From contig NZ_CP025546.1 in NCBI RefSeq assembly GCF_003614435.1, positions 806,001-870,000 on the forward strand: 64,000 nt of DNA. The letters are read 5' to 3'. Of this stretch, positions 1 through 64,000 are shown piece after piece. The translations under genes were made by a program, and so were the position numbers. The notes beneath the pieces are model-generated. The model did not search any database, was not told the origin of the DNA, and was given only the letters and a program-made list of their open reading frames with translations. Source of the stretch: Mycobacterium paragordonae (GTDB lineage Bacteria > Actinomycetota > Actinomycetes > Mycobacteriales > Mycobacteriaceae). Numbering within the stretch: the stretch's first letter is position 1; the number at the start of each line of letters is the position of its first letter.

Positions 1-1445
<1,445 letters not shown>

Positions 1446-1449
<4 letters not shown>

Positions 1450-2096
1450 CGGACGACTTTCCACAGGAGCCGGTGACGGTCACCGACAAACGGCGGATCG
1501 ATCCCGAGACTGGTGAAGTACGGCACGACTCTCCCGGCGCTTCGGCGCCGGGAGAGCCCGCTCGGCCCGCCGGTGCGCCGGACCCTTCGTCGAACAAGGT
1601 GGCGGAGCTGACCGCGGACCTGCAACGGGTACAGGCGGATTTCGCCAACTATCGCAAGCGGGCGATGCGCGACCAGCAGGCCGCGGCCGACCGGGCCAGG
1701 GCCGCAGTGGTCGGTGAACTGCTGCATGCGGTGGATGACATCGAGCGGGCGCGCAAGCACGGCGATTTGGAGTCCGGTCCGCTCAAGGCCGTGGCCGACA
1801 AGCTGATGAACGTGTTGAACGGCTTGGGGCTCAAGGCATTCGGTGAAGAAGGCGAAGACTTCGACCCGGTGCTGCACGAAGCCGTGCAACACGAGGGCAA
1901 CGGCGGCCAAGACGCCAAGCCGGTGATCGGAACCGTGATGCGACAGGGCTACCAGCTCGGCGAGCATGTGCTGCGCAACGCGCTGGTGGCGGTCGTCGAA
2001 ACCGTTCCCGACGGGCCGGCCGACGAGAACGCGGCCGGTGCGAAGGAAACCGGGCCGGGCGACACGGGCGATAACACCGACCGCTCCGGTGACTAA
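1446..2096 (+). CDS. grpE: GrpE nucleotide exchange factor
   Basis: Releases ADP from DnaK and so resets the chaperone cycle. The 216-residue protein has a low-complexity, Pro/Asp-rich N-terminus (about 1-55), then a coiled-coil segment ([19 protein letters not shown]) and the GrpE head ([34 protein letters not shown]). The GTG start at 1446 overlaps the dnaK stop (GTGA), which fixes the start and implies coupling. Length is usual for mycobacterial GrpE. The gene is followed after 59 bases by dnaJ1. Confidence 0.97.
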
Positions 2097-2155
2097 TTCC
2101 GCTTTCAGGGCACAGAATCAACAGAACAACGAAAAAGGTAAGGAGGTGACGCGGT

Positions 2156-3325
2156 ATGGCTCAGCGTGAATGGGTCGAAAAAGACTTCTACAAGGAGCTT
2201 GGCGTCCCCTCCGATGCCGACGCCAAGCAGATCAAGACCGCATACCGCAAGCTGGCGTCCGATCTGCACCCGGACAAGAACCCCGCAGGAGCCGAACGGT
2301 TCAAGGCCGTCTCTGAGGCGTACAGCGTCTTGTCTGACGAAGCGAAACGCAAAGAGTACGACGAAACCCGCCGGCTGTTCGCCGGCGGCGGCTTTGGTGG
2401 CCGTCGGTTCGATGCGGGCAACTTCGGCGGCTTCGGCGGAGGTGGTGATGGCGCCGAGTTCAACCTGAACGACTTGTTCGACGCCGCCGGCCGGTCCGGC
2501 GGCGCCAACATCGGCGACTTGTTCGGCGGCTTGTTCGGGCGGGGTGGCACCACCCGGCCCAGCCGGCCGCGCCGCGGCAACGACCTGGAGACCGAGACGG
2601 AACTGGATTTCGTCGAGGCCGCCAAGGGCGTTGCGATGCCACTGCGGCTGACCAGCCCGGCGCCGTGCACCAATTGCCATGGCAGCGGCGCGCGGCCGGG
2701 CACCAGCCCGAAGGTGTGTCCCAACTGCAACGGCTCCGGCGTGATCAGCCGCAATCAGGGCGCGTTCGGATTCTCCGAGCCGTGTACCGAATGCCGGGGC
2801 AGCGGCTCGATCATCGAGCATCCCTGCGAGGAGTGCGGCGGCAACGGCGCCACCACCCGCACCCGGACGATCAACGTGCGGATCCCGCCGGGAGTCGAGG
2901 ACGGTCAGCGGATCAGGCTGGCCGGCCAGGGCGAGGCCGGGTTGCGCGGCGCCCCGTCGGGTGACCTGTACGTGACCGTTCACGTGCGCCCGGACAAGGT
3001 GTTCGGTCGCGACGGTGACGACCTCACCGTCACCGTGCCGGTCAGCTTCACCGAATTGGCTTTGGGCTCAACGCTTTCGGTGCCTACGCTGGACGGCAAG
3101 GTGGGTGTCCGGGTGCCCAAGGGCACCGCGGACGGCCGCATCCTGCGGGTGCGTGGCCGGGGTGTGCCCAAGCGCAGCGGCGGTAGCGGCGACCTGTTGG
3201 TCACCGTCAAGGTGGCGGTCCCGCCGAACGTGGAGGGCCCCGCTCAGGAGGCGCTGGAAGCCTATGCGGCGGCCGAACGGTCCAGCGGTTTCGACCCCAG
3301 GGCGGGATGGGCAGGTAACCGCTGA
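2156..3325 (+). CDS. dnaJ1: DnaJ1 co-chaperone (Hsp40, type I)
   Basis: Delivers unfolded substrates to DnaK and stimulates its ATPase. The 389 residues contain an N-terminal J domain with the HPD triad at 38-40, a Gly/Phe-rich linker with [12 protein letters not shown] runs (about 80-130), four zinc-finger repeats ([32 protein letters not shown]) and two C-terminal beta domains. The ATG has a strong Shine-Dalgarno (AAGGAGGTG) about 9 bases upstream. The stop codon shares one base with the hspR start (TGATG), so hspR is coupled. It lies third in the dnaK operon. Confidence 0.98.
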
Positions 3326-3714
3326 TGGCTTCCGGCCCCAAGAAGAACGAGTCGTCTCGGACCTTCCTGATCTCGGTGGCAGCCGAGCTGGCCGGCATGC
3401 ATGCGCAGACCCTGCGCACTTACGACCGGCTCGGCTTGGTCAGCCCGGAACGCACCGCCGGTGGCGGGCGTCGCTACTCCGAGCACGATGTGAACCTGCT
3501 GCGCGAGGTGCAGCGCCTCTCCCAGGACGAGGGCGTCAACCTCGCCGGCATCAAGCGCATCATCGAGCTCACCAATCAGGTTGACGCGCTACAGTCCCGG
3601 CTCAAGGAAATGGCCGAGGAGTTGGCGGTGTTGCGTGCCAACCAGCGCCGCGAGGTCGCCGTGGTGCCCAAGAGCACGGCGCTGGTCGTCTGGCAGCCGC
3701 GCTCGCGCCGGTGA
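3325..3714 (+). CDS. hspR: HspR, MerR-family heat-shock repressor
   Basis: Represses the dnaK operon and clpB in actinobacteria by binding HAIR inverted repeats, with DnaK as co-repressor (known for the family). The 129-residue protein has an N-terminal MerR-type winged helix-turn-helix (AELAGMHAQTLRTYDRLGLVSPERTAGGGRRYSEHD) and a coiled-coil tail (VDALQSRLKEMAEELAVLRANQ). It overlaps the dnaJ1 stop by one base, giving the usual autoregulated dnaK-grpE-dnaJ-hspR operon. A HAIR-like site that HspR could bind lies upstream of clpB at 11119-11139. Confidence 0.97.
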   Translation: MASGPKKNESSRTFLISVAAELAGMHAQTLRTYDRLGLVSPERTAGGGRRYSEHDVNLLREVQRLSQDEGVNLAGIKRIIELTNQVDALQSRLKEMAEELAVLRANQRREVAVVPKSTALVVWQPRSRR

Positions 3715-3792
3715 GCCCGCGCCGGTGAGCGGAGCCCGCGTAGCGGGCGAGCGAACGGCGCCATCGACATCCGCCGGTGAGCAGAGCCCGCC
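3715..3792. repeat. GC-rich intergenic repeat with hairpin after hspR
   Basis: The gap between the convergent hspR and aldose-epimerase genes contains the 10-mer GCCGGTGAGC three times: across the hspR stop (3707-3716), just after it, and near 3772. A perfect 6-bp hairpin (GCCCGC-GTA-GCGGGC) sits at 3734-3748. There is no T-run, so it would be an atypical terminator. It may be part of a dispersed mycobacterial intergenic repeat. Confidence 0.5.
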
Positions 3793-4683
3793 TCAGACCT
3801 CGATGGAAAATACCGCGGTGGCCGGCGCGCCCGGGACCGCGGATCGATAGCCCCCGCGGCTGAGCGCATCCGTCGGAGCGGCCATCGGCTCGAAGCAAAT
3901 CACGTCCTCGCCAGGGGGTGCGAAAATCTGCGCCGCTGTATACCCACGCTCGAAGCACACCCGAATGCGCCGGCCGCCGCCGCTGACCTCGAAGACCGCT
4001 CCCTCTTGGACCCCGGCATAGGCGTCGTCGAACGTGTCCGAGCCCAGTCGCTGCGATCGCGCCGGCTGCTCGACCGCCTGGCCGGTCGGCAGCCCGCGCT
4101 CGTCCAGAGCCAGATGGCGTAGCGGCGGCGTCGCGATCACCCAGTCGGCGCGGTCGGTATCGGGCAGCTGTAGGTACGGGTGATATCCGAAGCACAACGG
4201 CACGTCGCGATCCCCGGTCGGCGTCACGGTGGTGCGTACCGTCAACGTCCGCTCTTGCAGGCGCACCGTCATGGCGAGCAGATGCGGGTAAGGGAAGCTG
4301 GCCAGCAGGCTCTCGTCGGCGCCGAAGTCCAACTCGGCGCTGAGTTCGTCGGCCGACTCGGACGTCACTCGCCAGCCTGGATATGCGGCCAGGACGCCAT
4401 GGATCGGCAAACCCGCGGGATCGGCTCGCACCCCATGCTCGCCGGGCCGCAGCGTCACGGACACGCCCTCGGCCTCATATGTGTTGGCCCTCAACCGGTT
4501 TGCCCACGGATACAGCACCGGAATGCCCATCGTCTTGCCGTTCTCGCGGTACGCCTCGAGGCCCCTTCGCTGGCCGAGCAACTCCGCGCCCGCGTCGGTC
4601 AGCGAGGTGCCGATCATTCCGGCATCGGGTACGAATTGAGCCGCCACCGATGACGACGGGTCGCGCAGCGTGACGACGTGCAC
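3793..4683 (-). CDS. Aldose 1-epimerase family protein
   Basis: Likely interconverts alpha and beta anomers of an aldose. This 296-residue protein shows the galactose-mutarotase fold motifs in order: sugar-binding NRLRANTYEAEG, the IHG loop (GLPIHGVLA), the catalytic-His region (FGYHPYLQLP) and the general-base Glu region (VICFEPMAAPTDA). I chose the GTG at 4683 because GAGGAGG lies 6 bases upstream; longer reading frames run into the neighbouring flavohaemoglobin gene. It follows that gene by 17 bases on the same strand and converges on hspR. The sugar substrate is not predictable. Confidence 0.88.
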   Translation of the reverse strand: MHVVTLRDPSSSVAAQFVPDAGMIGTSLTDAGAELLGQRRGLEAYRENGKTMGIPVLYPWANRLRANTYEAEGVSVTLRPGEHGVRADPAGLPIHGVLAAYPGWRVTSESADELSAELDFGADESLLASFPYPHLLAMTVRLQERTLTVRTTVTPTGDRDVPLCFGYHPYLQLPDTDRADWVIATPPLRHLALDERGLPTGQAVEQPARSQRLGSDTFDDAYAGVQEGAVFEVSGGGRRIRVCFERGYTAAQIFAPPGEDVICFEPMAAPTDALSRGGYRSAVPGAPATAVFSIEV

Positions 4684-4700
4684 CGGATCCTCCTCGGGGA

Positions 4701-5861
4701 CTAACGCGATAGCGGGTCGTGCTGAATGTGTTCGGGCGGGGCGCCTTTGGCGATCAGTGCGGCCTTCGTCGCGCGGACCATCTGGGGGCCGCCGCAGATC
4801 AGTATCTGGCGGTCGCCCCAGGCGCCGTACCTGGTGACCACGTCCGGCAGCCGGCCCGTCTGGCGCACGTGCAGCCCGCGCGGCGGCGAAACGTCGGGGT
4901 AGTCGGCGGCCCAGGCCGGATCGTTGTTGTATTCCGAGACCGGCGAGACCGACAGCCACGGATTGTGCGACGCCACCTGCCACAGCGTGCGCAGGTCGTA
5001 AAGCTCGCAGCGGTAGCGCGCACCGAAGAACAGATGCACCCGCGGGTTCACGCCGAAGCGGCTGAGGTCCATGATCAGCGTCCGCAGCGGAGCCAGTCCG
5101 GTGCTGCCCGCGACCATCAGCACGTCCCCGCCGTCACGGTCGACCCGCAGGCCGCCGTGCGGGCCGGACACCCGCCACCTGTCGCCGGGGCGGGTTTCGT
5201 TGACGATCGCGTTGCTCACCAGGCCGCCGGGCACGACACGGACGTGGAACTCGATGCCGCCCCCCGGGTCGGCGGGGATGGCGGGGGACAGATAGCGCCA
5301 GCGGCGCGGGCATTGCGGAATCTGCACGTTGACGTACTGCCCGGGGTGGTAGTCCAGCGGGCGGTCCAGGTGCAACCGGACAACCGCCAGGTCGCGCGAC
5401 ACCCGGTTGTGTTCGATGACCGTGCCATCCACCCAGGCGGGCGCGTCGTCGGAGTCGGCCGCGCCGCTCATTACCCCGGAGAACAGGTTGAGGGACTGGT
5501 CAGCGGCCTCCTGGACCGCGTCGGTCCAGGCGCTGCCCAGGTGGCTGCGCAGCGTGGAGTGCAACGCGCGGCGCAGTGTCTGATAGTGCTCCGGCAGTAC
5601 TCCGTATTTGCGGTGATCGCGGCCGAGCTGGGCCAAAAAGGCCACCGGCTCGTCGGCCCGCTGGGCGACCAATTCGCCGTAGAGCCAGTGCATGGCCTGA
5701 CCGAAAGCCGCGCGCTGGCCGCTCATCTCCGGCGGAAACAGGTCCCGCACCGAGGTGTCCAGGGCAAACCAGTGGTCGTAGAAGCGGTGGACGAGCTCGG
5801 TGCCATCGGGTTTGAAGGCATCCCGCAGCACCTGCAACGCATCCCGGTCCTCGAGGCCCAC
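4701..5861 (-). CDS. Type II flavohaemoglobin-like oxidoreductase (Rv0385-like)
   Basis: The protein of 386 residues has an N-terminal globin domain (about 1-135, with HRKYGVLPEHYQTL around the expected haem-proximal region) and a C-terminal ferredoxin-reductase domain. Flavin binding is suggested by RRWRYLSPAIP and NAD(P)H binding by GSTGLAPLRTLI and ICGGPQMV. The M. tuberculosis homologue Rv0385 is described as a type II flavohaemoglobin, with roles suggested in electron transfer or oxidative stress rather than classic NO dioxygenation. The GTG start at 5861 gives MGLEDRDALQ. In M. tuberculosis it diverges directly from clpB; here the PE_PGRS gene lies between them, so it now follows that gene by 71 bases on the same strand. 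Confidence 0.88.
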   Translation of the reverse strand: MGLEDRDALQVLRDAFKPDGTELVHRFYDHWFALDTSVRDLFPPEMSGQRAAFGQAMHWLYGELVAQRADEPVAFLAQLGRDHRKYGVLPEHYQTLRRALHSTLRSHLGSAWTDAVQEAADQSLNLFSGVMSGAADSDDAPAWVDGTVIEHNRVSRDLAVVRLHLDRPLDYHPGQYVNVQIPQCPRRWRYLSPAIPADPGGGIEFHVRVVPGGLVSNAIVNETRPGDRWRVSGPHGGLRVDRDGGDVLMVAGSTGLAPLRTLIMDLSRFGVNPRVHLFFGARYRCELYDLRTLWQVASHNPWLSVSPVSEYNNDPAWAADYPDVSPPRGLHVRQTGRLPDVVTRYGAWGDRQILICGGPQMVRATKAALIAKGAPPEHIQHDPLSR

Positions 5862-5932
5862 GGACGCCGATTCTAGGCCGGGGTCCCGGCCGGTGTGCTC
5901 GGCTGAGCCTGAACGAGGGTTGCTGCTGGGGC

Positions 5933-8900
5933 CTATGCGGGTCCGCCCTTACCGCCGACGCCGCCGGTGCCGCGGGTGAAGCCGGAAGCGGGGGTTCCCG
6001 GCTGGCCGCTCGTGCCGGGGCCGCCGGTGCCGTCGCCACCCTTACCACCGTCGGCGCCGTTGCCGGCGTTCTGTGGGAAGCTGCCCTGGCCGTTGTCACC
6101 GCCGTTGCCGCCGCGACCCCCGGCACCGCCGGCGCCGAAGCCGTTGCCGTCGCCGCCGTCGCCACCCGTCCCGCCGTTTCCGCCAAGGCCGGAGGCACCG
6201 CCTTGGCCGCCGGAGCCGCCGCCGCCGCCGTCGCCACCGGGGCCAGTTGCGGCCACACCGCCGGTGCCGCCCATTCCACCGGTGCCGCCGTTGGCCGCAA
6301 GTGGGATTTGTTGCCCGGAGGCTGGCATCGCTGCCACGCCGCCCGTGCCGCCAGATCCGCCGGCGCCGCCAGCGCCGCCGGCAACAGCGCCGGTACCGCC
6401 CACGCCTCCATTGCCGCCGTTGCCGCCGTTAGCGGAAGTGTGACTCTGATTACCGAAACCACCGTTACCGCCTCGGCCGCCGGCGCCGCCGACGTAGCCG
6501 GTACCGCCCGTGCCGCCGTTGCCGCCGTTGCCGCCGTTGGCCGCCGCGGTGTAATTGTCCAGCGCGAGGGCATTGCCAGCGCTGCCGCCGGTGCCTCCGG
6601 CGCCTCCGGTGCCTCCGGTGGCGGTACCGGTAGCGTTCCCGCCGGCGCCGCCCGCTCCGCCGGTGCCGCCGATGACATTGAAGTTTCCGGTTGCGCCAGC
6701 TCCACCGGCGCCACCGGTGCCACCGGTCCCGGCCTTTCCGGCAGCTCCCGGGTCACCTGCCGCCGTGCCCGGTCCGGCGCCGCCGCCGGTTCCAGCGGTG
6801 CCGACGGCGCCGCCCGTTCCGCCGGTACCACCGGCGCCGGCGCCGGCGCTGGACGTGGCCGCCGCGCCTGTTCCACCGGTGCCGCCCGTTCCGCCGGTGC
6901 CTGCAGTGCCGCCGTCGCCCGCTTTGGCGCCGGCGCCGCCGGCCGCACCGCCTTGTCCCCCCTGTCCGCCCTGTCCGCCGACACCGCCGAGGCCACCCTG
7001 GCCACTAGTACCGCCACCGGCGGGTGTGGTTCCCTGCGCGCCGCCACCGCCGGTGCCGCCGGTGCCGCCGGTGCCGCCCTGGCCACCCAGCCCGCCGTCG
7101 CCGTTGATGGCGCCAGTGCCCCCGCTGCCGCCCTGGCCACCCATCCCGCCGCCAGAGCCATTTCCGCCTGTCGCGCCGGGTGTGGCGCCGGTGCTCCCAG
7201 TGAGGCCGGTGCCGCCCTGGCCGCCCTGCCCTCCGGTACCGGCGGCTCCCAAGCCACCTGCGTTGGTGCCTGTCCCAGGGGTGCCTGCCTGGCCGCCGGT
7301 GCCGCCGGTGCCTCCGGTGCCGGGTCCGTCGGCGCTGGTGGCTGCTGCACCTTGGCCGCCAAAGCCTCCGGTGCCGCCAGTACCGGCGGTGCCGCCGTTG
7401 CCGGTCTTACCCGCCGCTCCGGCCCCGCCGCCTGCTTGACCGCCCACCCCTCCTTGGCCGCCGCTGCCGCCCAGCCCGCCCTGGCCGCCCTGGCCGCTAC
7501 TGCCGCCGGTGACAGGTGTGACTCCTTGCGCACCCGCGCCCCCGGTGCCGCCTCGGCCGCCTTGGCCACCCTGGCCGCCGACTCCGCCGTCCCCGTTGGT
7601 CCCGCCGACGCCTGCTGTGCCGCCGGTGCCGCCGGTGCCGCCGAAGCCTCCGGTTGAGCCGATACCACCGGTCGCTCCTGACGTAGCGCCGGTGCTCCCG
7701 GTAGCGCCGGTGCCGCCTTGGCCGCCCTGACCTCCCGTGCCGCCGGTTCCTGCGTTGCCGACGGCGGAACCCGCTCCGGCCGTGCCGGCCGCACCACCCG
7801 TGCCACCCGTGCCGCCAATGCCAGGGCCCTTGGTGCTGGTGGCGGCTGCTCCCAAACCGCCGGTGCCGCCGGTGCCGCCGGTACCGGCCGTGCCACCGGT
7901 GCCGGTGTTACCCCCTGCGCCCGCCCCGGCCCCGGCCTGTCCGCCTTGTCCGCCCTGACCACCGGTGCCGCCCTGGCCGCCCTGGCCCCCTTGGCCGGCA
8001 GTGCCGCCGGTGGGTGTGACGCTTTGCAGGCCGTCGCCGCCGGTGCCGCCGCCGCCGCCGGTGCCGCCCTGGCCGCCTTGTCCGCCGTCGCCATTTGTGC
8101 CGCCGGCACCGGCGGCGCCACCCGTACCCCCCATGCCGCCGTCGCCGCCCTGGGAACCGGTGCCGCCCGTGTCTCCGAAGCTGATGGCTTTGGTGCCGGC
8201 CGCTCCGTCACCGCCTTGGCCGCCCTGTCCGCCTTGGCCTCCGGTACCGGCGTTTCCTGTTGTGGCGCCGGTGCCCGTTGTGCCGGCGGCCCCGCCGGTG
8301 CCTCCCGTGCCGCCGGTGCCGGGTCCGTCGGTGCTGGTGGCGGCCGCCCCCTGCCCTCCGGTGCCGCCTTTTCCTCCGGTGCCTGCGGTGCCGCCGGTGC
8401 CGGTGTTGCCTGCTGCGCCCGCGCCGGCTCCGGCCTGTCCGCCTTGCCCGCCTTGTCCGCCTTGGCCACCCTGGCCGCCCTGCCCACCCTGCCCGCTTGC
8501 ACCGCCGCCGGACGGCGTGGTTCCCTGCACGCCTAGGCCACCGGTACCACCTTGGCCACCGGTGCCACCGGTGCCGCCTTGGCCCCCGTCGCCATTGGTG
8601 CCGCCTGTACCTGAGGTGCCGCCGGCGCCGCCGGCACCTCCTTGACCGCCGAGGTAGCCGGCGCCGCCAGTCGCTGCGAGCGTGACAGCGTCGCCGGCCG
8701 CGCCGCTGCCGCCCTGGCCGCCTTGTCCTCCGGTTCCGCCGGTGCCTGCGGCGCCGGTGGTGCCTGCCGCGCCGGCGCCGTTGCCTGCCGCGCCGCCGGC
8801 GCCGGCGGTGCCTCCGGCGCCACCTGCTCCGCCGGTGCCGCCGTTGCTGTTGACACCGGTGATGCCGGTGCCGCCGTGACCGCCTTGGCCGCCGCTGCCG

Positions 8901-10921
8901 CCGGTGCCGCCGGTGCCGTTGACGCCACCGGGTCCGGCTGTGCCGCCTTGTCCGCCCTGGCCGCCGGCGCCGCCGGCGTAGCCGGTGGCGTCGCTGCCGT
9001 CGGCGAGGGTGGCCTGGGTGGCGTTCGCGCCGGTGCCGCCCTGGCCGCCTTGTCCTCCGGTTCCGCCGGTGCCTGCGGCGCCGGTGGTGCCTGCCGCGCC
9101 GGCGCCGGTGCCTGCCGCGCCGCCTGCGCCGGCGGTGCCGCCGGCGCCTCCTGCCCCGCCGGTGCCGCCGTTGCTGTTGATGCCGGTGACGCCGGTGCCG
9201 CCCTGACCGCCTTGGCCGCCGGCGCCCCCGGTGCCGCCTTTGCCGTTGACGCCGCCCGCTCCGGCTGTGCCGCCTTGTCCGCCCTGGCCGCCGGCGCCGC
9301 CGGCGTAGCCGGTTGCGTCGCTGCCGTCGGCCGAAGTGGCGTTGGGGCCGGCGGCGCTGGAGCCCCCGTCCCCACCGCGACCCCCGGTGCCACCGGTCCC
9401 GGAATCGCCCGCGGACCCCGCGGCCCCGGCGCCAGTGCCTGCCGAGCCGCCGACGCCGACGGCGCCACCGGCCCCGCCCGCACCGCCTTGGCCCCCGACA
9501 CCGGTGGTGCTGGCACCGCCGCTGCCACCGTCACCGCCGAGGCCGCCGGTGCCGCCTTGCCCGCCGCGCCCGTTGGTTCCGCCCGCGAATGCCGCGCCGC
9601 CCTGGCCGCCCTGCCCGCCTTGTCCGCCGGCGGTTCCCGCGCCGCCCGTACCGCCGTCGCTGGTTGCCGCCGAACCATTGTGGCCGGCCCCGCCGTCACC
9701 TCCCTGACCGCCGGTCCCGCCGTCGCCGGCGACACCTCTCCCACCCGCGTGCCCGCCCGGTCCGCCGGCCGCGCCGCCCGCGCCGGCGGCCCCGCCGTGT
9801 CCTCCGTTCCCGCCGGCGCTGCCGGCTCCGGCGGCCGAGGTTGCGGTGGCCGCTGCGCCGGCGCCGCCCGTTCCGCCGGTTCCGCCGACGCCGCCGGCTC
9901 CGCCGACGCCGCCGTCGCCCGCGACGCCCAGGAACAGGGCGCCGGTCCCACCTTCGCCGCCCCTGCCGCCGGTTCCACCGGCAAAACCGGTGTCGCCTTG
10001 CTGAGCCGCCGAGCCGTTGGCCCCTGCTGCTCCCGCCCCACCTGCGCCACCCGCGCCGCCGTGTCCGCCGTTACCTCCCAGCAGTCCGCTGGGCCCGCCG
10101 TGGCCTCCCGTGCCGCCGATACCCCCGGCGCCCGAGCCGAACGGCCCGCCCGCGGGTCCGGCGCCGCCGGCCCCACCCGCTCCGCCGTCACCGAAAAGCC
10201 GTGCGCCAAAGCCGCCGGTTCCGCCTGCGCCGCCGAAAACAGTGCCCGGGGTACCCGTCCCACCTGCTCCGCCGTGGCCGCCATTGCCGTAGAAGAATCC
10301 GGCGTTTCCGCCGGTGCCGCCGACGGCACCCAAGCCTCCGGCGCCTCCGGCACCGCCGTTTCCGAAAATCAGCCCGCCGCGTCCGCCGCCGCCACCTGCG
10401 GCACCGATTCCGCCGGCCCCTCCTTGGCCGCCGCTACCCAACAGACCGGCCGACCCGCCGGCACCCCCGGCCTGCCCGGCGGCGCCCGGTGCACCGTTGC
10501 CGCCGTTGCCCAGCAGAATTCCGCCGGCCCCGCCGTCAGCGCCGGCCGTCGTCGCGTTGGCCCCGTTGCCGATCAGGGGACGACCGAACAGGGCCTCGCT
10601 GGGTCCGTTGACTGCGTCCAAAAGGCTTCGCAGCGGCGCGACGTTGGCCGACTCGGCACTTCCATAGGCCGCACCAGCAGCGGTCAAGGTTCGTACGAAC
10701 TGGTCGTGGAACAGATCCACCTGGGCACTCAGTGCCAGGTAATCCTTGCCGAACGTCCCGAACATCGCTGCGATCGCCGCGGAAACCTCGTCGAGACCAG
10801 CCGCTGCCACCGCCGTGGTGGGCAGCGCCGCCAATCCGTGCGCGGTGCGCAGCGAATTTCCGATTCCACTCAGGTCCGACGCGGCGACCGCGAGGCTGTC
10901 CGCTGAAAACAACAACGCCAT
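5933..10921 (-). CDS. PE_PGRS family protein (1662 aa)
   Basis: Very large mycobacterial PE_PGRS surface or secreted protein. Residues 1 to about 95 form a PE domain (MALLFSADSLAVAASDLSG, then a predicted helical pair). A linker (EALFGRPLIGNGAN) is followed by roughly 1540 residues of Gly-Gly-X repeats. I chose the ATG at 10921, which has GAGGGG 8-13 bases upstream, rather than the upstream in-frame codon at 10978. PE domains usually guide export through an ESX type VII system. The repeat part contains two families of long tandem modules, described separately. The gene sits between clpB and the Rv0385 homologue and looks like a lineage-specific insertion there. Confidence 0.95.
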   Translation of the reverse strand: MALLFSADSLAVAASDLSGIGNSLRTAHGLAALPTTAVAAAGLDEVSAAIAAMFGTFGKDYLALSAQVDLFHDQFVRTLTAAGAAYGSAESANVAPLRSLLDAVNGPSEALFGRPLIGNGANATTAGADGGAGGILLGNGGNGAPGAAGQAGGAGGSAGLLGSGGQGGAGGIGAAGGGGGRGGLIFGNGGAGGAGGLGAVGGTGGNAGFFYGNGGHGGAGGTGTPGTVFGGAGGTGGFGARLFGDGGAGGAGGAGPAGGPFGSGAGGIGGTGGHGGPSGLLGGNGGHGGAGGAGGAGAAGANGSAAQQGDTGFAGGTGGRGGEGGTGALFLGVAGDGGVGGAGGVGGTGGTGGAGAAATATSAAGAGSAGGNGGHGGAAGAGGAAGGPGGHAGGRGVAGDGGTGGQGGDGGAGHNGSAATSDGGTGGAGTAGGQGGQGGQGGAAFAGGTNGRGGQGGTGGLGGDGGSGGASTTGVGGQGGAGGAGGAVGVGGSAGTGAGAAGSAGDSGTGGTGGRGGDGGSSAAGPNATSADGSDATGYAGGAGGQGGQGGTAGAGGVNGKGGTGGAGGQGGQGGTGVTGINSNGGTGGAGGAGGTAGAGGAAGTGAGAAGTTGAAGTGGTGGQGGQGGTGANATQATLADGSDATGYAGGAGGQGGQGGTAGPGGVNGTGGTGGSGGQGGHGGTGITGVNSNGGTGGAGGAGGTAGAGGAAGNGAGAAGTTGAAGTGGTGGQGGQGGSGAAGDAVTLAATGGAGYLGGQGGAGGAGGTSGTGGTNGDGGQGGTGGTGGQGGTGGLGVQGTTPSGGGASGQGGQGGQGGQGGQGGQGGQAGAGAGAAGNTGTGGTAGTGGKGGTGGQGAAATSTDGPGTGGTGGTGGAAGTTGTGATTGNAGTGGQGGQGGQGGDGAAGTKAISFGDTGGTGSQGGDGGMGGTGGAAGAGGTNGDGGQGGQGGTGGGGGTGGDGLQSVTPTGGTAGQGGQGGQGGTGGQGGQGGQAGAGAGAGGNTGTGGTAGTGGTGGTGGLGAAATSTKGPGIGGTGGTGGAAGTAGAGSAVGNAGTGGTGGQGGQGGTGATGSTGATSGATGGIGSTGGFGGTGGTGGTAGVGGTNGDGGVGGQGGQGGRGGTGGAGAQGVTPVTGGSSGQGGQGGLGGSGGQGGVGGQAGGGAGAAGKTGNGGTAGTGGTGGFGGQGAAATSADGPGTGGTGGTGGQAGTPGTGTNAGGLGAAGTGGQGGQGGTGLTGSTGATPGATGGNGSGGGMGGQGGSGGTGAINGDGGLGGQGGTGGTGGTGGGGAQGTTPAGGGTSGQGGLGGVGGQGGQGGQGGAAGGAGAKAGDGGTAGTGGTGGTGGTGAAATSSAGAGAGGTGGTGGAVGTAGTGGGAGPGTAAGDPGAAGKAGTGGTGGAGGAGATGNFNVIGGTGGAGGAGGNATGTATGGTGGAGGTGGSAGNALALDNYTAAANGGNGGNGGTGGTGYVGGAGGRGGNGGFGNQSHTSANGGNGGNGGVGGTGAVAGGAGGAGGSGGTGGVAAMPASGQQIPLAANGGTGGMGGTGGVAATGPGGDGGGGGSGGQGGASGLGGNGGTGGDGGDGNGFGAGGAGGRGGNGGDNGQGSFPQNAGNGADGGKGGDGTGGPGTSGQPGTPASGFTRGTGGVGGKGGPA
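7000..8590 (-). repeat. Four ~165-residue PGRS modules
   Basis: Inside the PE_PGRS gene, a module carrying TNGDGG-like and Q-G/S-T/V-TP signatures occurs four times. Anchor bases lie near 8588, 8087, 7589 and 7097, so the periods are 501, 498 and 492 bp (167, 166 and 164 codons). The TP signatures read GVQGTTP, GLQSVTP, GAQGVTP and GAQGTTP. Confidence 0.85.
8640..9330 (-). repeat. Three ~108-residue PGRS modules
   Basis: A second module type in the PE_PGRS gene is marked by a rare Gly-Tyr pair (GYAGGAGGQGGQGG or GYLGGQGGAGG). Its TAC codons lie at 9305, 8978 and 8654, giving periods of 327 and 324 bp (109 and 108 codons). The two outer copies share DGSDATGYAGG exactly. Confidence 0.8.
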
Positions 10922-11118
10922 AACGAAAACCCCTCGACGGCAGGGACTCCGGCAAACGACGGAGCGAAATTGACGCACACGCTACCTACGTCGTGAACCG
11001 GTGAGTGCAGTTTTCGCAAACATTCATATAGGAGCGAAAGCTCCCTGGAACGGGGTTCTAAAGTGCGATCCTCGTGCGCTTCGGGCGGGTCTCGCGCGGA
11101 TCCGGGAAAAAAGTTAGA

Positions 11119-11151
11119 GTTGAGCGGAACAGACTCAACCTTGACGTCGTT
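11119..11151 (+). promoter_or_regulatory. HAIR-type HspR operator overlapping a SigH-type promoter (clpB)
   Basis: GTTGAG at 11119-11124 and CTCAAC at 11134-11139 form an inverted repeat with 9 bases between arms, matching the spacing of the HAIR consensus (CTTGAGT-N7-ACTCAAG) bound by HspR. Overlapping it, GGAACA at 11126-11131 and CGTT at 11148-11151 are 16 bases apart, matching the SigH consensus. The clpB start is 46 bases downstream. Both SigH and HspR control of clpB are known in M. tuberculosis; the sites themselves are read directly here. Confidence 0.85.
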
Positions 11152-11197
11152 GCAGTACGCGAGATGATTTTTACCTACGCACGAGAACGGAGGGGTC

Positions 11198-13744
11198 GTG
11201 GACTCTTTTAACCCGACAACTAAGACGCAGGCGGCCCTGACGTCGGCACTGCAGGCGGCTTCGGCGGCCGGCAACCCCGAAATCAGGCCCGCGCATCTGC
11301 TGATGGCGCTGCTGACGCAGAACGACGGGATTGCCGCACCACTGCTGGAGGCTGTCGGGGTCGACCCCGCCACCATCCGCACGGAGGCGCAGCGCCTGCT
11401 GGACAAGCTGCCCCAGATCAGCGGCTCCAGTTCCCAGCCGCAGCTGTCCCGCGAATCGCTGGCAGCCATCACCGCAGCTCAGCAACTGGCCACCGAGATG
11501 GACGACGAGTTCGTTTCCACCGAGCACCTGATGGTCGGGTTGGCCACTGGCGACTCCGAGGTCGCCAAGGTGCTGACCGGCCACGGCGCGTCGCCGCAGG
11601 CGCTGCGGGAGGCGTTCGTCAAGGTGCGCGGCAGCGCTCGGGTGACCAGTGCCGACCCGGAAGCCACCTACCAGGCGCTGGAGAAGTACTCCACGGACCT
11701 GACCGCGCGGGCCAAGGAAGGCAAGCTCGACCCGGTCATCGGACGCGACAACGAGATCCGCCGGGTGGTGCAGGTGCTGTCCCGGCGCACCAAGAACAAC
11801 CCGGTGCTCATCGGTGAGCCCGGCGTCGGCAAGACCGCGATCGTGGAGGGCCTGGCCCAGCGCATCATTGCCGGTGACGTGCCGGAAAGCCTGCGCGACA
11901 AGACGGTCATCTCGCTGGACCTGGGGTCCATGGTGGCCGGCGCCAAGTACCGCGGTGAGTTCGAGGAACGGCTCAAGGCCGTGCTCGACGACATCAAGAA
12001 CTCGGCCGGGCAGATCATCACCTTTATTGACGAGCTGCACACCATCGTCGGCGCCGGCGCGACCGGCGAATCGGCGATGGACGCGGGCAACATGATCAAG
12101 CCGATGCTGGCCCGCGGTGAACTGCGCCTGGTGGGCGCGACCACTCTCGACGAGTACCGCAAGTACATCGAGAAGGACGCCGCACTGGAGCGGCGCTTCC
12201 AGCAGGTGTTCGTCGGCGAGCCCTCGGTGGAGGACACCGTCGGGATCCTGCGCGGTCTCAAGGACCGCTACGAGGTGCACCACGGTGTGCGGATCACCGA
12301 CTCCGCCCTGGTGGCCGCTGCCACGCTGAGTGACCGCTACATCACCGCCCGCTTCCTGCCGGACAAGGCCATCGACCTGGTCGACGAGTCCGCCAGCCGG
12401 CTGCGGATGGAGATCGACTCGCGGCCCGTCGAGATCGACGAGGTCGAGCGCCTGGTGCGCCGGCTGGAGATCGAGGAGATGGCGCTCGAGAAGGAGGAGG
12501 ACGCCGCGTCCAAGGAACGCTTGGAGAAGCTGCGTGCCGAGCTGGCCGACAAGAAGGAAGAGCTGGCCGAGCTGACGACGAGATGGCAGAACGAGAAGAA
12601 CGCCATCGACATCGTCCGCGAGCTCAAGGAGCAGCTCGAAGTGCTGCGCGGGGAGTCCGAGCGCGCCGAGCGTGACGGTGACCTGGCCAAGGCCGCCGAG
12701 CTGCGGTACGGCCGCATCCCCGAGGTCGAGAAGAAACTCGACGCCGCGGTTCCGCAGGCCGAAGCCCGCGAGAACGTGATGCTCAAGGAGGAGGTCGGCC
12801 CCGACGACATCGCCGACGTGGTGTCGGCGTGGACGGGCATTCCCGCCGGCCGGTTGCTGGAAGGCGAGACGGCCAAGCTGCTGCGCATGGAGGACGAGCT
12901 GGGCAAGCGCGTCGTCGGCCAGAAGAAGGCCGTGCAGGCCGTCTCGGACGCCGTGCGCCGCTCCCGGGCCGGTGTCGCCGACCCGAACCGGCCCACCGGT
13001 TCGTTCATGTTCCTCGGCCCCACCGGTGTGGGTAAGACGGAGCTGGCTAAAGCGTTGGCGGACTTTCTGTTCGACGACGATCGCGCCATGGTCCGGATCG
13101 ACATGAGCGAGTACGGCGAGAAGCACTCGGTTGCCCGGCTGGTCGGTGCGCCTCCCGGCTACATCGGCTACGACCAGGGTGGTCAGCTGACCGAGGCGGT
13201 GCGCCGTCGCCCGTACACGGTGATCCTGTTCGACGAGATCGAGAAGGCTCACCCGGACGTGTTCGACGTGCTGTTGCAGGTCCTCGACGAGGGCCGGCTC
13301 ACCGACGGTCAAGGCCGCACGGTGGACTTCCGCAACACCATCCTGATCCTGACCTCCAACCTGGGATCGGGTGGCACCGAGGAGCAGGTGCTGGCCGCCG
13401 TGCGGTCGGCGTTCAAGCCGGAGTTCATCAACCGGCTCGACGACGTGATCATCTTCCACGGTCTCGAGCCCGGTGAACTGGTGCAGATCGTGGACATCCA
13501 GCTGGCTCAGCTGGACAAGCGGTTGGCGCAGCGGCGACTGCAGCTCGAGGTGTCGCTGCCGGCCAAGCAGTGGCTGGCGCAGCGGGGCTTCGACCCGGTG
13601 TACGGCGCCCGGCCGTTGCGCCGGTTGGTGCAGCAGGCGATCGGCGACCAGCTGGCCAAGCTGCTGCTGGCCGGCGAGGTGCACGACGGCGACGTGGTGC
13701 CCGTCAACGTCAGCCCGGACGGCGACTCGCTGATCTTGGGCTGA
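11198..13744 (+). CDS. clpB: ClpB ATP-dependent disaggregase
   Basis: Hexameric AAA+ chaperone that, with DnaK, extracts proteins from aggregates after stress. The 848 residues contain the Clp N domain (1 to about 145), NBD1 with Walker A GEPGVGKT at 206-213, a coiled-coil middle domain (about 400-530, rich in Glu/Lys/Arg) and NBD2 with GPTGVGKT at 607-614. The GTG start at 11198 has GGAGGGG just upstream. It stands alone, with a dual HspR/SigH-type promoter, and converges on the enoyl-CoA hydratase gene. Confidence 0.98.
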
Positions 13745-13751
13745 TTGAGGG

Positions 13752-14582
13752 CTAATCAGTCTTTCGGGGCCGGTTGCCCAGCTCGAATTCTCGGGTCTGG
13801 GCGCCGGCCTCGATGACTGTCTGCAGCAGTTTGCGCGCCGCCGGCTCAGCCAGGGTTTGGCGGAACAGCTGGTCCTCGACCCGCAGGCCGGTAGCGAAAT
13901 CGCCGCCTGCGGCACCCGCAGCATCAACGGCGCGCTTGGCCGCGGCGATGGCCGTCACCGGAGCCGACGCGATGCGCCGGGCCAGCTTGTCGACGAACCG
14001 CCGCAGCTGATCGGGGGGCAGCGCCCGGTCGACGTAACCCCAGGCTTCGGCGGTCGCCGCGTCGACGTCCATGCCGCCGAGAATCACTTCAAGGGCCCGG
14101 CCGCGGCCGATCAGCCGGGGCAGGCGCTGGGTGCCGCCGCCGCCGGGGATGATCCCGAGTGCGACTTCCGGCTGGCCGAACACCGCTCTGCCGAGGGCGG
14201 CGTAGCGCATGTCGAACGCGGCAGCCCACTCGCTGCCGCCGCCGCGGCAGATGCCTTCGATGACGGCGATGGTGGCTTTCGGCACGGTCCGGAAGCCCTC
14301 CATCGCCGCGTGGAACGGGCTGAGCTCGTCGTGCAGCCCGGTGTCGTCGACCGGTAGGTCGAGGATCATGCCGACATCCGCGTGGGCGATGAAGAACTCC
14401 GGATCGGCCGAATCGACCACCAGCACCCGCACCTCGTCGTCGGCCGCCACCTCCCGGGTGAGCCGGATGATCTCGTGCATCAACTCGACGTCGAGCAGGT
14501 TGATCGGCGGGTTGTCGATGGTGGCCCGGCAGATTCCGTCCGCGCTCGCGACCCGGATCAGCCGGTAACCCTGATACATCAT
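13752..14582 (-). CDS. Enoyl-CoA hydratase/isomerase family protein
   Basis: Crotonase-fold enzyme of 276 residues. The oxyanion-hole and both catalytic-Glu regions are recognisable: GICRGGGSEWAAAFDMRYA and FGQPEVALGIIPGGGGTQRL. These keep both glutamates used by true enoyl-CoA hydratases, so it should be active on a CoA thioester, but the substrate is unknown. The ATG at 14582 overlaps the stop of the DsrE-family gene as ATGA, so the two are translationally coupled. I recall no equivalent pair at this place in M. tuberculosis. Confidence 0.87.
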   Translation of the reverse strand: MMYQGYRLIRVASADGICRATIDNPPINLLDVELMHEIIRLTREVAADDEVRVLVVDSADPEFFIAHADVGMILDLPVDDTGLHDELSPFHAAMEGFRTVPKATIAVIEGICRGGGSEWAAAFDMRYAALGRAVFGQPEVALGIIPGGGGTQRLPRLIGRGRALEVILGGMDVDAATAEAWGYVDRALPPDQLRRFVDKLARRIASAPVTAIAAAKRAVDAAGAAGGDFATGLRVEDQLFRQTLAEPAARKLLQTVIEAGAQTREFELGNRPRKTD

Positions 14583-15016
14583 GCTTCCGAGATCTTCACA
14601 AACCCCTGTTGCACCAGCTGGGTGAGCCGCGCCATCGCATTGCGGTTGACCTTGATGCCGGGAATCAGATCGGCGTTGCCCCAGCCCATGGCGCGGGCCG
14701 TTGCACCACACAGTTCGATCTGCGCGCCCCTGGCGATCAGTCCCTCGATCACCGCCTTGTACGGATTTCCCGTGGCGACATGCCGATTCGTGTTGTAGGT
14801 CTGGTCGTCCAGGGTGACGTGGCCGGCGTTGGTGTGGAACACCACCACCACGTCCGGCTGCACCTTCCAGGCCGCGGCATCGGTGCCGACGATGCCGGCG
14901 TGGAACAGCACGGCCGGCATGTCACCCTCGAACGTCAGTGACGCCACGCTGAACACGACCTTGACTTCGCTGAGTTCGACCGGGACGTCGATACGCAGTT
15001 CACTCGGACCGGACAC
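14579..15016 (-). CDS. DsrE/DsrF-like family protein
   Basis: Small (145 aa) protein with the DsrE/F-like fold signature: VVFHTNAGHVTLDD, then a central helix KAVIEGLIARGAQIELCGATA with one conserved Cys, and a C-terminal helix. DsrE relatives act in sulphur relay or are uncharacterised. A single Cys in ELCGATA is compatible with persulphide carriage but does not prove it. The GTG start at 15016 is supported by GGGAG upstream. It is coupled to an enoyl-CoA hydratase gene, an unusual pairing. Confidence 0.75.
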   Translation of the reverse strand: MSGPSELRIDVPVELSEVKVVFSVASLTFEGDMPAVLFHAGIVGTDAAAWKVQPDVVVVFHTNAGHVTLDDQTYNTNRHVATGNPYKAVIEGLIARGAQIELCGATARAMGWGNADLIPGIKVNRNAMARLTQLVQQGFVKISEA

Positions 15017-15162
15017 GCAATACTCCCTTTCCCGTCCCTTTCCCGCCTCTAATCACGCGAAGTGAGGATAGGCCTCTACCGGCAAATGTGTAGCGTCCTG
15101 TGATTCGGTTGTGACCTGGTCGGATTCTCTGTTCGGCTGACAGAGCAGATACTCTGTTGGGG

Positions 15163-16026
15163 ATGGTCCCGCTCTGGTTCACGCTCTCCGCACTGTGCTT
15201 CGTCGGTGCGGCGGTGTTGTTGTACGTCGATATCGATCGGCGGCGCGGACGCAGCCGACGCCGCAGGTCGTGGGCGCGCTCGCACGGCTTCGACTACGAA
15301 CGCGAATCGACCGACATTTTGCACCGCTGGAAGCGCGGTGTGATGTCGACGGTCGGCGATGTCCCGGCCCACAACGTGGTGCTGGGCCAGATCCGCGGTG
15401 AGGCCGTCTACATCTTCGACCTCGAAGAGGTCGCCACGGTGATCGCGCTGCACCGCAAGGTGGGCACGAACGTCGTCGTGGACCTGCGGCTCAAGGGGCT
15501 GAAGGAGCCGCGCGAGAGCGATATCTGGCTGCTCGGCGCCATCGGCCCGCGCATGGTGTACTCCACCAACCTCGATGCCGCCCGCCGGGCATGCGACCGG
15601 CGCATGGTCACGTTCGCGCACACCGCACCCGACTGCGCCGAGATCATGTGGAACGAGCAGAACTGGACGCTGGTCGCCATGCCGATCGCCAGTACCCGCG
15701 CGCAGTGGGACGAAGGTCTGCGTACCGTGCGCCAGTTCAACGACCTGCTTCGGGTGTTGCCGCCGTTGCCTGCCGAGACGCCGCAGGAGGAAGGCGAGTC
15801 CTCCGAAGGGCGCCGCAACGCCGCGCCGGGACGCCCGTTGGCCCCGGCAGCCCGGGCGGAGTTGCCGCAACGTCGTGCGCAGGTGGACCCGGCCGCCGGG
15901 GTCATCCCCGATCCTGCCCGCCGTGCCGCCGAGCCCGTCGCCCGCGAGGAGAGCCGTCCCGAAGGCGGCCGGCGTCAGCCGCGCACGGGACGCAATGGCC
16001 AACAGGCCAGCAACTACCAGCACTGA
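15163..16026 (+). CDS. ttfA: TtfA, trehalose monomycolate transport factor (Rv0383c-like)
   Basis: Homologue of Rv0383c/MSMEG_0736, known as TtfA, which works with MmpL3 in exporting trehalose monomycolate for the mycomembrane. The 287-residue protein starts with one N-terminal membrane helix (VPLWFTLSALCFVGAAVLLYV) followed by a basic stop-transfer run (DRRRGRSRRRRS). A cytoplasmic alpha/beta domain covers about 45-200 and a Pro/Arg-rich disordered tail follows. I preferred the ATG at 15163; a TTG two codons upstream is possible. It is followed at once by the SDR gene. Confidence 0.9.
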   Translation: MVPLWFTLSALCFVGAAVLLYVDIDRRRGRSRRRRSWARSHGFDYERESTDILHRWKRGVMSTVGDVPAHNVVLGQIRGEAVYIFDLEEVATVIALHRKVGTNVVVDLRLKGLKEPRESDIWLLGAIGPRMVYSTNLDAARRACDRRMVTFAHTAPDCAEIMWNEQNWTLVAMPIASTRAQWDEGLRTVRQFNDLLRVLPPLPAETPQEEGESSEGRRNAAPGRPLAPAARAELPQRRAQVDPAAGVIPDPARRAAEPVAREESRPEGGRRQPRTGRNGQQASNYQH

Positions 16027-16032
16027 GAGCAC

Positions 16033-16806
16033 ATGCCTCGACCTGTTGCGCTGATCACTGGGCCCACGTCCGGCATCGGTGCCGGATACGCGCGCCGCTA
16101 CGCCCGCGACGGCTATGACCTGGTCCTGGTCGCCCGCGATGCGCAGCGCCTCGAACAATTGGCCGGCGAGCTGAAATCCGAGGCCGGCAGCATTGAGATT
16201 CTTCCCGCGGACCTGGCGGACGCCGCCGACCGCGACAAAGTGGCCGACCGGCTGGCCGCCGGGGTGCGGGTGCTCGTCAACAACGCAGGCTTCGGCATGT
16301 CCGGCGAGTTCTGGGCCACCGATCCCGCGGACCTGCAGCGGCAACTCGACGTCAACGTCGCCGCGGTGATGCAGCTGACCCGCGCCGCCCTGCCGGCCAT
16401 GATGGAAGCGGGAACCGGCACCGTCATCAACATCGCCAGCGTCGCCGGCCTGCTGCCCGGCCGCGGATCGACCTACTCGGCGTCCAAGGCGTGGGTGATC
16501 TCCTTCAGCGAAGGACTCGCAAACAGCTTGCAGGGCACCGGAGTTGGCGTGCACGCGGTGTGCCCGGGCTACGTGCACACCGAATTCCACAGTCGCGCCG
16601 GTTTGGACATGGCGCAGGTCCCGTCGTTCATGTGGCTGGAGGTCGACGACGTCGTCCGCGAAAGCCTGGCCGACGTCGCGTGCGGCAAGGTCGTCATCGT
16701 CCCGGGCGCGCAGTACAAATTCCTGGTCAGCACCGGCCGGGCCATGCCGCGCAGGCTCGCGATGCTGTTCACCAAACGGTTCGGCGGTGGTCGTGGCCGG
16801 ACCTGA
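16033..16806 (+). CDS. Short-chain dehydrogenase/reductase
   Basis: NAD(P)-dependent oxidoreductase of 257 residues with the classical SDR motifs: cofactor loop TGPTSGIG (N-terminal), NNAG, catalytic Ser in NIASVAG and the active-site YSASK. The substrate is unknown. It starts 7 bases after ttfA and overlaps pyrE by 14 bases, so ttfA, SDR and pyrE are probably co-transcribed. The C-terminus is short and basic (RRLAMLFTKRFGGGRGRT). I do not recall this gene between the corresponding M. tuberculosis genes. Confidence 0.88.
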   Translation: MPRPVALITGPTSGIGAGYARRYARDGYDLVLVARDAQRLEQLAGELKSEAGSIEILPADLADAADRDKVADRLAAGVRVLVNNAGFGMSGEFWATDPADLQRQLDVNVAAVMQLTRAALPAMMEAGTGTVINIASVAGLLPGRGSTYSASKAWVISFSEGLANSLQGTGVGVHAVCPGYVHTEFHSRAGLDMAQVPSFMWLEVDDVVRESLADVACGKVVIVPGAQYKFLVSTGRAMPRRLAMLFTKRFGGGRGRT

Positions 16807-17353
16807 TCCGCAGGCAGGCGTCGGCATCAAGGCCGAACTTGCCGAGCTCGTGCGCCGATTGTCGGTGGTGCACGGGCGGGTCACCCTGTCCTCGGGCAAG
16901 GAGGCCGACTACTACGTCGATCTGCGCCGGGCCACCCTGCACCACCGGGCCTCCGCGCTGATCGGCCGGTTGATGCGAGAGCTCACGCAGGACTGGGATT
17001 ACGCGCTCGTCGGTGGCCTGACGTTGGGCGCCGACCCGGTGGCAACCGCCATCATGCACGCGCCAGGTCGCCCGATCGATGCGTTCGTAGTCCGCAAGTC
17101 AGTGAAAACCCATGGGATGCAACGACTTATCGAAGGATCCGAGGTGTCCGGCCAGCGCGTGCTGGTGGTCGAGGACACCAGCACTACCGGCGGGTCCGCG
17201 CTGACGGCGGTGCGTGCCGTCCGTGACGCCGGCGGAGAGGTGATCGGTGTGGCGACGGTGGTGGACCGCGCCACCGGCGCCGCCGAGGCGATCGAAGCCG
17301 AGGGCGTGCCGTATCGCAGCGTGTTGGGCCTCGCCGATCTGGGGCTGGGCTAG
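16793..17353 (+). CDS. pyrE: Orotate phosphoribosyltransferase
   Basis: Transfers ribose-5-phosphate from PRPP to orotate to give OMP in de novo pyrimidine synthesis. The 186 residues include the PRPP loop RVLVVEDTSTTGGSALTAV and the orotate-binding region SGKEADYYVDLRRATLHHRA. The GTG at 16793 (MAGPDP) was chosen because it gives the length and N-terminus of mycobacterial PyrE (about 180 aa). It overlaps the SDR end by 14 bases in another frame. The lipoprotein gene starts 6 bases after its stop. Confidence 0.96.
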   Translation: MAGPDPQAGVGIKAELAELVRRLSVVHGRVTLSSGKEADYYVDLRRATLHHRASALIGRLMRELTQDWDYALVGGLTLGADPVATAIMHAPGRPIDAFVVRKSVKTHGMQRLIEGSEVSGQRVLVVEDTSTTGGSALTAVRAVRDAGGEVIGVATVVDRATGAAEAIEAEGVPYRSVLGLADLGLG

Positions 17354-17358
17354 GCCGC

Positions 17359-18261
17359 GTGCGCGTTCGGGTTGGCCTGGTCTTCGCGCTGGCCGTGTGC
17401 GCCCTGGCGGGTTGCTCGGGTTCGAATGAGTCCGGCCGGATCTTCGGGGCCCCGAATGCCCGGGTCGGCGAATCGCTGGCCGTGCTGGGCTGGAACATGT
17501 CGGTGTCGAATCTGCGGTGGGCGCAGGACTATGTGCTGGTCGACGTCGATGCGTCTCCTGCCGATCCGAAAGCGCCGCACGCCAAGGCAGAAGACGTTCG
17601 TTTCGGCCTCTACGGCGCGCTGTCGCATCCGATGGAAGCCAACGCGCTGGGTAGCTGCGACGACGCGGTGACCAAGGTGCCCGACATCAGTTCGCCCTTG
17701 AAGGCGCCCCCGGACCGGTTGACCGGCACGGTCTGCCTGGGCCCGCTGAAGGAACGCAGCGCGGTGCGCGGCGTCTACGCCTACTCGCCGCACGAACGGA
17801 TCGCCGGTACCTCGGCCGCGTACGCCGCGGCATTCCCGGTGGGCCTGCCGCCCACCAACGTCAACGACACCGGACTGGTGGTCAAGTCCACCAACGCCTC
17901 CGGTTGGCGGGCCGACGGCCTGCCGATCAGCAAGGCGCAGTTGAGCGACCCGACGGCGTTCACCGGCAACGGCTACATGCTGCTGAATCTGGAGGCCGGC
18001 GCCATCGGGGCGCAGTACCGTGACGAATCCGCCCGCCGCGGTGGGCCTTTGATGCTGGTCGCCGCCCCGAGCTTGCCGGGCCGTGGGCTGAGCCCGGCCT
18101 GCGCGGCCTATGGCTCGTCGGTGCTGATCCTGCCGGACGCGTCGCGTGACTCGGTACAGGTCAACGCATCGCTGTGTACGCAGGGCGAGATCAGCCAGGC
18201 GCTGTTGTTCGCGACGGTGTCCATCGAAGGCACCCACGCCGCGGTGTGGACGGCCAAGTGA
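17359..18261 (+). CDS. Predicted lipoprotein (Rv0381c-like)
   Basis: A 300-residue exported protein with an N-terminal signal peptide (MRVRVGLVFALAVC) ending in the lipobox LAGC, so Cys19 is probably lipidated and the protein anchored outside the cytoplasmic membrane. Four further cysteines (SCDD, TVCLG, PACAA, SLCTQ) could form two disulphides. No catalytic motif is recognisable; the M. tuberculosis homologue is uncharacterised. The stop overlaps the start of the methyltransferase gene (GTGA). Confidence 0.85.
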   Translation: MRVRVGLVFALAVCALAGCSGSNESGRIFGAPNARVGESLAVLGWNMSVSNLRWAQDYVLVDVDASPADPKAPHAKAEDVRFGLYGALSHPMEANALGSCDDAVTKVPDISSPLKAPPDRLTGTVCLGPLKERSAVRGVYAYSPHERIAGTSAAYAAAFPVGLPPTNVNDTGLVVKSTNASGWRADGLPISKAQLSDPTAFTGNGYMLLNLEAGAIGAQYRDESARRGGPLMLVAAPSLPGRGLSPACAAYGSSVLILPDASRDSVQVNASLCTQGEISQALLFATVSIEGTHAAVWTAK

Positions 18262-18908
18262 GCGAGCCCGAACCGGGGCCTACCGAGTGGGCTGTCCCGG
18301 CCACCGGCGTGGGGCCCTGGCCCGGTGAGTTGCCCGACGACCCGCGTTACGACCCAGATCTGTTGCGCGACGGCGATACTCGCAATGTCGTCGATGCCTA
18401 CCGGTACTGGACCAGGGACGCGATCATCGCCGACATCGACCGCCGGCGGCACCCGCTGCACATTGCGATCGAGAACTTCGGGCACGACGCCAACATCGGT
18501 TCGGTGGTGCGTACCGCGAACGCCTTCGCCGTGGACACCGTGCACATCGTCGGCCGCCGCCGCTGGAACCGCCGCGGCGCCATGGTGACCGACCGCTATC
18601 AGCGGTTGTGCCACCACGACAGCACCGCCGAGTTGATGGAGTTCGCGGCCGGCGCCGGTCTGGCGGTGGTCGCCGTCGACAACGTCCCCGGAGCGGCGCG
18701 GCTGGAGGAGACCTCGCTGCCCCGGGACTGCCTGCTGGTGTTCGGCCAGGAAGGTCCCGGCATCACCGACGACACCCGTGCGGGCGCGGTCATCACCGTG
18801 TCGATCGCCCAATTCGGCTCGACGCGCAGCATCAATGCCGGTGTGGCAGCGGGCATCGCGATGCACGCCTGGATCAGGCAGCACGGCGACCTGACCCGCG
18901 CCTGGTAA
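18258..18908 (+). CDS. SpoU/TrmH-family RNA 2'-O-methyltransferase (Rv0380c-like)
   Basis: SAM-dependent RNA ribose methyltransferase with the SPOUT trefoil-knot motifs: motif 1 IENFGHDANIGSVVRTANAF, motif 2 LLVFGQEGPGI and motif 3 VSIAQFGSTRSINAGVAAGIAMH. The 216-residue length fits a TrmH-type enzyme. The GTG at 18258 overlaps the lipoprotein stop as GTGA. The target RNA position is unknown. It converges on the dodecin gene with an 11-base gap. Confidence 0.9.
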   Translation: MSEPEPGPTEWAVPATGVGPWPGELPDDPRYDPDLLRDGDTRNVVDAYRYWTRDAIIADIDRRRHPLHIAIENFGHDANIGSVVRTANAFAVDTVHIVGRRRWNRRGAMVTDRYQRLCHHDSTAELMEFAAGAGLAVVAVDNVPGAARLEETSLPRDCLLVFGQEGPGITDDTRAGAVITVSIAQFGSTRSINAGVAAGIAMHAWIRQHGDLTRAW

Positions 18909-18919
18909 GGCAGATTGTT

Positions 18920-19135
18920 CTACTGCGGCCTGGCCGGTCTCATCTTGAACGAGACCTCGAGCTTGATGCGGTAGGTGATCTTGCCAGTGGCATCCACGGA
19001 CAGGTCCTGCTCGATGACCCGGGCCACCCGGATGTCATCTACGCTCTCCCGCGCCCGCTCCACCGCCTCGGTTGCCGCCTGCTCCCATGACGTGGGGCTG
19101 GTCCCGATGATGTCGATCACCTTGTACACGCTCAT
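18920..19135 (-). CDS. Dodecin (Rv0379-like, misnamed SecE2)
   Basis: Small (71 aa) dodecin with the typical opening VYKVIDIIGTSPTSWEQAA and the closing strand pair ITYRIKLEVSFKMRPA. Dodecins form hollow dodecamers that store flavin or CoA. The M. tuberculosis homologue is named secE2, but nothing here resembles a SecE translocase subunit because no membrane helix is present. There is no Shine-Dalgarno. A -10-like TACGCT lies at 19144-19149, 8 bases before the ATG, suggesting a leaderless transcript. Confidence 0.92.
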   Translation of the reverse strand: MSVYKVIDIIGTSPTSWEQAATEAVERARESVDDIRVARVIEQDLSVDATGKITYRIKLEVSFKMRPARPQ

Positions 19136-19152
19136 GGGGGTAAAGCGTATAG

Positions 19153-20112
19153 CTAACTCCACAGCGTGACATGTACCTTCGGCCGGAACCGCGTCACGCC
19201 GACCCCGCTGCCGCGGATCATCGCCTGGATGCAACGCGGCGTGGTGATGAAACGGACCAGCTCGGAGACCGCGGGCTGCCGCGCCGACGGCGCCAGCGTC
19301 ATCGCGCTCCACTCGCCGGCCCGGTCCAGCCCCGGCCCGGTCACGTGCGTCAACCGTCCGGCGGCAAGGTCTTTGGCCACCGCGAACCCGACGGTGAGCG
19401 TCGCACCCCCGACCCGCAGCACCTCTTCCAGCGCGGCGGCGTCGCTCTGGAATATTCGTTGCTGGGACTCGGGAATTGCCAAGCTGCCCAACATGTTTGC
19501 TATCTCGCCGTCCACGCTGCCCGCCGACGGGCCGAGCATCCACTGCTGCTGGCGCAGCAGCGCAGGTGTCGGATTACCAGCGGCCAGAGGGCTTTTCGGC
19601 CCGACTACGGTGATTATCTGATACTTGAGAAACGGTCGCACGAACAGATCGGCACCGGCCGAACTCTCGCTGGCCGGTCCGATCGCGATGTCCACCGCCC
19701 GCGACCGGATCAGATCGCGGAACTGACTCGTCGGATGCACGCTCAATTCCACCGAGAGGTCGTCGGCCCGGGACGAGAACAGCTCGATCAGTCCGGGCGC
19801 GGCGTGCTCGGCGAAGGTGCTGGACGCGGCGATGCGCAGCAGGCGGCGGCCGTGGGCGGCCTCGGTGACCTCGATGGCCGTTTGTTGTTGCAGCCCCAGG
19901 ATTTCCACCGCCCGGCTCGCCAGCCGCAATCCGCCCGGGGTGAACGCCAGCCCGGCCCCGGTGCGGGTGAACAACGGGTCGTCCAGCTCCCTGCGCAACG
20001 CAGTGACATGCATCGAGATTCCGGCGTCGGACATGCCGAGTTCGGCGGCCGCGGCGCGCACCGAGCCCAGCCGGACCACCGCCGAAAAGGCCCGAAGTTG
20101 AGCCGGGGTCAT
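19153..20112 (-). CDS. LysR-family regulator (Rv0377-like)
   Basis: A 319-residue LTTR. The N-terminal helix-turn-helix (MTPAQLRAFSAVVRLGSVRAAAAELGMSDAGISMHV) is followed by a periplasmic-binding-protein-like effector domain. It diverges from the CO dehydrogenase cluster across only 23 bases, so it is the natural candidate regulator of that cluster and of itself. The ATG at 20112 was chosen because it begins the HTH. A -10 box TAGGCT (20120-20125) lies 7 bases upstream, consistent with a leaderless mRNA. Confidence 0.93.
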   Translation of the reverse strand: MTPAQLRAFSAVVRLGSVRAAAAELGMSDAGISMHVTALRRELDDPLFTRTGAGLAFTPGGLRLASRAVEILGLQQQTAIEVTEAAHGRRLLRIAASSTFAEHAAPGLIELFSSRADDLSVELSVHPTSQFRDLIRSRAVDIAIGPASESSAGADLFVRPFLKYQIITVVGPKSPLAAGNPTPALLRQQQWMLGPSAGSVDGEIANMLGSLAIPESQQRIFQSDAAALEEVLRVGGATLTVGFAVAKDLAAGRLTHVTGPGLDRAGEWSAMTLAPSARQPAVSELVRFITTPRCIQAMIRGSGVGVTRFRPKVHVTLWS

Positions 20113-20135
20113 GCCGATGAGCCTACGTTGAGAGC
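20113..20135. promoter_or_regulatory. Opposed overlapping -10 boxes, LysR/cox divergent promoter
   Basis: The 23-base gap between divergent starts holds two -10-like boxes: TACGTT at 20124-20129 on the plus strand, 6 bases before the ATG of the XdhC-like gene, and TAGGCT at 20125-20120 on the minus strand, 7 bases before the LysR ATG. They share two base pairs, so polymerases could not occupy both at once. Neither gene has a Shine-Dalgarno. Confidence 0.65.
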
Positions 20136-21302
20136 ATGCGTGACGTGCTTGCCGATCTGATGTCGATCTGGCGCGCGGGAGAAACGGCCGGCTTGGCGAC
20201 CGTGGTGCGCACCATGCGTTCGGCCCCGAGACAGCCGGGTGCCGCGATGGTGGTGGCACCGGACGGGTCGGTCAGCGGATCGGTGTCGGGAGGGTGTGTC
20301 GAGGGGGCGGTATATGAACTGGCCGGCGAGGTCGCCGCCACCGGAGCACCGCGGCTGGAGCGCTACGGGATCAGCGACGACGACGCGTTCGCGGTCGGCC
20401 TCACCTGCGGTGGCATCATCGACATCTTCGTCGAGGCCGTGTCGCAGTCAACGTTTCCCGAACTCGGCGCGGTGGCCCACGACATCGACGCGCACCGCTC
20501 GGTGGCCGTCGCGACGGTCATTGCCCATGCCGACGCACGATGGGTGGGCCGACGAATCGTGATCGCACCCGACGGCACCGCGGGCTCGCTGGGCTCGGCG
20601 CGTGCCGACGCCGCCGTCACCGACGACGCCCGCGGCCTGCTCGCGCTGGGCCGCACCGGGATCCTGGAGTACGGCCCGGACGGCCAGCGCCGCGGCGAGG
20701 GCATGCAGGTCTTCGTCTCCTGCTTCGCGCCGCGCCCGCGGATGCTGGTCTTCGGCGCAATCGACTTCGCCGCGGCCGTGGCCCGGCAGGGCACGTTCCT
20801 CGGCTACCGCGTCACCGTGTGCGATGCGCGCCGGGTCTTCGCCACCCCGGCCCGCTTTCCGACCGCCGACGAGGTCGTCGTCGACTGGCCGCACCGATAC
20901 CTGGCCGCGCAGGCGCAGGCCGGTGCGCTGGACCGGCGCACGGTGATCTGCGTCCTGACCCACGATCCGAAGTTCGACGTGCCGGTCCTCGAGATCGCGC
21001 TTCGCCTGGACGTCGGGTACGTGGGGGCGATGGGGTCGCGCCGGACACACGACGACCGGATGGAACGCTTGCGGGCGGTGGGGCTGACCGACGCCGAACT
21101 CGCACGGTTGTCCAGTCCGATCGGGCTTGACCTGGGCGCCCGCACCCCGGAGGAGACCGCGGTCTCGATCGCCGCCGACATCATCGCGCGCCGGTGGGGC
21201 GGGGGTGGGCGGCCGCTGGCCGAGGTCGCCGGCCGAATTCATCACGACACCGCGGACCCGCAGGTCGAGGGCGAGTTAACGGATCACTTAACTCGACATT
21301 GA
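20136..21302 (+). CDS. XdhC/CoxF-like maturation protein (Rv0376c-like)
   Basis: XdhC-family protein of 388 residues, which inserts or sulphurates molybdenum cofactor for xanthine/CO-dehydrogenase-type enzymes. It has the N-terminal XdhC/CoxI region (PGAAMVVAPDGSVSGSVSGGCVEGAVYE) and a C-terminal Rossmann domain (RPRMLVFGAIDFAAAVARQGTFLGYRVTVCDARRVF, then YVGAMGSRRTHDDR). As the first gene of the CO dehydrogenase cluster it is divergent from the LysR gene. A second XdhC relative lies at 25123-25992. Confidence 0.9.
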   Translation: MRDVLADLMSIWRAGETAGLATVVRTMRSAPRQPGAAMVVAPDGSVSGSVSGGCVEGAVYELAGEVAATGAPRLERYGISDDDAFAVGLTCGGIIDIFVEAVSQSTFPELGAVAHDIDAHRSVAVATVIAHADARWVGRRIVIAPDGTAGSLGSARADAAVTDDARGLLALGRTGILEYGPDGQRRGEGMQVFVSCFAPRPRMLVFGAIDFAAAVARQGTFLGYRVTVCDARRVFATPARFPTADEVVVDWPHRYLAAQAQAGALDRRTVICVLTHDPKFDVPVLEIALRLDVGYVGAMGSRRTHDDRMERLRAVGLTDAELARLSSPIGLDLGARTPEETAVSIAADIIARRWGGGGRPLAEVAGRIHHDTADPQVEGELTDHLTRH

Positions 21303-21333
21303 CGCCCCTGGGCAGCGGGCAGACACTTTCGGC

Positions 21334-22224
21334 ATGCAAGTACCAGGGCCCTTCGAATACGAGCGTGCGACGAGCGTCGATCACGCCATCGGACTATTGG
21401 ACCGGTTGGGGGAGGAGGCGCGCGTGGTGGCCGGCGGACACAGCCTGCTGCCGATGATGAAACTGCGGATCGCCAACCCCGAATACCTCATCGACATCAA
21501 CGACCTGGCGCCCGAGTTGGGCTATGTGATCACCGACCCGACGCTGGTCCGGATCGGCGCGATGACCCGCCACCGGGAGATCCTGGAATCCGACACCCTG
21601 GCCGCGGTGTGCCCAATCTTCCGCGACGCCGAACGCGTGATCGCCGACCCGGTGGTACGCAACCGCGGCACTCTCGGTGGCTCGCTGTGCCAGGCGGACC
21701 CGGCCGAAGATCTGTCCACCGTCTGCGAAGTGCTGGACGCGGTGTGCCTGGTCCGTGGCCCCTCGGGGGAACGTCAGATCGCGATCGACGATTTCCTGCT
21801 CGGGCCCTACGAGACCGCGGTGGCCCCCAACGAGATCCTGATCGAGACGCGTATCCCGTTGCGGCACAATACCTCCAGCGCATATGCCAAGGTGGAGCGG
21901 CGGGTCGGGGACTGGGCCGTCACCGCTGCCGGGTCGGCCGTCACCTTGGACGGAGGCACCATCGCCGCCGTCCGGGTCGGGCTGACCGCGGTGAACCCGG
22001 ACCGGGACGCGCTCGCGGAACTGTCGGCGGCGCTGGTGGGCCGGCCGGCCACCGAAGAGACGTTCGCCGAGGCCGGCCGGCTGGCCGGGCAGGCCTGCGA
22101 ACCGGTAACCGATGTCCGCGGTACCGCCGACTACAAACGGCATCTCGCCGGCGAATTGACCATCCGGACCCTGCGCAGCGCGGTGCAGCGGGTGCGCAAT
22201 CAGCCCGAACCAGAGGGGAACTGA
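21334..22224 (+). CDS. coxM: CO dehydrogenase medium (FAD) subunit CoxM
   Basis: FAD-binding subunit of aerobic CO dehydrogenase; it passes electrons from the iron-sulphur subunit to the respiratory chain. The 296 residues contain both FAD motifs of the family, AGGHSLLPMMKLR near the N-terminus and TLGGSLCQADPAEDL in the middle, and a CO-dehydrogenase flavoprotein C-terminal domain. It starts 31 bases after the XdhC-like gene and is followed after two bases by coxS (M-S-L order, usual for form I). Confidence 0.93.
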   Translation: MQVPGPFEYERATSVDHAIGLLDRLGEEARVVAGGHSLLPMMKLRIANPEYLIDINDLAPELGYVITDPTLVRIGAMTRHREILESDTLAAVCPIFRDAERVIADPVVRNRGTLGGSLCQADPAEDLSTVCEVLDAVCLVRGPSGERQIAIDDFLLGPYETAVAPNEILIETRIPLRHNTSSAYAKVERRVGDWAVTAAGSAVTLDGGTIAAVRVGLTAVNPDRDALAELSAALVGRPATEETFAEAGRLAGQACEPVTDVRGTADYKRHLAGELTIRTLRSAVQRVRNQPEPEGN

Positions 22225-22226
22225 CG

Positions 22227-22709
22227 ATGCAGGTGAACATGACCGTCAATGGCGAACCGGTCAGCGCCGACGTGGAACCCCGGATGCTGCTGGTGCATTT
22301 CCTGCGGGATCAGTTGCGCCTGACCGGAACCCACTGGGGATGCGACACCAGCAACTGCGGAACCTGCGTGGTCGACGTCGACGGCGTGCCGGTCAAGTCG
22401 TGCACCATGCTGGCTGTCATGGCCTCCGGCCACAGCGTGCGCACCGTGGAGGGGCTGGCAGGACCGGACGGCGCTCTGGACCCGGTGCAGGAAGGGTTCA
22501 TGCGTTGTCACGGACTCCAATGTGGTTTCTGCACACCGGGCATGATGATCACCGCGCGCGCCCTGCTGGACCGCAACCCCGATCCCGACGAGGAGACCAT
22601 TCGGGAAGCCATCTCCGGGCAGATCTGCCGCTGTACCGGTTACACCACGATCGTGCGGTCCATTCAATGGGCCGCACAGAACTCCACGACTGAGGCGACG
22701 ACATCATGA
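22227..22709 (+). CDS. coxS: CO dehydrogenase small [2Fe-2S] subunit CoxS
   Basis: Electron-transfer subunit with two [2Fe-2S] clusters. The plant-type ferredoxin cluster is bound by Cys39, 44, 47 and 59 (CDTSNCGTC...C) and the proximal cluster by Cys99, 102, 134 and 136 (QCGFC, ICRCTGY). The 160-residue length is typical. I chose the ATG at 22227, preceded by AGAGGGG, instead of far upstream in-frame codons inside coxM. Its stop overlaps the coxL start as ATGA. Confidence 0.95.
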   Translation: MQVNMTVNGEPVSADVEPRMLLVHFLRDQLRLTGTHWGCDTSNCGTCVVDVDGVPVKSCTMLAVMASGHSVRTVEGLAGPDGALDPVQEGFMRCHGLQCGFCTPGMMITARALLDRNPDPDEETIREAISGQICRCTGYTTIVRSIQWAAQNSTTEATTS

Positions 22710-25105
22710 CCACTCTCGAGTCACGGCCACCCTCGCCCGAAGACACCGCCGACAACGACCAGAAGCCCTGCGGCTACGGCCGGATGCTGCGCAAGGAAGA
22801 CCCTCGGTTCATCCGGGGCCGGGGCCGCTATGTGGACGACATCGCGCTGCCCGGCATGCTGCACCTGGCGATCCTGCGGTCGCCGTTTGCGCACGCGAAC
22901 ATTGTCAGTGTCGATGTGACTGCGGCGCAGGCGCATCCGAAGGTCAAGGCGGTGATCACCGGCGCCGACCTGGCGGCCAAGGGCCTGGCCTGGATGCCGA
23001 CACTGTCCAACGACGTGCAGGCGGTGCTGGCCACCGACCGGGTGCGCTTCCAGGGCCAGGAGGTGGCGTTCGTCGTCGCCGAGGACCGGTATTCGGCGCG
23101 CGATGCGCTGGAACTGATCGACGTCGAGTACGACCCCGTGGACCCCGTCGTCGACGTCCGAAAGGCGCTCGATCCGTCGGCTCCGGTGATCCGCACCGAC
23201 CTCGAGGTCAAGACCGACAACCACTGCTTCGACTGGGAGACCGGTGATGCTGCCGCCACCGAAGCCGCGTTCGCCAAGGCCGACGTGGTGGTCAAACAGG
23301 AGATCGTCTACCCGCGGGTGCACCCGGCGCCGATGGAAACCTGTGGCGCCGTAGCGGATCTGGATCCGGTGACCGGGAAGCTGACGCTGTGGACCACCAG
23401 CCAGGCGCCGCATGCGCACCGCACGCTGTATGCGTTGGTGGCGGGTCTGCCCGAACACAAGATCCAGGTGATCTCACCCGACATCGGTGGTGGGTTCGGC
23501 AACAAGGTGCCGATCTACCCGGGGTATGTGTGCGCGATCGTCGCCTCGCTGGTGCTGGGCAAGCCGGTGAAGTGGATGGAGGACCGTAGCGAGAACCTGA
23601 CCTCGACCGGGTTCGCGCGCGACTACATCATGGTCGGCGAGATCGCGGCCACCAACGACGGCAAGATCCTGGCCATCCGCACCAATGTGCTGGCCGATCA
23701 CGGCGCGTTCAACGGCACGGCGGCGCCGGTCAAATATCCGGCCGGCTTCTTCGGCGTCTTCACCGGCAGCTACGACCTCGAAGCCGCCTACTGCCACATG
23801 ACCGCTGTGTACACCAACAAGGCGCCCGGCGGAGTGGCCTACGCCTGTTCGTTCCGCATCACCGAGGCGGTGTATCTGGTGGAGCGACTGGTGGATTGCC
23901 TGGCCTTCGACCTGAAGATGGATCCCGCGCAGCTGCGCCTGCGAAACCTCCTGCGGCCGAACCAGTTCCCGTACACCAGTAAGACCGGCTGGGTCTACGA
24001 CTCCGGTGACTACGAGACCACCATGCGCAAGGCCATGGACATGATCGGCTACGACGCGCTCCGAGCGGAGCAGGCCGAGAAGCGGCAGCGCGGCGAGTTG
24101 ATGGGCATCGGCATGTCCTTCTTCACCGAGGCGGTAGGGGCCGGGCCGCGCAAGGACATGGACATCCTCGGTCTGGGCATGGCCGACGGGTGTGAGTTGC
24201 GGGTGCACCCGACGGGCAAAGCGGTGGTGCGCCTTTCGGTGCAGACCCAGGGCCAGGGGCACGAGACGACGTTCGCCCAGATCGTGGCCGAGGAGTTGGG
24301 CATCCCGCCCGAGGACATCGACGTGGTGCACGGCGACACCGATCAGACGCCGTTCGGGTTGGGCACCTACGGCAGCCGGTCCACGCCCGTGTCGGGTGCG
24401 GCGGCGGCCCTGGTGGCGCGCAAGGTGCGGGACAAGGCGAAAATCATCGCCTCCGGCATGCTGGAAGTGTCGGTGGCCGACCTGGAATGGGAGAAGGGCA
24501 CATTCCACGTCAAGGGTGATCCGGCCGCGGCGGTGACCATCCAGGACATCGCGATGCGCGCGCACGGCGCCGGTGATCTGCCCGAGGGCCTCGAGGGCGG
24601 TCTGGACGCGCAGATCTGCTACAACCCGTCGAACCTGACGTATCCCTACGGCGCGTATTTCTGTGTGGTGGACGTGGATCCGGGCACCGCGGTGGTGAAG
24701 GTGCGGCGCTTCCTGGCCGTCGACGATTGCGGCACCCGCATCAACCCGATGATCATCGAGGGGCAGGTGCACGGCGGCATCGTGGACGGCATCGGGATGG
24801 CGCTGATGGAGATGATCGCGTTCGACGAGGACGGCAACTGCCTGGGCGGTTCGTTGATGGACTACCTGATCCCCACCGCGCAGGAGGTGCCGCACCTGGA
24901 GACGGGCTTCACGGTGACCCCGTCGCCGCACCACCCGATCGGTGCCAAGGGCATCGGTGAATCGGCGACCGTGGGCTCGCCGCCGGCGGTCGTCAACGCG
25001 GTGGTGGATGCGTTGGCTCCGTACGGGGTTCGCCATGCCGATATGCCGCTGACGCCGTCGCGGGTGTGGGAGGCCATGCAGGGTCGGGCCAGGCCCCCAA
25101 TCTGA
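22706..25105 (+). CDS. coxL: Form I CO dehydrogenase large (Mo-Cu) subunit CoxL
   Basis: Catalytic subunit that oxidises CO to CO2 at a Mo-S-Cu centre. The 799 residues carry AYACSFR at 378-384, matching the form I signature AYxCSFR, with Cys381 as the copper ligand; form II proteins have AYRGAGR instead. Also visible are GGGFGNK, QGQGHETTFAQIVAEELG and the C-terminal GAKGIGESATVG, all molybdopterin-cytosine-dinucleotide contacts in the family. This supports true CO oxidation, probably for energy during starvation as known in M. smegmatis. It overlaps coxS by 4 bases. Confidence 0.96.
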   Translation: MTTLESRPPSPEDTADNDQKPCGYGRMLRKEDPRFIRGRGRYVDDIALPGMLHLAILRSPFAHANIVSVDVTAAQAHPKVKAVITGADLAAKGLAWMPTLSNDVQAVLATDRVRFQGQEVAFVVAEDRYSARDALELIDVEYDPVDPVVDVRKALDPSAPVIRTDLEVKTDNHCFDWETGDAAATEAAFAKADVVVKQEIVYPRVHPAPMETCGAVADLDPVTGKLTLWTTSQAPHAHRTLYALVAGLPEHKIQVISPDIGGGFGNKVPIYPGYVCAIVASLVLGKPVKWMEDRSENLTSTGFARDYIMVGEIAATNDGKILAIRTNVLADHGAFNGTAAPVKYPAGFFGVFTGSYDLEAAYCHMTAVYTNKAPGGVAYACSFRITEAVYLVERLVDCLAFDLKMDPAQLRLRNLLRPNQFPYTSKTGWVYDSGDYETTMRKAMDMIGYDALRAEQAEKRQRGELMGIGMSFFTEAVGAGPRKDMDILGLGMADGCELRVHPTGKAVVRLSVQTQGQGHETTFAQIVAEELGIPPEDIDVVHGDTDQTPFGLGTYGSRSTPVSGAAAALVARKVRDKAKIIASGMLEVSVADLEWEKGTFHVKGDPAAAVTIQDIAMRAHGAGDLPEGLEGGLDAQICYNPSNLTYPYGAYFCVVDVDPGTAVVKVRRFLAVDDCGTRINPMIIEGQVHGGIVDGIGMALMEMIAFDEDGNCLGGSLMDYLIPTAQEVPHLETGFTVTPSPHHPIGAKGIGESATVGSPPAVVNAVVDALAPYGVRHADMPLTPSRVWEAMQGRARPPI

Positions 25106-25122
25106 GCGGCGCCATACCAGCG

Positions 25123-25992
25123 ATGACAATCAGCGAACGAGCTCAGCAATTGCGGGACGCACGAACACCATTCGTGCATGCAACGGTGGTGCGCGCCGAG
25201 CAGCCCACCTCCGCACGTGCGGGGGACGAGGCAATCCTGTTGGCGGACGGCACCATCGAGGGTTTCGTCGGCGGTCAGTGCGCGCAGAACTCGGTCCGCA
25301 AGGCCGCGCTCGGTGTGCTGCAGGCCGGCGAGAGTGTGCTGCTGCGGGTGCTGCCCGACGGTGACCTGCACTTCCCGGAGGCGCCGGGCGCGTGCGTGGT
25401 GGTCAACCCGTGCCTGTCCGGCGGATCGCTGGAAATCTTCCTGACGCCGCAACTGCCGGCGCCGCTGATCCGGATTTACGGCGAGACGCCCATCGCCGAC
25501 GCGCTGGTCCAGCTGTGCGGCGTGCTCGGTTACGACGCGCGCCGCGACACCGACCTGGCCGACACCAGTGCAGTGGTGATCGCCAGCCACGGCGGTCCGG
25601 AGGCCGAAACCATCCGCGCCGCACTCGATCACGGCGTCGGCTACATCGGGCTGGTGGCCAGCAAGGTGCGCGGCGCCTCGATCCTGAGCGGGCTTGAGTT
25701 GACGGACGAAGAGCGGACCCGAATCCACACCCCGGTCGGTGTGCCGATCGGTGCCAAGACTCCGCCGGAGATCGCCGTGGCCATCGCCGCGGAACTCATC
25801 GCGGCGCTGCGTGATGGCAGCCTGACCCGGGCCGTGCCATCCGAAGCCGCCCCGATTTCGGCCGTCGACCCGGTGTGCGGCATGACCGTGAGTATCGGAC
25901 CGGACACCGAACACCTGCAACTCGCCGGCGCCGACTACTGGTTCTGCTGCTCCGGGTGTCGCACCGCGTTCACCGAGCGGCAGGGCCTATGA
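25123..25992 (+). CDS. XdhC-like protein with C-terminal YHS domain (Rv0372c-like)
   Basis: A 289-residue second XdhC relative in the cluster. The N-terminal part has GDEAILLADGTIEGFVGGQCAQNSVRKAAL, followed by a Rossmann part (IRIYGETPIADALVQLCGVLGYDAR, YIGLVASKVRGASIL). The last ~40 residues form a YHS-like metal-binding domain (DPVCGM...YWFCCSGC). A metal-binding tail suggests copper or another metal may be handled alongside molybdenum cofactor, but that is inference. The stop overlaps the start of the MobA-like gene (ATGA). Confidence 0.87.
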   Translation: MTISERAQQLRDARTPFVHATVVRAEQPTSARAGDEAILLADGTIEGFVGGQCAQNSVRKAALGVLQAGESVLLRVLPDGDLHFPEAPGACVVVNPCLSGGSLEIFLTPQLPAPLIRIYGETPIADALVQLCGVLGYDARRDTDLADTSAVVIASHGGPEAETIRAALDHGVGYIGLVASKVRGASILSGLELTDEERTRIHTPVGVPIGAKTPPEIAVAIAAELIAALRDGSLTRAVPSEAAPISAVDPVCGMTVSIGPDTEHLQLAGADYWFCCSGCRTAFTERQGL

Positions 25993-26573
25993 CGGCGCCC
26001 TACGTCACCGGTGTGGTGCTGGCCGCGGGCGCATCCCGCCGGCTGGGCAGGCCGAAACAGGTTCTGCCCTATCGCGATACGACGGTGCTCGGGGCGACAC
26101 TGGACGTCGCCCGGGCCGCCGGTTTCGATCAGTTGATCGTCACCCTGGGTGGTGCCGCGCAACTGGTGCGCGACCAGGTCTCGCTGGACGGGATCGACGT
26201 CGTCACCGTCGCCGACTTCGGCACGGGGTGTTCGGCGTCGCTGCGGGTGGCGTTGGACGTGGTGGACTCCCGATCGAAGGGCGTCGTGCTGATGCTCGGC
26301 GATCAACCGGGGATCGACCCGGCGGACGTGCGGCGCATCAGCACCGGTGCCGCCGACATCAGGGTCTGCCGCTACACTGACGGCGTCGGGCATCCATTCT
26401 GGTTCAGCCGCAACATGTTCGGTGAGCTCTCGCGCCTGCACGGCGACAAGGGCGTCTGGAAGCTCATCGAGTCGGGCCGCTACGAGGTGGGCGAACTGCG
26501 GCTCGACCGTCCGGTCCCGCTCGACGTGGACACCTGGGAGGACTACCAACGACTCCTGGCGACCGCGCCATGA
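25989..26573 (+). CDS. MobA-like molybdenum cofactor nucleotidyltransferase (Rv0371c-like)
   Basis: MobA/MocA-type NTP transferase, 194 residues, with the signature VVLAAGASRRLGRPKQVLPY and the metal-binding VLMLGDQPGI. It probably makes the cytosine dinucleotide form of molybdopterin that CoxL uses. It is embedded in the cox cluster and coupled at both ends by ATGA overlaps. Confidence 0.9.
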   Translation: MTAPYVTGVVLAAGASRRLGRPKQVLPYRDTTVLGATLDVARAAGFDQLIVTLGGAAQLVRDQVSLDGIDVVTVADFGTGCSASLRVALDVVDSRSKGVVLMLGDQPGIDPADVRRISTGAADIRVCRYTDGVGHPFWFSRNMFGELSRLHGDKGVWKLIESGRYEVGELRLDRPVPLDVDTWEDYQRLLATAP

Positions 26574-27439
26574 CATTCAGCAGCCCCGGCGAGGTGGCCC
26601 GCCTGTTCGACGACAAGGACTACCTGCTGGACACCGGCACCGCGTCGGCGATCTATCTCGCCGTGCAGCTCGGCCGGCCACTGCTACTGGAAGGCGAACC
26701 CGGCGTCGGCAAGACGACCGCTGCGAAAACCCTTGCCAGGGTGTTGAATACGCAGCTGATCCGGCTGCAGTGCTACGAGGGCCTGACCGCCGGCGAGGCC
26801 CTCTACGACTGGAACTACCAGCGCCAGCTGCTGTCCATCCGGCTGGCCGAGGCCACCGGTGCCGGGGTGACGGAGAGTGAGCTCTATACCGAGAATTACT
26901 TGGTCGACCGGCCGATCCTGCAGGCTGTGCGGCACGGGGGACCGGTTGCGCCGGTACTGCTGATCGACGAAATCGATCGCGCCGACGACGAATTCGAGGC
27001 GCTGCTGCTGGAGTTTCTGGGTGAGGCCGCGGTCACCGTCCCGGAACTGGGCACGTTCGTCGCGGTGCGGCCGCCGATCGTCGTGCTCACCTCCAACCGC
27101 AGCCGCGACCTGCACGACGCACTGCGACGGCGGTGCCTGTACCACTGGATCGACTACCCCGAACCGGCCCGGGCCGCCGCGATCGTGCGCCGTGCCGTGC
27201 CCGGCGCCACCGCGCCGCTGATCGAACATGCCACCCAATTCGTAGGCCTCGCAAGTGGACTCGATCTCGACAAACCGCCGGGGGTGGCCGAGACCATCGA
27301 CTGGGTCGCCGCCCTGGTGACCCTGGGAGTCGCCGATCTGGTCGACGAGTCCGCGATGATCAGCCTGGGTGCGCTGGCCAAGACACCCGACGACCGCACT
27401 GCGATCCGCGATGCGTTGGTGGAATACAGCCGAACATGA
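26570..27439 (+). CDS. MoxR-type AAA+ ATPase, CoxD-like
   Basis: AAA+ ATPase of 289 residues with Walker A GEPGVGKT (about 41-48), Walker B VLLIDEID and the arginine-finger region DALRRRCLYHWIDYP. CoxD proteins assist assembly of the CuSMoO2 centre of CO dehydrogenase together with a von Willebrand partner, CoxE, which is encoded two genes on. It overlaps the MobA-like gene by 4 bases, and CoxG follows after 13 bases. Confidence 0.92.
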   Translation: MTFSSPGEVARLFDDKDYLLDTGTASAIYLAVQLGRPLLLEGEPGVGKTTAAKTLARVLNTQLIRLQCYEGLTAGEALYDWNYQRQLLSIRLAEATGAGVTESELYTENYLVDRPILQAVRHGGPVAPVLLIDEIDRADDEFEALLLEFLGEAAVTVPELGTFVAVRPPIVVLTSNRSRDLHDALRRRCLYHWIDYPEPARAAAIVRRAVPGATAPLIEHATQFVGLASGLDLDKPPGVAETIDWVAALVTLGVADLVDESAMISLGALAKTPDDRTAIRDALVEYSRT

Positions 27440-27452
27440 GAGGACTCACCCG

Positions 27453-28121
27453 ATGAAGATCGCCAACCAGTTCACCGTCAGCGCGCCCATCGACGAGGCT
27501 TGGGACGTGCTCTGCGATCTGGAGCGGGTGATCCCGCTGATGCCGGGCGCGCAACTGGTCGGTCACGAGGGCGAGGACTATCTGGGCAAGGTCAAAGTCA
27601 AGGTGGGGCCGGTCACCAGCGAATTCACCGGCAAGGTGCACTTCGTCGAGCAGGACCGCGGCCAGCACCGCGCGGTCTTCGACGCCAAGGGCAAAGAGGC
27701 GCGGGGAACAGGAAACGCGGCCGCCACCGTGACCGCCCAACTGCAGGCGGCGGGCGATCGCACCAACGTCACGGTCGACACCGACCTCAAGATCGTCGGC
27801 AAGCTGGCGCAGTTCGGCAGCGGGATGCTGCAACAGGTTTCGGAGAAGCTGCTGGGCCAGTTCGTCGAATCGCTGGAAGCCGAACTGGCCGCGAACGGCG
27901 CGGCGGAGGCTCCGGCGGCGACGGCGGCCACCAACGGTGAAGAGCCCATCCCGGCGTGGCCCGTCAATCCCGTTCCGGGCACCCGTCAGTCCGCCGAGCC
28001 CGAGCCCATCGATCTGCTCGAACTTGCCGGCGGAGATCAACTCAAGAAGTACGGCGCGGTGGCAGCCGCAGTGCTCGCCGTGTTGGCCCTGATCTGGCTG
28101 CTCCGCCGGCGTACCCGCTAG
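27453..28121 (+). CDS. coxG: CoxG, SRPBCC-domain membrane anchor
   Basis: A 222-residue CoxG homologue. An SRPBCC lipid-binding fold covers about 1-150 (MKIANQFTVSAPIDEAWDVL; GQFVESLEAEL), followed by a Pro/Ala/Glu-rich linker and a C-terminal membrane helix (VAAAVLAVLALIWLLRR). CoxG is known to anchor CO dehydrogenase to the membrane and, in recent work on M. smegmatis, to carry menaquinone to it. GAGAGGA lies upstream of the ATG. Its TAG stop shares one base with the coxE start. Confidence 0.91.
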   Translation: MKIANQFTVSAPIDEAWDVLCDLERVIPLMPGAQLVGHEGEDYLGKVKVKVGPVTSEFTGKVHFVEQDRGQHRAVFDAKGKEARGTGNAAATVTAQLQAAGDRTNVTVDTDLKIVGKLAQFGSGMLQQVSEKLLGQFVESLEAELAANGAAEAPAATAATNGEEPIPAWPVNPVPGTRQSAEPEPIDLLELAGGDQLKKYGAVAAAVLAVLALIWLLRRRTR

Positions 28122-29329
28122 TGAGCACCCCGGCCCTGCTGCGCGGCGTCGACCTGGCGGCATTCGCCGCCGCCGTGGTCGCCCGGCTGCGCAGTGCGGG
28201 AGTGTTGGTATCGGCCAGCGGCCACACGACTTTCGTGCAGGCGCTGCAACACCTGGCGCCGCGCGACCGGTCGTCACTGTACTGGGCCGCGCGGCTGAGT
28301 CTGGTCAACCGGATGGACGATCTGGGCGCCTTCGATGCCGTGTTCGCGTCCGTATTCGGCACCGGCGCGCCCGACCGGGGCGACAGTCCGTCGCTGCCGC
28401 TGCCGGGTCCACGCACTCCGGCGGCCGGGGTCGTGCACCGCGGCGGCAGCCGCTCCGGCGCGCCGACCCAGACACTGCCCTGGGCCACCGGAACCGCCGG
28501 CGACTCCGACGGCGACGCCGGAGTCCGGTTGCCCGAGTTCGTGCCCAGCCGGCTAGCCGCCCTGACCGACGAGCCGTTCGACCAATTCGACCCTGAGGAT
28601 CTGCGGATGCTCGGCGACTGGCTGCGGGAATCGTTGCCGCACTGGCCGACAAGACGCAGTCTGCGATCCGAACCCAGCCCTCACGGCCACCGCATCGACT
28701 TACGGGCGACCATCAATGCGTCGCGCACGACCGGTTGGGAGACGATCAATCTCGTCAAGACCCGGCCCCGTCGCCGGCCCAGACGCGTGGTGCTGGTCTG
28801 CGACGTGAGCCGGTCGATGCAGCCCTTCGCGACGGTCTACCTGCATCTGATGCGGGCGGTGATGATGCGACAGACGTCGATCCGGCCCGAGGTCTTCGCG
28901 TTCTCGACGTCGTTGACCCGGCTGACCGCGGTGCTGTCGCACCGTTCCGCCGAGGCGGCACTGGACCGCGCCAACGCGCGGGTGACCGACCGCTACGGCG
29001 GCACGTTCATCGGTCGCAGCCTCACTGCGCTCCTGACGCCCGCACACGGCAACGCCCTGCGCGGCGCCGTGGTGATCATCGCCTCCGACGGCTGGGACAG
29101 CGATCCGCCGGAGGTGCTCGAACACGCGCTGACCCGGCTGCGCCGTCGTGCCTACCGGCTGGTATGGCTCAATCCCCGTGCCGCACAACCGGATTACCAG
29201 CCGCTGACCGGTTCGATGGCCGCGGCGCTGCCGTTCTGCGATGCGTTCCTGCCGGGAAACACGCTGACTGCGCTGCAAGAGGTTCTGGCGATGCTCACCC
29301 GGCCAGTCGCTCGTCCGGCGCGCTGGTGA
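28121..29329 (+). CDS. CoxE-like von Willebrand factor A protein
   Basis: CoxE-type protein of 402 residues with a C-terminal VWA domain. The metal-ion-dependent adhesion site is read from VLVCDVSRSMQPF (DxSxS), with TFIGRSL and ASDGWD downstream. It partners the MoxR ATPase in maturing the Mo-Cu centre. I chose the GTG at 28121, which shares a base with the CoxG stop; reading frames starting earlier overlap CoxG. The 3' end overlaps the convergent permease gene by 35 bases. Confidence 0.9.
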   Translation: MSTPALLRGVDLAAFAAAVVARLRSAGVLVSASGHTTFVQALQHLAPRDRSSLYWAARLSLVNRMDDLGAFDAVFASVFGTGAPDRGDSPSLPLPGPRTPAAGVVHRGGSRSGAPTQTLPWATGTAGDSDGDAGVRLPEFVPSRLAALTDEPFDQFDPEDLRMLGDWLRESLPHWPTRRSLRSEPSPHGHRIDLRATINASRTTGWETINLVKTRPRRRPRRVVLVCDVSRSMQPFATVYLHLMRAVMMRQTSIRPEVFAFSTSLTRLTAVLSHRSAEAALDRANARVTDRYGGTFIGRSLTALLTPAHGNALRGAVVIIASDGWDSDPPEVLEHALTRLRRRAYRLVWLNPRAAQPDYQPLTGSMAAALPFCDAFLPGNTLTALQEVLAMLTRPVARPARW

Positions 29330-30668
29330 TCACCCGGTGCCGGCTGTAAAACGCGAAGTACAACAGGAAGCCGCAGAAGACCGCCAGGCAACAGAGCGCC
29401 GCGACAGCGTCGACCAGAAATGTGGAGACCAGCGCCAGTGCCGCTATCAGCAGGGCGAAGGCGGTGGTGACACGACCACCCGGAGTTCGATACGGGCGGT
29501 CCAGTTCGGGTGCCCTGCTGCGTAACACGATGTGGCTCAACATGATCAGCACGTAGCTGAGGGTGGCGCCGAAGACGGCCATGTTGAGCAACAGGTCTCC
29601 CTTGCCGGTCATCGACAACGCGAAGCCGATCGCGCCCGGAACGATGAGCGCCAGGGTGGGTGCCTTTCGCGCATTGGTGACCGACAGTGCCGTGGGCAGG
29701 TAGCCGGCCCGGGACAGCGCGAAGAGTTGCCGCGAATACGCGTAGATGATCGAGAAGAAGCTGGCGATCAGGCCGGCCAGCCCGATGTAATTGACCGCCC
29801 GGGCCGCGCCGGCCGGCCCCAGCGCCGCCACCAGCGGGTTGCCGGACGTCGACATCGCCTGCGCGCCACCGGAACCCGTGGTCAGCAACAGCACCAGCAC
29901 GCATGTCACCAGCAGCACGGCAAAGGCCGCGGTGATGCCGCGCGGGACATTGCGGGCCGGATGCGCGGTCTCCTCGGCGGCCAGCGGCACTCCCTCGATC
30001 GCCAGGAAGAACCAGATCGCGAACGGCAGCGCCGCCCACACGCCGAGGTAGCCGTGCGGCAGAAACGCAGACGCGCCAACCGCGTGCGACGGGGCGATCT
30101 CGGTCAGGTTCGCCAGTCTGAAGCGCCCGACGGCGGCGACCGCGAATATCGCGATACCCGCCATCGCCACCGCAGTGATGGCGAACATCACCTTCAGCGC
30201 TTCACCCACGCCGGCCAGGTGGATTCCGATGAACAGGGCGTAGATCGCCAGGTAGACGTACCAGCCGTCGCGGATGCCGAACAGTCCCAGCGACTCCACA
30301 TAGGCGCCGATGAAGGTGGCGATGGCCGCGGGCGCGATCGAGTACTCGAGCAGCACGGCGGTACCCGTCGCGAACCCGCCCCACGGACCCAGTGCGCGCC
30401 GCGCGAACGTGTACCCACCGCCCGCCGTCGGCAGAGCCGAGGACAGCTCGGCCATCCCCAGCACCAGGGCCAGGTACATGGCGGCGACGACCGCGGTAGC
30501 GATGACCAGCCCGCCGAACCCGCCGCGCGCCAGCCCGAAGTTCCAGCCCGAATAGTCGCCGGAAACCACGTAACTGACGCCTAGTCCGGCAAGCAGGAGC
30601 CACCCGGCCGTACCGGTCCGCAGCTGTCTCTTCTCCAGGTAGTCCGGCGACTGTGCGTGCCCGTCCAA
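29295..30668 (-). CDS. APC-family amino acid/ethanolamine permease
   Basis: Integral membrane transporter of 457 residues with about 12 hydrophobic helices. The opening (GVSYVVSGDYSGWNFGLARGGFGG) and PTAGGGYTFARRALGPWGGF resemble ethanolamine permeases of the amino acid-polyamine-organocation family. Substrate assignment is by resemblance only. The TTG start is supported by GGGAGGG 6 bases upstream. It converges on coxE and diverges from the GH76 gene. I recall no M. tuberculosis gene here. Confidence 0.8.
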   Translation of the reverse strand: MDGHAQSPDYLEKRQLRTGTAGWLLLAGLGVSYVVSGDYSGWNFGLARGGFGGLVIATAVVAAMYLALVLGMAELSSALPTAGGGYTFARRALGPWGGFATGTAVLLEYSIAPAAIATFIGAYVESLGLFGIRDGWYVYLAIYALFIGIHLAGVGEALKVMFAITAVAMAGIAIFAVAAVGRFRLANLTEIAPSHAVGASAFLPHGYLGVWAALPFAIWFFLAIEGVPLAAEETAHPARNVPRGITAAFAVLLVTCVLVLLLTTGSGGAQAMSTSGNPLVAALGPAGAARAVNYIGLAGLIASFFSIIYAYSRQLFALSRAGYLPTALSVTNARKAPTLALIVPGAIGFALSMTGKGDLLLNMAVFGATLSYVLIMLSHIVLRSRAPELDRPYRTPGGRVTTAFALLIAALALVSTFLVDAVAALCCLAVFCGFLLYFAFYSRHRVITSAPDERLAG

Positions 30669-30712
30669 GGTGCCCTCCCGTCACCGCAAACCGTAGGGCA
30701 GGATCGGCAGGT

Positions 30713-31828
30713 ATGGATCAGGTATGGGCGAACCGGGCCGCCACCTCCGAAACCGCCGTCACGCAACGCAACCTGCGGCGGCTCTGGGGATTGCCCGGCA
30801 CCCAGTTGGGTGTGGTCGCCTGGCCGTCGGATCGCAAGGATCGGATGTTCGGCACCTGGCACTACTGGTGGCAGGCCCACCTGCTGGACTGCCTGATCGA
30901 CGCCGAGTTGCGGGATCCGCAACCGGAGCGCCGCACCCGCATCAACCGGCAGATCCGCTCGCACCGGCTGCGCAACACCCTGCGCTGGACCAACAGCTAC
31001 TACGACGACATGGCATGGCTGGCGTTGGCACTGGAACGCGCCGCACGCCTGGTCGGCGTCGAGCGCAGCCGCGCGCTGCACACACTGGCCAAGCAGTTCG
31101 TCGACGCCTGGGTGCCCGAGGACGGCGGCGGCATCCCCTGGCGCAAGCAGGACCAGTTCTTCAACGCGCCGGGCAACGGCCCGGCGGGCATCTTCCTGGC
31201 CCGTTACGAGGGGCACCTGCGGCGCGCCCAGCAGATGGCCGACTGGATCGACGAAACCCTGATCGACCCCGACACGCACCTGGTGCTGGATGGCATCAAG
31301 GGTGGGTCGCTGGTGCGGGCGCAGTACACCTACTGCCAGGGCGTGGTGCTCGGGCTGGAGGTCGAGCTGGCCAAGCGCACCCATGACGACCGGCACCGGC
31401 CCCGCGTGCGCCGACTGGTCGCGGCGGTCAAGGAACACATGGCGACCCGAGGCGTCCTCAAGAGCGCCGGCGGCGGCGACGGCGGCCTGTTCGGCGGCAT
31501 CACCGCCCGCTACCTGGCACTGGTCGCCACCGACCTCCCGGGTGACTCCGCCGAGGACCAGGCCGCCCGCGAGACCGCCCGCGACATCGTGCTGACGTCG
31601 GCGAAGTCGGCGTGGGACTACCGCCAGACGGTGGACGGCCTACCCGTGTTCGGCGCCTTCTGGGACCGCGACGCCGAGATACCCACCGCCGGTGGTCAGC
31701 AGGCGCAGTTCGTCGAGGGCGCGGTGAACAGTTCGTCGATTCCCGAGCGCGACCTGTCGGTGCAACTGTCGGGCTGGATGCTGATGGAGGCCGCCCACAA
31801 CGTCGCGATGGTCAAGTCAGTCGGATAG
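30713..31828 (+). CDS. Glycoside hydrolase family 76-like protein (Rv0365c-like)
   Basis: A 371-residue (alpha/alpha)6-barrel protein with the GH76 catalytic Asp pair in YYDDMAW (Asp98-Asp99). GH76 enzymes cleave or transfer alpha-1,6-mannan, the backbone type found in mycobacterial lipomannan. No signal peptide or lipobox is visible, so either it is exported by another route or acts in the cytoplasm. The 3' end overlaps the convergent DedA gene by 12 bases. Confidence 0.85.
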   Translation: MDQVWANRAATSETAVTQRNLRRLWGLPGTQLGVVAWPSDRKDRMFGTWHYWWQAHLLDCLIDAELRDPQPERRTRINRQIRSHRLRNTLRWTNSYYDDMAWLALALERAARLVGVERSRALHTLAKQFVDAWVPEDGGGIPWRKQDQFFNAPGNGPAGIFLARYEGHLRRAQQMADWIDETLIDPDTHLVLDGIKGGSLVRAQYTYCQGVVLGLEVELAKRTHDDRHRPRVRRLVAAVKEHMATRGVLKSAGGGDGGLFGGITARYLALVATDLPGDSAEDQAARETARDIVLTSAKSAWDYRQTVDGLPVFGAFWDRDAEIPTAGGQQAQFVEGAVNSSSIPERDLSVQLSGWMLMEAAHNVAMVKSVG

Positions 31829-32500
31829 CGGCAGTTCCTCGGCAGGCTCGTCGGCGGGCTGCGCAGTGCGGCGGGACCGGTAGCCGCGCCAGGCGGCGAT
31901 GAACGCCGGGATCATCGACACGAACAGGATGCCCAGGATGATCTTTTCCAGATTCTGGTTGACGAACGGCACGGTGCCCAGGAAGTAACCGGCCACCGTG
32001 ACACCGCCGCCCCACAAGACGCCGCCGACGATGTCGAACGCGAGATAGACCGGATAGCGCATGTAGGAGACACCGGCGATCACCGGCGTGAACGTGCGCA
32101 CGAACGGCATGAACCGGGCCAGGATGATCGCCCACGATCCGTACTTCTCGAAGAACGCGTGCGACTCGGTCACGTAGTGCTTCTTGAAGAACCGGGAGTC
32201 TTCCTTCTTGAACAGCGCCGGGCCGATGCGCCGCCCGATGAAGTAGCCGGTCTGGTCACCGAGGATGGCGACCACTGCGACCGCGGGCGCGAGAATCCAG
32301 ATGTCCAGCGTCCCCTTGGCTGCCAGCAGTCCTCCGGTGAACAGCAGCGACTCGCCGGGCAGCAGCGGGAAGAGCAAACCGGTCTCGACGAAGACGATGA
32401 CCAGGATCGTCGGCAGTACCGCGGAGGCGAACAGACCCTCGGGGCCGATCCAGAACATCGGGTCGAGGATGCTGCCTGCCGCCGTCACGGTGGTGCTCAT
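31817..32500 (-). CDS. DedA-family membrane protein (Rv0364-like)
   Basis: Multi-spanning membrane protein, 227 residues, with the family motifs ETGLLFPLLPGESLLFTGG and ARFMPFVRTFTPVIAG. DedA proteins are thought to flip phospholipids (including polyprenyl phosphate carriers) and maintain membrane potential. The tail is charged (DEPAEELPLSD). It diverges from fba over 62 bases. Confidence 0.92.
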   Translation of the reverse strand: MSTTVTAAGSILDPMFWIGPEGLFASAVLPTILVIVFVETGLLFPLLPGESLLFTGGLLAAKGTLDIWILAPAVAVVAILGDQTGYFIGRRIGPALFKKEDSRFFKKHYVTESHAFFEKYGSWAIILARFMPFVRTFTPVIAGVSYMRYPVYLAFDIVGGVLWGGGVTVAGYFLGTVPFVNQNLEKIILGILFVSMIPAFIAAWRGYRSRRTAQPADEPAEELPLSD

Positions 32501-32562
32501 GGTGCTTCAACATACCGGCGTTGCAATACTGGGCTGACCAAGTTCCGTACAAGGAGTCCTCC

Positions 32563-33597
32563 ATGCCTATCGCAACGCCCGAGATCTATGCCGAGATGTT
32601 GGGACGTGCCAAGGAGAACGCGTACGCGTTCCCGGCCATCAACTGCACCTCCTCGGAGACCATCAACGCAGCCATCAAGGGCTTCGCCGACGCCGGCAGT
32701 GACGGGATCATCCAGTTCTCGACCGGCGGCGCGGAATTCGGCTCCGGCCTCGGGATCAAGGAGATGGTGACGGGGGCGGTGGCCCTGGCCGAGTTCACCC
32801 ACATCATCGCCGCCAAGTACCCGATCAACGTGGCGCTGCACACCGACCACTGCCCCAAGGACAAGCTGGACACCTACGTCCGCCCCTTGCTGGCGATCTC
32901 TTCGGAACGAGTGTCGGCCGGCAAGAACCCGCTATTCCAGTCGCACATGTGGGACGGCTCGGCGGTCCCCATCGACGAGAACCTGGAGATCGCGCAGGAA
33001 CTGCTCAAGCAGGCGGCGGCCGCAAAGATCGTCCTGGAGATCGAGATCGGCGTGGTGGGCGGCGAAGAGGACGGCGTCGCCAACGAGATCAACGACAAGC
33101 TCTACACCACCCCGGAGGACTTCGAGAAGACGATCGAGGCGCTGGGCCACGGCGAGCACGGCCACTACCTGCTGGCCGCCACGTTCGGCAACGTGCACGG
33201 CGTCTACAAGCCGGGCAACGTCAAGCTGCGTCCCGACATCCTGGACCAGGGCCAGAAGGTGGCGGCGGCGAAATTGGGCCTGGGCGATGACGCCAAGCCC
33301 TTCGACTTCGTCTTCCACGGCGGCTCGGGCTCGGCGAAGTCCGAGATCGAGGAGGCGCTGCGCTACGGCGTGGTGAAGATGAACGTCGACACCGACACCC
33401 AGTACGCGTTCACCCGCCCGATCGTCGCGCACATGTTCTCCAACTACGACGGTGTGCTCAAGGTCGACGGCGAAGTGGGCAACAAGAAGGTCTACGACCC
33501 GCGCAGCTACCTCAAGAAGGCCGAAGCCGGCATGACCGAGCGCGTCATCGAGGCCTGCAACGACCTGCACTGCGCCGGCAAGTCCCTCGCCAGCTGA
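32563..33597 (+). CDS. fba: Fructose-bisphosphate aldolase, class II
   Basis: Zinc-dependent aldolase of glycolysis and gluconeogenesis. The 344 residues include the metal-binding HTDHCPKDKLD, the acidic EIEIGVVGGEEDGV loop and the phosphate-binding HGGSGS. Length and sequence match the mycobacterial enzyme. The start is fixed by AAGGAG 7 bases upstream of the ATG. In M. tuberculosis mgtE follows next to fba; no such gene is visible here, where fba converges directly on the Rv0361-like gene. Confidence 0.98.
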   Translation: MPIATPEIYAEMLGRAKENAYAFPAINCTSSETINAAIKGFADAGSDGIIQFSTGGAEFGSGLGIKEMVTGAVALAEFTHIIAAKYPINVALHTDHCPKDKLDTYVRPLLAISSERVSAGKNPLFQSHMWDGSAVPIDENLEIAQELLKQAAAAKIVLEIEIGVVGGEEDGVANEINDKLYTTPEDFEKTIEALGHGEHGHYLLAATFGNVHGVYKPGNVKLRPDILDQGQKVAAAKLGLGDDAKPFDFVFHGGSGSAKSEIEEALRYGVVKMNVDTDTQYAFTRPIVAHMFSNYDGVLKVDGEVGNKKVYDPRSYLKKAEAGMTERVIEACNDLHCAGKSLAS

Positions 33598-33620
33598 GTT
33601 GCGTCGCCGAGCGTGCGCTC

Positions 33621-33650
33621 AGGGCGGAAAAATGGTGAAAAAGCCGCCCT
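33621..33650. terminator. Hairpin between convergent fba and Rv0361-like genes
   Basis: AGGGCGG (33621-33627) and CCGCCCT (33644-33650) form a perfect 7-bp GC-rich stem around a 16-base, A-rich loop. It lies 24 bases after the fba stop and 36 before the end of the convergent gene, so it could serve both strands. There is no T-run. Confidence 0.4.
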
Positions 33651-33685
33651 CACAACACGTTCGGCGCGAAGCAGGATAAGGACCC

Positions 33686-34513
33686 TCAGCTGGACTGGCA
33701 GATCTTCCACTGCTCGTCGCGGAACTGCAGGTCGAGGCTGCGGGTGGAGCGGGTCTGCGGGTCGTAGGCCATGAACGTGGTGATGTTGGCCTCGGCGTGC
33801 TGACCGTTGACGACGACCTGGTCGATGCTGGCTATCACCGGATACTGCTTGGCCGCCGAAACCCGCTGATAGGTCTCTGACCAGGCTTTTTCGTCGTAGT
33901 CGACGTACCCGTCGCGGGTGGTGCCGCAGGTGATGGTGCGCAGGGCGGTCAGGTCGCCGCGCTGAACCGCGATGTCGAAATTCTGGATGGTCTGCTTCAC
34001 CTGGTCCTCTTGTGAGGCCTTGGCGTGCTTGCTGCGCGTGAGCAGGACGGTGCCGAAGATGGCTATGGCCGCCAGCGCCAGGACGATCACCACGACCGCC
34101 AGCACCCAGCCCCAGTTGCGCTGCTTGGCGCCCGGCTTGCCTCCGGTACGTGGTGGAATCGCTTGGGGGACAGCAGTTTTCGGTGGCAGCGGGGGGGCCG
34201 GCGGGGTCGGTGGAGTGCCCGCGGCCGGGCGGGTGTGGAAGGCTTCGGTGGCCGCGTCCTGAGACGTGGCGATCACCTGGGTTTCTTTCGCGTCGAAACC
34301 GGGGGCCGTGAACCGCCGCTCGGGCTGGCCGTCCGGGAGGGTCGCCTCGGAACTCTCATCCGGAGTGCGGGTGACGATCGCCTGGGTCTCGGACTCCGAG
34401 TCGCCGGCATGCAGGGCGTGAGCCTCGGTCGGCTCGGCGTCGGGGTTGTGCTCGGCGTCCGGTCTGCCGCTGGATTTGGTGCCGTCGCGGTCTGGCTCGG
34501 GTGCGTTGGGCAT
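33686..34513 (-). CDS. Single-pass membrane protein (Rv0361-like)
   Basis: A 275-residue protein. The N-terminal ~130 residues are disordered, acidic and then Pro-rich (PPTPPAPPLPPK); one membrane helix follows (WGWVLAVVVIVLALAAIAIFGTVLL), then an external ~115-residue domain resembling mycobacterial DUF4878/Mce-associated folds, with two cysteines (ITCGTT and KICQSS) that could pair. Function unknown. A -10-like TAAGCT at 34520-34525 lies 6 bases before the ATG, suggesting a leaderless transcript. Confidence 0.82.
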   Translation of the reverse strand: MPNAPEPDRDGTKSSGRPDAEHNPDAEPTEAHALHAGDSESETQAIVTRTPDESSEATLPDGQPERRFTAPGFDAKETQVIATSQDAATEAFHTRPAAGTPPTPPAPPLPPKTAVPQAIPPRTGGKPGAKQRNWGWVLAVVVIVLALAAIAIFGTVLLTRSKHAKASQEDQVKQTIQNFDIAVQRGDLTALRTITCGTTRDGYVDYDEKAWSETYQRVSAAKQYPVIASIDQVVVNGQHAEANITTFMAYDPQTRSTRSLDLQFRDEQWKICQSS

Positions 34514-34552
34514 GCGTGCAGCTTAACTGAGCCGGATTGGCAGAATGGGCCC

Positions 34553-34966
34553 ATGACGCCCACCCGTGACCTCCTCGGACCCGATCCGATTCTGCTACCC
34601 GGCGACAGCGAGGCTGAAGCCGAGCTGCTCGCGGACGAGAAGCCGGGGATCGTCGCCGCCGCCCATCCGTCGGCGTCAGTGGCCTGGGCTGCTCTCGCTG
34701 AAGAAGCGCTGGCCGAGGACAAGGCGATCACGGCTTACGCCTACGCGCGGACCGGTTACCACCGGGGTCTGGACCAGCTGCGCCGCAACGGCTGGAAGGG
34801 CTTCGGCCCGGTGCCCTACGCGCACGAACCGAACCGAGGATTCCTGCGGTGCGTGGCAGCACTGGCCCGTGCCGCTGACGCCATCGGGGAGACCGACGAA
34901 TACGGACGCTGCCTGGATCTGCTCGACGACTGCGATCCCTCGGCGCGCGCGGCGTTCGGGTTCTAG
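34553..34966 (+). CDS. DUF3151 family protein (Rv0360c-like)
   Basis: A 137-residue soluble protein with the conserved mycobacterial pattern DLLGPDPILLP, YAYARTGYHRGLDQLRRNGWKGFGPVPY and EPNRGFLRCVAALARAADAIGE. It is probably an all-helical protein of unknown function. The ATG at 34553 follows the divergent Rv0361-like gene by 39 bases; longer frames run antisense through that gene. It ends overlapping the convergent CDF transporter gene by 4 bases. Confidence 0.85.
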   Translation: MTPTRDLLGPDPILLPGDSEAEAELLADEKPGIVAAAHPSASVAWAALAEEALAEDKAITAYAYARTGYHRGLDQLRRNGWKGFGPVPYAHEPNRGFLRCVAALARAADAIGETDEYGRCLDLLDDCDPSARAAFGF

Positions 34967-35856
34967 AACGTCTCCTCGCAGTGGCCGTCCGGGCAGTCGA
35001 TCTGCACGGTGGCGTGGTTGAGCCCTCGGGCTGACAGCAGCGCCCGCGCCTCGCTGAGCACCTGCGCCGAGTCGCCGGTGCTGGTGAGGTGGGCGGTGAC
35101 CATGTCCTTGCCGGGGGACAGGGTCCAGACGTGCAGGTCGTGCACATCGGTGACGCCGTTCAGATCGCCCAGCGCCGAACGCAGTTCGTCGACGTCGATG
35201 TGCGCCGGTGAGGACTCGGACAGGATGCGCAGGGCGGCGCGGGCCAGCGCGATCGCCCTGGGCAACACCCACAGCGCGACCAGCACTGCCACCACCACGT
35301 CCGCGTACGGCCAGTGCGTCGTGACGGTCACCACGCCGGCGATCAAGACGCCGATGCTGCCGACTGTGTCGGCGACGACCTCCATGTAGGCGCCCTTGAC
35401 TGCCAGGCTCGCCTCGGAGTGCGAGCGGAGCAGCATCGCCACCAGAAAGTTGGCGGCGACGCCGGCCAGCGCCACCACGATCATCGGCACGCCGGGCACC
35501 GACGGCTTGCTGCCGAGTCGCTCGATCGCCTCGAAGAGGATGAACACGGCTACACCCACCAGCAGCACGGCGTTGGCCACCGCGGTGAACACCTCGGCGC
35601 GGTGCCAGCCATAGGTGCGGTCCGGCGACGAGCTGCCGCGCTTCGCCAGGATGACGGCGACCAGACCCATGAACACGGCGACCACGTCGGTAAGCATGTG
35701 GCCCGCGTCGGCGAGCAGCGCGATCGAGTTGATCATCAATGCGGTGGTCAGTTCGATGACGAAGAAGGTCGCCAGGATCCCCGCGGCACCGATCATCCGG
35801 GGGATCATGCGCGACGCGTCCGCCTCAGCGGGGGTGTGACTGTGTCCGGCGCCCAT
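34963..35856 (-). CDS. Cation diffusion facilitator (CDF) metal transporter
   Basis: Six-helix proton-coupled metal exporter, 297 residues, starting with a His-containing N-terminus (MGAGHSH). The TM2 metal site is HMLTD (HxxxD). The TM5 site reads EVVAD (ExxxD), where zinc-type CDFs have HxxxD, so the metal preference may differ. The C-terminal cytoplasmic domain (DVHDLHVWTLSPGKDMVTAHL) and a CPDGHCEE tail could sense metal. No Shine-Dalgarno is seen. TATATT (35865-35870) 8 bases upstream suggests a leaderless start. Confidence 0.9.
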   Translation of the reverse strand: MGAGHSHTPAEADASRMIPRMIGAAGILATFFVIELTTALMINSIALLADAGHMLTDVVAVFMGLVAVILAKRGSSSPDRTYGWHRAEVFTAVANAVLLVGVAVFILFEAIERLGSKPSVPGVPMIVVALAGVAANFLVAMLLRSHSEASLAVKGAYMEVVADTVGSIGVLIAGVVTVTTHWPYADVVVAVLVALWVLPRAIALARAALRILSESSPAHIDVDELRSALGDLNGVTDVHDLHVWTLSPGKDMVTAHLTSTGDSAQVLSEARALLSARGLNHATVQIDCPDGHCEETF

Positions 35857-35864
35857 GGCTGACT

Positions 35865-35887
35865 AATATATGCACACACACGCATAT
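35865..35887 (-). promoter_or_regulatory. -10 box and inverted repeat before CDF gene
   Basis: On the minus strand a TATATT box (35865-35870) lies 8 bases before the CDF ATG. Overlapping it, ATATGC (35868-35873) and GCATAT (35882-35887) form a perfect inverted repeat around an 8-base alternating CA/GT spacer. This AT-rich palindrome stands out from its GC-rich surroundings and resembles operators of ArsR/SmtB-type metal sensors, though no such regulator is encoded next to it. Confidence 0.5.
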
Positions 35888-35976
35888 GTGGCAAGGCTGT
35901 GGCCGCCGCGACATTGAGCCGACGCACACGACACGCCGGAAAAGGTGTGCCTGCTGTCAGTTTCGAGGAGGACAGC

Positions 35977-36729
35977 TCAGGTCAGGGCGCTCCAGAAGCG
36001 GGTCAGCGCGGCGCCGGCCATCGACAGCCGCGGCGGCACCCCGGACAACCCGAAAAGCCAGTAGACGACCTCGAAGAACCACCGGTTCAGGCCCGGCGCC
36101 AGCAGCACGACCAGCAGGATGAACAGCCCGAACTGTTTGGCCGGCGCCACCGCCCGCTGCGTCTGCGGACTCAGGTGCGGCTCCACCGCGTCGTAGCCGT
36201 CCAGGCCCGGGACCGGCAGCAGGTTCAGCACCACCGCGGTGACTTGCAGGAAGCCCAGGAAAGCCATCCCCGCGACCAGCACCAGGTGCGCGGGGTCGTA
36301 GAAAACCCGGGTTGCGGTCAGCAGCACCACCGCCAGGCCCAGGTTCATCGCCGGCCCGGCCAGACTCACCAGGGTGCGCCGCGCCGGCGTCATGAACGAG
36401 GTCTGCAGGTACACCGCCGCGCCGGGCAGGCCGATCCCGCCCAGCGCGATGAACACCATCGGCAGCACCAGCGACAGCCCCAGATGGCTGTAGCGTCGCG
36501 GATCCAGGTTCAGGTAGCCGCGCACCGCCGCGTCGTGGTCGCCGAACCGCCACGCGGTGTAGGCGTGCCCGAACTCGTGCAGGCACAGCGACACCAGCCA
36601 GCCGGCGATGACGAAGATGAACACCCCGGCGTAGGCCATCGGCCGTATGACCGATCCGGCCGCCCAGGCCAGCGCCGCACCGACGCCCGTCGCTCCGACC
36701 AGACCAAGGAAGATCGGGCTGGGTCGCAC
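35977..36729 (-). CDS. Site-2-protease-like M50 metalloprotease (Rv0359-like)
   Basis: Membrane-embedded zinc protease of 250 residues. The metal-binding HEFGH lies in the second hydrophobic segment and the third ligand in NLLPVPGLDGYD near the C-terminus, as in M50B proteases. Several membrane helices surround them. Substrate unknown. The GTG start lacks a Shine-Dalgarno; TAGTTT at 36736-36741 lies 6 bases upstream, consistent with a leaderless transcript. It lies just downstream of the Rv0358-like gene on the same strand. Confidence 0.9.
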   Translation of the reverse strand: MRPSPIFLGLVGATGVGAALAWAAGSVIRPMAYAGVFIFVIAGWLVSLCLHEFGHAYTAWRFGDHDAAVRGYLNLDPRRYSHLGLSLVLPMVFIALGGIGLPGAAVYLQTSFMTPARRTLVSLAGPAMNLGLAVVLLTATRVFYDPAHLVLVAGMAFLGFLQVTAVVLNLLPVPGLDGYDAVEPHLSPQTQRAVAPAKQFGLFILLVVLLAPGLNRWFFEVVYWLFGLSGVPPRLSMAGAALTRFWSALT

Positions 36730-36751
36730 TTATCGAAACTAACTACTGCAA

Positions 36752-37384
36752 CTACCGAACCAGCAGCCAGCCCTCGACATGGCGGTAGAACGCCGACCGG
36801 CGCACCGGTCGCGGCGCCGGTACCCCGTCGCGCCGCAGCGCGGCACCCGTCGTACCCAGCTGGGCGGCGCGCCCGCTGACCCACCGCGGCAACGGGCCGC
36901 GGATTGAAGCCCGCAGGCCGGGCAGCGCGGGCGTCGGCTCGATCCACACTCCTGCCGCGTCCCCGTCGAACAGCACGGTGTCGTCCACCACGGCCTCACC
37001 CCGGATCGCGACGGCGGCATCGGCAGGCAGCCATTCGGCTCGCCCGACCAGCGCCGTTCCGGTCTCGTCGCGGATCAACGGCACCCGGCTTGCGGTACCC
37101 CGCAGCGCCCGCCGGGCCGCGCGCCGTCCCGCCGGCAGCCGGTAGGTCCGGGTAGCGCGGGTGCGCCGGCGCGGCGCGTACGCCACCTCCACGTCGAGCC
37201 GTTCGGCGCGCAGCAACCGGGTCAGCACCGCGGCCAGATCGGCGTCGGAACCCACCACGACCAGCCGCCGGCAGGCGGCGATGTCGTCACCCTCGAGCAT
37301 GGGCAGACCGCGCAACGGGCGGGGCAGTCCAGCACCGTCGAACACCGACACCGCGACACCCGGCGCGTTCTGACCCGCATTCAT
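36752..37384 (-). CDS. Conserved hypothetical protein (Rv0358-like)
   Basis: A 210-residue protein of unknown function, Arg-rich in its middle (RRRTRATRTYRLPAGRRAARRAL), probably cytoplasmic and with a cofactor-like beta-alpha opening (RRLVVVGSDADLAAVLTRLL). I chose the ATG at 37384, with GAGGAG 6 bases upstream, over an in-frame codon that runs into purA on the other strand. It diverges from purA over 88 bases and precedes the M50 protease gene by 22 bases. Confidence 0.8.
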   Translation of the reverse strand: MNAGQNAPGVAVSVFDGAGLPRPLRGLPMLEGDDIAACRRLVVVGSDADLAAVLTRLLRAERLDVEVAYAPRRRTRATRTYRLPAGRRAARRALRGTASRVPLIRDETGTALVGRAEWLPADAAVAIRGEAVVDDTVLFDGDAAGVWIEPTPALPGLRASIRGPLPRWVSGRAAQLGTTGAALRRDGVPAPRPVRRSAFYRHVEGWLLVR

Positions 37385-37415
37385 GACACTCCTCGGGAAC
37401 CGCTCGGTAGGGTAG

Positions 37416-39435
<2,020 letters not shown>

Positions 39436-39439
<4 letters not shown>

Positions 39440-40743
39440 CTCTGGTTGGGGTTCGGCGGAACCACGATGATCGTCGCGCCCGGGATCGCCGCCAGCGTCG
39501 CCGCCAGGTTGGCCACCACTCCCGGCGGCAGACCCTGCGGCAATCCGGGGAAGTGCGCCGCGGCCGCCGCGGCGGGGATGGCGGGGGCATTGGCCGCCGG
39601 CCTGGTGGCCGCGGCGCCGGGGGACCCGCTGGCGGCCGGTGCGGCCTGCGCCGGTGACGGGGACGATCCGGCCCGCGCCGCCAGGCCCGCCACGCTGGTT
39701 CCTGCCAGACCTGCGGCCGCCATGCCCGTATAGCCGCCGCCGTCGTCGGCCGCGGCCACGTACATCGGAGTGCCGGTCGGAAACATTGCCGCGACCTGCC
39801 GCGCCGCCGGCGCCATGAACCAGCTCTGTGGCACCGACAGGCCGTTGAGGCTGGCGGAATTACCGGAAAGTGCGGCGGCCTCGGCCCCCAGCGGCGCCGC
39901 CGCGAACGGCTCCGGAGAAAAAGCAGGCGCTGCGGTGGCGATATCAGCCTCGTTCCCGAGGCCTTCTTCCGCCAACTCGTTGCCCTGTTCGAGCTCTTCC
40001 TCCTCGATCTGGTCGCTGCGAATCTCTTCGCTGTATTGCCCCAATGCGACGATCAGACTCGCGCCCGCGAGGCCCGCGGTGGTGAGGACCAGCAGGTCCA
40101 GATCTTCGAACGGGCTCGGTAGCGGGATCACGGGTGCTGCCGGCGCCGCAGCTGCGGCAACGCCTACCGGTTGCGCCAGCGCCGCGGCGGCGTCCACTTC
40201 CCCGGCCACCGCGCCCTCGTTGGTGGTCGCCGGCGGCAGGGTGAACGGCGCGAACTGGGAGGCGGCTTCCGAGTTGCCGGCGTAGCCGTTCATGGCGACG
40301 ATGTCCTGCGCCCACATCTGGCCGTAGTCCGCTTCGGCGGTCGCAATGGCCGGCGTGTTCTGCCCGAAGATGTTGGTTCTCGCGAGCGAGATGGTGGTGT
40401 TGCGGTTTACCTCGATGGTTGACGGTGGCACCGTCGCCGCGTATGCCGCCTCGTACGCGTCGGCGGCGCTGAGGGCCTGTGCCGCCGCATGCTCGGCCTG
40501 AGCGGCGGTCCCCCGCATCCATGCGACGTAAGGCGAGGCCGCCGCCGCCATCGTCAGCGAGGAGGAGCCCAGCCATTCCTGGCTGGTGAGGCCGGAGAGC
40601 ACCGAGGCATAGGACTCGGCCGTCGCGTTCAATTCCTCGGAAAGCCGTTCCCATGACATCGCCGCCCGCATCAACGGGGCCGACCCCGGGCCGGAATACA
40701 TTCTGGCCGAATTGATTTCAGGAGGTAGCGCGCCGAACTCCAT
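39436..40743 (-). CDS. PPE family protein, SVP subgroup (435 aa)
   Basis: A PPE protein, predicted to be exported through an ESX system with a PE partner. The PPE domain (about 1-180) starts [21 protein letters not shown] and contains the usual [13 protein letters not shown] and the WxG-like turn. The SVP-type motif GLSVPQSW is near residue 320, before an Ala/Gly/Pro-rich tail. An unusually acidic run ([15 protein letters not shown], near residue 270) follows a hydrophobic segment. The start at 40743 was chosen to give the canonical PPE N-terminus. It lies at the same place as PPE9 in M. tuberculosis (before purT). Confidence 0.92.
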
Positions 40744-40990
40744 CCTCACCACGCGCTGAACCCCGCTCCTGAACATGGCGGCGAAGCCGTCCCGCCATTC
40801 AGCGCCTCCATCGTTGTGCCGATGTTCGCCAGGCTGTCGGCGGCAGCCCTCACTATCTCCGGCTGCGTCGTCACGACTGACACGCACACTCCTCTCCCCC
40901 GAAACAGTTAATCTTCTCCGCGCAGTCCCGCACAAATTCGGCAAACGAGCCCCGGAGCGGCGTTCCGCGGCCGCACCTATTGTTGAGTGC
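40744..40990. other. Divergent intergenic region PPE/purT
   Basis: No convincing gene lies in these 247 bases. They should contain the promoters of PPE (minus) and purT (plus). A reading frame continuing upstream from purT is open but has no support as coding. No clear -10/-35 pair or repeat was recognised. Confidence 0.5.
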
Positions 40991-42253
40991 GTGACTGACG
41001 GCTTGACCGAGGGACAAGAAGGCACGACGACGTGGGTCGTCGAGGAACCGGCCGAAGCCCGACCCGAATCCGAGGCCCATCCCGAGCCCGAGGCGCAACC
41101 CGAACCTGAACCTGACGTCGATGCCGGGCCGCGGGTGCTGTTGCTGGGTTCCGACGAGTCCGGCCGGGAGTTGGCGGTGGCACTGCAGCGGCTTGGCGCC
41201 GAGGTGATCACCGCGGAAGCCGTTGTGTTGACCGACGCTGAAGAACTGAAGGCCGTGGTGGCGGCGCTGCAGCCGGACTTCGTGGTCACGTTGCCCGGAG
41301 CCTTCGACGCTCCGGCGGCCGTCGCGGTGCTCGACGATCTCGAGGCCGGGGACACCGAACTGGTGCCCGGGGCCCGCGCCGTGCGGTTGACGGCCGACCG
41401 GGAGGGCCTGCGGCGGCTGGCCGCCGACGAATTGGGTCTGCCGACCGCGCCGTTCTGGTTCGTCGACTCGCTTGCCGAACTCGAGGCGGTCGCCGCCCAT
41501 GCCGGCTATCCGCTGCTGGTCAAGGGTGTCGACGGGTCAGGCCGGTCGGTCGTCCGGGGCGCGGACGAAGTCGCGGGTGCCTGGGAATTGGCCGGCGCGG
41601 GTGGTCGGGTCTGGGCCGAGACCGTGGTGGACGTCGAGTTTTTGGTCACGCTGATCGTGGTGCGTACCGAGGGCCCGTTGGGGCCGGTCATCGAGTTCTG
41701 CGCGCCCATCGGTCACCACGCCGACGACTCCGGCGCGCTGGAGTCCTGGCAGCCGCAGCACCTGACCACCGCCGCCGTGGACGCGGCGAAGTCGATCGCC
41801 GCACGCATCGTCAAATCGCTGGGCGGGCGTGGCGTCTTCAGCGTCGGATTGATGATCAACGGGGACGAGGTGTACTTCGCTGAGGTGACCGCGGGTCCCA
41901 CGGACAGCGCCTGGGTGACCCTGCGTAGCCAGCGACTTTCGGTTTTCGAGCTGCAAGCGCGGGCTGTCCTGGGAGTTGCCGTGGACACCATGATGGTGTC
42001 GCCGGGCGCCGCCCGACTGGTCGATCACGGGCCCGCCGCCCCTGGTGCGGCCCCCAGCGGTGACGTGCTCGCCGCCGCGCTTGCGGTGCCCGAAAGCGAT
42101 CTGCGGGTGTTCGGTTCGACGAGCCCGGAGCGCCCTGCCTCAGGGGCGGACAAGTGGGGTGTTGCACTGGCCACCGCGCCGGAGGTGGGGGCTGCTCGCG
42201 ACCGCGCCCGGGACGTGGCGGCGCGGCTGAATGTGCGAGACTCACGCGGGTGA
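40991..42253 (+). CDS. purT: PurT-like formate-dependent GAR transformylase, ATP-grasp
   Basis: Family members make formyl-GAR from GAR, formate and ATP in purine synthesis. The 420-residue length equals the M. tuberculosis protein. The ATP-grasp scaffold is clear: [68 protein letters not shown] and [12 protein letters not shown]. But the acidic substrate loop VPEIEA of E. coli PurT reads VTLPGAFDA here, and SPRPHDTG reads TAGPTDSA, so key residues differ. A 40-residue acidic N-terminal extension ([11 protein letters not shown]) is also unusual. Coupled to the rhodanese gene by GTGA. Confidence 0.85.
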
Positions 42254-42669
42254 GTTACGCAGGAGACATCACGCCCCTCGAGGCGTGGAAATTGCTCAGT
42301 GACAATCCTCAGGCTGTGCTGGTGGATGTGCGCACCGACGCCGAGTGGCGCTTCGTAGGGGTTCCCGACCTGTCGGGTCTGGGCCGCGACGTGGTCTACG
42401 TCGAGTGGAACAAATCCAACGGACAGCACAACAACAACTTCCTCGCCGAACTGCGGGACAAGGTCCCGTCCACCGGCGAGGGCGAACGTCCCGTCGTGTT
42501 CCTGTGTCGCTCCGGCAATCGCTCGATCGGGGCCGCCGAGGTCGCGACCGAGGCCGGGTACACCCCGTCGTACAACGTGCTGGACGGCTTCGAAGGTCAG
42601 CTCGACGCGCGCGGTCACCGCGGTGAGACAGGGTGGCGGGCGGTCGGACTTCCCTGGAAACAAGGCTAG
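42250..42669 (+). CDS. Rhodanese-like protein (Rv0390-like)
   Basis: Single rhodanese domain, 139 residues, with the active-site loop FLCRSGNRSIGA (Cys in CRSGNRS) and the opening LVDVRTDAEWRFVG. It can carry persulphide sulphur. It overlaps the purT stop (GTGA) and lies 8 bases before metZ, which incorporates sulphide into homocysteine, so a sulphur-supply role is plausible. Confidence 0.93.
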   Translation: MSYAGDITPLEAWKLLSDNPQAVLVDVRTDAEWRFVGVPDLSGLGRDVVYVEWNKSNGQHNNNFLAELRDKVPSTGEGERPVVFLCRSGNRSIGAAEVATEAGYTPSYNVLDGFEGQLDARGHRGETGWRAVGLPWKQG

Positions 42670-42677
42670 TAATCGGG

Positions 42678-43871
42678 ATGAAGGAACTGCCTGACGGCGT
42701 GAGCCAGGCGACCATCGGGGTGCGCGGCGGGCTGACGCGCTCCGGGTTCGAAGAGACTTCCGAGGCGATGTTCCTGTCGTCCGGCTACGTCTATCCCTCC
42801 GCCGAAGTCGCCGAGCAGTCGTTCACCGGCGAGGTGGAGCACTACGTGTACTCGCGCTACGGCAACCCGACCGTCAACATGTTTCAGGAGCGGCTGCGGC
42901 TGATCGAGGGCGCCCCGGCGGCGTTCGCGACGGCCAGTGGCATGGCCGCGGTATTCGTTTCCCTGGGCGCGCTGCTGGGTGCCGGCGACCGCCTGGTCGC
43001 GGCGCGCAGCCTGTTCGGATCCTGTTTCGTGGTGTGCAACGAAATCCTGCCGCGCTGGGGGGTGGAGACGGTATTCGTCGACGGCGACGACCTGGCGCAG
43101 TGGGAAAAGGCGCTGTCGGTACCGACCCAGGCGGTGTTCTTCGAGACGCCGTCCAATCCGATGCAGTCACTCGTCGACATTGCGGCGGTCACCGAGCTGG
43201 CGCACGCCGCAGGCGCAAAAGTGGTGCTGGACAACGTTTTCGCGACGCCCCTGCTGCAGCAGGGTTTCCCGCTCGGGGTCGACGTGGTGGTGTACTCGGG
43301 CACCAAGCACATCGACGGTCAGGGTCGGGTGCTCGGTGGCGCCATTCTGGGCGATAAGGAGTACATCGACGGTCCGGTGCAGAAGCTGATGCGCCACACC
43401 GGCCCCGCGATGAGCGCGTTCAATTCCTGGGTGATGCTCAAAGGGCTTGAGACGCTTGCCATTCGGGTTGATTACAGCAACGCGTCCGCGCAGCGCATCG
43501 CGGAGTTCCTGGAAGGCCACCCCGCGGTGAACTGGGTGCGTTACCCCTTCCTGCCGTCGCACCCGCAGTACGACCTGGCGAAGCGCCAGATGTCCGGTGG
43601 CGGAACGGTTGTCACGTTCGAATTGGCCGCCGCCGAGAATGCTTCAAAGCAGCGCGCCTTCGAGGTGCTGAACAAACTACGTCTGATCGACATCAGCAAT
43701 AATCTGGGCGACACGAAATCGCTTGTCACACATCCGGCTACGACGACGCACCGCGCAATGGGACCGGAAGGCCGCGCCGCCATCGGGCTCGGTGACGGCG
43801 TGGTCCGGATCTCGGTCGGCCTGGAAGGCACCGACGATCTGATCGCCGATATCGACCAGGCCTTGAGCTAG
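42678..43871 (+). CDS. metZ: O-succinylhomoserine sulphhydrylase MetZ
   Basis: PLP enzyme making homocysteine from O-succinylhomoserine and sulphide in methionine synthesis. The 397 residues include SRYGNPTV, ATASGMAAVF, the PLP-binding Lys in SGTKHIDGQGR and NLGDTKSLVTHPATTTH. The N-terminus is about nine residues shorter than I recall for M. tuberculosis. The ATG at 42678 is the first good start after the rhodanese stop. Confidence 0.95.
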   Translation: MKELPDGVSQATIGVRGGLTRSGFEETSEAMFLSSGYVYPSAEVAEQSFTGEVEHYVYSRYGNPTVNMFQERLRLIEGAPAAFATASGMAAVFVSLGALLGAGDRLVAARSLFGSCFVVCNEILPRWGVETVFVDGDDLAQWEKALSVPTQAVFFETPSNPMQSLVDIAAVTELAHAAGAKVVLDNVFATPLLQQGFPLGVDVVVYSGTKHIDGQGRVLGGAILGDKEYIDGPVQKLMRHTGPAMSAFNSWVMLKGLETLAIRVDYSNASAQRIAEFLEGHPAVNWVRYPFLPSHPQYDLAKRQMSGGGTVVTFELAAAENASKQRAFEVLNKLRLIDISNNLGDTKSLVTHPATTTHRAMGPEGRAAIGLGDGVVRISVGLEGTDDLIADIDQALS

Positions 43872-43878
43872 CCCTGAG

Positions 43879-45294
43879 CTAGCCGGCCGCCCGCTGTTCG
43901 GCGGCCTCCGCGCGTTCGGCAGCGGCCAGCGTGCCTTCTTCCGCATACTCTTTCACCCAGTTGACCGCCACGCGGGCGTAGATCATCTGACTGGTGATGG
44001 CCATCTGGCCGCGGGTGCGGCCCAGGAAGGCCAGGCCCCAGGAGAACGCGGCGGAGATCCGGTTGCGATGGCCCACCAGGTACAACAGGTGCAGGAACAG
44101 CCACGCCAACCAGGCGATCAAGCCGGCGAACTCCAGCTTGCCGACCTTCGCGACGGCGCTGTAGTGGGAGATCAGCGCCATGCTGCCCTTGTTGAAATAC
44201 TGGAACGGCTCGCGCGCGGCCGGGTCGTCCTTGCCCTTGACGACGTTCTTGATGATGCCGGTGGCGTACTTCGCGCCCTGGATCGCGCCTTGGGCCATCC
44301 CCGGTACGCCGGGCACTGCCATCAGATCGCCCACGACGAAGACGTTCGGGTGACCCCTGACGGTGAGGTCGGGCTCCACCACAACCCTTCCGGCACGGTC
44401 GGTTTCGGTTCCGTCGGCCTGATCGGCGATCATCTTGCCCAGCGAGCTGGCTTGCACCCCGGCGGCCCACACCTTGCAGGCGCATTCGATGCGGCGTTCG
44501 GTGCCGTCCTTCTCCTTGACGGTGATGCCCTTGTAGTCGACGGCGGTCACCATCGCGTTCAGTTGGACCTCGACGTCCATCTTCTCCAGCTTGTGCTGCG
44601 CCTTGAGACCCAGTTTCTCGCCCATCGGCGGCAATACCGCGCCGGCGGCGTCGAGCAGAATCACCCGGCACTCGCTGGGCGTGATGGTGCGGAACGCGCC
44701 GGCCAGGGTGCGTTCGGCGAGCTGGACGATCTCGCCGGCCAGTTCCACGCCGGTGGGTCCGGCGCCGACGACGACGAAGGTCAGCCGGCGTTCGCGCTCC
44801 GCGTGGTCGGTGGCGACTTCGGCGGCCTCGAATGCGCCGAGAATGCGGCCGCGCAGTTCCAGCGCGTCGTCGATGGTCTTCATGCCCGGCGCGAAGGTGG
44901 CGAAGTGGTCGTTGCCGAAGTAGGACTGCTGGGCGCCGGCGGCCACGATCAAGCTGTCGTAGTGCGTCACCGTCTCCATGTTGATCAGCTTCGACGTGAC
45001 GGTCTGGGATGCGAGGTCGATCCCGCTGACCTCACCGAGGATCACCCGTACGTTCTTCTGCTTGCGCAGGATCAGCCGGGTGGTCGGCGCGATGTCGCCC
45101 TCGGACAGGATGCCGGTCGCCACCTGGTACAGCAGCGGCTGGAAAAGGTGGGTGGTCGTCTTCGAGATGAGGGTGATGTCGACGTTGGCCCGCCTGAGCG
45201 ACTTCGCCGCATTCAGGCCGCCGAAGCCGCTTCCGATGATGACGACGTGATGGCGCTTTTCGGCAGTCGAGGCTTCGGCGGGTGGGGGCGTCAT
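43879..45294 (-). CDS. ndhA: Type II NADH dehydrogenase NdhA
   Basis: Non-proton-pumping NADH:menaquinone oxidoreductase on the inner membrane face. The 471 residues contain the FAD motif HHVVIIGSGFGGLNAAKSL, the NADH motif TFVVVGAGPTGVELAGEIVQLA, the quinone-site pattern GMAQGAIQGAKY and a C-terminal membrane-binding region (GLIAWLAWLFLHLLYLVG). AAGGAGG lies 6 bases before the ATG. It converges on metZ and diverges from the peptide operon. Confidence 0.96.
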   Translation of the reverse strand: MTPPPAEASTAEKRHHVVIIGSGFGGLNAAKSLRRANVDITLISKTTTHLFQPLLYQVATGILSEGDIAPTTRLILRKQKNVRVILGEVSGIDLASQTVTSKLINMETVTHYDSLIVAAGAQQSYFGNDHFATFAPGMKTIDDALELRGRILGAFEAAEVATDHAERERRLTFVVVGAGPTGVELAGEIVQLAERTLAGAFRTITPSECRVILLDAAGAVLPPMGEKLGLKAQHKLEKMDVEVQLNAMVTAVDYKGITVKEKDGTERRIECACKVWAAGVQASSLGKMIADQADGTETDRAGRVVVEPDLTVRGHPNVFVVGDLMAVPGVPGMAQGAIQGAKYATGIIKNVVKGKDDPAAREPFQYFNKGSMALISHYSAVAKVGKLEFAGLIAWLAWLFLHLLYLVGHRNRISAAFSWGLAFLGRTRGQMAITSQMIYARVAVNWVKEYAEEGTLAAAERAEAAEQRAAG

Positions 45295-45450
45295 GGTCCT
45301 CCTTCAGTCTGGTCACTCCAGCGCATATACCGTACGACTCAACCAGCCGAAAGTCGCCTGACATCGAGACATCGTCGTAGCGTTTAGCCGGCGCCCCGCG
45401 GGTGAACACCCTCGTGGCGTGATCCCCCCAGAGAAAGAAGGAGAATCTTC

Positions 45451-45642
45451 ATGGCACTTGACGATGACGACATCACCACATCTGGTGGCGGAGGCGAAGG
45501 AACGGCCGATGGCGGCTCCAACCCCGAAGGTCACGACGGCGGAGCCGACGGAACCGCGAGTGAGGGTTCGGGCGGCGAAGGTACCGCCGACGGCGGCTCG
45601 AACCCCGAAGGCCACGACGGAGGAGCCGACGGGACTGCGTGA
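45451..45642 (+). CDS. 63-aa tandem-repeat peptide, candidate RiPP precursor
   Basis: Short acidic/Gly-rich peptide: a leader-like MALDDDDITTSGG followed by an exact 23-residue repeat at residues 14-36 and 41-63, period 27. Each repeat contains GTADGGSNPEGHDGGADGTA and there is no Cys, aromatic or basic residue except His28 and His55. The two copies differ at nine codons, all synonymous, so the amino acid sequence is under strong selection. AAGGAG lies 8-10 bases before the ATG. Ten bases on begins a JmjC-like oxygenase, then a ferredoxin-like protein. I know of no named family for it; I infer a substrate peptide for those enzymes. Confidence 0.82.
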   Translation: MALDDDDITTSGGGGEGTADGGSNPEGHDGGADGTASEGSGGEGTADGGSNPEGHDGGADGTA

Positions 45643-45652
45643 CCGCCGCTAG

Positions 45653-46870
45653 ATGTTAAGACGCTGCATCGCCACCGATGCTGGGTTGTTCGCAACCCAG
45701 CATTGGGGCCGCAGTCCACTGCTCAGCCGCGCCGACGCGCTGCCCCGCGACTTCAGCGACCTGCTGTCCCCGGCCGCGGTCGACGAGTTGATCGGGCGGC
45801 GCGGTGTACGGACACCGTTCATCCGGATGGCCAAGGCCGGCGACGTGCTGGCCCGGGACTGCTACACCGGCCCGGCCGGCTTCGGCGCCGAGATGCCCGA
45901 CCAGGTGGACTCGGCAAAGGTGCTGGCCGAGTTCGCTTCCGGCGCGACGATCGTCCTGCAGGGCTTGCATCGCTTGTGGCCGCCCATGATCGACTTCGTC
46001 CGATCCATGGTCGACGACCTGGGCCATCCTGTGCAGGCCAACGCCTATGTGACGCCGCCGGGCAGCCGCGGGTTCGACGCCCACTACGACGTCCACGACG
46101 TTTTCATCCTGCAGGTGTCGGGAGAGAAGCACTGGACGGTGCACCCGCCCGTCCATGAGCATCCGTTGCCGTCGCAACCGTGGACGCAGCACCGGGAGGC
46201 CATCGCCGCACGTGTCGCTGACGAGCCGGTCATCGATACCGTGTTGTCGGCCGGCGATGCGCTGTACCTGCCCCGCGGCTGGGTGCACTCCGCCCGTTCG
46301 CAGGAGGCAACGTCGATCCACCTGACCATCGGGGTATCCGCGCTGACGTCGCTGGACGTGGTTAGTGCCGTCATCGACACGCTCGCCGCGGATGCCGAGT
46401 TCAGGAAATCGCTGCCGATGGGCATCGACGCCACCAACCGCGACGAGATGGCAGCGACAGCGAGCAAGATCATGTCTCAGGTAGTCGACGCCGTTCGCGA
46501 TCGGGCCGCCGACCTCGGCGGCGGGGCCGCCGCTCGGTTGTCCGACCGTCATGCCGCGAGCACCAGACCCGTTGCGGTGCAGGTACTTGCCAGCCTGGAC
46601 GCGGCCGAACGGGCCGGCGAGGTATCGGTTCGGTGGCGCCACGGGCTCGTCGGCGCACCCCGGCTCGACGGTGGCCGAGTCGTACTGCGGCTCCCGGACC
46701 GGACCATGACGTTCCCCGAGTCGTGCGCCCCTGCGATCGAAGCGCTTCATCGCGGGCTCGTCGCGGATGCCGACACCCTGCCCGGCCTCGACCACGCCGA
46801 CTCGACGGTCCTGATCCGCCGGCTGTTGCGCGAGGCAGTTGTGGTGCCGGTCGGGCCAGAGCAGGGATGA
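45653..46870 (+). CDS. JmjC-like cupin (Fe(II)/2-oxoglutarate) oxygenase
   Basis: A 405-residue protein of the cupin_4/JmjC type, a family that includes ribosomal protein hydroxylases. The opening FATQHWGRSPLLSR matches the family N-terminus. The iron-binding HxD is in FDAHYDVHDVFILQVSGEKHW and the distal His in LPRGWVHSA. A C-terminal winged-helix-like part follows (about 230-405). It likely hydroxylates a peptide or protein side chain, and the adjacent tandem-repeat peptide is the obvious candidate. The ATG has no Shine-Dalgarno and lies 10 bases after the peptide stop, suggesting coupling. Overlaps the next gene by ATGA. Confidence 0.85.
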   Translation: MLRRCIATDAGLFATQHWGRSPLLSRADALPRDFSDLLSPAAVDELIGRRGVRTPFIRMAKAGDVLARDCYTGPAGFGAEMPDQVDSAKVLAEFASGATIVLQGLHRLWPPMIDFVRSMVDDLGHPVQANAYVTPPGSRGFDAHYDVHDVFILQVSGEKHWTVHPPVHEHPLPSQPWTQHREAIAARVADEPVIDTVLSAGDALYLPRGWVHSARSQEATSIHLTIGVSALTSLDVVSAVIDTLAADAEFRKSLPMGIDATNRDEMAATASKIMSQVVDAVRDRAADLGGGAAARLSDRHAASTRPVAVQVLASLDAAERAGEVSVRWRHGLVGAPRLDGGRVVLRLPDRTMTFPESCAPAIEALHRGLVADADTLPGLDHADSTVLIRRLLREAVVVPVGPEQG

Positions 46871-47754
46871 ACGCGCCGCGGCGAATTCCGTGCAGTGACC
46901 AATCGCTGACGCGAAACGACCCGTTGTACGGCACCGCATCGGCCGGACACGCATGGGCGATGCTCGAATTGTCCGGCGGCTGGGGACAATCGGCGTTCCT
47001 GGACTCACCGGCGATCATCGATCGGGAACTCGGGCGCGCGATTTGTCGCCGCATCGAGGCGGCGCGCATGCGCGTCACCGCGATACGTCGTCCCGGGCGT
47101 CGTCCCGAGACGCCGCGCTGGCGGTGGTTTATTGCTTACTGCGACGAGGGTCAGGAGGCGCTGTACCACGGTGAGGTCGACGGACCCCGCGACTATCTGG
47201 ACATCGCGCTGGACGGCTCTGACGGTGAGCGGGTTGCCGGCCCGCTGGTCACGGTGTGTGCGCACGGCAAGCACGATCAGTGCTGCGCGGTGCGGGGCCG
47301 CTCAGCGGCGGCCGACATCGCGGCGGAGTATCCCGAATTAGTCTGGGAATGCTCACATCTGGGTGGAGACCGTTTTGCGGCGACGATGCTGGTGCTGCCC
47401 GAGGGCCTGTGTTACGGACGGGTCGATTCGACCGACTCCGCCGGCCTCGTGCGCCTGTATCTGGACGGGCGGCTGGACCACCGGTACTTGCGCGGACGTA
47501 CCAGCCTGCCGCACGCGGTCCAGGCCGCACAGCACTTCGCGCGTGACGCATTGGGGGACAATAGGATTGATGCCCTGTCGCCGCTGAGCGTTGAGCATCG
47601 GCCGGACGGCATTCACGTGGTGCTCGCGGCCGAGCCGGGACCTGTGGAAGTAGTCATGGTCGAGCAGATGTCCGAGCCGCTGCTGTCCATGTGTCGGGCT
47701 TCGGTCCCCGGGCCGGTTCGCACGTATGTGTTGGTGTCGGTGACGTCGTCCTGA
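46867..47754 (+). CDS. Sucrase/ferredoxin-like [2Fe-2S] protein
   Basis: A 295-residue protein of the Suc_Fer-like family. It has the thioredoxin-like [2Fe-2S] ferredoxin motifs VCAHGKHDQCCAVRG and WECSHLGGDRFAATMLVLPEGLCYGR. It could supply electrons or bind iron-sulphur for the oxygenase, with which it overlaps by 4 bases. It is the last gene of the peptide/oxygenase unit. Possible alternative: an independent redox protein. The sequence shows only the fold, not the partner. Confidence 0.83.
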   Translation: MNAPRRIPCSDQSLTRNDPLYGTASAGHAWAMLELSGGWGQSAFLDSPAIIDRELGRAICRRIEAARMRVTAIRRPGRRPETPRWRWFIAYCDEGQEALYHGEVDGPRDYLDIALDGSDGERVAGPLVTVCAHGKHDQCCAVRGRSAAADIAAEYPELVWECSHLGGDRFAATMLVLPEGLCYGRVDSTDSAGLVRLYLDGRLDHRYLRGRTSLPHAVQAAQHFARDALGDNRIDALSPLSVEHRPDGIHVVLAAEPGPVEVVMVEQMSEPLLSMCRASVPGPVRTYVLVSVTSS

Positions 47755-47829
47755 GCCGTTGAGGGGAAACGGGCTTCGGCCGTGGCTGCCGGCCCAGTCG
47801 CCGCGGCCGTCTCCACAACGAGCGGCCCT
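47755..47829. other. Spacer between peptide operon and IS remnant
   Basis: Short non-coding segment after the ferredoxin-like gene. No promoter, repeat or terminator was recognised before the degenerate IS end. Confidence 0.4.
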
Positions 47830-47944
47830 GCTTCGGTGCCACCCGGTGTTGGCGCACAACTCCGACTCTTACCGCAACTGCCTTGCGCCCTGCCGACGTC
47901 AACCCCATCCACTTGGCGGACGCGCGCATTTCTGACGAGTCAAC
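47830..47944 (-). mobile_element. Degenerate end of the neighbouring IS
   Basis: This stretch parallels the transposase-start end of the intact IS to its right. The reverse complement encodes CANTGWHRS-like and start-region pieces with deletions, and it ends in the same terminal repeat (GCGCGCATTTCTGACGAGTC) as the right end of the intact copy. It shows that an older related insertion once occupied this place. Ten bases separate it from the intact element. Confidence 0.75.
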
Positions 47945-47954
47945 GTGTCGGCAA

Positions 47955-49311
47955 GTTGCCTCATGTCAAGATGCGCGCGAAGGTTTGTTGGTTGCCTCAC
48001 GTGAACGTGCGCGCTTGGTGAGTGGAGTCGGGACGCCGGCTGGGGCTTTGCTGGTGGTCAGGGTGAAGAGTTGGTTGGTCAACGCCTGAATCTGGCGTTG
48101 GGTGGCGGCTGGGTTGATCAGTGAGTAGGTCCGCTTGAGCGCCACGATGCGGTCCACGGTCATACTCGGGTGGTCGGTCGCCCGGTGAAACGGGGTGGTG
48201 GCCGTGTCGTGTTTTCTGGATACCTTGGCGCCTTTGCGGACTTTGGATACCAATTTCTGCTGGGGGTGGAAGTAGTTGGTCAGCTGTGACTGCATTCGCC
48301 AGATCTCGTTGAGTAGCAAGAGTTCTGACGCTGTGTCGTAGCGGTAGTAGCCGACCACGGTGCGGACCACCACCCAGTTCTTCTGCTCGACGTGGCAGCC
48401 GTCGTTCTTGTTGCCCGGCCGTGACCGGGTGAAGGTGATTCGCCGGTCTTGGCACCATGCCAAGAGGTCGTCGTTGATGAATTCCGATCCGTTATCGCAG
48501 TCCACGCCGAGGATCGGGAACGGCATCGCGGCGGCGATCTGATTGAGGGCGGCCAGGATGTGTTTGGCCGTCCTGTCCGGTAGCGAGCGGCTTTCGGTCC
48601 AGCCGGTGGCGATATCGGTGACCGTCAACGTGAACGCATGGCCTCCACCCCGATTGCCGCCGTCATGGAAGACCGTGTCGATCTCGACGAAGCCGGGCAC
48701 AGCGTCATCCCATTGGGCCCAGGTGCGCACCGGGATCTGACTTCGGATCAGCGACCCCGGCTTGGTGCCCACGCGTCCTTTGATCTTGTATCTGGCCCGT
48801 TCATCGGCCAGGCGGCGATCGATGGTGGCCGCCGACATCGATACCAGCAGTGCCGCCGTCTCGTCACTGATGACCAGCTCCCGGAAGTGGCGCAGCACGG
48901 CTACCAGCTCGGTGAGCATGGGTGCGAGCCGTTTGCCGGCGGGCATGCCCAGCACCGTCCAGCAGATCGTCAGCGCAGCAATCACATCCTCGCCGTATTT
49001 CACGGGCCGCGGACTTCGTGCAGACATGATCCTGGGGGCCAGCGCGGCTTTCAGTGCCTTGCGGGCATGGCTGCGATGCCAGCCCGTGTTGGCGCACAAC
49101 TCGTCAAGAATCCGGGTCTTACCGCGCTTACCGGCCTGCTGATAACGAGTCGCCGCTGATTGGGTCACCGCCCTGCGCTCTGCCAATGTCAACCCCATCA
49201 ACCGGGCCTACCGAACTCATTGCTGACCCGACCAGGCAGGCGCGCCGTCCACGCGCGCATTCTCGATGAGGCAACGAATCACCCTTTCGCGCGCATTTCT
49301 GACGAGTCAAC
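47955..49311 (-). mobile_element. Intact insertion sequence with doubled terminal repeats (~1.36 kb)
   Basis: Bounded by imperfect ~23-bp terminal inverted repeats: outer left at 47955-47978 (GTTGCCTCATGTCAAGATGC) and outer right at 49289-49311 (reverse complement GTTGACTCGTCAGAAATGCG). A second copy of the repeat lies inside each end, at 47991-48014 and 49253-49275. Such doubled ends resemble transposase-binding-site arrays. No clear target duplication was found. It encodes one DDE transposase. Confidence 0.8.
47966..49198 (-). CDS. DDE transposase of IS at 47955-49311
   Basis: A 410-residue transposase with an integrase-core (rve) fold. The catalytic triad is read from EIDTVFHDGG (first Asp), DCDNGSEFI (second Asp) and CHVEQKN (Glu). 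The N-terminus is a helical DNA-binding region (AERRAVTQSAATRYQQAGKRGK). The stop codon lies inside the left terminal repeat. I could not assign it to a named IS family with confidence; it resembles unclassified (ISNCY-type) elements. The ATG at 49198 was chosen; a TTG one codon upstream is possible. Confidence 0.85.
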   Translation of the reverse strand: MGLTLAERRAVTQSAATRYQQAGKRGKTRILDELCANTGWHRSHARKALKAALAPRIMSARSPRPVKYGEDVIAALTICWTVLGMPAGKRLAPMLTELVAVLRHFRELVISDETAALLVSMSAATIDRRLADERARYKIKGRVGTKPGSLIRSQIPVRTWAQWDDAVPGFVEIDTVFHDGGNRGGGHAFTLTVTDIATGWTESRSLPDRTAKHILAALNQIAAAMPFPILGVDCDNGSEFINDDLLAWCQDRRITFTRSRPGNKNDGCHVEQKNWVVVRTVVGYYRYDTASELLLLNEIWRMQSQLTNYFHPQQKLVSKVRKGAKVSRKHDTATTPFHRATDHPSMTVDRIVALKRTYSLINPAATQRQIQALTNQLFTLTTSKAPAGVPTPLTKRARSREATNKPSRAS

Positions 49312-49329
49312 GCGGTCGGGGGTAGCGGC

Positions 49330-49342
49330 TATAATCGAAAGT
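49330..49342 (+). promoter_or_regulatory. TATAAT promoter of the 13E12 gene, now cut off
   Basis: A perfect -10 box TATAAT (49330-49335) lies 7 bases before the ATG at 49343, which would give a leaderless transcript of the original 13E12 gene. The IS481 insertion 36 bases after that ATG separates the promoter from most of the gene. Confidence 0.6.
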
Positions 49343-49378
49343 ATGTTCGATAGGCTGCCGTTCCTCGCACCCGGGATG
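49343..49378 (+). pseudogene. Orphaned first 12 codons of the 13E12 gene
   Basis: ATG at 49343 opens MFDRLPFLAPGM, which runs straight into the IS481-family element. Its last 15 bases (49364-49378) are repeated at 50817-50831 on the other side of the element. Joining there restores one frame with the 13E12 gene (50829 onward). Confidence 0.85.
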
Positions 49379-50816
49379 TGTCATCTCCCAGGACATCGGT
49401 GACAGTTCTGTGTCAGGACATCGGTGACAGTTCGGGCTGTGTTGGTGGTGACATTTCTGCCTCAGGGTTCGGGTGGTGGCTGTTAATGAACCGATCGATC
49501 CTCTGGTCCGGCTTGCTATCTCGCAGTGGCCCGATGACGCGCCCCGCGGGGCGGTTTCGACGTTCTGCGCCGAGTACGGCATCTCCCGCAAGTCGTTCTA
49601 CGAGTTGCGTAAACGCGCCAGGGCCGACGGGCCGGCCGCAGTACTTGAACCCAGGACGAGACGACCTAAGTCGAGCCCATCGAAGTTGAGCGATGCGATC
49701 AAGGAGCAGGCTGTGGCCGTGCGTGCCGCACTGGAGGCCTCCGGCCTGGATCACGGGCCGATCAGTGTGCACGAAAAGATGCGCGCGATGGGCCTACAAC
49801 CGGTGCCTTCCACGGCATCGCTGGCGCGCATCTTCCGTGAGGCTGGCGTGGCTCGTCTGGAGCCGAAGAAGAAGCCCCGCTCGGCATGGCGGCGGTTCGT
49901 CTATCCGGCGCCGAATGCGTGCTGGCAACTCGACGCGACCGAGTACGTGCTGAGCGGCGGACGAAAGTGCGTAATCTTCCAGCTCATCGACGACCACTCC
50001 CGCTACGCGGTCGCTTCCCACGTCGCATTCAGCGAGACCGCCACGGACGCGATCGCAGTGGTGGACAAGGCCATCGCCGCCCACGGAGTGCCCCAACGAC
50101 TGCTGTCGGACAACGGGCTCGCGCTTAACCCCTCGCGGCGTGGATACCTGGGCCAGCTCGTAGAACACCTCGCAAGCCTGGGCGTGGCGGCGATGACCGG
50201 CAAGCCCTACAAACCGACCACCCAGGGCAAGAACGAACGCTTCCATCAGACCTTGTTCCGCTACTTGGACAAGCAGCCTCTCGCGCGCACGCTGGCCGAG
50301 TTGCAGACCCAAATCGACGCCTTCGACGACATCTACAACAACGAGCGCCCCCACCAAGGGCTGCCTGGCCGCATCACACCCCGCGCGGCCTGGGAGGCCA
50401 CCGAGAAGGCGCAGGCTCCCCGCCCCAAACCCGACCAGCCCTTCTTCGTCCAAGCTGCACTTAAGCGGCACCGGCCTGCACCCGCACCCAAAGACCTGCC
50501 CGCCGGCACCAGCGTCAGGACACTGACCACCGCCGGAACATTCATGCTCGCGGGGGTCCAGTACAAGGTCGATGGACGACGCGGCTTTGACCAGGTCCTG
50601 GTCGTCACCAACGGCGACAAGATCATCGTCGCCGACCTGGACGGCGAAGTCCTCATCGAGCACACAAGACCCGCACCCGGGGTGACTTACGTCGGCAACG
50701 GACGACCCCGCGGCCCACACCCCAAAAACGACGACAAAACGTCACCGAAGTCCTGACACACCAACTGGCACCGATGTCCTGACACAGAACTGTCACCGAT
50801 GTCCTGAGACATCACA
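49379..50816 (+). mobile_element. IS481-family element inserted in the 13E12 gene (1438 bp)
   Basis: Ends are TGTCATCTCCC... on the left and the inverted TGTGATGTCTC... on the right. The flanking 15-base CTCGCACCCGGGATG (49364-49378, 50817-50831) is an exact target duplication. Each end carries tandem copies of a 16-base motif (AGGACATCGGTGACAG), 25 bases apart: 49390-49405 and 49415-49430 on the left, and 50765-50780 (one mismatch) and 50790-50805 in inverted orientation on the right. Fresh ends and an exact duplication suggest a recent insertion. Confidence 0.95.
49473..50756 (+). CDS. IS481-family transposase
   Basis: A 427-residue transposase. The N-terminal helix-turn-helix (STFCAEYGISRKSFYELRKRARADG) is followed by an integrase core with the triad in CWQLDATEYV, LLSDNGLAL and GKNERFHQTLFRYL (D-D-E), then a C-terminal beta domain. 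It fills most of the IS481 element. Intact, so the element is probably still active. Confidence 0.93.
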   Translation: MVAVNEPIDPLVRLAISQWPDDAPRGAVSTFCAEYGISRKSFYELRKRARADGPAAVLEPRTRRPKSSPSKLSDAIKEQAVAVRAALEASGLDHGPISVHEKMRAMGLQPVPSTASLARIFREAGVARLEPKKKPRSAWRRFVYPAPNACWQLDATEYVLSGGRKCVIFQLIDDHSRYAVASHVAFSETATDAIAVVDKAIAAHGVPQRLLSDNGLALNPSRRGYLGQLVEHLASLGVAAMTGKPYKPTTQGKNERFHQTLFRYLDKQPLARTLAELQTQIDAFDDIYNNERPHQGLPGRITPRAAWEATEKAQAPRPKPDQPFFVQAALKRHRPAPAPKDLPAGTSVRTLTTAGTFMLAGVQYKVDGRRGFDQVLVVTNGDKIIVADLDGEVLIEHTRPAPGVTYVGNGRPRGPHPKNDDKTSPKS

Positions 50817-50828
50817 CTCGCACCCGGG

Positions 50829-52295
50829 ATGGAAGGGTATGACGGCTACCTGGAGGTGGTGGCCCACCGCAGGGCACTTCTAGAAAAGACCGAGGAATCG
50901 GCCGGTTGGATGACGCGGATCGGTGCGGCGGCGCGGGTGGTCAATCAGGCCCAGGCCGCGGAGTTGGTGGCGATCGGGCAGTTGTTCTCCCACCGCTCGG
51001 TGGCGGGCTCTGAGACGGGGCAGTGGGCGATCGACACGTTCAAAGCGGTGGCCGGGGAGGTCGCCGCGGGGCTGAAGATCAGCCAGGGCCGCGCAGAGAC
51101 CAAGCTGCATTATGCCCGGGCGATGCGCGAGCGCCTACCGCAGGTCGCGGCGGTGTTCTGTGCCGGGGACATTGACCTGGAGGCGTTCGCGACGATCGTG
51201 TTCCGCACCGAGCTGATCGAGGACCCCCAGGTGCTGGCGGCGGTGGATGAGCGGGTCGCCGCGCGGGTGACACGGTGGCCGTCGCTGAGCCGGGGGCGGT
51301 TGTCGCAGAAGATCGACCAGATCGTCGCCGACGCCGACGCCGATGCCGTCCGGCGGCGCACAGAGGCCCAGGCTGATCGGGAGGTGTGGATCAGCCAGGA
51401 GCTCAACGGGTTGTGCCAGGTGGAGGGACGCCTGCGCAGCACCGATGCCAAAGCCCTCGATGCGCGGATCTCGGCGTTGGCGGCCACGGTGTGCCCGAAC
51501 GATCCGCGCACGGTGGCTCAGCGCCGCGCTGATGCCATGGGGGCGCTGGCCGCCGATGCCACCCGGCTGGGCTGTGAATGCGGCCGCGCCGATTGCACCG
51601 CCGCCGGGCGTAAGCCCGCCTCGCCGGTGGTGATCCATGTGGTCGCCGAACAGGCCACCCTCAATGGCCACAGCGACCAGCCGGGGTGCCTGTTGGGTGG
51701 CGAGGACCTGATCACCCCCGAACTGTTGGCCGAGTTGGCCCTGTCCGCCAAGCAGGTGCCGTTGATCCATCCCGGCTACGCCGCCCCCGAACCGCACTAC
51801 CACCCCTCACCAGCGCTCGCCGATTTCGTGCGGGCCCGGGACCTGACCTGCCGCTGGCCGGGCTGTGATGTGCCGGCCACGCACTGCGATGTCGACCACA
51901 CCATCCCCTACGCCTCCGGTGGGCCCACCCATGCGGGCAACCTCAAGTGCTACTGCCGTACGCATCATTTGATGAAAACGTTTTGGGGCTGGACCGAGAA
52001 ACAACTCGCCGACGGCACCTTGATCCTGACCTCCCCGGGTGGGGACACCCACGTCACCACCCCCGGCTCCGCGTTGCTGTTTCCCAGCCTGTGCCATGCG
52101 GTGGGTGGGATGCCCGCCCCCGAAGCCCAAACCCCACCGGCGGATTACTGCGCCGAGCGCACCGCGATGATGCCCACCCGCCGGCGCACCCGCACCCAGG
52201 CCCGCGCCGCCCGCGTCACCGCCGAACGCCGCGCCAACCACCAAGCCCGCATCACCGCCACCGGCCCACCCGACGACGAACCCCCACCCTTCTAG
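50829..52295 (+). CDS. 13E12-repeat DUF222/HNH endonuclease, 5' displaced by IS481
   Basis: 488 residues with the DUF222 region (N-terminal to ~300) and a C-terminal HNH nuclease motif (LTCRWPGCDVPATHCDVDHTIPYASGG; LKCYCRTHHLMK). This is the mycobacterial 13E12 family and the position corresponds to Rv0393 next to ndhA. The present ATG is inside the 15-base target duplication. Without the IS the protein would start 11 residues earlier at 49343 and be 499 residues long. It may still be expressed from IS-borne signals. The 3' end overlaps the convergent secreted-protein gene by 4 bases. Confidence 0.9.
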   Translation: MEGYDGYLEVVAHRRALLEKTEESAGWMTRIGAAARVVNQAQAAELVAIGQLFSHRSVAGSETGQWAIDTFKAVAGEVAAGLKISQGRAETKLHYARAMRERLPQVAAVFCAGDIDLEAFATIVFRTELIEDPQVLAAVDERVAARVTRWPSLSRGRLSQKIDQIVADADADAVRRRTEAQADREVWISQELNGLCQVEGRLRSTDAKALDARISALAATVCPNDPRTVAQRRADAMGALAADATRLGCECGRADCTAAGRKPASPVVIHVVAEQATLNGHSDQPGCLLGGEDLITPELLAELALSAKQVPLIHPGYAAPEPHYHPSPALADFVRARDLTCRWPGCDVPATHCDVDHTIPYASGGPTHAGNLKCYCRTHHLMKTFWGWTEKQLADGTLILTSPGGDTHVTTPGSALLFPSLCHAVGGMPAPEAQTPPADYCAERTAMMPTRRRTRTQARAARVTAERRANHQARITATGPPDDEPPPF

Positions 52296-52897
52296 GTGGG
52301 CCAGGAACTCGCATTGCTCCGGAAGTTCGCATTCGGAGGATTGCAGAAGTCCGAGTTCGTCCCGGCCAGCAGGACGAAATAGCCCTCACCCTTGTGGGTG
52401 AAACTGTATGGCGGGTAACTCCATCCGCTGTTGCACATCGATGTCGGCGTGCCCATCGTGGCCCGCCGCCAACTGGACTTGGCGCACGCGGTGAGGGCAT
52501 CGACGTCGGAAACGCCGCTCTTCGGAATCACCAGCATGCCGCCGCCCCACTGTCCGTCAGCGCGACGATAGGCGCGCGCCCCGAAGCCGGCCCCGTTCGT
52601 CTGGCAGCCCAGTGCCCGCTGCAGAGGCTGGAAGACGGTGGCGAGGTCGCGGTTGGTGACGGCGGCTGCGGCAGTGATGAATTGGGCCGCATCGGACCCG
52701 TCGACCTCCTGCACGTTCGGATCGTGGAAGCTGAACAGCTGCTGCGAGATCGCACTCGCACTACCGCCTCCGCCGATGACGGGTCCGCTGCCGGTTGAGG
52801 TCATCGGCGGCAACCCACCGGCGGGGTCGGCCGCTGCCGCCGGCGCCAGAGCCAGCGACAGGACAACGATCGCACCAAGGCGTGCAAGGACTTTCAC
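52292..52897 (-). CDS. Secreted protein with signal peptide (Rv0398c-like)
   Basis: A 201-residue exported protein. The signal peptide is MKVLARLGAIVVLSLALAPAAAADP, cleaved near AAA-DP. The mature part is a small globular domain with four Cys (LGCQT, TACAK, SMCNS, DFCNP), which could form two disulphides, and a Gly-rich loop (VIGGGGSAS). Unknown function. GTG start with GGGAG upstream. It follows lpqK by only 2 bases. Confidence 0.83.
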   Translation of the reverse strand: MKVLARLGAIVVLSLALAPAAAADPAGGLPPMTSTGSGPVIGGGGSASAISQQLFSFHDPNVQEVDGSDAAQFITAAAAVTNRDLATVFQPLQRALGCQTNGAGFGARAYRRADGQWGGGMLVIPKSGVSDVDALTACAKSSWRRATMGTPTSMCNSGWSYPPYSFTHKGEGYFVLLAGTNSDFCNPPNANFRSNASSWPT

Positions 52898-52899
52898 GG

Positions 52900-54123
52900 C
52901 TATCTCCCGGGTGGCATGGGTGGGGCGTCATTGGGCGCCAACTCGGCGCCGATCTTGCGAAACAGGATGTCCGCCTGATTGGTGTAGTTGCCCTGATCAT
53001 CGAAGGCTTCAGGCGCATAGGTCACCGCGACGGCTATCGCCACCTTCTGCGACGGCAGGTACGCCTCCACGGCGGCCTCCCCGGAGAACATCGGGTTTTG
53101 CAACAGCCACTTTCCGGAGATCACGATCCCGAGACCATAGGTGTATTCGTCACTTTGATCGAAGCACGTCGGGCAACCCGGCTGGGGTCGCGTCTTGCCG
53201 CGCAAGTCTGTCGACACCATCTTCTTGTACGACTCGGCGGACAAGAACCTGCCCGACCCGATGCCGGCCGCGGTGGCTTCCATGTCGTAGATGTTGGTGG
53301 TCTGGATTGCGCCGTGGGTGATCGTCCAGGACGGGTTCCAGAACGTGGACTCCTCGTAGAACGGCACCCCAGCGGGTATCTTCAGAAACTCCCGGCGCTC
53401 CGAGCTGAACGCGTGCAGGGCCGGGTCTGGAATCACGGGGGTATCCGAGTTTGCGGTCTGCGTCAGGCCCAGCGGCGCAAGCACTTTGGACTGCAACAGC
53501 GACGGCATGTCGTGGCCGGTCGCCTTCTCCAGCGCCATCCCCAACAGTACGTAGTTGGTGTGCGAGTAATTCCAGTTCGTCCCCGGTTCGTACAGCAGTG
53601 GCCGCGAAGAGATCTGGGCCAGAATATCCGCAGTGGTCCACTGCCGGAACGGATTACCGTACAGCGCGTTGTTGAACGCATCATTGCCGATGACGTAGTC
53701 GGGGTAGCCCGAAGTCATCTGGGCGAGCTGGGCCAGTGTGACGCGGTCGGCGTGCGGGAAGTCGGGCAACCACTTGGACAACTTGTCTTCCAGGCTGACC
53801 TTCTTCTCGTCGACCAGCTTCAGCAGCAACGTCGCCACATACGAAATGGCCACCGCGCCATTGCGAAAGTGCATGTTCGCACCGGCCGGCACACCGGTCA
53901 TCGACTCGCCGGCGGCCTGCGTCACAACCTCCCGGCCATCGACCGTCACCCGCACGATCGCCGCGCGCAGGTGGGCCTGCCCCATGAAGTCACGGACGAT
54001 CCGCATCACCGCGTCGGCCTGCGCCGCGGCAACGCTCGGCGGTGCCGGAGGCACCACCCGCTGCACCGCGCAACCGGCCAGCAACACCAGGGCGGCCACG
54101 CCGGCGAGGCGCCGCCGCATCAC
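52900..54123 (-). CDS. lpqK: Lipoprotein LpqK, degenerate serine-beta-lactamase fold
   Basis: Homologue of LpqK (Rv0399c), 407 residues. The signal peptide ends in the lipobox LLAGC. The beta-lactamase/esterase fold is visible (ATLLLKLVDEKKVSLEDKLSKWLPDFP; YSHTNYVLLGMAL). The catalytic SxxK motif is absent: the aligned stretch FRNGAVAISYVATLLL has no Ser or Lys where SVTK-like residues belong, and YSN is YSH. So it probably binds peptidoglycan-like or lipid ligands without hydrolysing them. GTG at 54123 overlaps the fadE7 stop. Confidence 0.87.
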   Translation of the reverse strand: MMRRRLAGVAALVLLAGCAVQRVVPPAPPSVAAAQADAVMRIVRDFMGQAHLRAAIVRVTVDGREVVTQAAGESMTGVPAGANMHFRNGAVAISYVATLLLKLVDEKKVSLEDKLSKWLPDFPHADRVTLAQLAQMTSGYPDYVIGNDAFNNALYGNPFRQWTTADILAQISSRPLLYEPGTNWNYSHTNYVLLGMALEKATGHDMPSLLQSKVLAPLGLTQTANSDTPVIPDPALHAFSSERREFLKIPAGVPFYEESTFWNPSWTITHGAIQTTNIYDMEATAAGIGSGRFLSAESYKKMVSTDLRGKTRPQPGCPTCFDQSDEYTYGLGIVISGKWLLQNPMFSGEAAVEAYLPSQKVAIAVAVTYAPEAFDDQGNYTNQADILFRKIGAELAPNDAPPMPPGR

Positions 54124-55310
54124 CGGAACGCGGCTATGCCGGTGAATGCCTGGCCGAGGACCAGCTGATGCATTTCCGGGGTGCCTTCGTAGGTCAGTAC
54201 CGACTCCAGGTTGACCATGTGCCGGATCACCGGGTACTCCAGCGATATCCCGTTGCCGCCCAATATGGTTCGTGCGGTCCGGCAGATCTCGATCGCCTCC
54301 CGGGTGTTGTTGAGCTTGCCGAAGCTCACCTGGTCCGGGCGCAGCCCCACGCTGTCCTTGAGGCGGCCCAGATGCAGCGACAGCAACTGTCCCTTGTGCA
54401 GTTCGACCGCCATGTCCACCAACTTGGCCTGGGTCAGCTGGAACGCCGCGATCGGGCGACCGAACTGGGTGCGCTGACTCGCGTACTCCAGGGCAGACTG
54501 CCAGGCCGAGCGCGCCGCACCCATGGAACCCCAGACAATGCCGTAGCGCGCCTCCGACAGACAGGCCAGCGGCCCTTTGAGACCCGTGGCGCCAGGCAAC
54601 AACGCCTCGTCTGGCAACCGGACGTCGTCGAGCACCAACTCACTGGTTATCGACGCCCGCAACGACAGCTTGTGGTGAATGGTGTTGGCGGAGAACCCCG
54701 GTGTGTCGGTCGGGACGATGAAGCCGCGAACCCCTTCGTCGGTCGCGGCCCACACCACCGCGACGTCGGCGATCGACCCGTTGGTGATCCACATCTTGCG
54801 CCCGTTCAGCACCCAGTCCGACCCGTCGCGGCGTGCCCGCGTCTTCATCGCGGCCGGGTCGGACCCGGCATCGGGTTCGGTCAACCCGAAGCATCCGATC
54901 AGCTCACCGGCCGCCATCCCCGGCAACCACCGCTGCTTCTGTTCTTCCGAGCCGTTGTTCCAGATCGCGAACATCGCCAGCGACCCCTGCACCGACACCA
55001 GCGACCGGATGCCGGAGTCGGCGGCCTCCAACTCCAGACAGGCCAGGCCGTAATGGACCGCGGACGCGCCGCCGCACCCGTAGCCCTGCAGATGCATGCC
55101 CAGCAGACCCAGTTCGCCGAACTGCTTGGCCAATTCGCGTGCCACCGGCAGGTCGCCGTCCTCGAACCACTGGCTGACGTGCGGAAGCACCTGCTCGGCG
55201 CAGAACGCGCGCACCGTGTCACGCACGGCGATCTCGTCGCTGGACAGCGACGCGTCCAGCCCGAGCGGGTCGAAGGGGTCGAATGACGGTGCAGTCTGGT
55301 CGGTGCTCAT
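54120..55310 (-). CDS. fadE7: Acyl-CoA dehydrogenase FadE7 (glutaryl-CoA dehydrogenase-like)
   Basis: Flavoenzyme of 396 residues. The catalytic base Glu lies in LTYEGTPEMHQLV. The FAD/substrate pattern is CFGLTEPDAGSDPAAMKT and WITNGSIADVAVVWA. Sequence signatures resemble glutaryl-CoA dehydrogenases, which oxidise and decarboxylate glutaryl-CoA in lysine and tryptophan breakdown. It is adjacent to lpqK, with a one-base-shifted stop/start overlap. Confidence 0.92.
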   Translation of the reverse strand: MSTDQTAPSFDPFDPLGLDASLSSDEIAVRDTVRAFCAEQVLPHVSQWFEDGDLPVARELAKQFGELGLLGMHLQGYGCGGASAVHYGLACLELEAADSGIRSLVSVQGSLAMFAIWNNGSEEQKQRWLPGMAAGELIGCFGLTEPDAGSDPAAMKTRARRDGSDWVLNGRKMWITNGSIADVAVVWAATDEGVRGFIVPTDTPGFSANTIHHKLSLRASITSELVLDDVRLPDEALLPGATGLKGPLACLSEARYGIVWGSMGAARSAWQSALEYASQRTQFGRPIAAFQLTQAKLVDMAVELHKGQLLSLHLGRLKDSVGLRPDQVSFGKLNNTREAIEICRTARTILGGNGISLEYPVIRHMVNLESVLTYEGTPEMHQLVLGQAFTGIAAFR

Positions 55311-55377
55311 GGGTCAATCCTGCCCCCGCCCGGTAGTCTCGCTGCATGCAACGCGGCGGGGGCTGGCGTGGCTCGGG

Positions 55378-55728
55378 ATGGACGTGGTGGCCGTGCTGGT
55401 TTTCTGTGCCCTCGGGCGGCGCAGCCACGACGAAGGCATCAATGTCAGCGGGTTGGCGACCACCGCCTGGCCGTTCCTGAGCGGGACGGCTCTGGGCTGG
55501 CTACTGTCCCGCGGATGGCGGCGGCCGACGGCCGTGGCGCCCACCGGAGTGATCGTCTGGATATCGACCGTGGTGGTCGGCATGCTGCTGCGTAAAGCCA
55601 GTTCAGCCAGTGTGGCGGGGGCGTTCGTGGTGGTGGCCTCGACGGTGACCGCCGTATTCCTGCTCGGCTGGCGGGCCGCCATCACAGCCCTCTCAGCACG
55701 CGCGGGCCGGCACGGTTCGGACGGCTGA
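55378..55728 (+). CDS. DUF3054 small membrane protein (Rv0401-like)
   Basis: A 116-residue membrane protein with about four helices (MDVVAVLVFCALG; WPFLSGTALGWLLS; APTGVIVWISTVVVGMLL; GAFVVVASTVTAVFLLGW). Start uncertain: the ATG at 55378 is the first in-frame standard start, but an upstream in-frame extension beginning at a CTG (55342) looks coding. It diverges from fadE7 and lies just before the methyltransferase gene. Confidence 0.7.
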   Translation: MDVVAVLVFCALGRRSHDEGINVSGLATTAWPFLSGTALGWLLSRGWRRPTAVAPTGVIVWISTVVVGMLLRKASSASVAGAFVVVASTVTAVFLLGWRAAITALSARAGRHGSDG

Positions 55729-55739
55729 CGGCCCGATCA

Positions 55740-56648
55740 GTGGTACGCACCGACGGCGACACCTGGGACCCGGCCACCGGTGTCGGCATGACGGCGACGT
55801 TCGGTGCGGTGGCCAGGGCGGTGGGGACCAACAAGGGTTTGATCAACGATCCGTTCGCCGAGCCTCTGGTGCGCGCCGCGGGGGTGGAGTACTTCATCCG
55901 GGTGATCGAGGACGAGCAGTATGCGGCCGACGGCGGCGGTGACCCCGTCATGTACGGGATGCTCAACATTCTTGCCGTGCACGGCCGGTTCCTGGACGAG
56001 TACCTGACCAGAGCCGCGCGAGCGGGCATCCGCCAAGCGGTCAATCTCGGCTGTGGGCTGGACACCAGGGCCTACCGATTGTGGTGGCCGCCTGGAACCA
56101 CGGTGTACGAGTGCGACCAGCCGGGGGTGATGGATTTCAAGGCGCAGGTGCTGCGCGGCCTCGGGGGGAAGCTGACCACCCATCGCTGCGCCGTGGGAGT
56201 CGACCTTCGTGACGACTGGCTGACGGCGCTGCGGCGGGTCGGATTCGATCCAGCGCAACCGACGGTCTGGATAGCCGAGAACCTGTTGATCGGTTACCTG
56301 CCGCCGGATGCGCAGGATCGGCTGCTGCATCAGCTCAGCGCATCCAGCGCGGCCGGCAGCCGGTTTGCCGCCGACCACATGCCGTGGACCGAGGCGCAGC
56401 TCCAGGAGGGCCGGGCCTTCATCGATGGCTGGCGCCAGGAGGGCCTGGACATCGATCTGGCCAAGTTGACCTACTCCGCCGAATTCGGTTCGCTCCCTGA
56501 GAATCTCGAGGCTCACGGCTGGCGGACCAATGACAGGACGCTGGTCGAGTTGCTGTCCACCGTCGGTCTCGCGGGCCGCCGGCGGGTCAGCCGGCACGAC
56601 TTGGCGATCACGCCCCGCTACGTGACGGCGATGATGGGTGACCGGTGA
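55740..56648 (+). CDS. SAM-dependent methyltransferase (mycobacterial DUF/TIGR00027 type)
   Basis: A 302-residue O-methyltransferase-like protein of the family expanded in mycobacteria: N-terminal MVRTDGDTWDPATGVGMTATFGA, SAM motif AVNLGCGLDTRAYRL, acidic loop VYECDQPGVMDFK and WIAENLLIGYLP. Substrates are unknown. The GTG start at 55740 follows the DUF3054 gene by 11 bases. It is coupled to the GNAT gene by a 4-base overlap. Confidence 0.88.
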   Translation: MVRTDGDTWDPATGVGMTATFGAVARAVGTNKGLINDPFAEPLVRAAGVEYFIRVIEDEQYAADGGGDPVMYGMLNILAVHGRFLDEYLTRAARAGIRQAVNLGCGLDTRAYRLWWPPGTTVYECDQPGVMDFKAQVLRGLGGKLTTHRCAVGVDLRDDWLTALRRVGFDPAQPTVWIAENLLIGYLPPDAQDRLLHQLSASSAAGSRFAADHMPWTEAQLQEGRAFIDGWRQEGLDIDLAKLTYSAEFGSLPENLEAHGWRTNDRTLVELLSTVGLAGRRRVSRHDLAITPRYVTAMMGDR

Positions 56649-57127
56649 CGGGGCAGCTGCGCTTCGTGCCGGCCGCCCTGGACGACCCGCTGGCCCAACC
56701 GCTGCTGACCGAACTGGCCGACGAGTACGCGCAACGCTACGACGCGGACCCGCAACGGATCGCCGAGTGGCTCGTCGACGGCCCGGCGGGTGAGTTCGCG
56801 CCTCCGGACGGCGGGATGCTGATCGGCGTGCTGGACGGCCAGCCGGTGACCGGCGGCGCGTTCTGCCGGTTCGACGCCGAGACCGCCGAACTCAAACGCG
56901 TCTGGACACACCACGACCACCGCCGCCGCGGCTATGCCAGGTCACTACTGGCCGCCTTGGAATCGGAGATCGCCCGCCGCGGTTACACCAGGGTGTACCT
57001 CATCACCGGTGACCGTCAGCCTGAGGCCGAAGAGCTTTACGAAGCGACCGGATACACCCGGCTGTCCGAACCTCTGCCGTCACAGGGGCCGGTGTTCCCG
57101 ATCGCTTTCCTGAAGGCGCTCGCATGA
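56645..57127 (+). CDS. GNAT-family acetyltransferase
   Basis: A 160-residue N-acetyltransferase. Acetyl-CoA binding is read from HHDHRRRGYARSLLAALE and the final beta-alpha from VYLITGDRQPEAEELYEATGY. Substrate unknown. GTGA overlap with the upstream methyltransferase and ATGA with the first luciferase-like monooxygenase, so it may acetylate a substrate or product of that pathway. Confidence 0.9.
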   Translation: MTGQLRFVPAALDDPLAQPLLTELADEYAQRYDADPQRIAEWLVDGPAGEFAPPDGGMLIGVLDGQPVTGGAFCRFDAETAELKRVWTHHDHRRRGYARSLLAALESEIARRGYTRVYLITGDRQPEAEELYEATGYTRLSEPLPSQGPVFPIAFLKALA

Positions 57128-58191
57128 ATCTCGGGGTCGCACTGGACGGCTACGGCTGGCACACGCAGGCCTGGGCGCTGGCGCAGGAAAACCGCTCTGT
57201 ACTCAGCGGAAAGTACTGGGCCGAGCTCGCGATGACGGCCGAGCGCGGCCTACTGGACTTCCTGACCATCGACGACTCGCTCATGCCGCAGCCCGGACGC
57301 CGCGAGCGCATCGATCCGCACCGCCTGGCCGGACGCGGCGACGCCGTGCTGGCTGCCGCTCGCGTCGCCCCGGCCACCCGGCATATCGGCCTGATCCCGG
57401 TGGCCACCGTCACCCACACCGAGCCGTTCCATATCTCCAAAGCCATTGCCACCCTTGACTATGTCTCGCACGGCCGGGCCGGCTGGCAGCCTCGGGTCAG
57501 CGTCACCACGCACGAGGCGGCGCTGTTCGGCAGGCGGACCGTGCGACCCGAGGATTTGTTTCCCGAAGCCCGCGACTATGTCGAGGTGGTGCGCAGGTTG
57601 TGGGACAGCTGGGAGGACGACGCGGTCATCCGTGATGTCGCCACCGGCCGCTACATCGACCGGAACAAGCTGCATTACATCGATTTCACCGGACCGTTCT
57701 TCTCCGTCAAAGGGCCGTCGATCACACCCCGGCCGCCGCAGGGTCAGCCGGTGATCGCGGTGCTGGCCCACGCCACACCGGTGTACGAGTTCGCGGCCGA
57801 GACCGCCGACGTCGTCTTCGTCACGCCTTCAGATACGTCCCTGGACACCCTGCTGAACGAGGTACGCGGGATCGGTGAACATCTGAAAGTCTTTGCTGAC
57901 ATTGTGGTTTCGTTCCACGGGGAAACCGACTTCCGGTCCGACACGTTGGTTTGGGGCGGTAGCCCGGACGAACTTGCAGACCTGCTGCTGGCGTGGCAAC
58001 GCGCGGGCGCCGACGGTGTTCGGCTGCGTCCCGCGGTGCACGCCACCGACCTCCCGGTGATCGTCGACGCGGTGGTGCCACTGTTGCAGCGCGCCGGCGA
58101 GTTCCGCTCCGAGTACCGCGACGGCGAAACGCTGCGCGAGCGACTCGGCCTGCCGGTCGCGGTCAACCGGTACACGGCGGTGCAGCGATGA
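57124..58191 (+). CDS. Luciferase-like flavin monooxygenase (LLM) 1
   Basis: A 355-residue LLM-fold protein (FMN- or F420-dependent) with the N-terminal barrel strand [15 protein letters not shown] and [35 protein letters not shown]. The C-terminus ([23 protein letters not shown]) is similar to LLM 3. Translationally coupled to the GNAT gene and to LLM 2. The substrate is unknown; related enzymes break down sulphonates, dibenzothiophene sulphone or alkanes. Confidence 0.88.
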
Positions 58192-59303
58192 TTCCGTTGT
58201 CGATCCTGGACCTGGCGCCGATCAGTGCCGGCGGCACCGCGACCACCGCGCTGCACAACACCATCGACCTGGCGCAGCACGCCGAACGCTGGGGCTACCG
58301 CCGCTACTGGATCGCCGAACATCACTTCGTCGGCGTCGCCAGCTCGTCGCCAGCCGTGCTTATCGGTCAGATCGCGGCCGCTACCAACACGATTCGCGTC
58401 GGTGCGGCAGCGGTCCAACTGGGGTACACGACGGCGGTCGCAGTCGTTGAGAACTTCGGCATGCTCGATGCGTTCTACCCCGGGCGCATCGACCTTGGTA
58501 TCGGCCGGTCCGGGCAGCGGCGCTCCGAGGAGGGCAAACCGAAGAAGCCGCGCCCGCCCCGGCCGCCACGCGTATGGCACGAGGTCGACGGCGTGGTGGT
58601 TCCGACACCGTTCGACCTACGAGGGATGCTCGATCTGGAACGGCTGGCGGCCACCATGGAGATCCTGCAGCAACCGGAGGCCGTGTCGCCCGACTTCGCC
58701 GAGCAGGTAAACGACATCCTCGCCCTGCTGGACGGCAGCTATCACGCCGGCGGTTTCGACGTGCACGCGGTGCCCGGCGAGGGAAGTGGTTTGCGGCCGT
58801 GGATCTTTGGCAGCACCCGAGGCCAGAGTGCGCGGGTGGCCGGGACGTTGGGATTGCCGTTCGTCGCCAGCTATCACATCACGCCGGCCACCGCACTGGA
58901 GGCCATCGAGGCCTACCGCGACACGTTCGTGCCGTCCGCTGCCCTCAAGGAGCCGTACGTGGTGGTGTCGGCGGACATCGTGGTCGCCGACGACACCGAG
59001 ACCGCGCAGCGGTTGGCCGCCGGCTACGGTCACTGGGTCTACTCGATCCGGACCGGCGTGGGCGCCATGCCCTATCCGGCGCCGGGCGAGTGCGGGCCGC
59101 TCACCGACGAACAGTACGAGCTGGTGAAGGACCGGCTCGCAACACAATTCGTCGGCAACCCGGACGAGGTCGCGGAACGATTGCGAGCGCTCCAGCGGGT
59201 GAGCGGAGCCGACGAACTGGTCGTCACGTCCGTCACCCACAGTCACTCCGACCGGTTGCGCTCGCACGAGTTGATCGCGCAGAATTGGGGCCTGACCCCA
59301 TGA
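58188..59303 (+). CDS. Luciferase-like flavin monooxygenase (LLM) 2
   Basis: A 371-residue LLM-fold protein of another subfamily, resembling alkanal monooxygenase-like proteins ([68 protein letters not shown]). It overlaps LLM 1 and LLM 3 by ATGA at both ends. Confidence 0.88.
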
Positions 59304-60616
59304 GCCGCAAGCCCGTTCATCTCGCGGTGCACTTTCCGGGCGTCAACAACACCACGGTGTGGACCGACCCGACCGCCGGCAGCCAGATCGAGTTCGAGTC
59401 GTTCGTTCATCTGGCGCGGACCGCCGAACGCGGATTGTTCGACTTCTTCTTCCTGGCCGAAGGATTGCGCCTGCGTGAGCACCGTGGCCACATTCACGAC
59501 CTGGACGTGGTGGGCCGGCCGGATACCTTCACCGTGCTGGCGGCACTGGCCGGCGCCACCGACCGCATCGGCCTGACCGGCACCATCAACACCACCTTCA
59601 ACGAACCCTTCGAAGTGGCAAGACAATTCGCGACGCTCGATCACCTTTCGGACGGTCGCGCCGGCTGGAACATCGTCACATCGTCGGATGCGTTCACCGG
59701 CGCCAACTTCCGCAGGGGCGGCTTTCTCGCCCATGCCGACCGCTACCGGCGCGCCGAGGAGTTCGTCACCGTGGCGCGGGAATTCTGGGACAGCTGGGCG
59801 CCGGATGCGGTGGTCCTCAAGGACGGCGTCTACGTTGATCCCGCGGGGATCCGCCGCGTCCAGTACACCGGTTCGCACTTCGACGTGACGGGCTTTGCGA
59901 CGCTGCCGGCCGGCCCACAGGGCCATCCGATCTTGTTGCAGGCGGGCGATTCCGACGAGGGCCGGTCTTTCGGCGCCCGATATGCCGATGCGCTGTTCAC
60001 CCTGCACGGTTCGCTCGAGGACGGCCAGCGCTATTACGCCGACGTCAAGGGCCGGGCGCAGTCCTATGGCCGGGATCCCAATCAGCTCAAGGTTTTTCCG
60101 GCGGCCACCTTCGTCATCGGGGACACCCCCGACGAAGCTGAGGACAAGGCGCGCCACGTCCGCCGCCAGCAGGTCAGCGGCGCCACCGCCATCGGAATGC
60201 TGGAACAGGTTTGGGGGCTTGAGCTTTCCGACTACGACCCGGACGGTCCGCTGCCCGAGATCGAACCGGTCGTCGACAGCGATATCACGCAGGGGCGGGT
60301 GCGTCATGGTGATCCGGTTGCGCTGGCACGGCGTTGGCGGGAGCGGGCTCAGGCGGAGAACCTGTCGATCCGCGATTTGGTGATCGAGGTGACCAGCCGG
60401 GAGCAGTTCGTCGGCACCGCCGCTCACATCGCCGACGAGATCGACCGCTACGTGCAGGCCGACGCGTGTGACGGGTTCATCCTGGTGCCGCACCTGACAC
60501 CGCACGGTCTCGACGAGTTCGTCGACCGGGTGGTCCCGCTGCTGCAGGAGCGTGGTGCTTTTCGGTCCGAGTACCCGGGTGAGACGTTGCGGGAGAACCT
60601 CGGCTTAGCCTCCTGA
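59300..60616 (+). CDS. NtaA/DszA-type flavin monooxygenase (LLM 3)
   Basis: A 438-residue member of the NtaA/SnaA/DszA subfamily: NNTTVWTDPTAGSQIEF, FDFFFLAEG, HLSDGRAGWNIVTSSDAFTGANF and LQERGAFRSEYPGETLRENLGL. Relatives oxidise sulphur- or nitrogen-containing organic molecules with FMNH2 from a partner reductase. No reductase is encoded in this cluster, so flavin would come from elsewhere. Confidence 0.9.
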   Translation: MSRKPVHLAVHFPGVNNTTVWTDPTAGSQIEFESFVHLARTAERGLFDFFFLAEGLRLREHRGHIHDLDVVGRPDTFTVLAALAGATDRIGLTGTINTTFNEPFEVARQFATLDHLSDGRAGWNIVTSSDAFTGANFRRGGFLAHADRYRRAEEFVTVAREFWDSWAPDAVVLKDGVYVDPAGIRRVQYTGSHFDVTGFATLPAGPQGHPILLQAGDSDEGRSFGARYADALFTLHGSLEDGQRYYADVKGRAQSYGRDPNQLKVFPAATFVIGDTPDEAEDKARHVRRQQVSGATAIGMLEQVWGLELSDYDPDGPLPEIEPVVDSDITQGRVRHGDPVALARRWRERAQAENLSIRDLVIEVTSREQFVGTAAHIADEIDRYVQADACDGFILVPHLTPHGLDEFVDRVVPLLQERGAFRSEYPGETLRENLGLAS

Positions 60617-60650
60617 GCGCGGCACGTACCTGATCACCGCGACATGACCG

Positions 60651-61403
60651 TCACAAAGCCCCCGCCTTGCGCAGAGCCGCGTCGGTGGCTTCGCGGATCG
60701 GGCCGCGCCACAGCGGGCCGTGCCCGGGGGCGAGGATCTCGGTTTCCACCTCAGCCAGGACCGACAGGGTCCGGATGCAGTCCTGCTGGCTGTAGCTGAA
60801 AATGGCTGGCAACAGCTGGGGCCCGTCATGGCGGATCAGCGGATGGCCGGTGATCAGCGCGTCGCCACTGGCCAGGACCCCGTCGACCAGATACGAGCAG
60901 TGGCCGTTGGTGTGGCCGGGGCTGAACACCGGCTGCGGCCGGCCGGGCAGCCCGGCAGCGACGTCCGGGGTCAGCGGCCGGGCGGTCGGGATCCCATCGC
61001 GGATCAGGCCGCCGCTGCGCACCACGTGCACGGTCCACACCGCCCAGCGCGGGCGCCAGAGGCGCAGTGCCAGATCGTGAATCGCCACTTGTTCCAGATA
61101 TTCACGCTTGGCGTGGCCCACCTCGTCGGCGTGGCAGTACACCGGCGTGCCGTGCTCGGCGGCGAACCAGATCGCGGTGCCCAGATGGTCGATATGGGCA
61201 TGGGTGAGCAGGATCGCGCGCACGTCGCCGGGGCCGTATCCCAGTTTGCGCAGCGAGCCCAGCACCTCTTCGCGGTCGCCGGGATAGCCGGCATCGATCA
61301 GCATGACGCCGGTGTCGTCGGTGACCAGGGTCCAATTGACCGCGGGGCCCTGGGCGAGGTGAACCGTGTCGGTGATCTGAATAAGTTGCGTCTGGCCGGA
61401 CAT
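60651..61403 (-). CDS. Metallo-beta-lactamase-fold hydrolase (Rv0406c-like)
   Basis: A 250-residue MBL-fold protein with the zinc motif THAHIDHLGT, further ligands in FSPGHTNGHCSY, GDALITGHPL and APGHGPLW. Substrate unknown. It diverges from fgd1. M. tuberculosis has the same neighbours (Rv0406c-fgd1-pta). Confidence 0.9.
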   Translation of the reverse strand: MSGQTQLIQITDTVHLAQGPAVNWTLVTDDTGVMLIDAGYPGDREEVLGSLRKLGYGPGDVRAILLTHAHIDHLGTAIWFAAEHGTPVYCHADEVGHAKREYLEQVAIHDLALRLWRPRWAVWTVHVVRSGGLIRDGIPTARPLTPDVAAGLPGRPQPVFSPGHTNGHCSYLVDGVLASGDALITGHPLIRHDGPQLLPAIFSYSQQDCIRTLSVLAEVETEILAPGHGPLWRGPIREATDAALRKAGAL

Positions 61404-61497
61404 GCGGGAAAGTCTAGGAGCGATCGCAAGCGCGGCGAAGCCGGGCGAAGCGGGTCGCGACCGTGAGGCCGGGAGCCGCTAGGAGTAGAAAAGACTA
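61404..61497. repeat. Repeat-like GC-rich segment before fgd1
   Basis: The gap between divergent genes contains GCGGCGAAGCCGGGCGAAGC, a two-fold GCGAAGC element, followed by GGTCGCGACC, which is a perfect palindrome. It recalls the GAGC-rich sequence after hspR, so it may be a dispersed repeat, but the match is loose. The fgd1 promoter should lie here. Confidence 0.4.
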
Positions 61498-62508
61498 GTG
61501 GCTGAACTGAAGCTTGGATACAAAGCGTCCGCTGAACAATTCGCACCGCGTGAACTCGTCGAACTGGCCGTCCTCGCCGAAGGACACGGCATGGACAGCG
61601 CCACCGTGAGCGACCACTTCCAGCCCTGGCGGCACAAGGGCGGGCACGCCCCGTTCTCGCTGGCCTGGATGACCGCCGTGGGGGAGCGCACCGAACGGTT
61701 GCAATTGGGTACCTCAGTGCTCACCCCGACCTTCCGGTACAACCCCGCCGTCATCGCCCAGGCCTTCGCCACCATGTCCTGCCTGTACCCGGGCCGAATC
61801 TTCCTGGGCGTCGGCACCGGCGAGGCACTGAACGAGATCGCCACCGGATACGAAGGCGACTGGCCGGACTTCAAAGAACGCTTCGCCCGGCTGCGCGAGT
61901 CGGTGCGGCTGATGCGCGAACTGTGGCGCGGTGACCGCGTCGACTTCGACGGCGAGTACTACCGCACCAAGGGCGCCTCGATCTACGACGTCCCCGAGGG
62001 CGGTGTGCCGGTCTACATCGCCGCCGGCGGTCCCGCGGTGGCCAAGTACGCCGGCCGCGCCGGTGACGGCTTCATCTGCACCTCCGGCAAGGGCGAGGAG
62101 CTGTATACCGAGAAGCTGATCCCGGCCGTCAAAGAAGGCGCCGCCATCAACGAGCGCAACATCGATGACATCGACAAGATGATCGAGATCAAGATCTCCT
62201 ACGACACCGACCCGGACCTGGCGCTGGAGAACACCCGGTTCTGGGCACCGCTGTCGCTGAGCGCCGAGCAGAAGCACAGCATCGACGACCCGATCGAGAT
62301 GGAGAAGGCCGCCGACGCCCTGCCGATCGAGCAGATCGCCAAGCGCTGGATCGTCGCGTCCGACCCCGACGAAGCCGTGGAAAAGGTCGGCCAGTACGTG
62401 ACCTGGGGCCTCAACCACCTGGTGTTCCACGCACCCGGGCACGACCAGCGACGGTTCCTGGAGTTGTTCGAGAAGGACTTGGCGCCGCGACTCCGCAGAC
62501 TTGGCTGA
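61498..62508 (+). CDS. fgd1: F420-dependent glucose-6-phosphate dehydrogenase Fgd1
   Basis: Oxidises glucose-6-phosphate while reducing coenzyme F420, giving F420H2 for reductases that activate nitroimidazole drugs. The 336 residues equal M. tuberculosis Fgd1 in length. Active-site residues known for the family are present: His40 and Trp44 in SDHFQPWRH, Glu109 in [10 protein letters not shown]. The GTG start ([15 protein letters not shown]) matches the known N-terminus. pta overlaps it by 8 bases. Confidence 0.97.
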
Positions 62509-64000
62509 CACGCCAGCCGTGCCCGCCTCCAGCATCTACATCGCGGCGCCCGAATCGGAGACCGGCAAGTCGACGATCGCGCTGGGGCTGATGCACCGGC
62601 TGGCGGCCACGGCCGCGAAAGTCGGTGTCTTCCGGCCGATTACGCGTCATGAGAAGGGCCGCGACTACATCCTGGAATTGCTGCTCGAGCAGTCCACCGC
62701 GGGCCTGACGTATGAACAGTGCGTCGGGGTGACGTACCAACAACTGCACGACGACGGCGACGCCGCGATAGCCGGGATCGTCGACGCGTACCACGCGGTG
62801 GCCGAGCACTGCGACGCGGTGGTGATCGTCGGCAGCGACTACACCGACGTGACCAGTCCGGCCGAGCTTTCGGTGAACGCGCGGATCGCGGTGAACCTGG
62901 GCGCACCGGTCCTGCTCACGGTTCGCGGCAAGGACCGCACGCCCGACGAGGTCGCCAGTGTCGTGGAGGTGTGTCTGGCCGAGCTGTCCGCGCAGCGGGC
63001 ACATACCGCGGCTGTCGTCGCCAACCGGTGTGAACCAGCCGAGATGCCTGCCGTCGCGGATGCGCTGCGCAAGTTCACCCCGCGCGCCTACGTGCTGCCC
63101 GAGGAGCCACTGCTGGCCGCGCCGACGGTGGCCGAACTGACCACCGCGGTCAACGGGACACCGATTCGCGGTGACGAACAACTGGCCCAGCGCGAGGTGA
63201 TGGGCGTGATGGTCGCCGGCATGACCGCCGACCACTGCCTCGAGCGGCTGCGCGACGGCATGGCCGTGATCACCCCGGGCGACCGCTCAGACGTGGTACT
63301 CGCGGTTGCCAGTGCCCATGCGGCAGAAGGGTTTCCGTCGTTGTCGTGTCTGGTGCTCAACGGCGGCTTCGACCTGCACCCGTCGATCGCCGCCCTGGTT
63401 GCCGGGCTGCGGCTGCGGTTGCCGATCATCGCCACCACGCTGGGCACCTACGACACGGCCAGCGCGGCGGCCACGGCCCGCGGCCGCGTCACCGCTTCCT
63501 CGCAACGCAAGATCGACACGGCGTTGCAACTGATGGACCGGCACGTCGACATCGATGATCTGCTCGAGCAGCTCACCATCCCGATCCCGACGGTCACCAC
63601 GCCGCAGATGTTCACCCACCAGCTGCAGGAGCGAGCCCGGGCGGACCGCCGGCACATCGTGTTGCCCGAGGGCGAGGACGACCGGATCCTGCGCTCGGCC
63701 GGCCGTCTGCTGCAGCGCTCCGTCGCCGACTTGACGATTCTGGGCGACGAAACCCAAGTGCGTTCCCGCGCAGCCGAACTCGGTGTGAGCCTGGACGATG
63801 CGACGGTGATCGACCCGCGCACCAGCGAACTGCACGAACACTTTGCGCAGCAATACGCCGAACTGCGCAAGGCTAAGGGCGTCACGCTCGAGCACGCCCG
63901 CGAGATCATGAACGACGCAACGTATTTCGGCACCATGCTGGTGTACAACGGCAAGGTCGACGGGATGGTGTCCGGTGCCGTGCACACCACCGCGCACACC
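62501..64000 (+). CDS. pta: Phosphate acetyltransferase Pta (3' truncated by window edge)
   Basis: Interconverts acetyl-CoA and acetyl phosphate; its partner acetate kinase would be beyond the window. The first 500 codons are visible: an N-terminal P-loop domain ([19 protein letters not shown]), a DRTGG-type middle domain ([31 protein letters not shown]) and the start of the catalytic PTA domain ([43 protein letters not shown]). I chose the TTG at 62501 (MADTPAV), since the M. tuberculosis protein begins MAD; a GTG at 62519 is an alternative. Confidence 0.95.

Follow-up and report, generated by a model that had tools for sequence, protein, structure and literature searches.

The 64,000-nucleotide stretch of Mycobacterium paragordonae DNA that was analysed here, referred to as the window, contains a three-gene set in which a short Gly/Asp repeat peptide precedes a JmjC-type oxygenase and a Suc_Fer-like [2Fe-2S] protein, and which we judge to represent a real, widespread and apparently undescribed RiPP-like class. 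The explanation that we consider probable on balance is a minimal RiPP-type system, in which the JmjC enzyme carries out a leader-guided beta-hydroxylation of Asp residues in the repeat core. The features of the gene set in the window are as follows.

45382..45407, + strand: candidate promoter, SigF-like and weak (GTTT 69 bases before the peptide start, N16, GTGAAC)
45451..45642, + strand: precursor-like peptide of 63 aa (leader M-A-L-D-D-D-D-I-T-T, then two 23-residue Gly/Asp units)
45454..45480, + strand: leader motif A-L-D-D-D-D-I-T-T, nearly fixed among 64 peptides
45490..45558, + strand: core unit 1, 69-nt repeat, residues 14-36
45571..45639, + strand: core unit 2, 69-nt repeat, residues 41-63, with nine synonymous differences from unit 1
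45653..46870, + strand: putative JmjC_2 (PF08007) 2-oxoglutarate oxygenase of 405 aa (His144, Asp146, His212 and Lys159 invariant in 39 sequences)
46867..47754, + strand: predicted Suc_Fer-like (PF06999) thioredoxin-like [2Fe-2S] protein of 295 aa (C131-X8-C140, H164-X3-D168)

The layout given in the initial annotation was confirmed on the sequence, namely an AAGGAG site before the ORF of the 63-residue peptide, 10 bases between its TGA stop and the ATG of the JmjC gene, and an ATGA overlap (gap of -4 bases) of the JmjC stop with the Suc_Fer start. Pfam assigned the oxygenase to PF08007 (JmjC_2, E 6.7e-29) and its partner to PF06999 (Suc_Fer-like, E 3.7e-16), while the peptide had no Pfam match at E 0.1; its membership of a known family was rejected, as NCBIfam gave a single chance-level match (E 0.54) far below the cut-off. 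The best named relatives of the locus are those at L002 and L003, which are M. gordonae-like. Immediately 3' of the set (window positions 47966-52295) there are a DUF222 gene and two transposase genes of the rve type.

Occurrence and conservation of the repeat peptide

The initial annotation had made its reading depend on a conserved peptide next to orthologous oxygenases, and such a peptide is present at all 64 related loci and in all 55 Mycobacterium genomes with a close orthologue. In the scan of species genomes, the Gly/Asp repeat peptide lay upstream of the oxygenase and on the same strand at 64 of 64 loci, two of which (L014 and L064) were counted as bearing the peptide with its frame interrupted or running on owing to broken frames or N runs. 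These loci belong to Mycobacterium sensu lato (14), Gordonia (one), Microbacteriaceae (two), an unplaced actinomycete (one), Blastococcus (four), Raineyella (one) and Streptomyces/Actinacidiphila (41), and the gene set thus ranges over at least six actinobacterial families. A Suc_Fer gene follows the oxygenase at 61 of them, and at the other three the contig ends there. Antisense shadows aside, any other ORF of at least 90 aa is shared by the neighbourhoods of at most three of the seven groups; additional cluster genes were considered and rejected, as the other shared ORF clusters either resembled antisense shadows of the two enzymes, corresponded to the peptide or were sporadic. Among these ORFs in the seven groups, a conserved gene for an exporter or a protease is lacking, which counts against the RiPP reading.

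Within Mycobacterium, the oxygenase was matched at E 1e-15 in 82 of 148 genomes, 55 of which hold a close orthologue (E below 1e-100). A degenerate HDGGADG pattern occurs at least twice in every one of these 55, and of the other 93 genomes, G274 alone reaches two hits, which lie on separate contigs. Peptide arrays of G252, G369 and G318 were seen at the loci L132, L135 and L162, and in G355 (contig C1, 60595-61774) the array is intact beside an oxygenase split into two frames, an apparent enzyme decay or sequencing error. Plasmids were rejected as carriers, since the gene set gave no DNA match and the protein search returned 39 records, all below 60% identity (28-34% among the matches listed, 15 of the 39). 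A shared chromosomal site was likewise rejected: when 17 loci were compared over the sequence available around them, none but L002-L004, which are M. gordonae-like, had neighbours in common (ndh and metZ).

At the scale of the phylum, the oxygenase was matched at E 1e-15 in 35 of 246 Actinomycetota genomes with a completeness of at least 90%, and 29 loci (L066-L094) were read besides that of the window, leaving out G183, G215 and the second match of G013. The eight close loci L066-L073 carry a DGGA-type peptide. L074 has the JmjC gene with an acidic ORF and no recognisable repeat peptide, and its genome encodes a Suc_Fer protein with HX3H, which counts against the proposal; L084 starts at a contig end and stands outside the 19 assessable distant loci. 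At these 19, where the oxygenases are 32-41% identical (tblastn), there is a short upstream ORF with other Asp-rich repeats, some of these ORFs having been chosen by eye among several; the ORF at L094 is preceded by no evident ribosome-binding site. The cores at 17 of the 19 are dense Asp/Ala/Gly/Thr arrays, and those at L077 and L094 are longer repeats of their own kind.

A leader motif connects these unlike cores. The pattern [LIV]-x-D-x-[DE]-[IM]-x-T is found exactly at 13 of the 19 assessable distant loci and with a departure at one position at L076, L077, L080, L085, L089 and L094. The leader in the window fits the same pattern, and its positions are nearly fixed among the 64 mycobacterial-type peptides. 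However, it was seen in none of the 40 Streptomyces peptides scanned, though they keep the core, which counts against a leader common to the whole group.

As a control, 20 loci with distant JmjC_2 relatives only were used, 17 mycobacterial and three from other actinobacteria, and neither a Suc_Fer match nor a repeat peptide was found beside any of these paralogues. A rescan of the 800 bases before the aligned start flagged one of the 20, as opposed to 91 of 93 cassette loci (L022 and L077 were missed); the flagged paralogue locus, L111, has a 40-residue stretch with eight Asp and with neither repeat nor leader motif. In an unrooted tree of 77 proteins, 18 of the 20 distant paralogues form one cluster with a support of 100/99. 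The remaining two, from Streptomyces (L112 and L113), are very divergent and attach among the peptide-bearing proteins by a very long branch (2.5 changes per site), a placement that we regard as an artefact.

The repeat structure described in the initial annotation holds: the 23-residue unit is present twice (residues 14-36 and 41-63), its 69-nt copies are 87% identical, and the nine codons at which they differ are all synonymous, an outcome with P of about 7e-6 if no constraint is assumed and 27% of single changes are synonymous. Over 140 within-gene unit pairs from 64 peptides (63 mycobacterial and one from Gordonia, at least five strains being counted twice and the frame-broken L014 and L118 dropped), the N/S ratio is 0.07, a rough and uncorrected value. 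Judged from its sequence, the peptide is under strong constraint. A leader-peptide attenuator or a chance ORF was ruled out, because the changes between units are synonymous and the peptide is conserved. The number of repeats ranges from one to seven, with some relatives having a single unit and L028 having seven. A search of 5.8 billion proteins listed 112 relatives of the peptide, of which the named ones are hypothetical proteins, barring one evident mislabel.

Upstream of the peptide, two promoter patterns were counted at 18 loci (17 mycobacterial and one from Gordonia) and in a set of 48, of which at least six are repeat strains of the 18, L138 being left out as no peptide was picked there. 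The stricter form, GTTT-N15-17-GG[CTG]A[AT], occurs at 10 of 18 and 42 of 48 loci, and the looser form, GTTT-N16-G[GT]N[AG]AC, at 12 of the 18 and 31 of the 48, figures that do not count independent events because strains are repeated and all are related; single-base shuffles give about 0.1 or less. The window matches the looser form only. The pattern resembles the SigF consensus in the accessible text of its description (PMC4694148), and a SigF-like promoter would appear to be common to most mycobacterial copies. Its extension beyond the mycobacteria was rejected for the stricter pattern, which was found in one of 40 Streptomyces regions and in none of 14 and 19 others, these regions being partly set by automatic peptide picks of which a few are wrong.

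A hairpin of about -34 kcal/mol with a UUCG loop lies at 45670-45711, within codons 5-20 of the oxygenase gene. Of the 14 loci folded, four (the window, L002, L003 and L004) have a strong hairpin in this first part of the JmjC gene, while L007, L010 and L015 fold there with z about -3 and the remaining loci weakly. The hairpin might lower the output of the enzyme relative to the peptide, but it is placed outside the general mechanism because no locus other than these four, all M. gordonae-like, has it.

The oxygenase and its probable target

In a search against PDB sequences, the JmjC protein matches the chains of NO66 (E 9e-20), MINA and YcfD, and in the NO66 alignment His144, Asp146, Lys159 and His212 each face an identical residue. 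None of the four varies among the 39 aligned sequences, so that both the HxD...H Fe triad and the Lys are present; this Lys of JmjC oxygenases serves 2-oxoglutarate. Given these conserved residues and the NO66-like match, the protein is expected to be a 2-oxoglutarate hydroxylase. Related enzymes hydroxylate His, Asn and Asp, according to the part of the literature accessible here (PMC4543633). A ribosomally encoded precursor-like peptide was found adjoining a putative modifying enzyme, the adjacency looked for in a RiPP, and the modification itself is what we infer. That the peptide is the substrate of the oxygenase appears very probable to us.

The initial annotation had left the site of modification among Asp, Asn, Pro and His. 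The choice narrows to Asp, the sole residue common to all core types. As the pattern used to recognise a unit fixes residues 1, 4 and 5 in the mycobacterial type and 1, 2 and 5 in Streptomyces, only the other positions are informative; among these, Asp is found at unit positions 14 and 18 in 98% of 321 mycobacterial-type units, and the matching Asp (the second and third of the unit) in 99% of 152 Streptomyces units. The 17 dense distant cores consist of 34% Asp, 0.2% His, 0.4% Asn and 1.9% Pro, and for 321 of 348 Asp-Asp distances the value is two or three. Beta-hydroxylation of Asp is favoured because Asp is the only core residue common to all types and, given that the peptide is the substrate, we regard Asp as its likely target.

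Another chemistry on the same peptide, that is, hydroxylation of His or Asn, a cross-link, a desaturation or a shortening of Asp, is the competing explanation that survives best, although we consider it unlikely. In DGGA-type units, a His precedes the second Asp of the unit in 93% (mycobacterial type) and 95% (Streptomyces) of cases, which counts against Asp as the target, and NO66 and MINA are His hydroxylases in the accessible text of PMC4543633; for SmaX, moreover, a conversion of hydroxy-Asp to aminomalonate has been reported (PMC13097080, seen in part). However, this His is mostly replaced by Gln and otherwise by further residues, is absent from the Asp units of Raineyella L045 and is nearly absent from the 17 distant cores. 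The Asn that is found in 98% of mycobacterial-type units corresponds to Ala in 92% of Streptomyces units.

It is more doubtful still that the peptide acts as an unmodified metal-binding or regulatory partner which serves the iron enzyme without being its substrate. Its high content of Asp and His would bind metals, a SigF-like stress promoter precedes most mycobacterial copies, and maturation genes are lacking beside the set, all of which would fit such a role. On the other hand, the leader is kept outside Streptomyces while the cores diverge, the repeat number varies from one to seven as in precursor peptides, and the known JmjC_2 relatives act on residues of peptides or proteins. A ribosomal oxygenase of the YcfD/NO66 type with which the peptide gene merely travels along is very improbable: the match to NO66, MINA and YcfD chains and the labels in source records, for instance ribosomal protein L16 Arg81 hydroxylase, speak for it, but the patchy spread over 35 of 246 genomes of the phylum is unlike a ribosomal housekeeping role, the association with the peptide is tight, and the peptide-less distant paralogues mostly cluster apart.

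The Suc_Fer partner

The cluster motif of Apd1/Aim32 is CX8CXnHX3H in the accessible part of its description (PMC8482512). The Suc_Fer proteins of the cassette share PF06999, C-X8-C and the following H in H-X-G-G with Apd1/Aim32, but whereas the latter end in HX3H (PMC8482512, as far as the text was available), the last position in the cassette is Asp (HX3D) in 84 of 86 proteins; of the other two, one is the frame-broken L064 and one has Cys. The unlinked actinobacterial relatives, taken from a PF06999 survey of 119 genomes and one further genome, have HX3H in nine of nine readable cases (L166, L167, L168, L174, L176, L178, L179, L184 and L194); L164, L165 and L191-L193 have no readable motif, and some matches of the survey have no locus. 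In this sample, HX3D proteins were seen only in genomes with the JmjC gene. One of them (L190, also read as L195) lies about 22 kb from the L094 oxygenase in genome G110, which suggests that the gene set is split there.

An adjoining Suc_Fer gene is missing at L068, L070, L074, L077 and L094. The genomes of L074 and L094 have one elsewhere, and those of L068, L070 and L077 (G243, G192 and G244) gave no match at E 0.001, which counts against a requirement for this protein. Because it is missing beside the oxygenase or from some genomes altogether, the peptide and the JmjC enzyme are regarded as the core of the system and Suc_Fer as accessory; it is a frequent but not obligatory partner. At L091, the Suc_Fer frame as picked has 492 residues as opposed to the usual 300, a fusion or a wrong start.

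Proposed mechanism, known systems and significance

In the explanation that we favour, leader-guided Asp beta-hydroxylation, the short peptide would carry a recognition motif at its N-terminus, followed by a repeat core rich in Asp. The JmjC enzyme would bind the leader and, with Fe(II), O2 and 2-oxoglutarate, beta-hydroxylate Asp residues in the core. A [2Fe-2S] Suc_Fer protein, dedicated to the system and present in the majority of genomes though not in every one, would assist, most simply by keeping the iron of the enzyme reduced or by performing a following redox step. We infer these roles for the leader and the Suc_Fer protein, and it is a guess that the product binds metals and is made under stress. 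The fullest version of the proposal, a phylum-wide RiPP class with the leader [LIV]-x-D-x-[DE]-[IM]-x-T, a JmjC enzyme turning rows of Asp into beta-hydroxyaspartate, a metal-binding and perhaps ferric product, and a Suc_Fer reductase with new Cys2-His-Asp cluster ligands, is a speculative extension that we would not expect to hold in all its parts.

Several known systems resemble parts of the gene set. In biphenomycin-type RiPPs, a JmjC or cupin-like enzyme (BipG/BpmG, PbsQ) hydroxylates a side chain of the precursor (PMC12707348, PMC12257519), but in the accessible text this is a single step on ornithine in a larger cluster with MNIO, rSAM, arginase-type and protease genes, and the same portions of these descriptions mention neither Asp repeats nor a Suc_Fer protein. 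PesHI (PMC13060819) and SmaO/SmaX (PMC13097080) are described, in the portions available, as performing the Asp beta-hydroxylation in a precursor peptide that is proposed here, although they belong to other cluster types (nitrilobacillin and graspetide, respectively). NO66, MINA53, YcfD and FIH are JmjC-type oxygenases with HxD...H and Lys, as here, and FIH can act on Asn, Asp and His residues of repeat proteins; in contrast, their substrates are ribosomal or ankyrin-repeat proteins, and a dedicated neighbouring peptide gene is not described in the accessible part of PMC4543633. Bacterial JmjC proteins related to RRE fusions are found in RiPP-like contexts (PMC12710340, seen in part). A description of the gene set was not found in the literature searched, outside which most subscription papers fall, and the core words of the peptide had no match there either.

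If the explanation is true, the gene set would constitute a RiPP class with a JmjC oxygenase as its principal enzyme, so that for a large group of JmjC proteins in bacteria, at present annotated as cupins or L16 hydroxylases, the substrate would become testable. The leader common to unlike cores makes the group minable, and the exchange of Asp for His in the Suc_Fer protein provides a sharp prediction on iron-sulphur ligation. A poly-hydroxyaspartate, if that is the product, would be unusual among peptide polymers and would probably have an affinity for metals.
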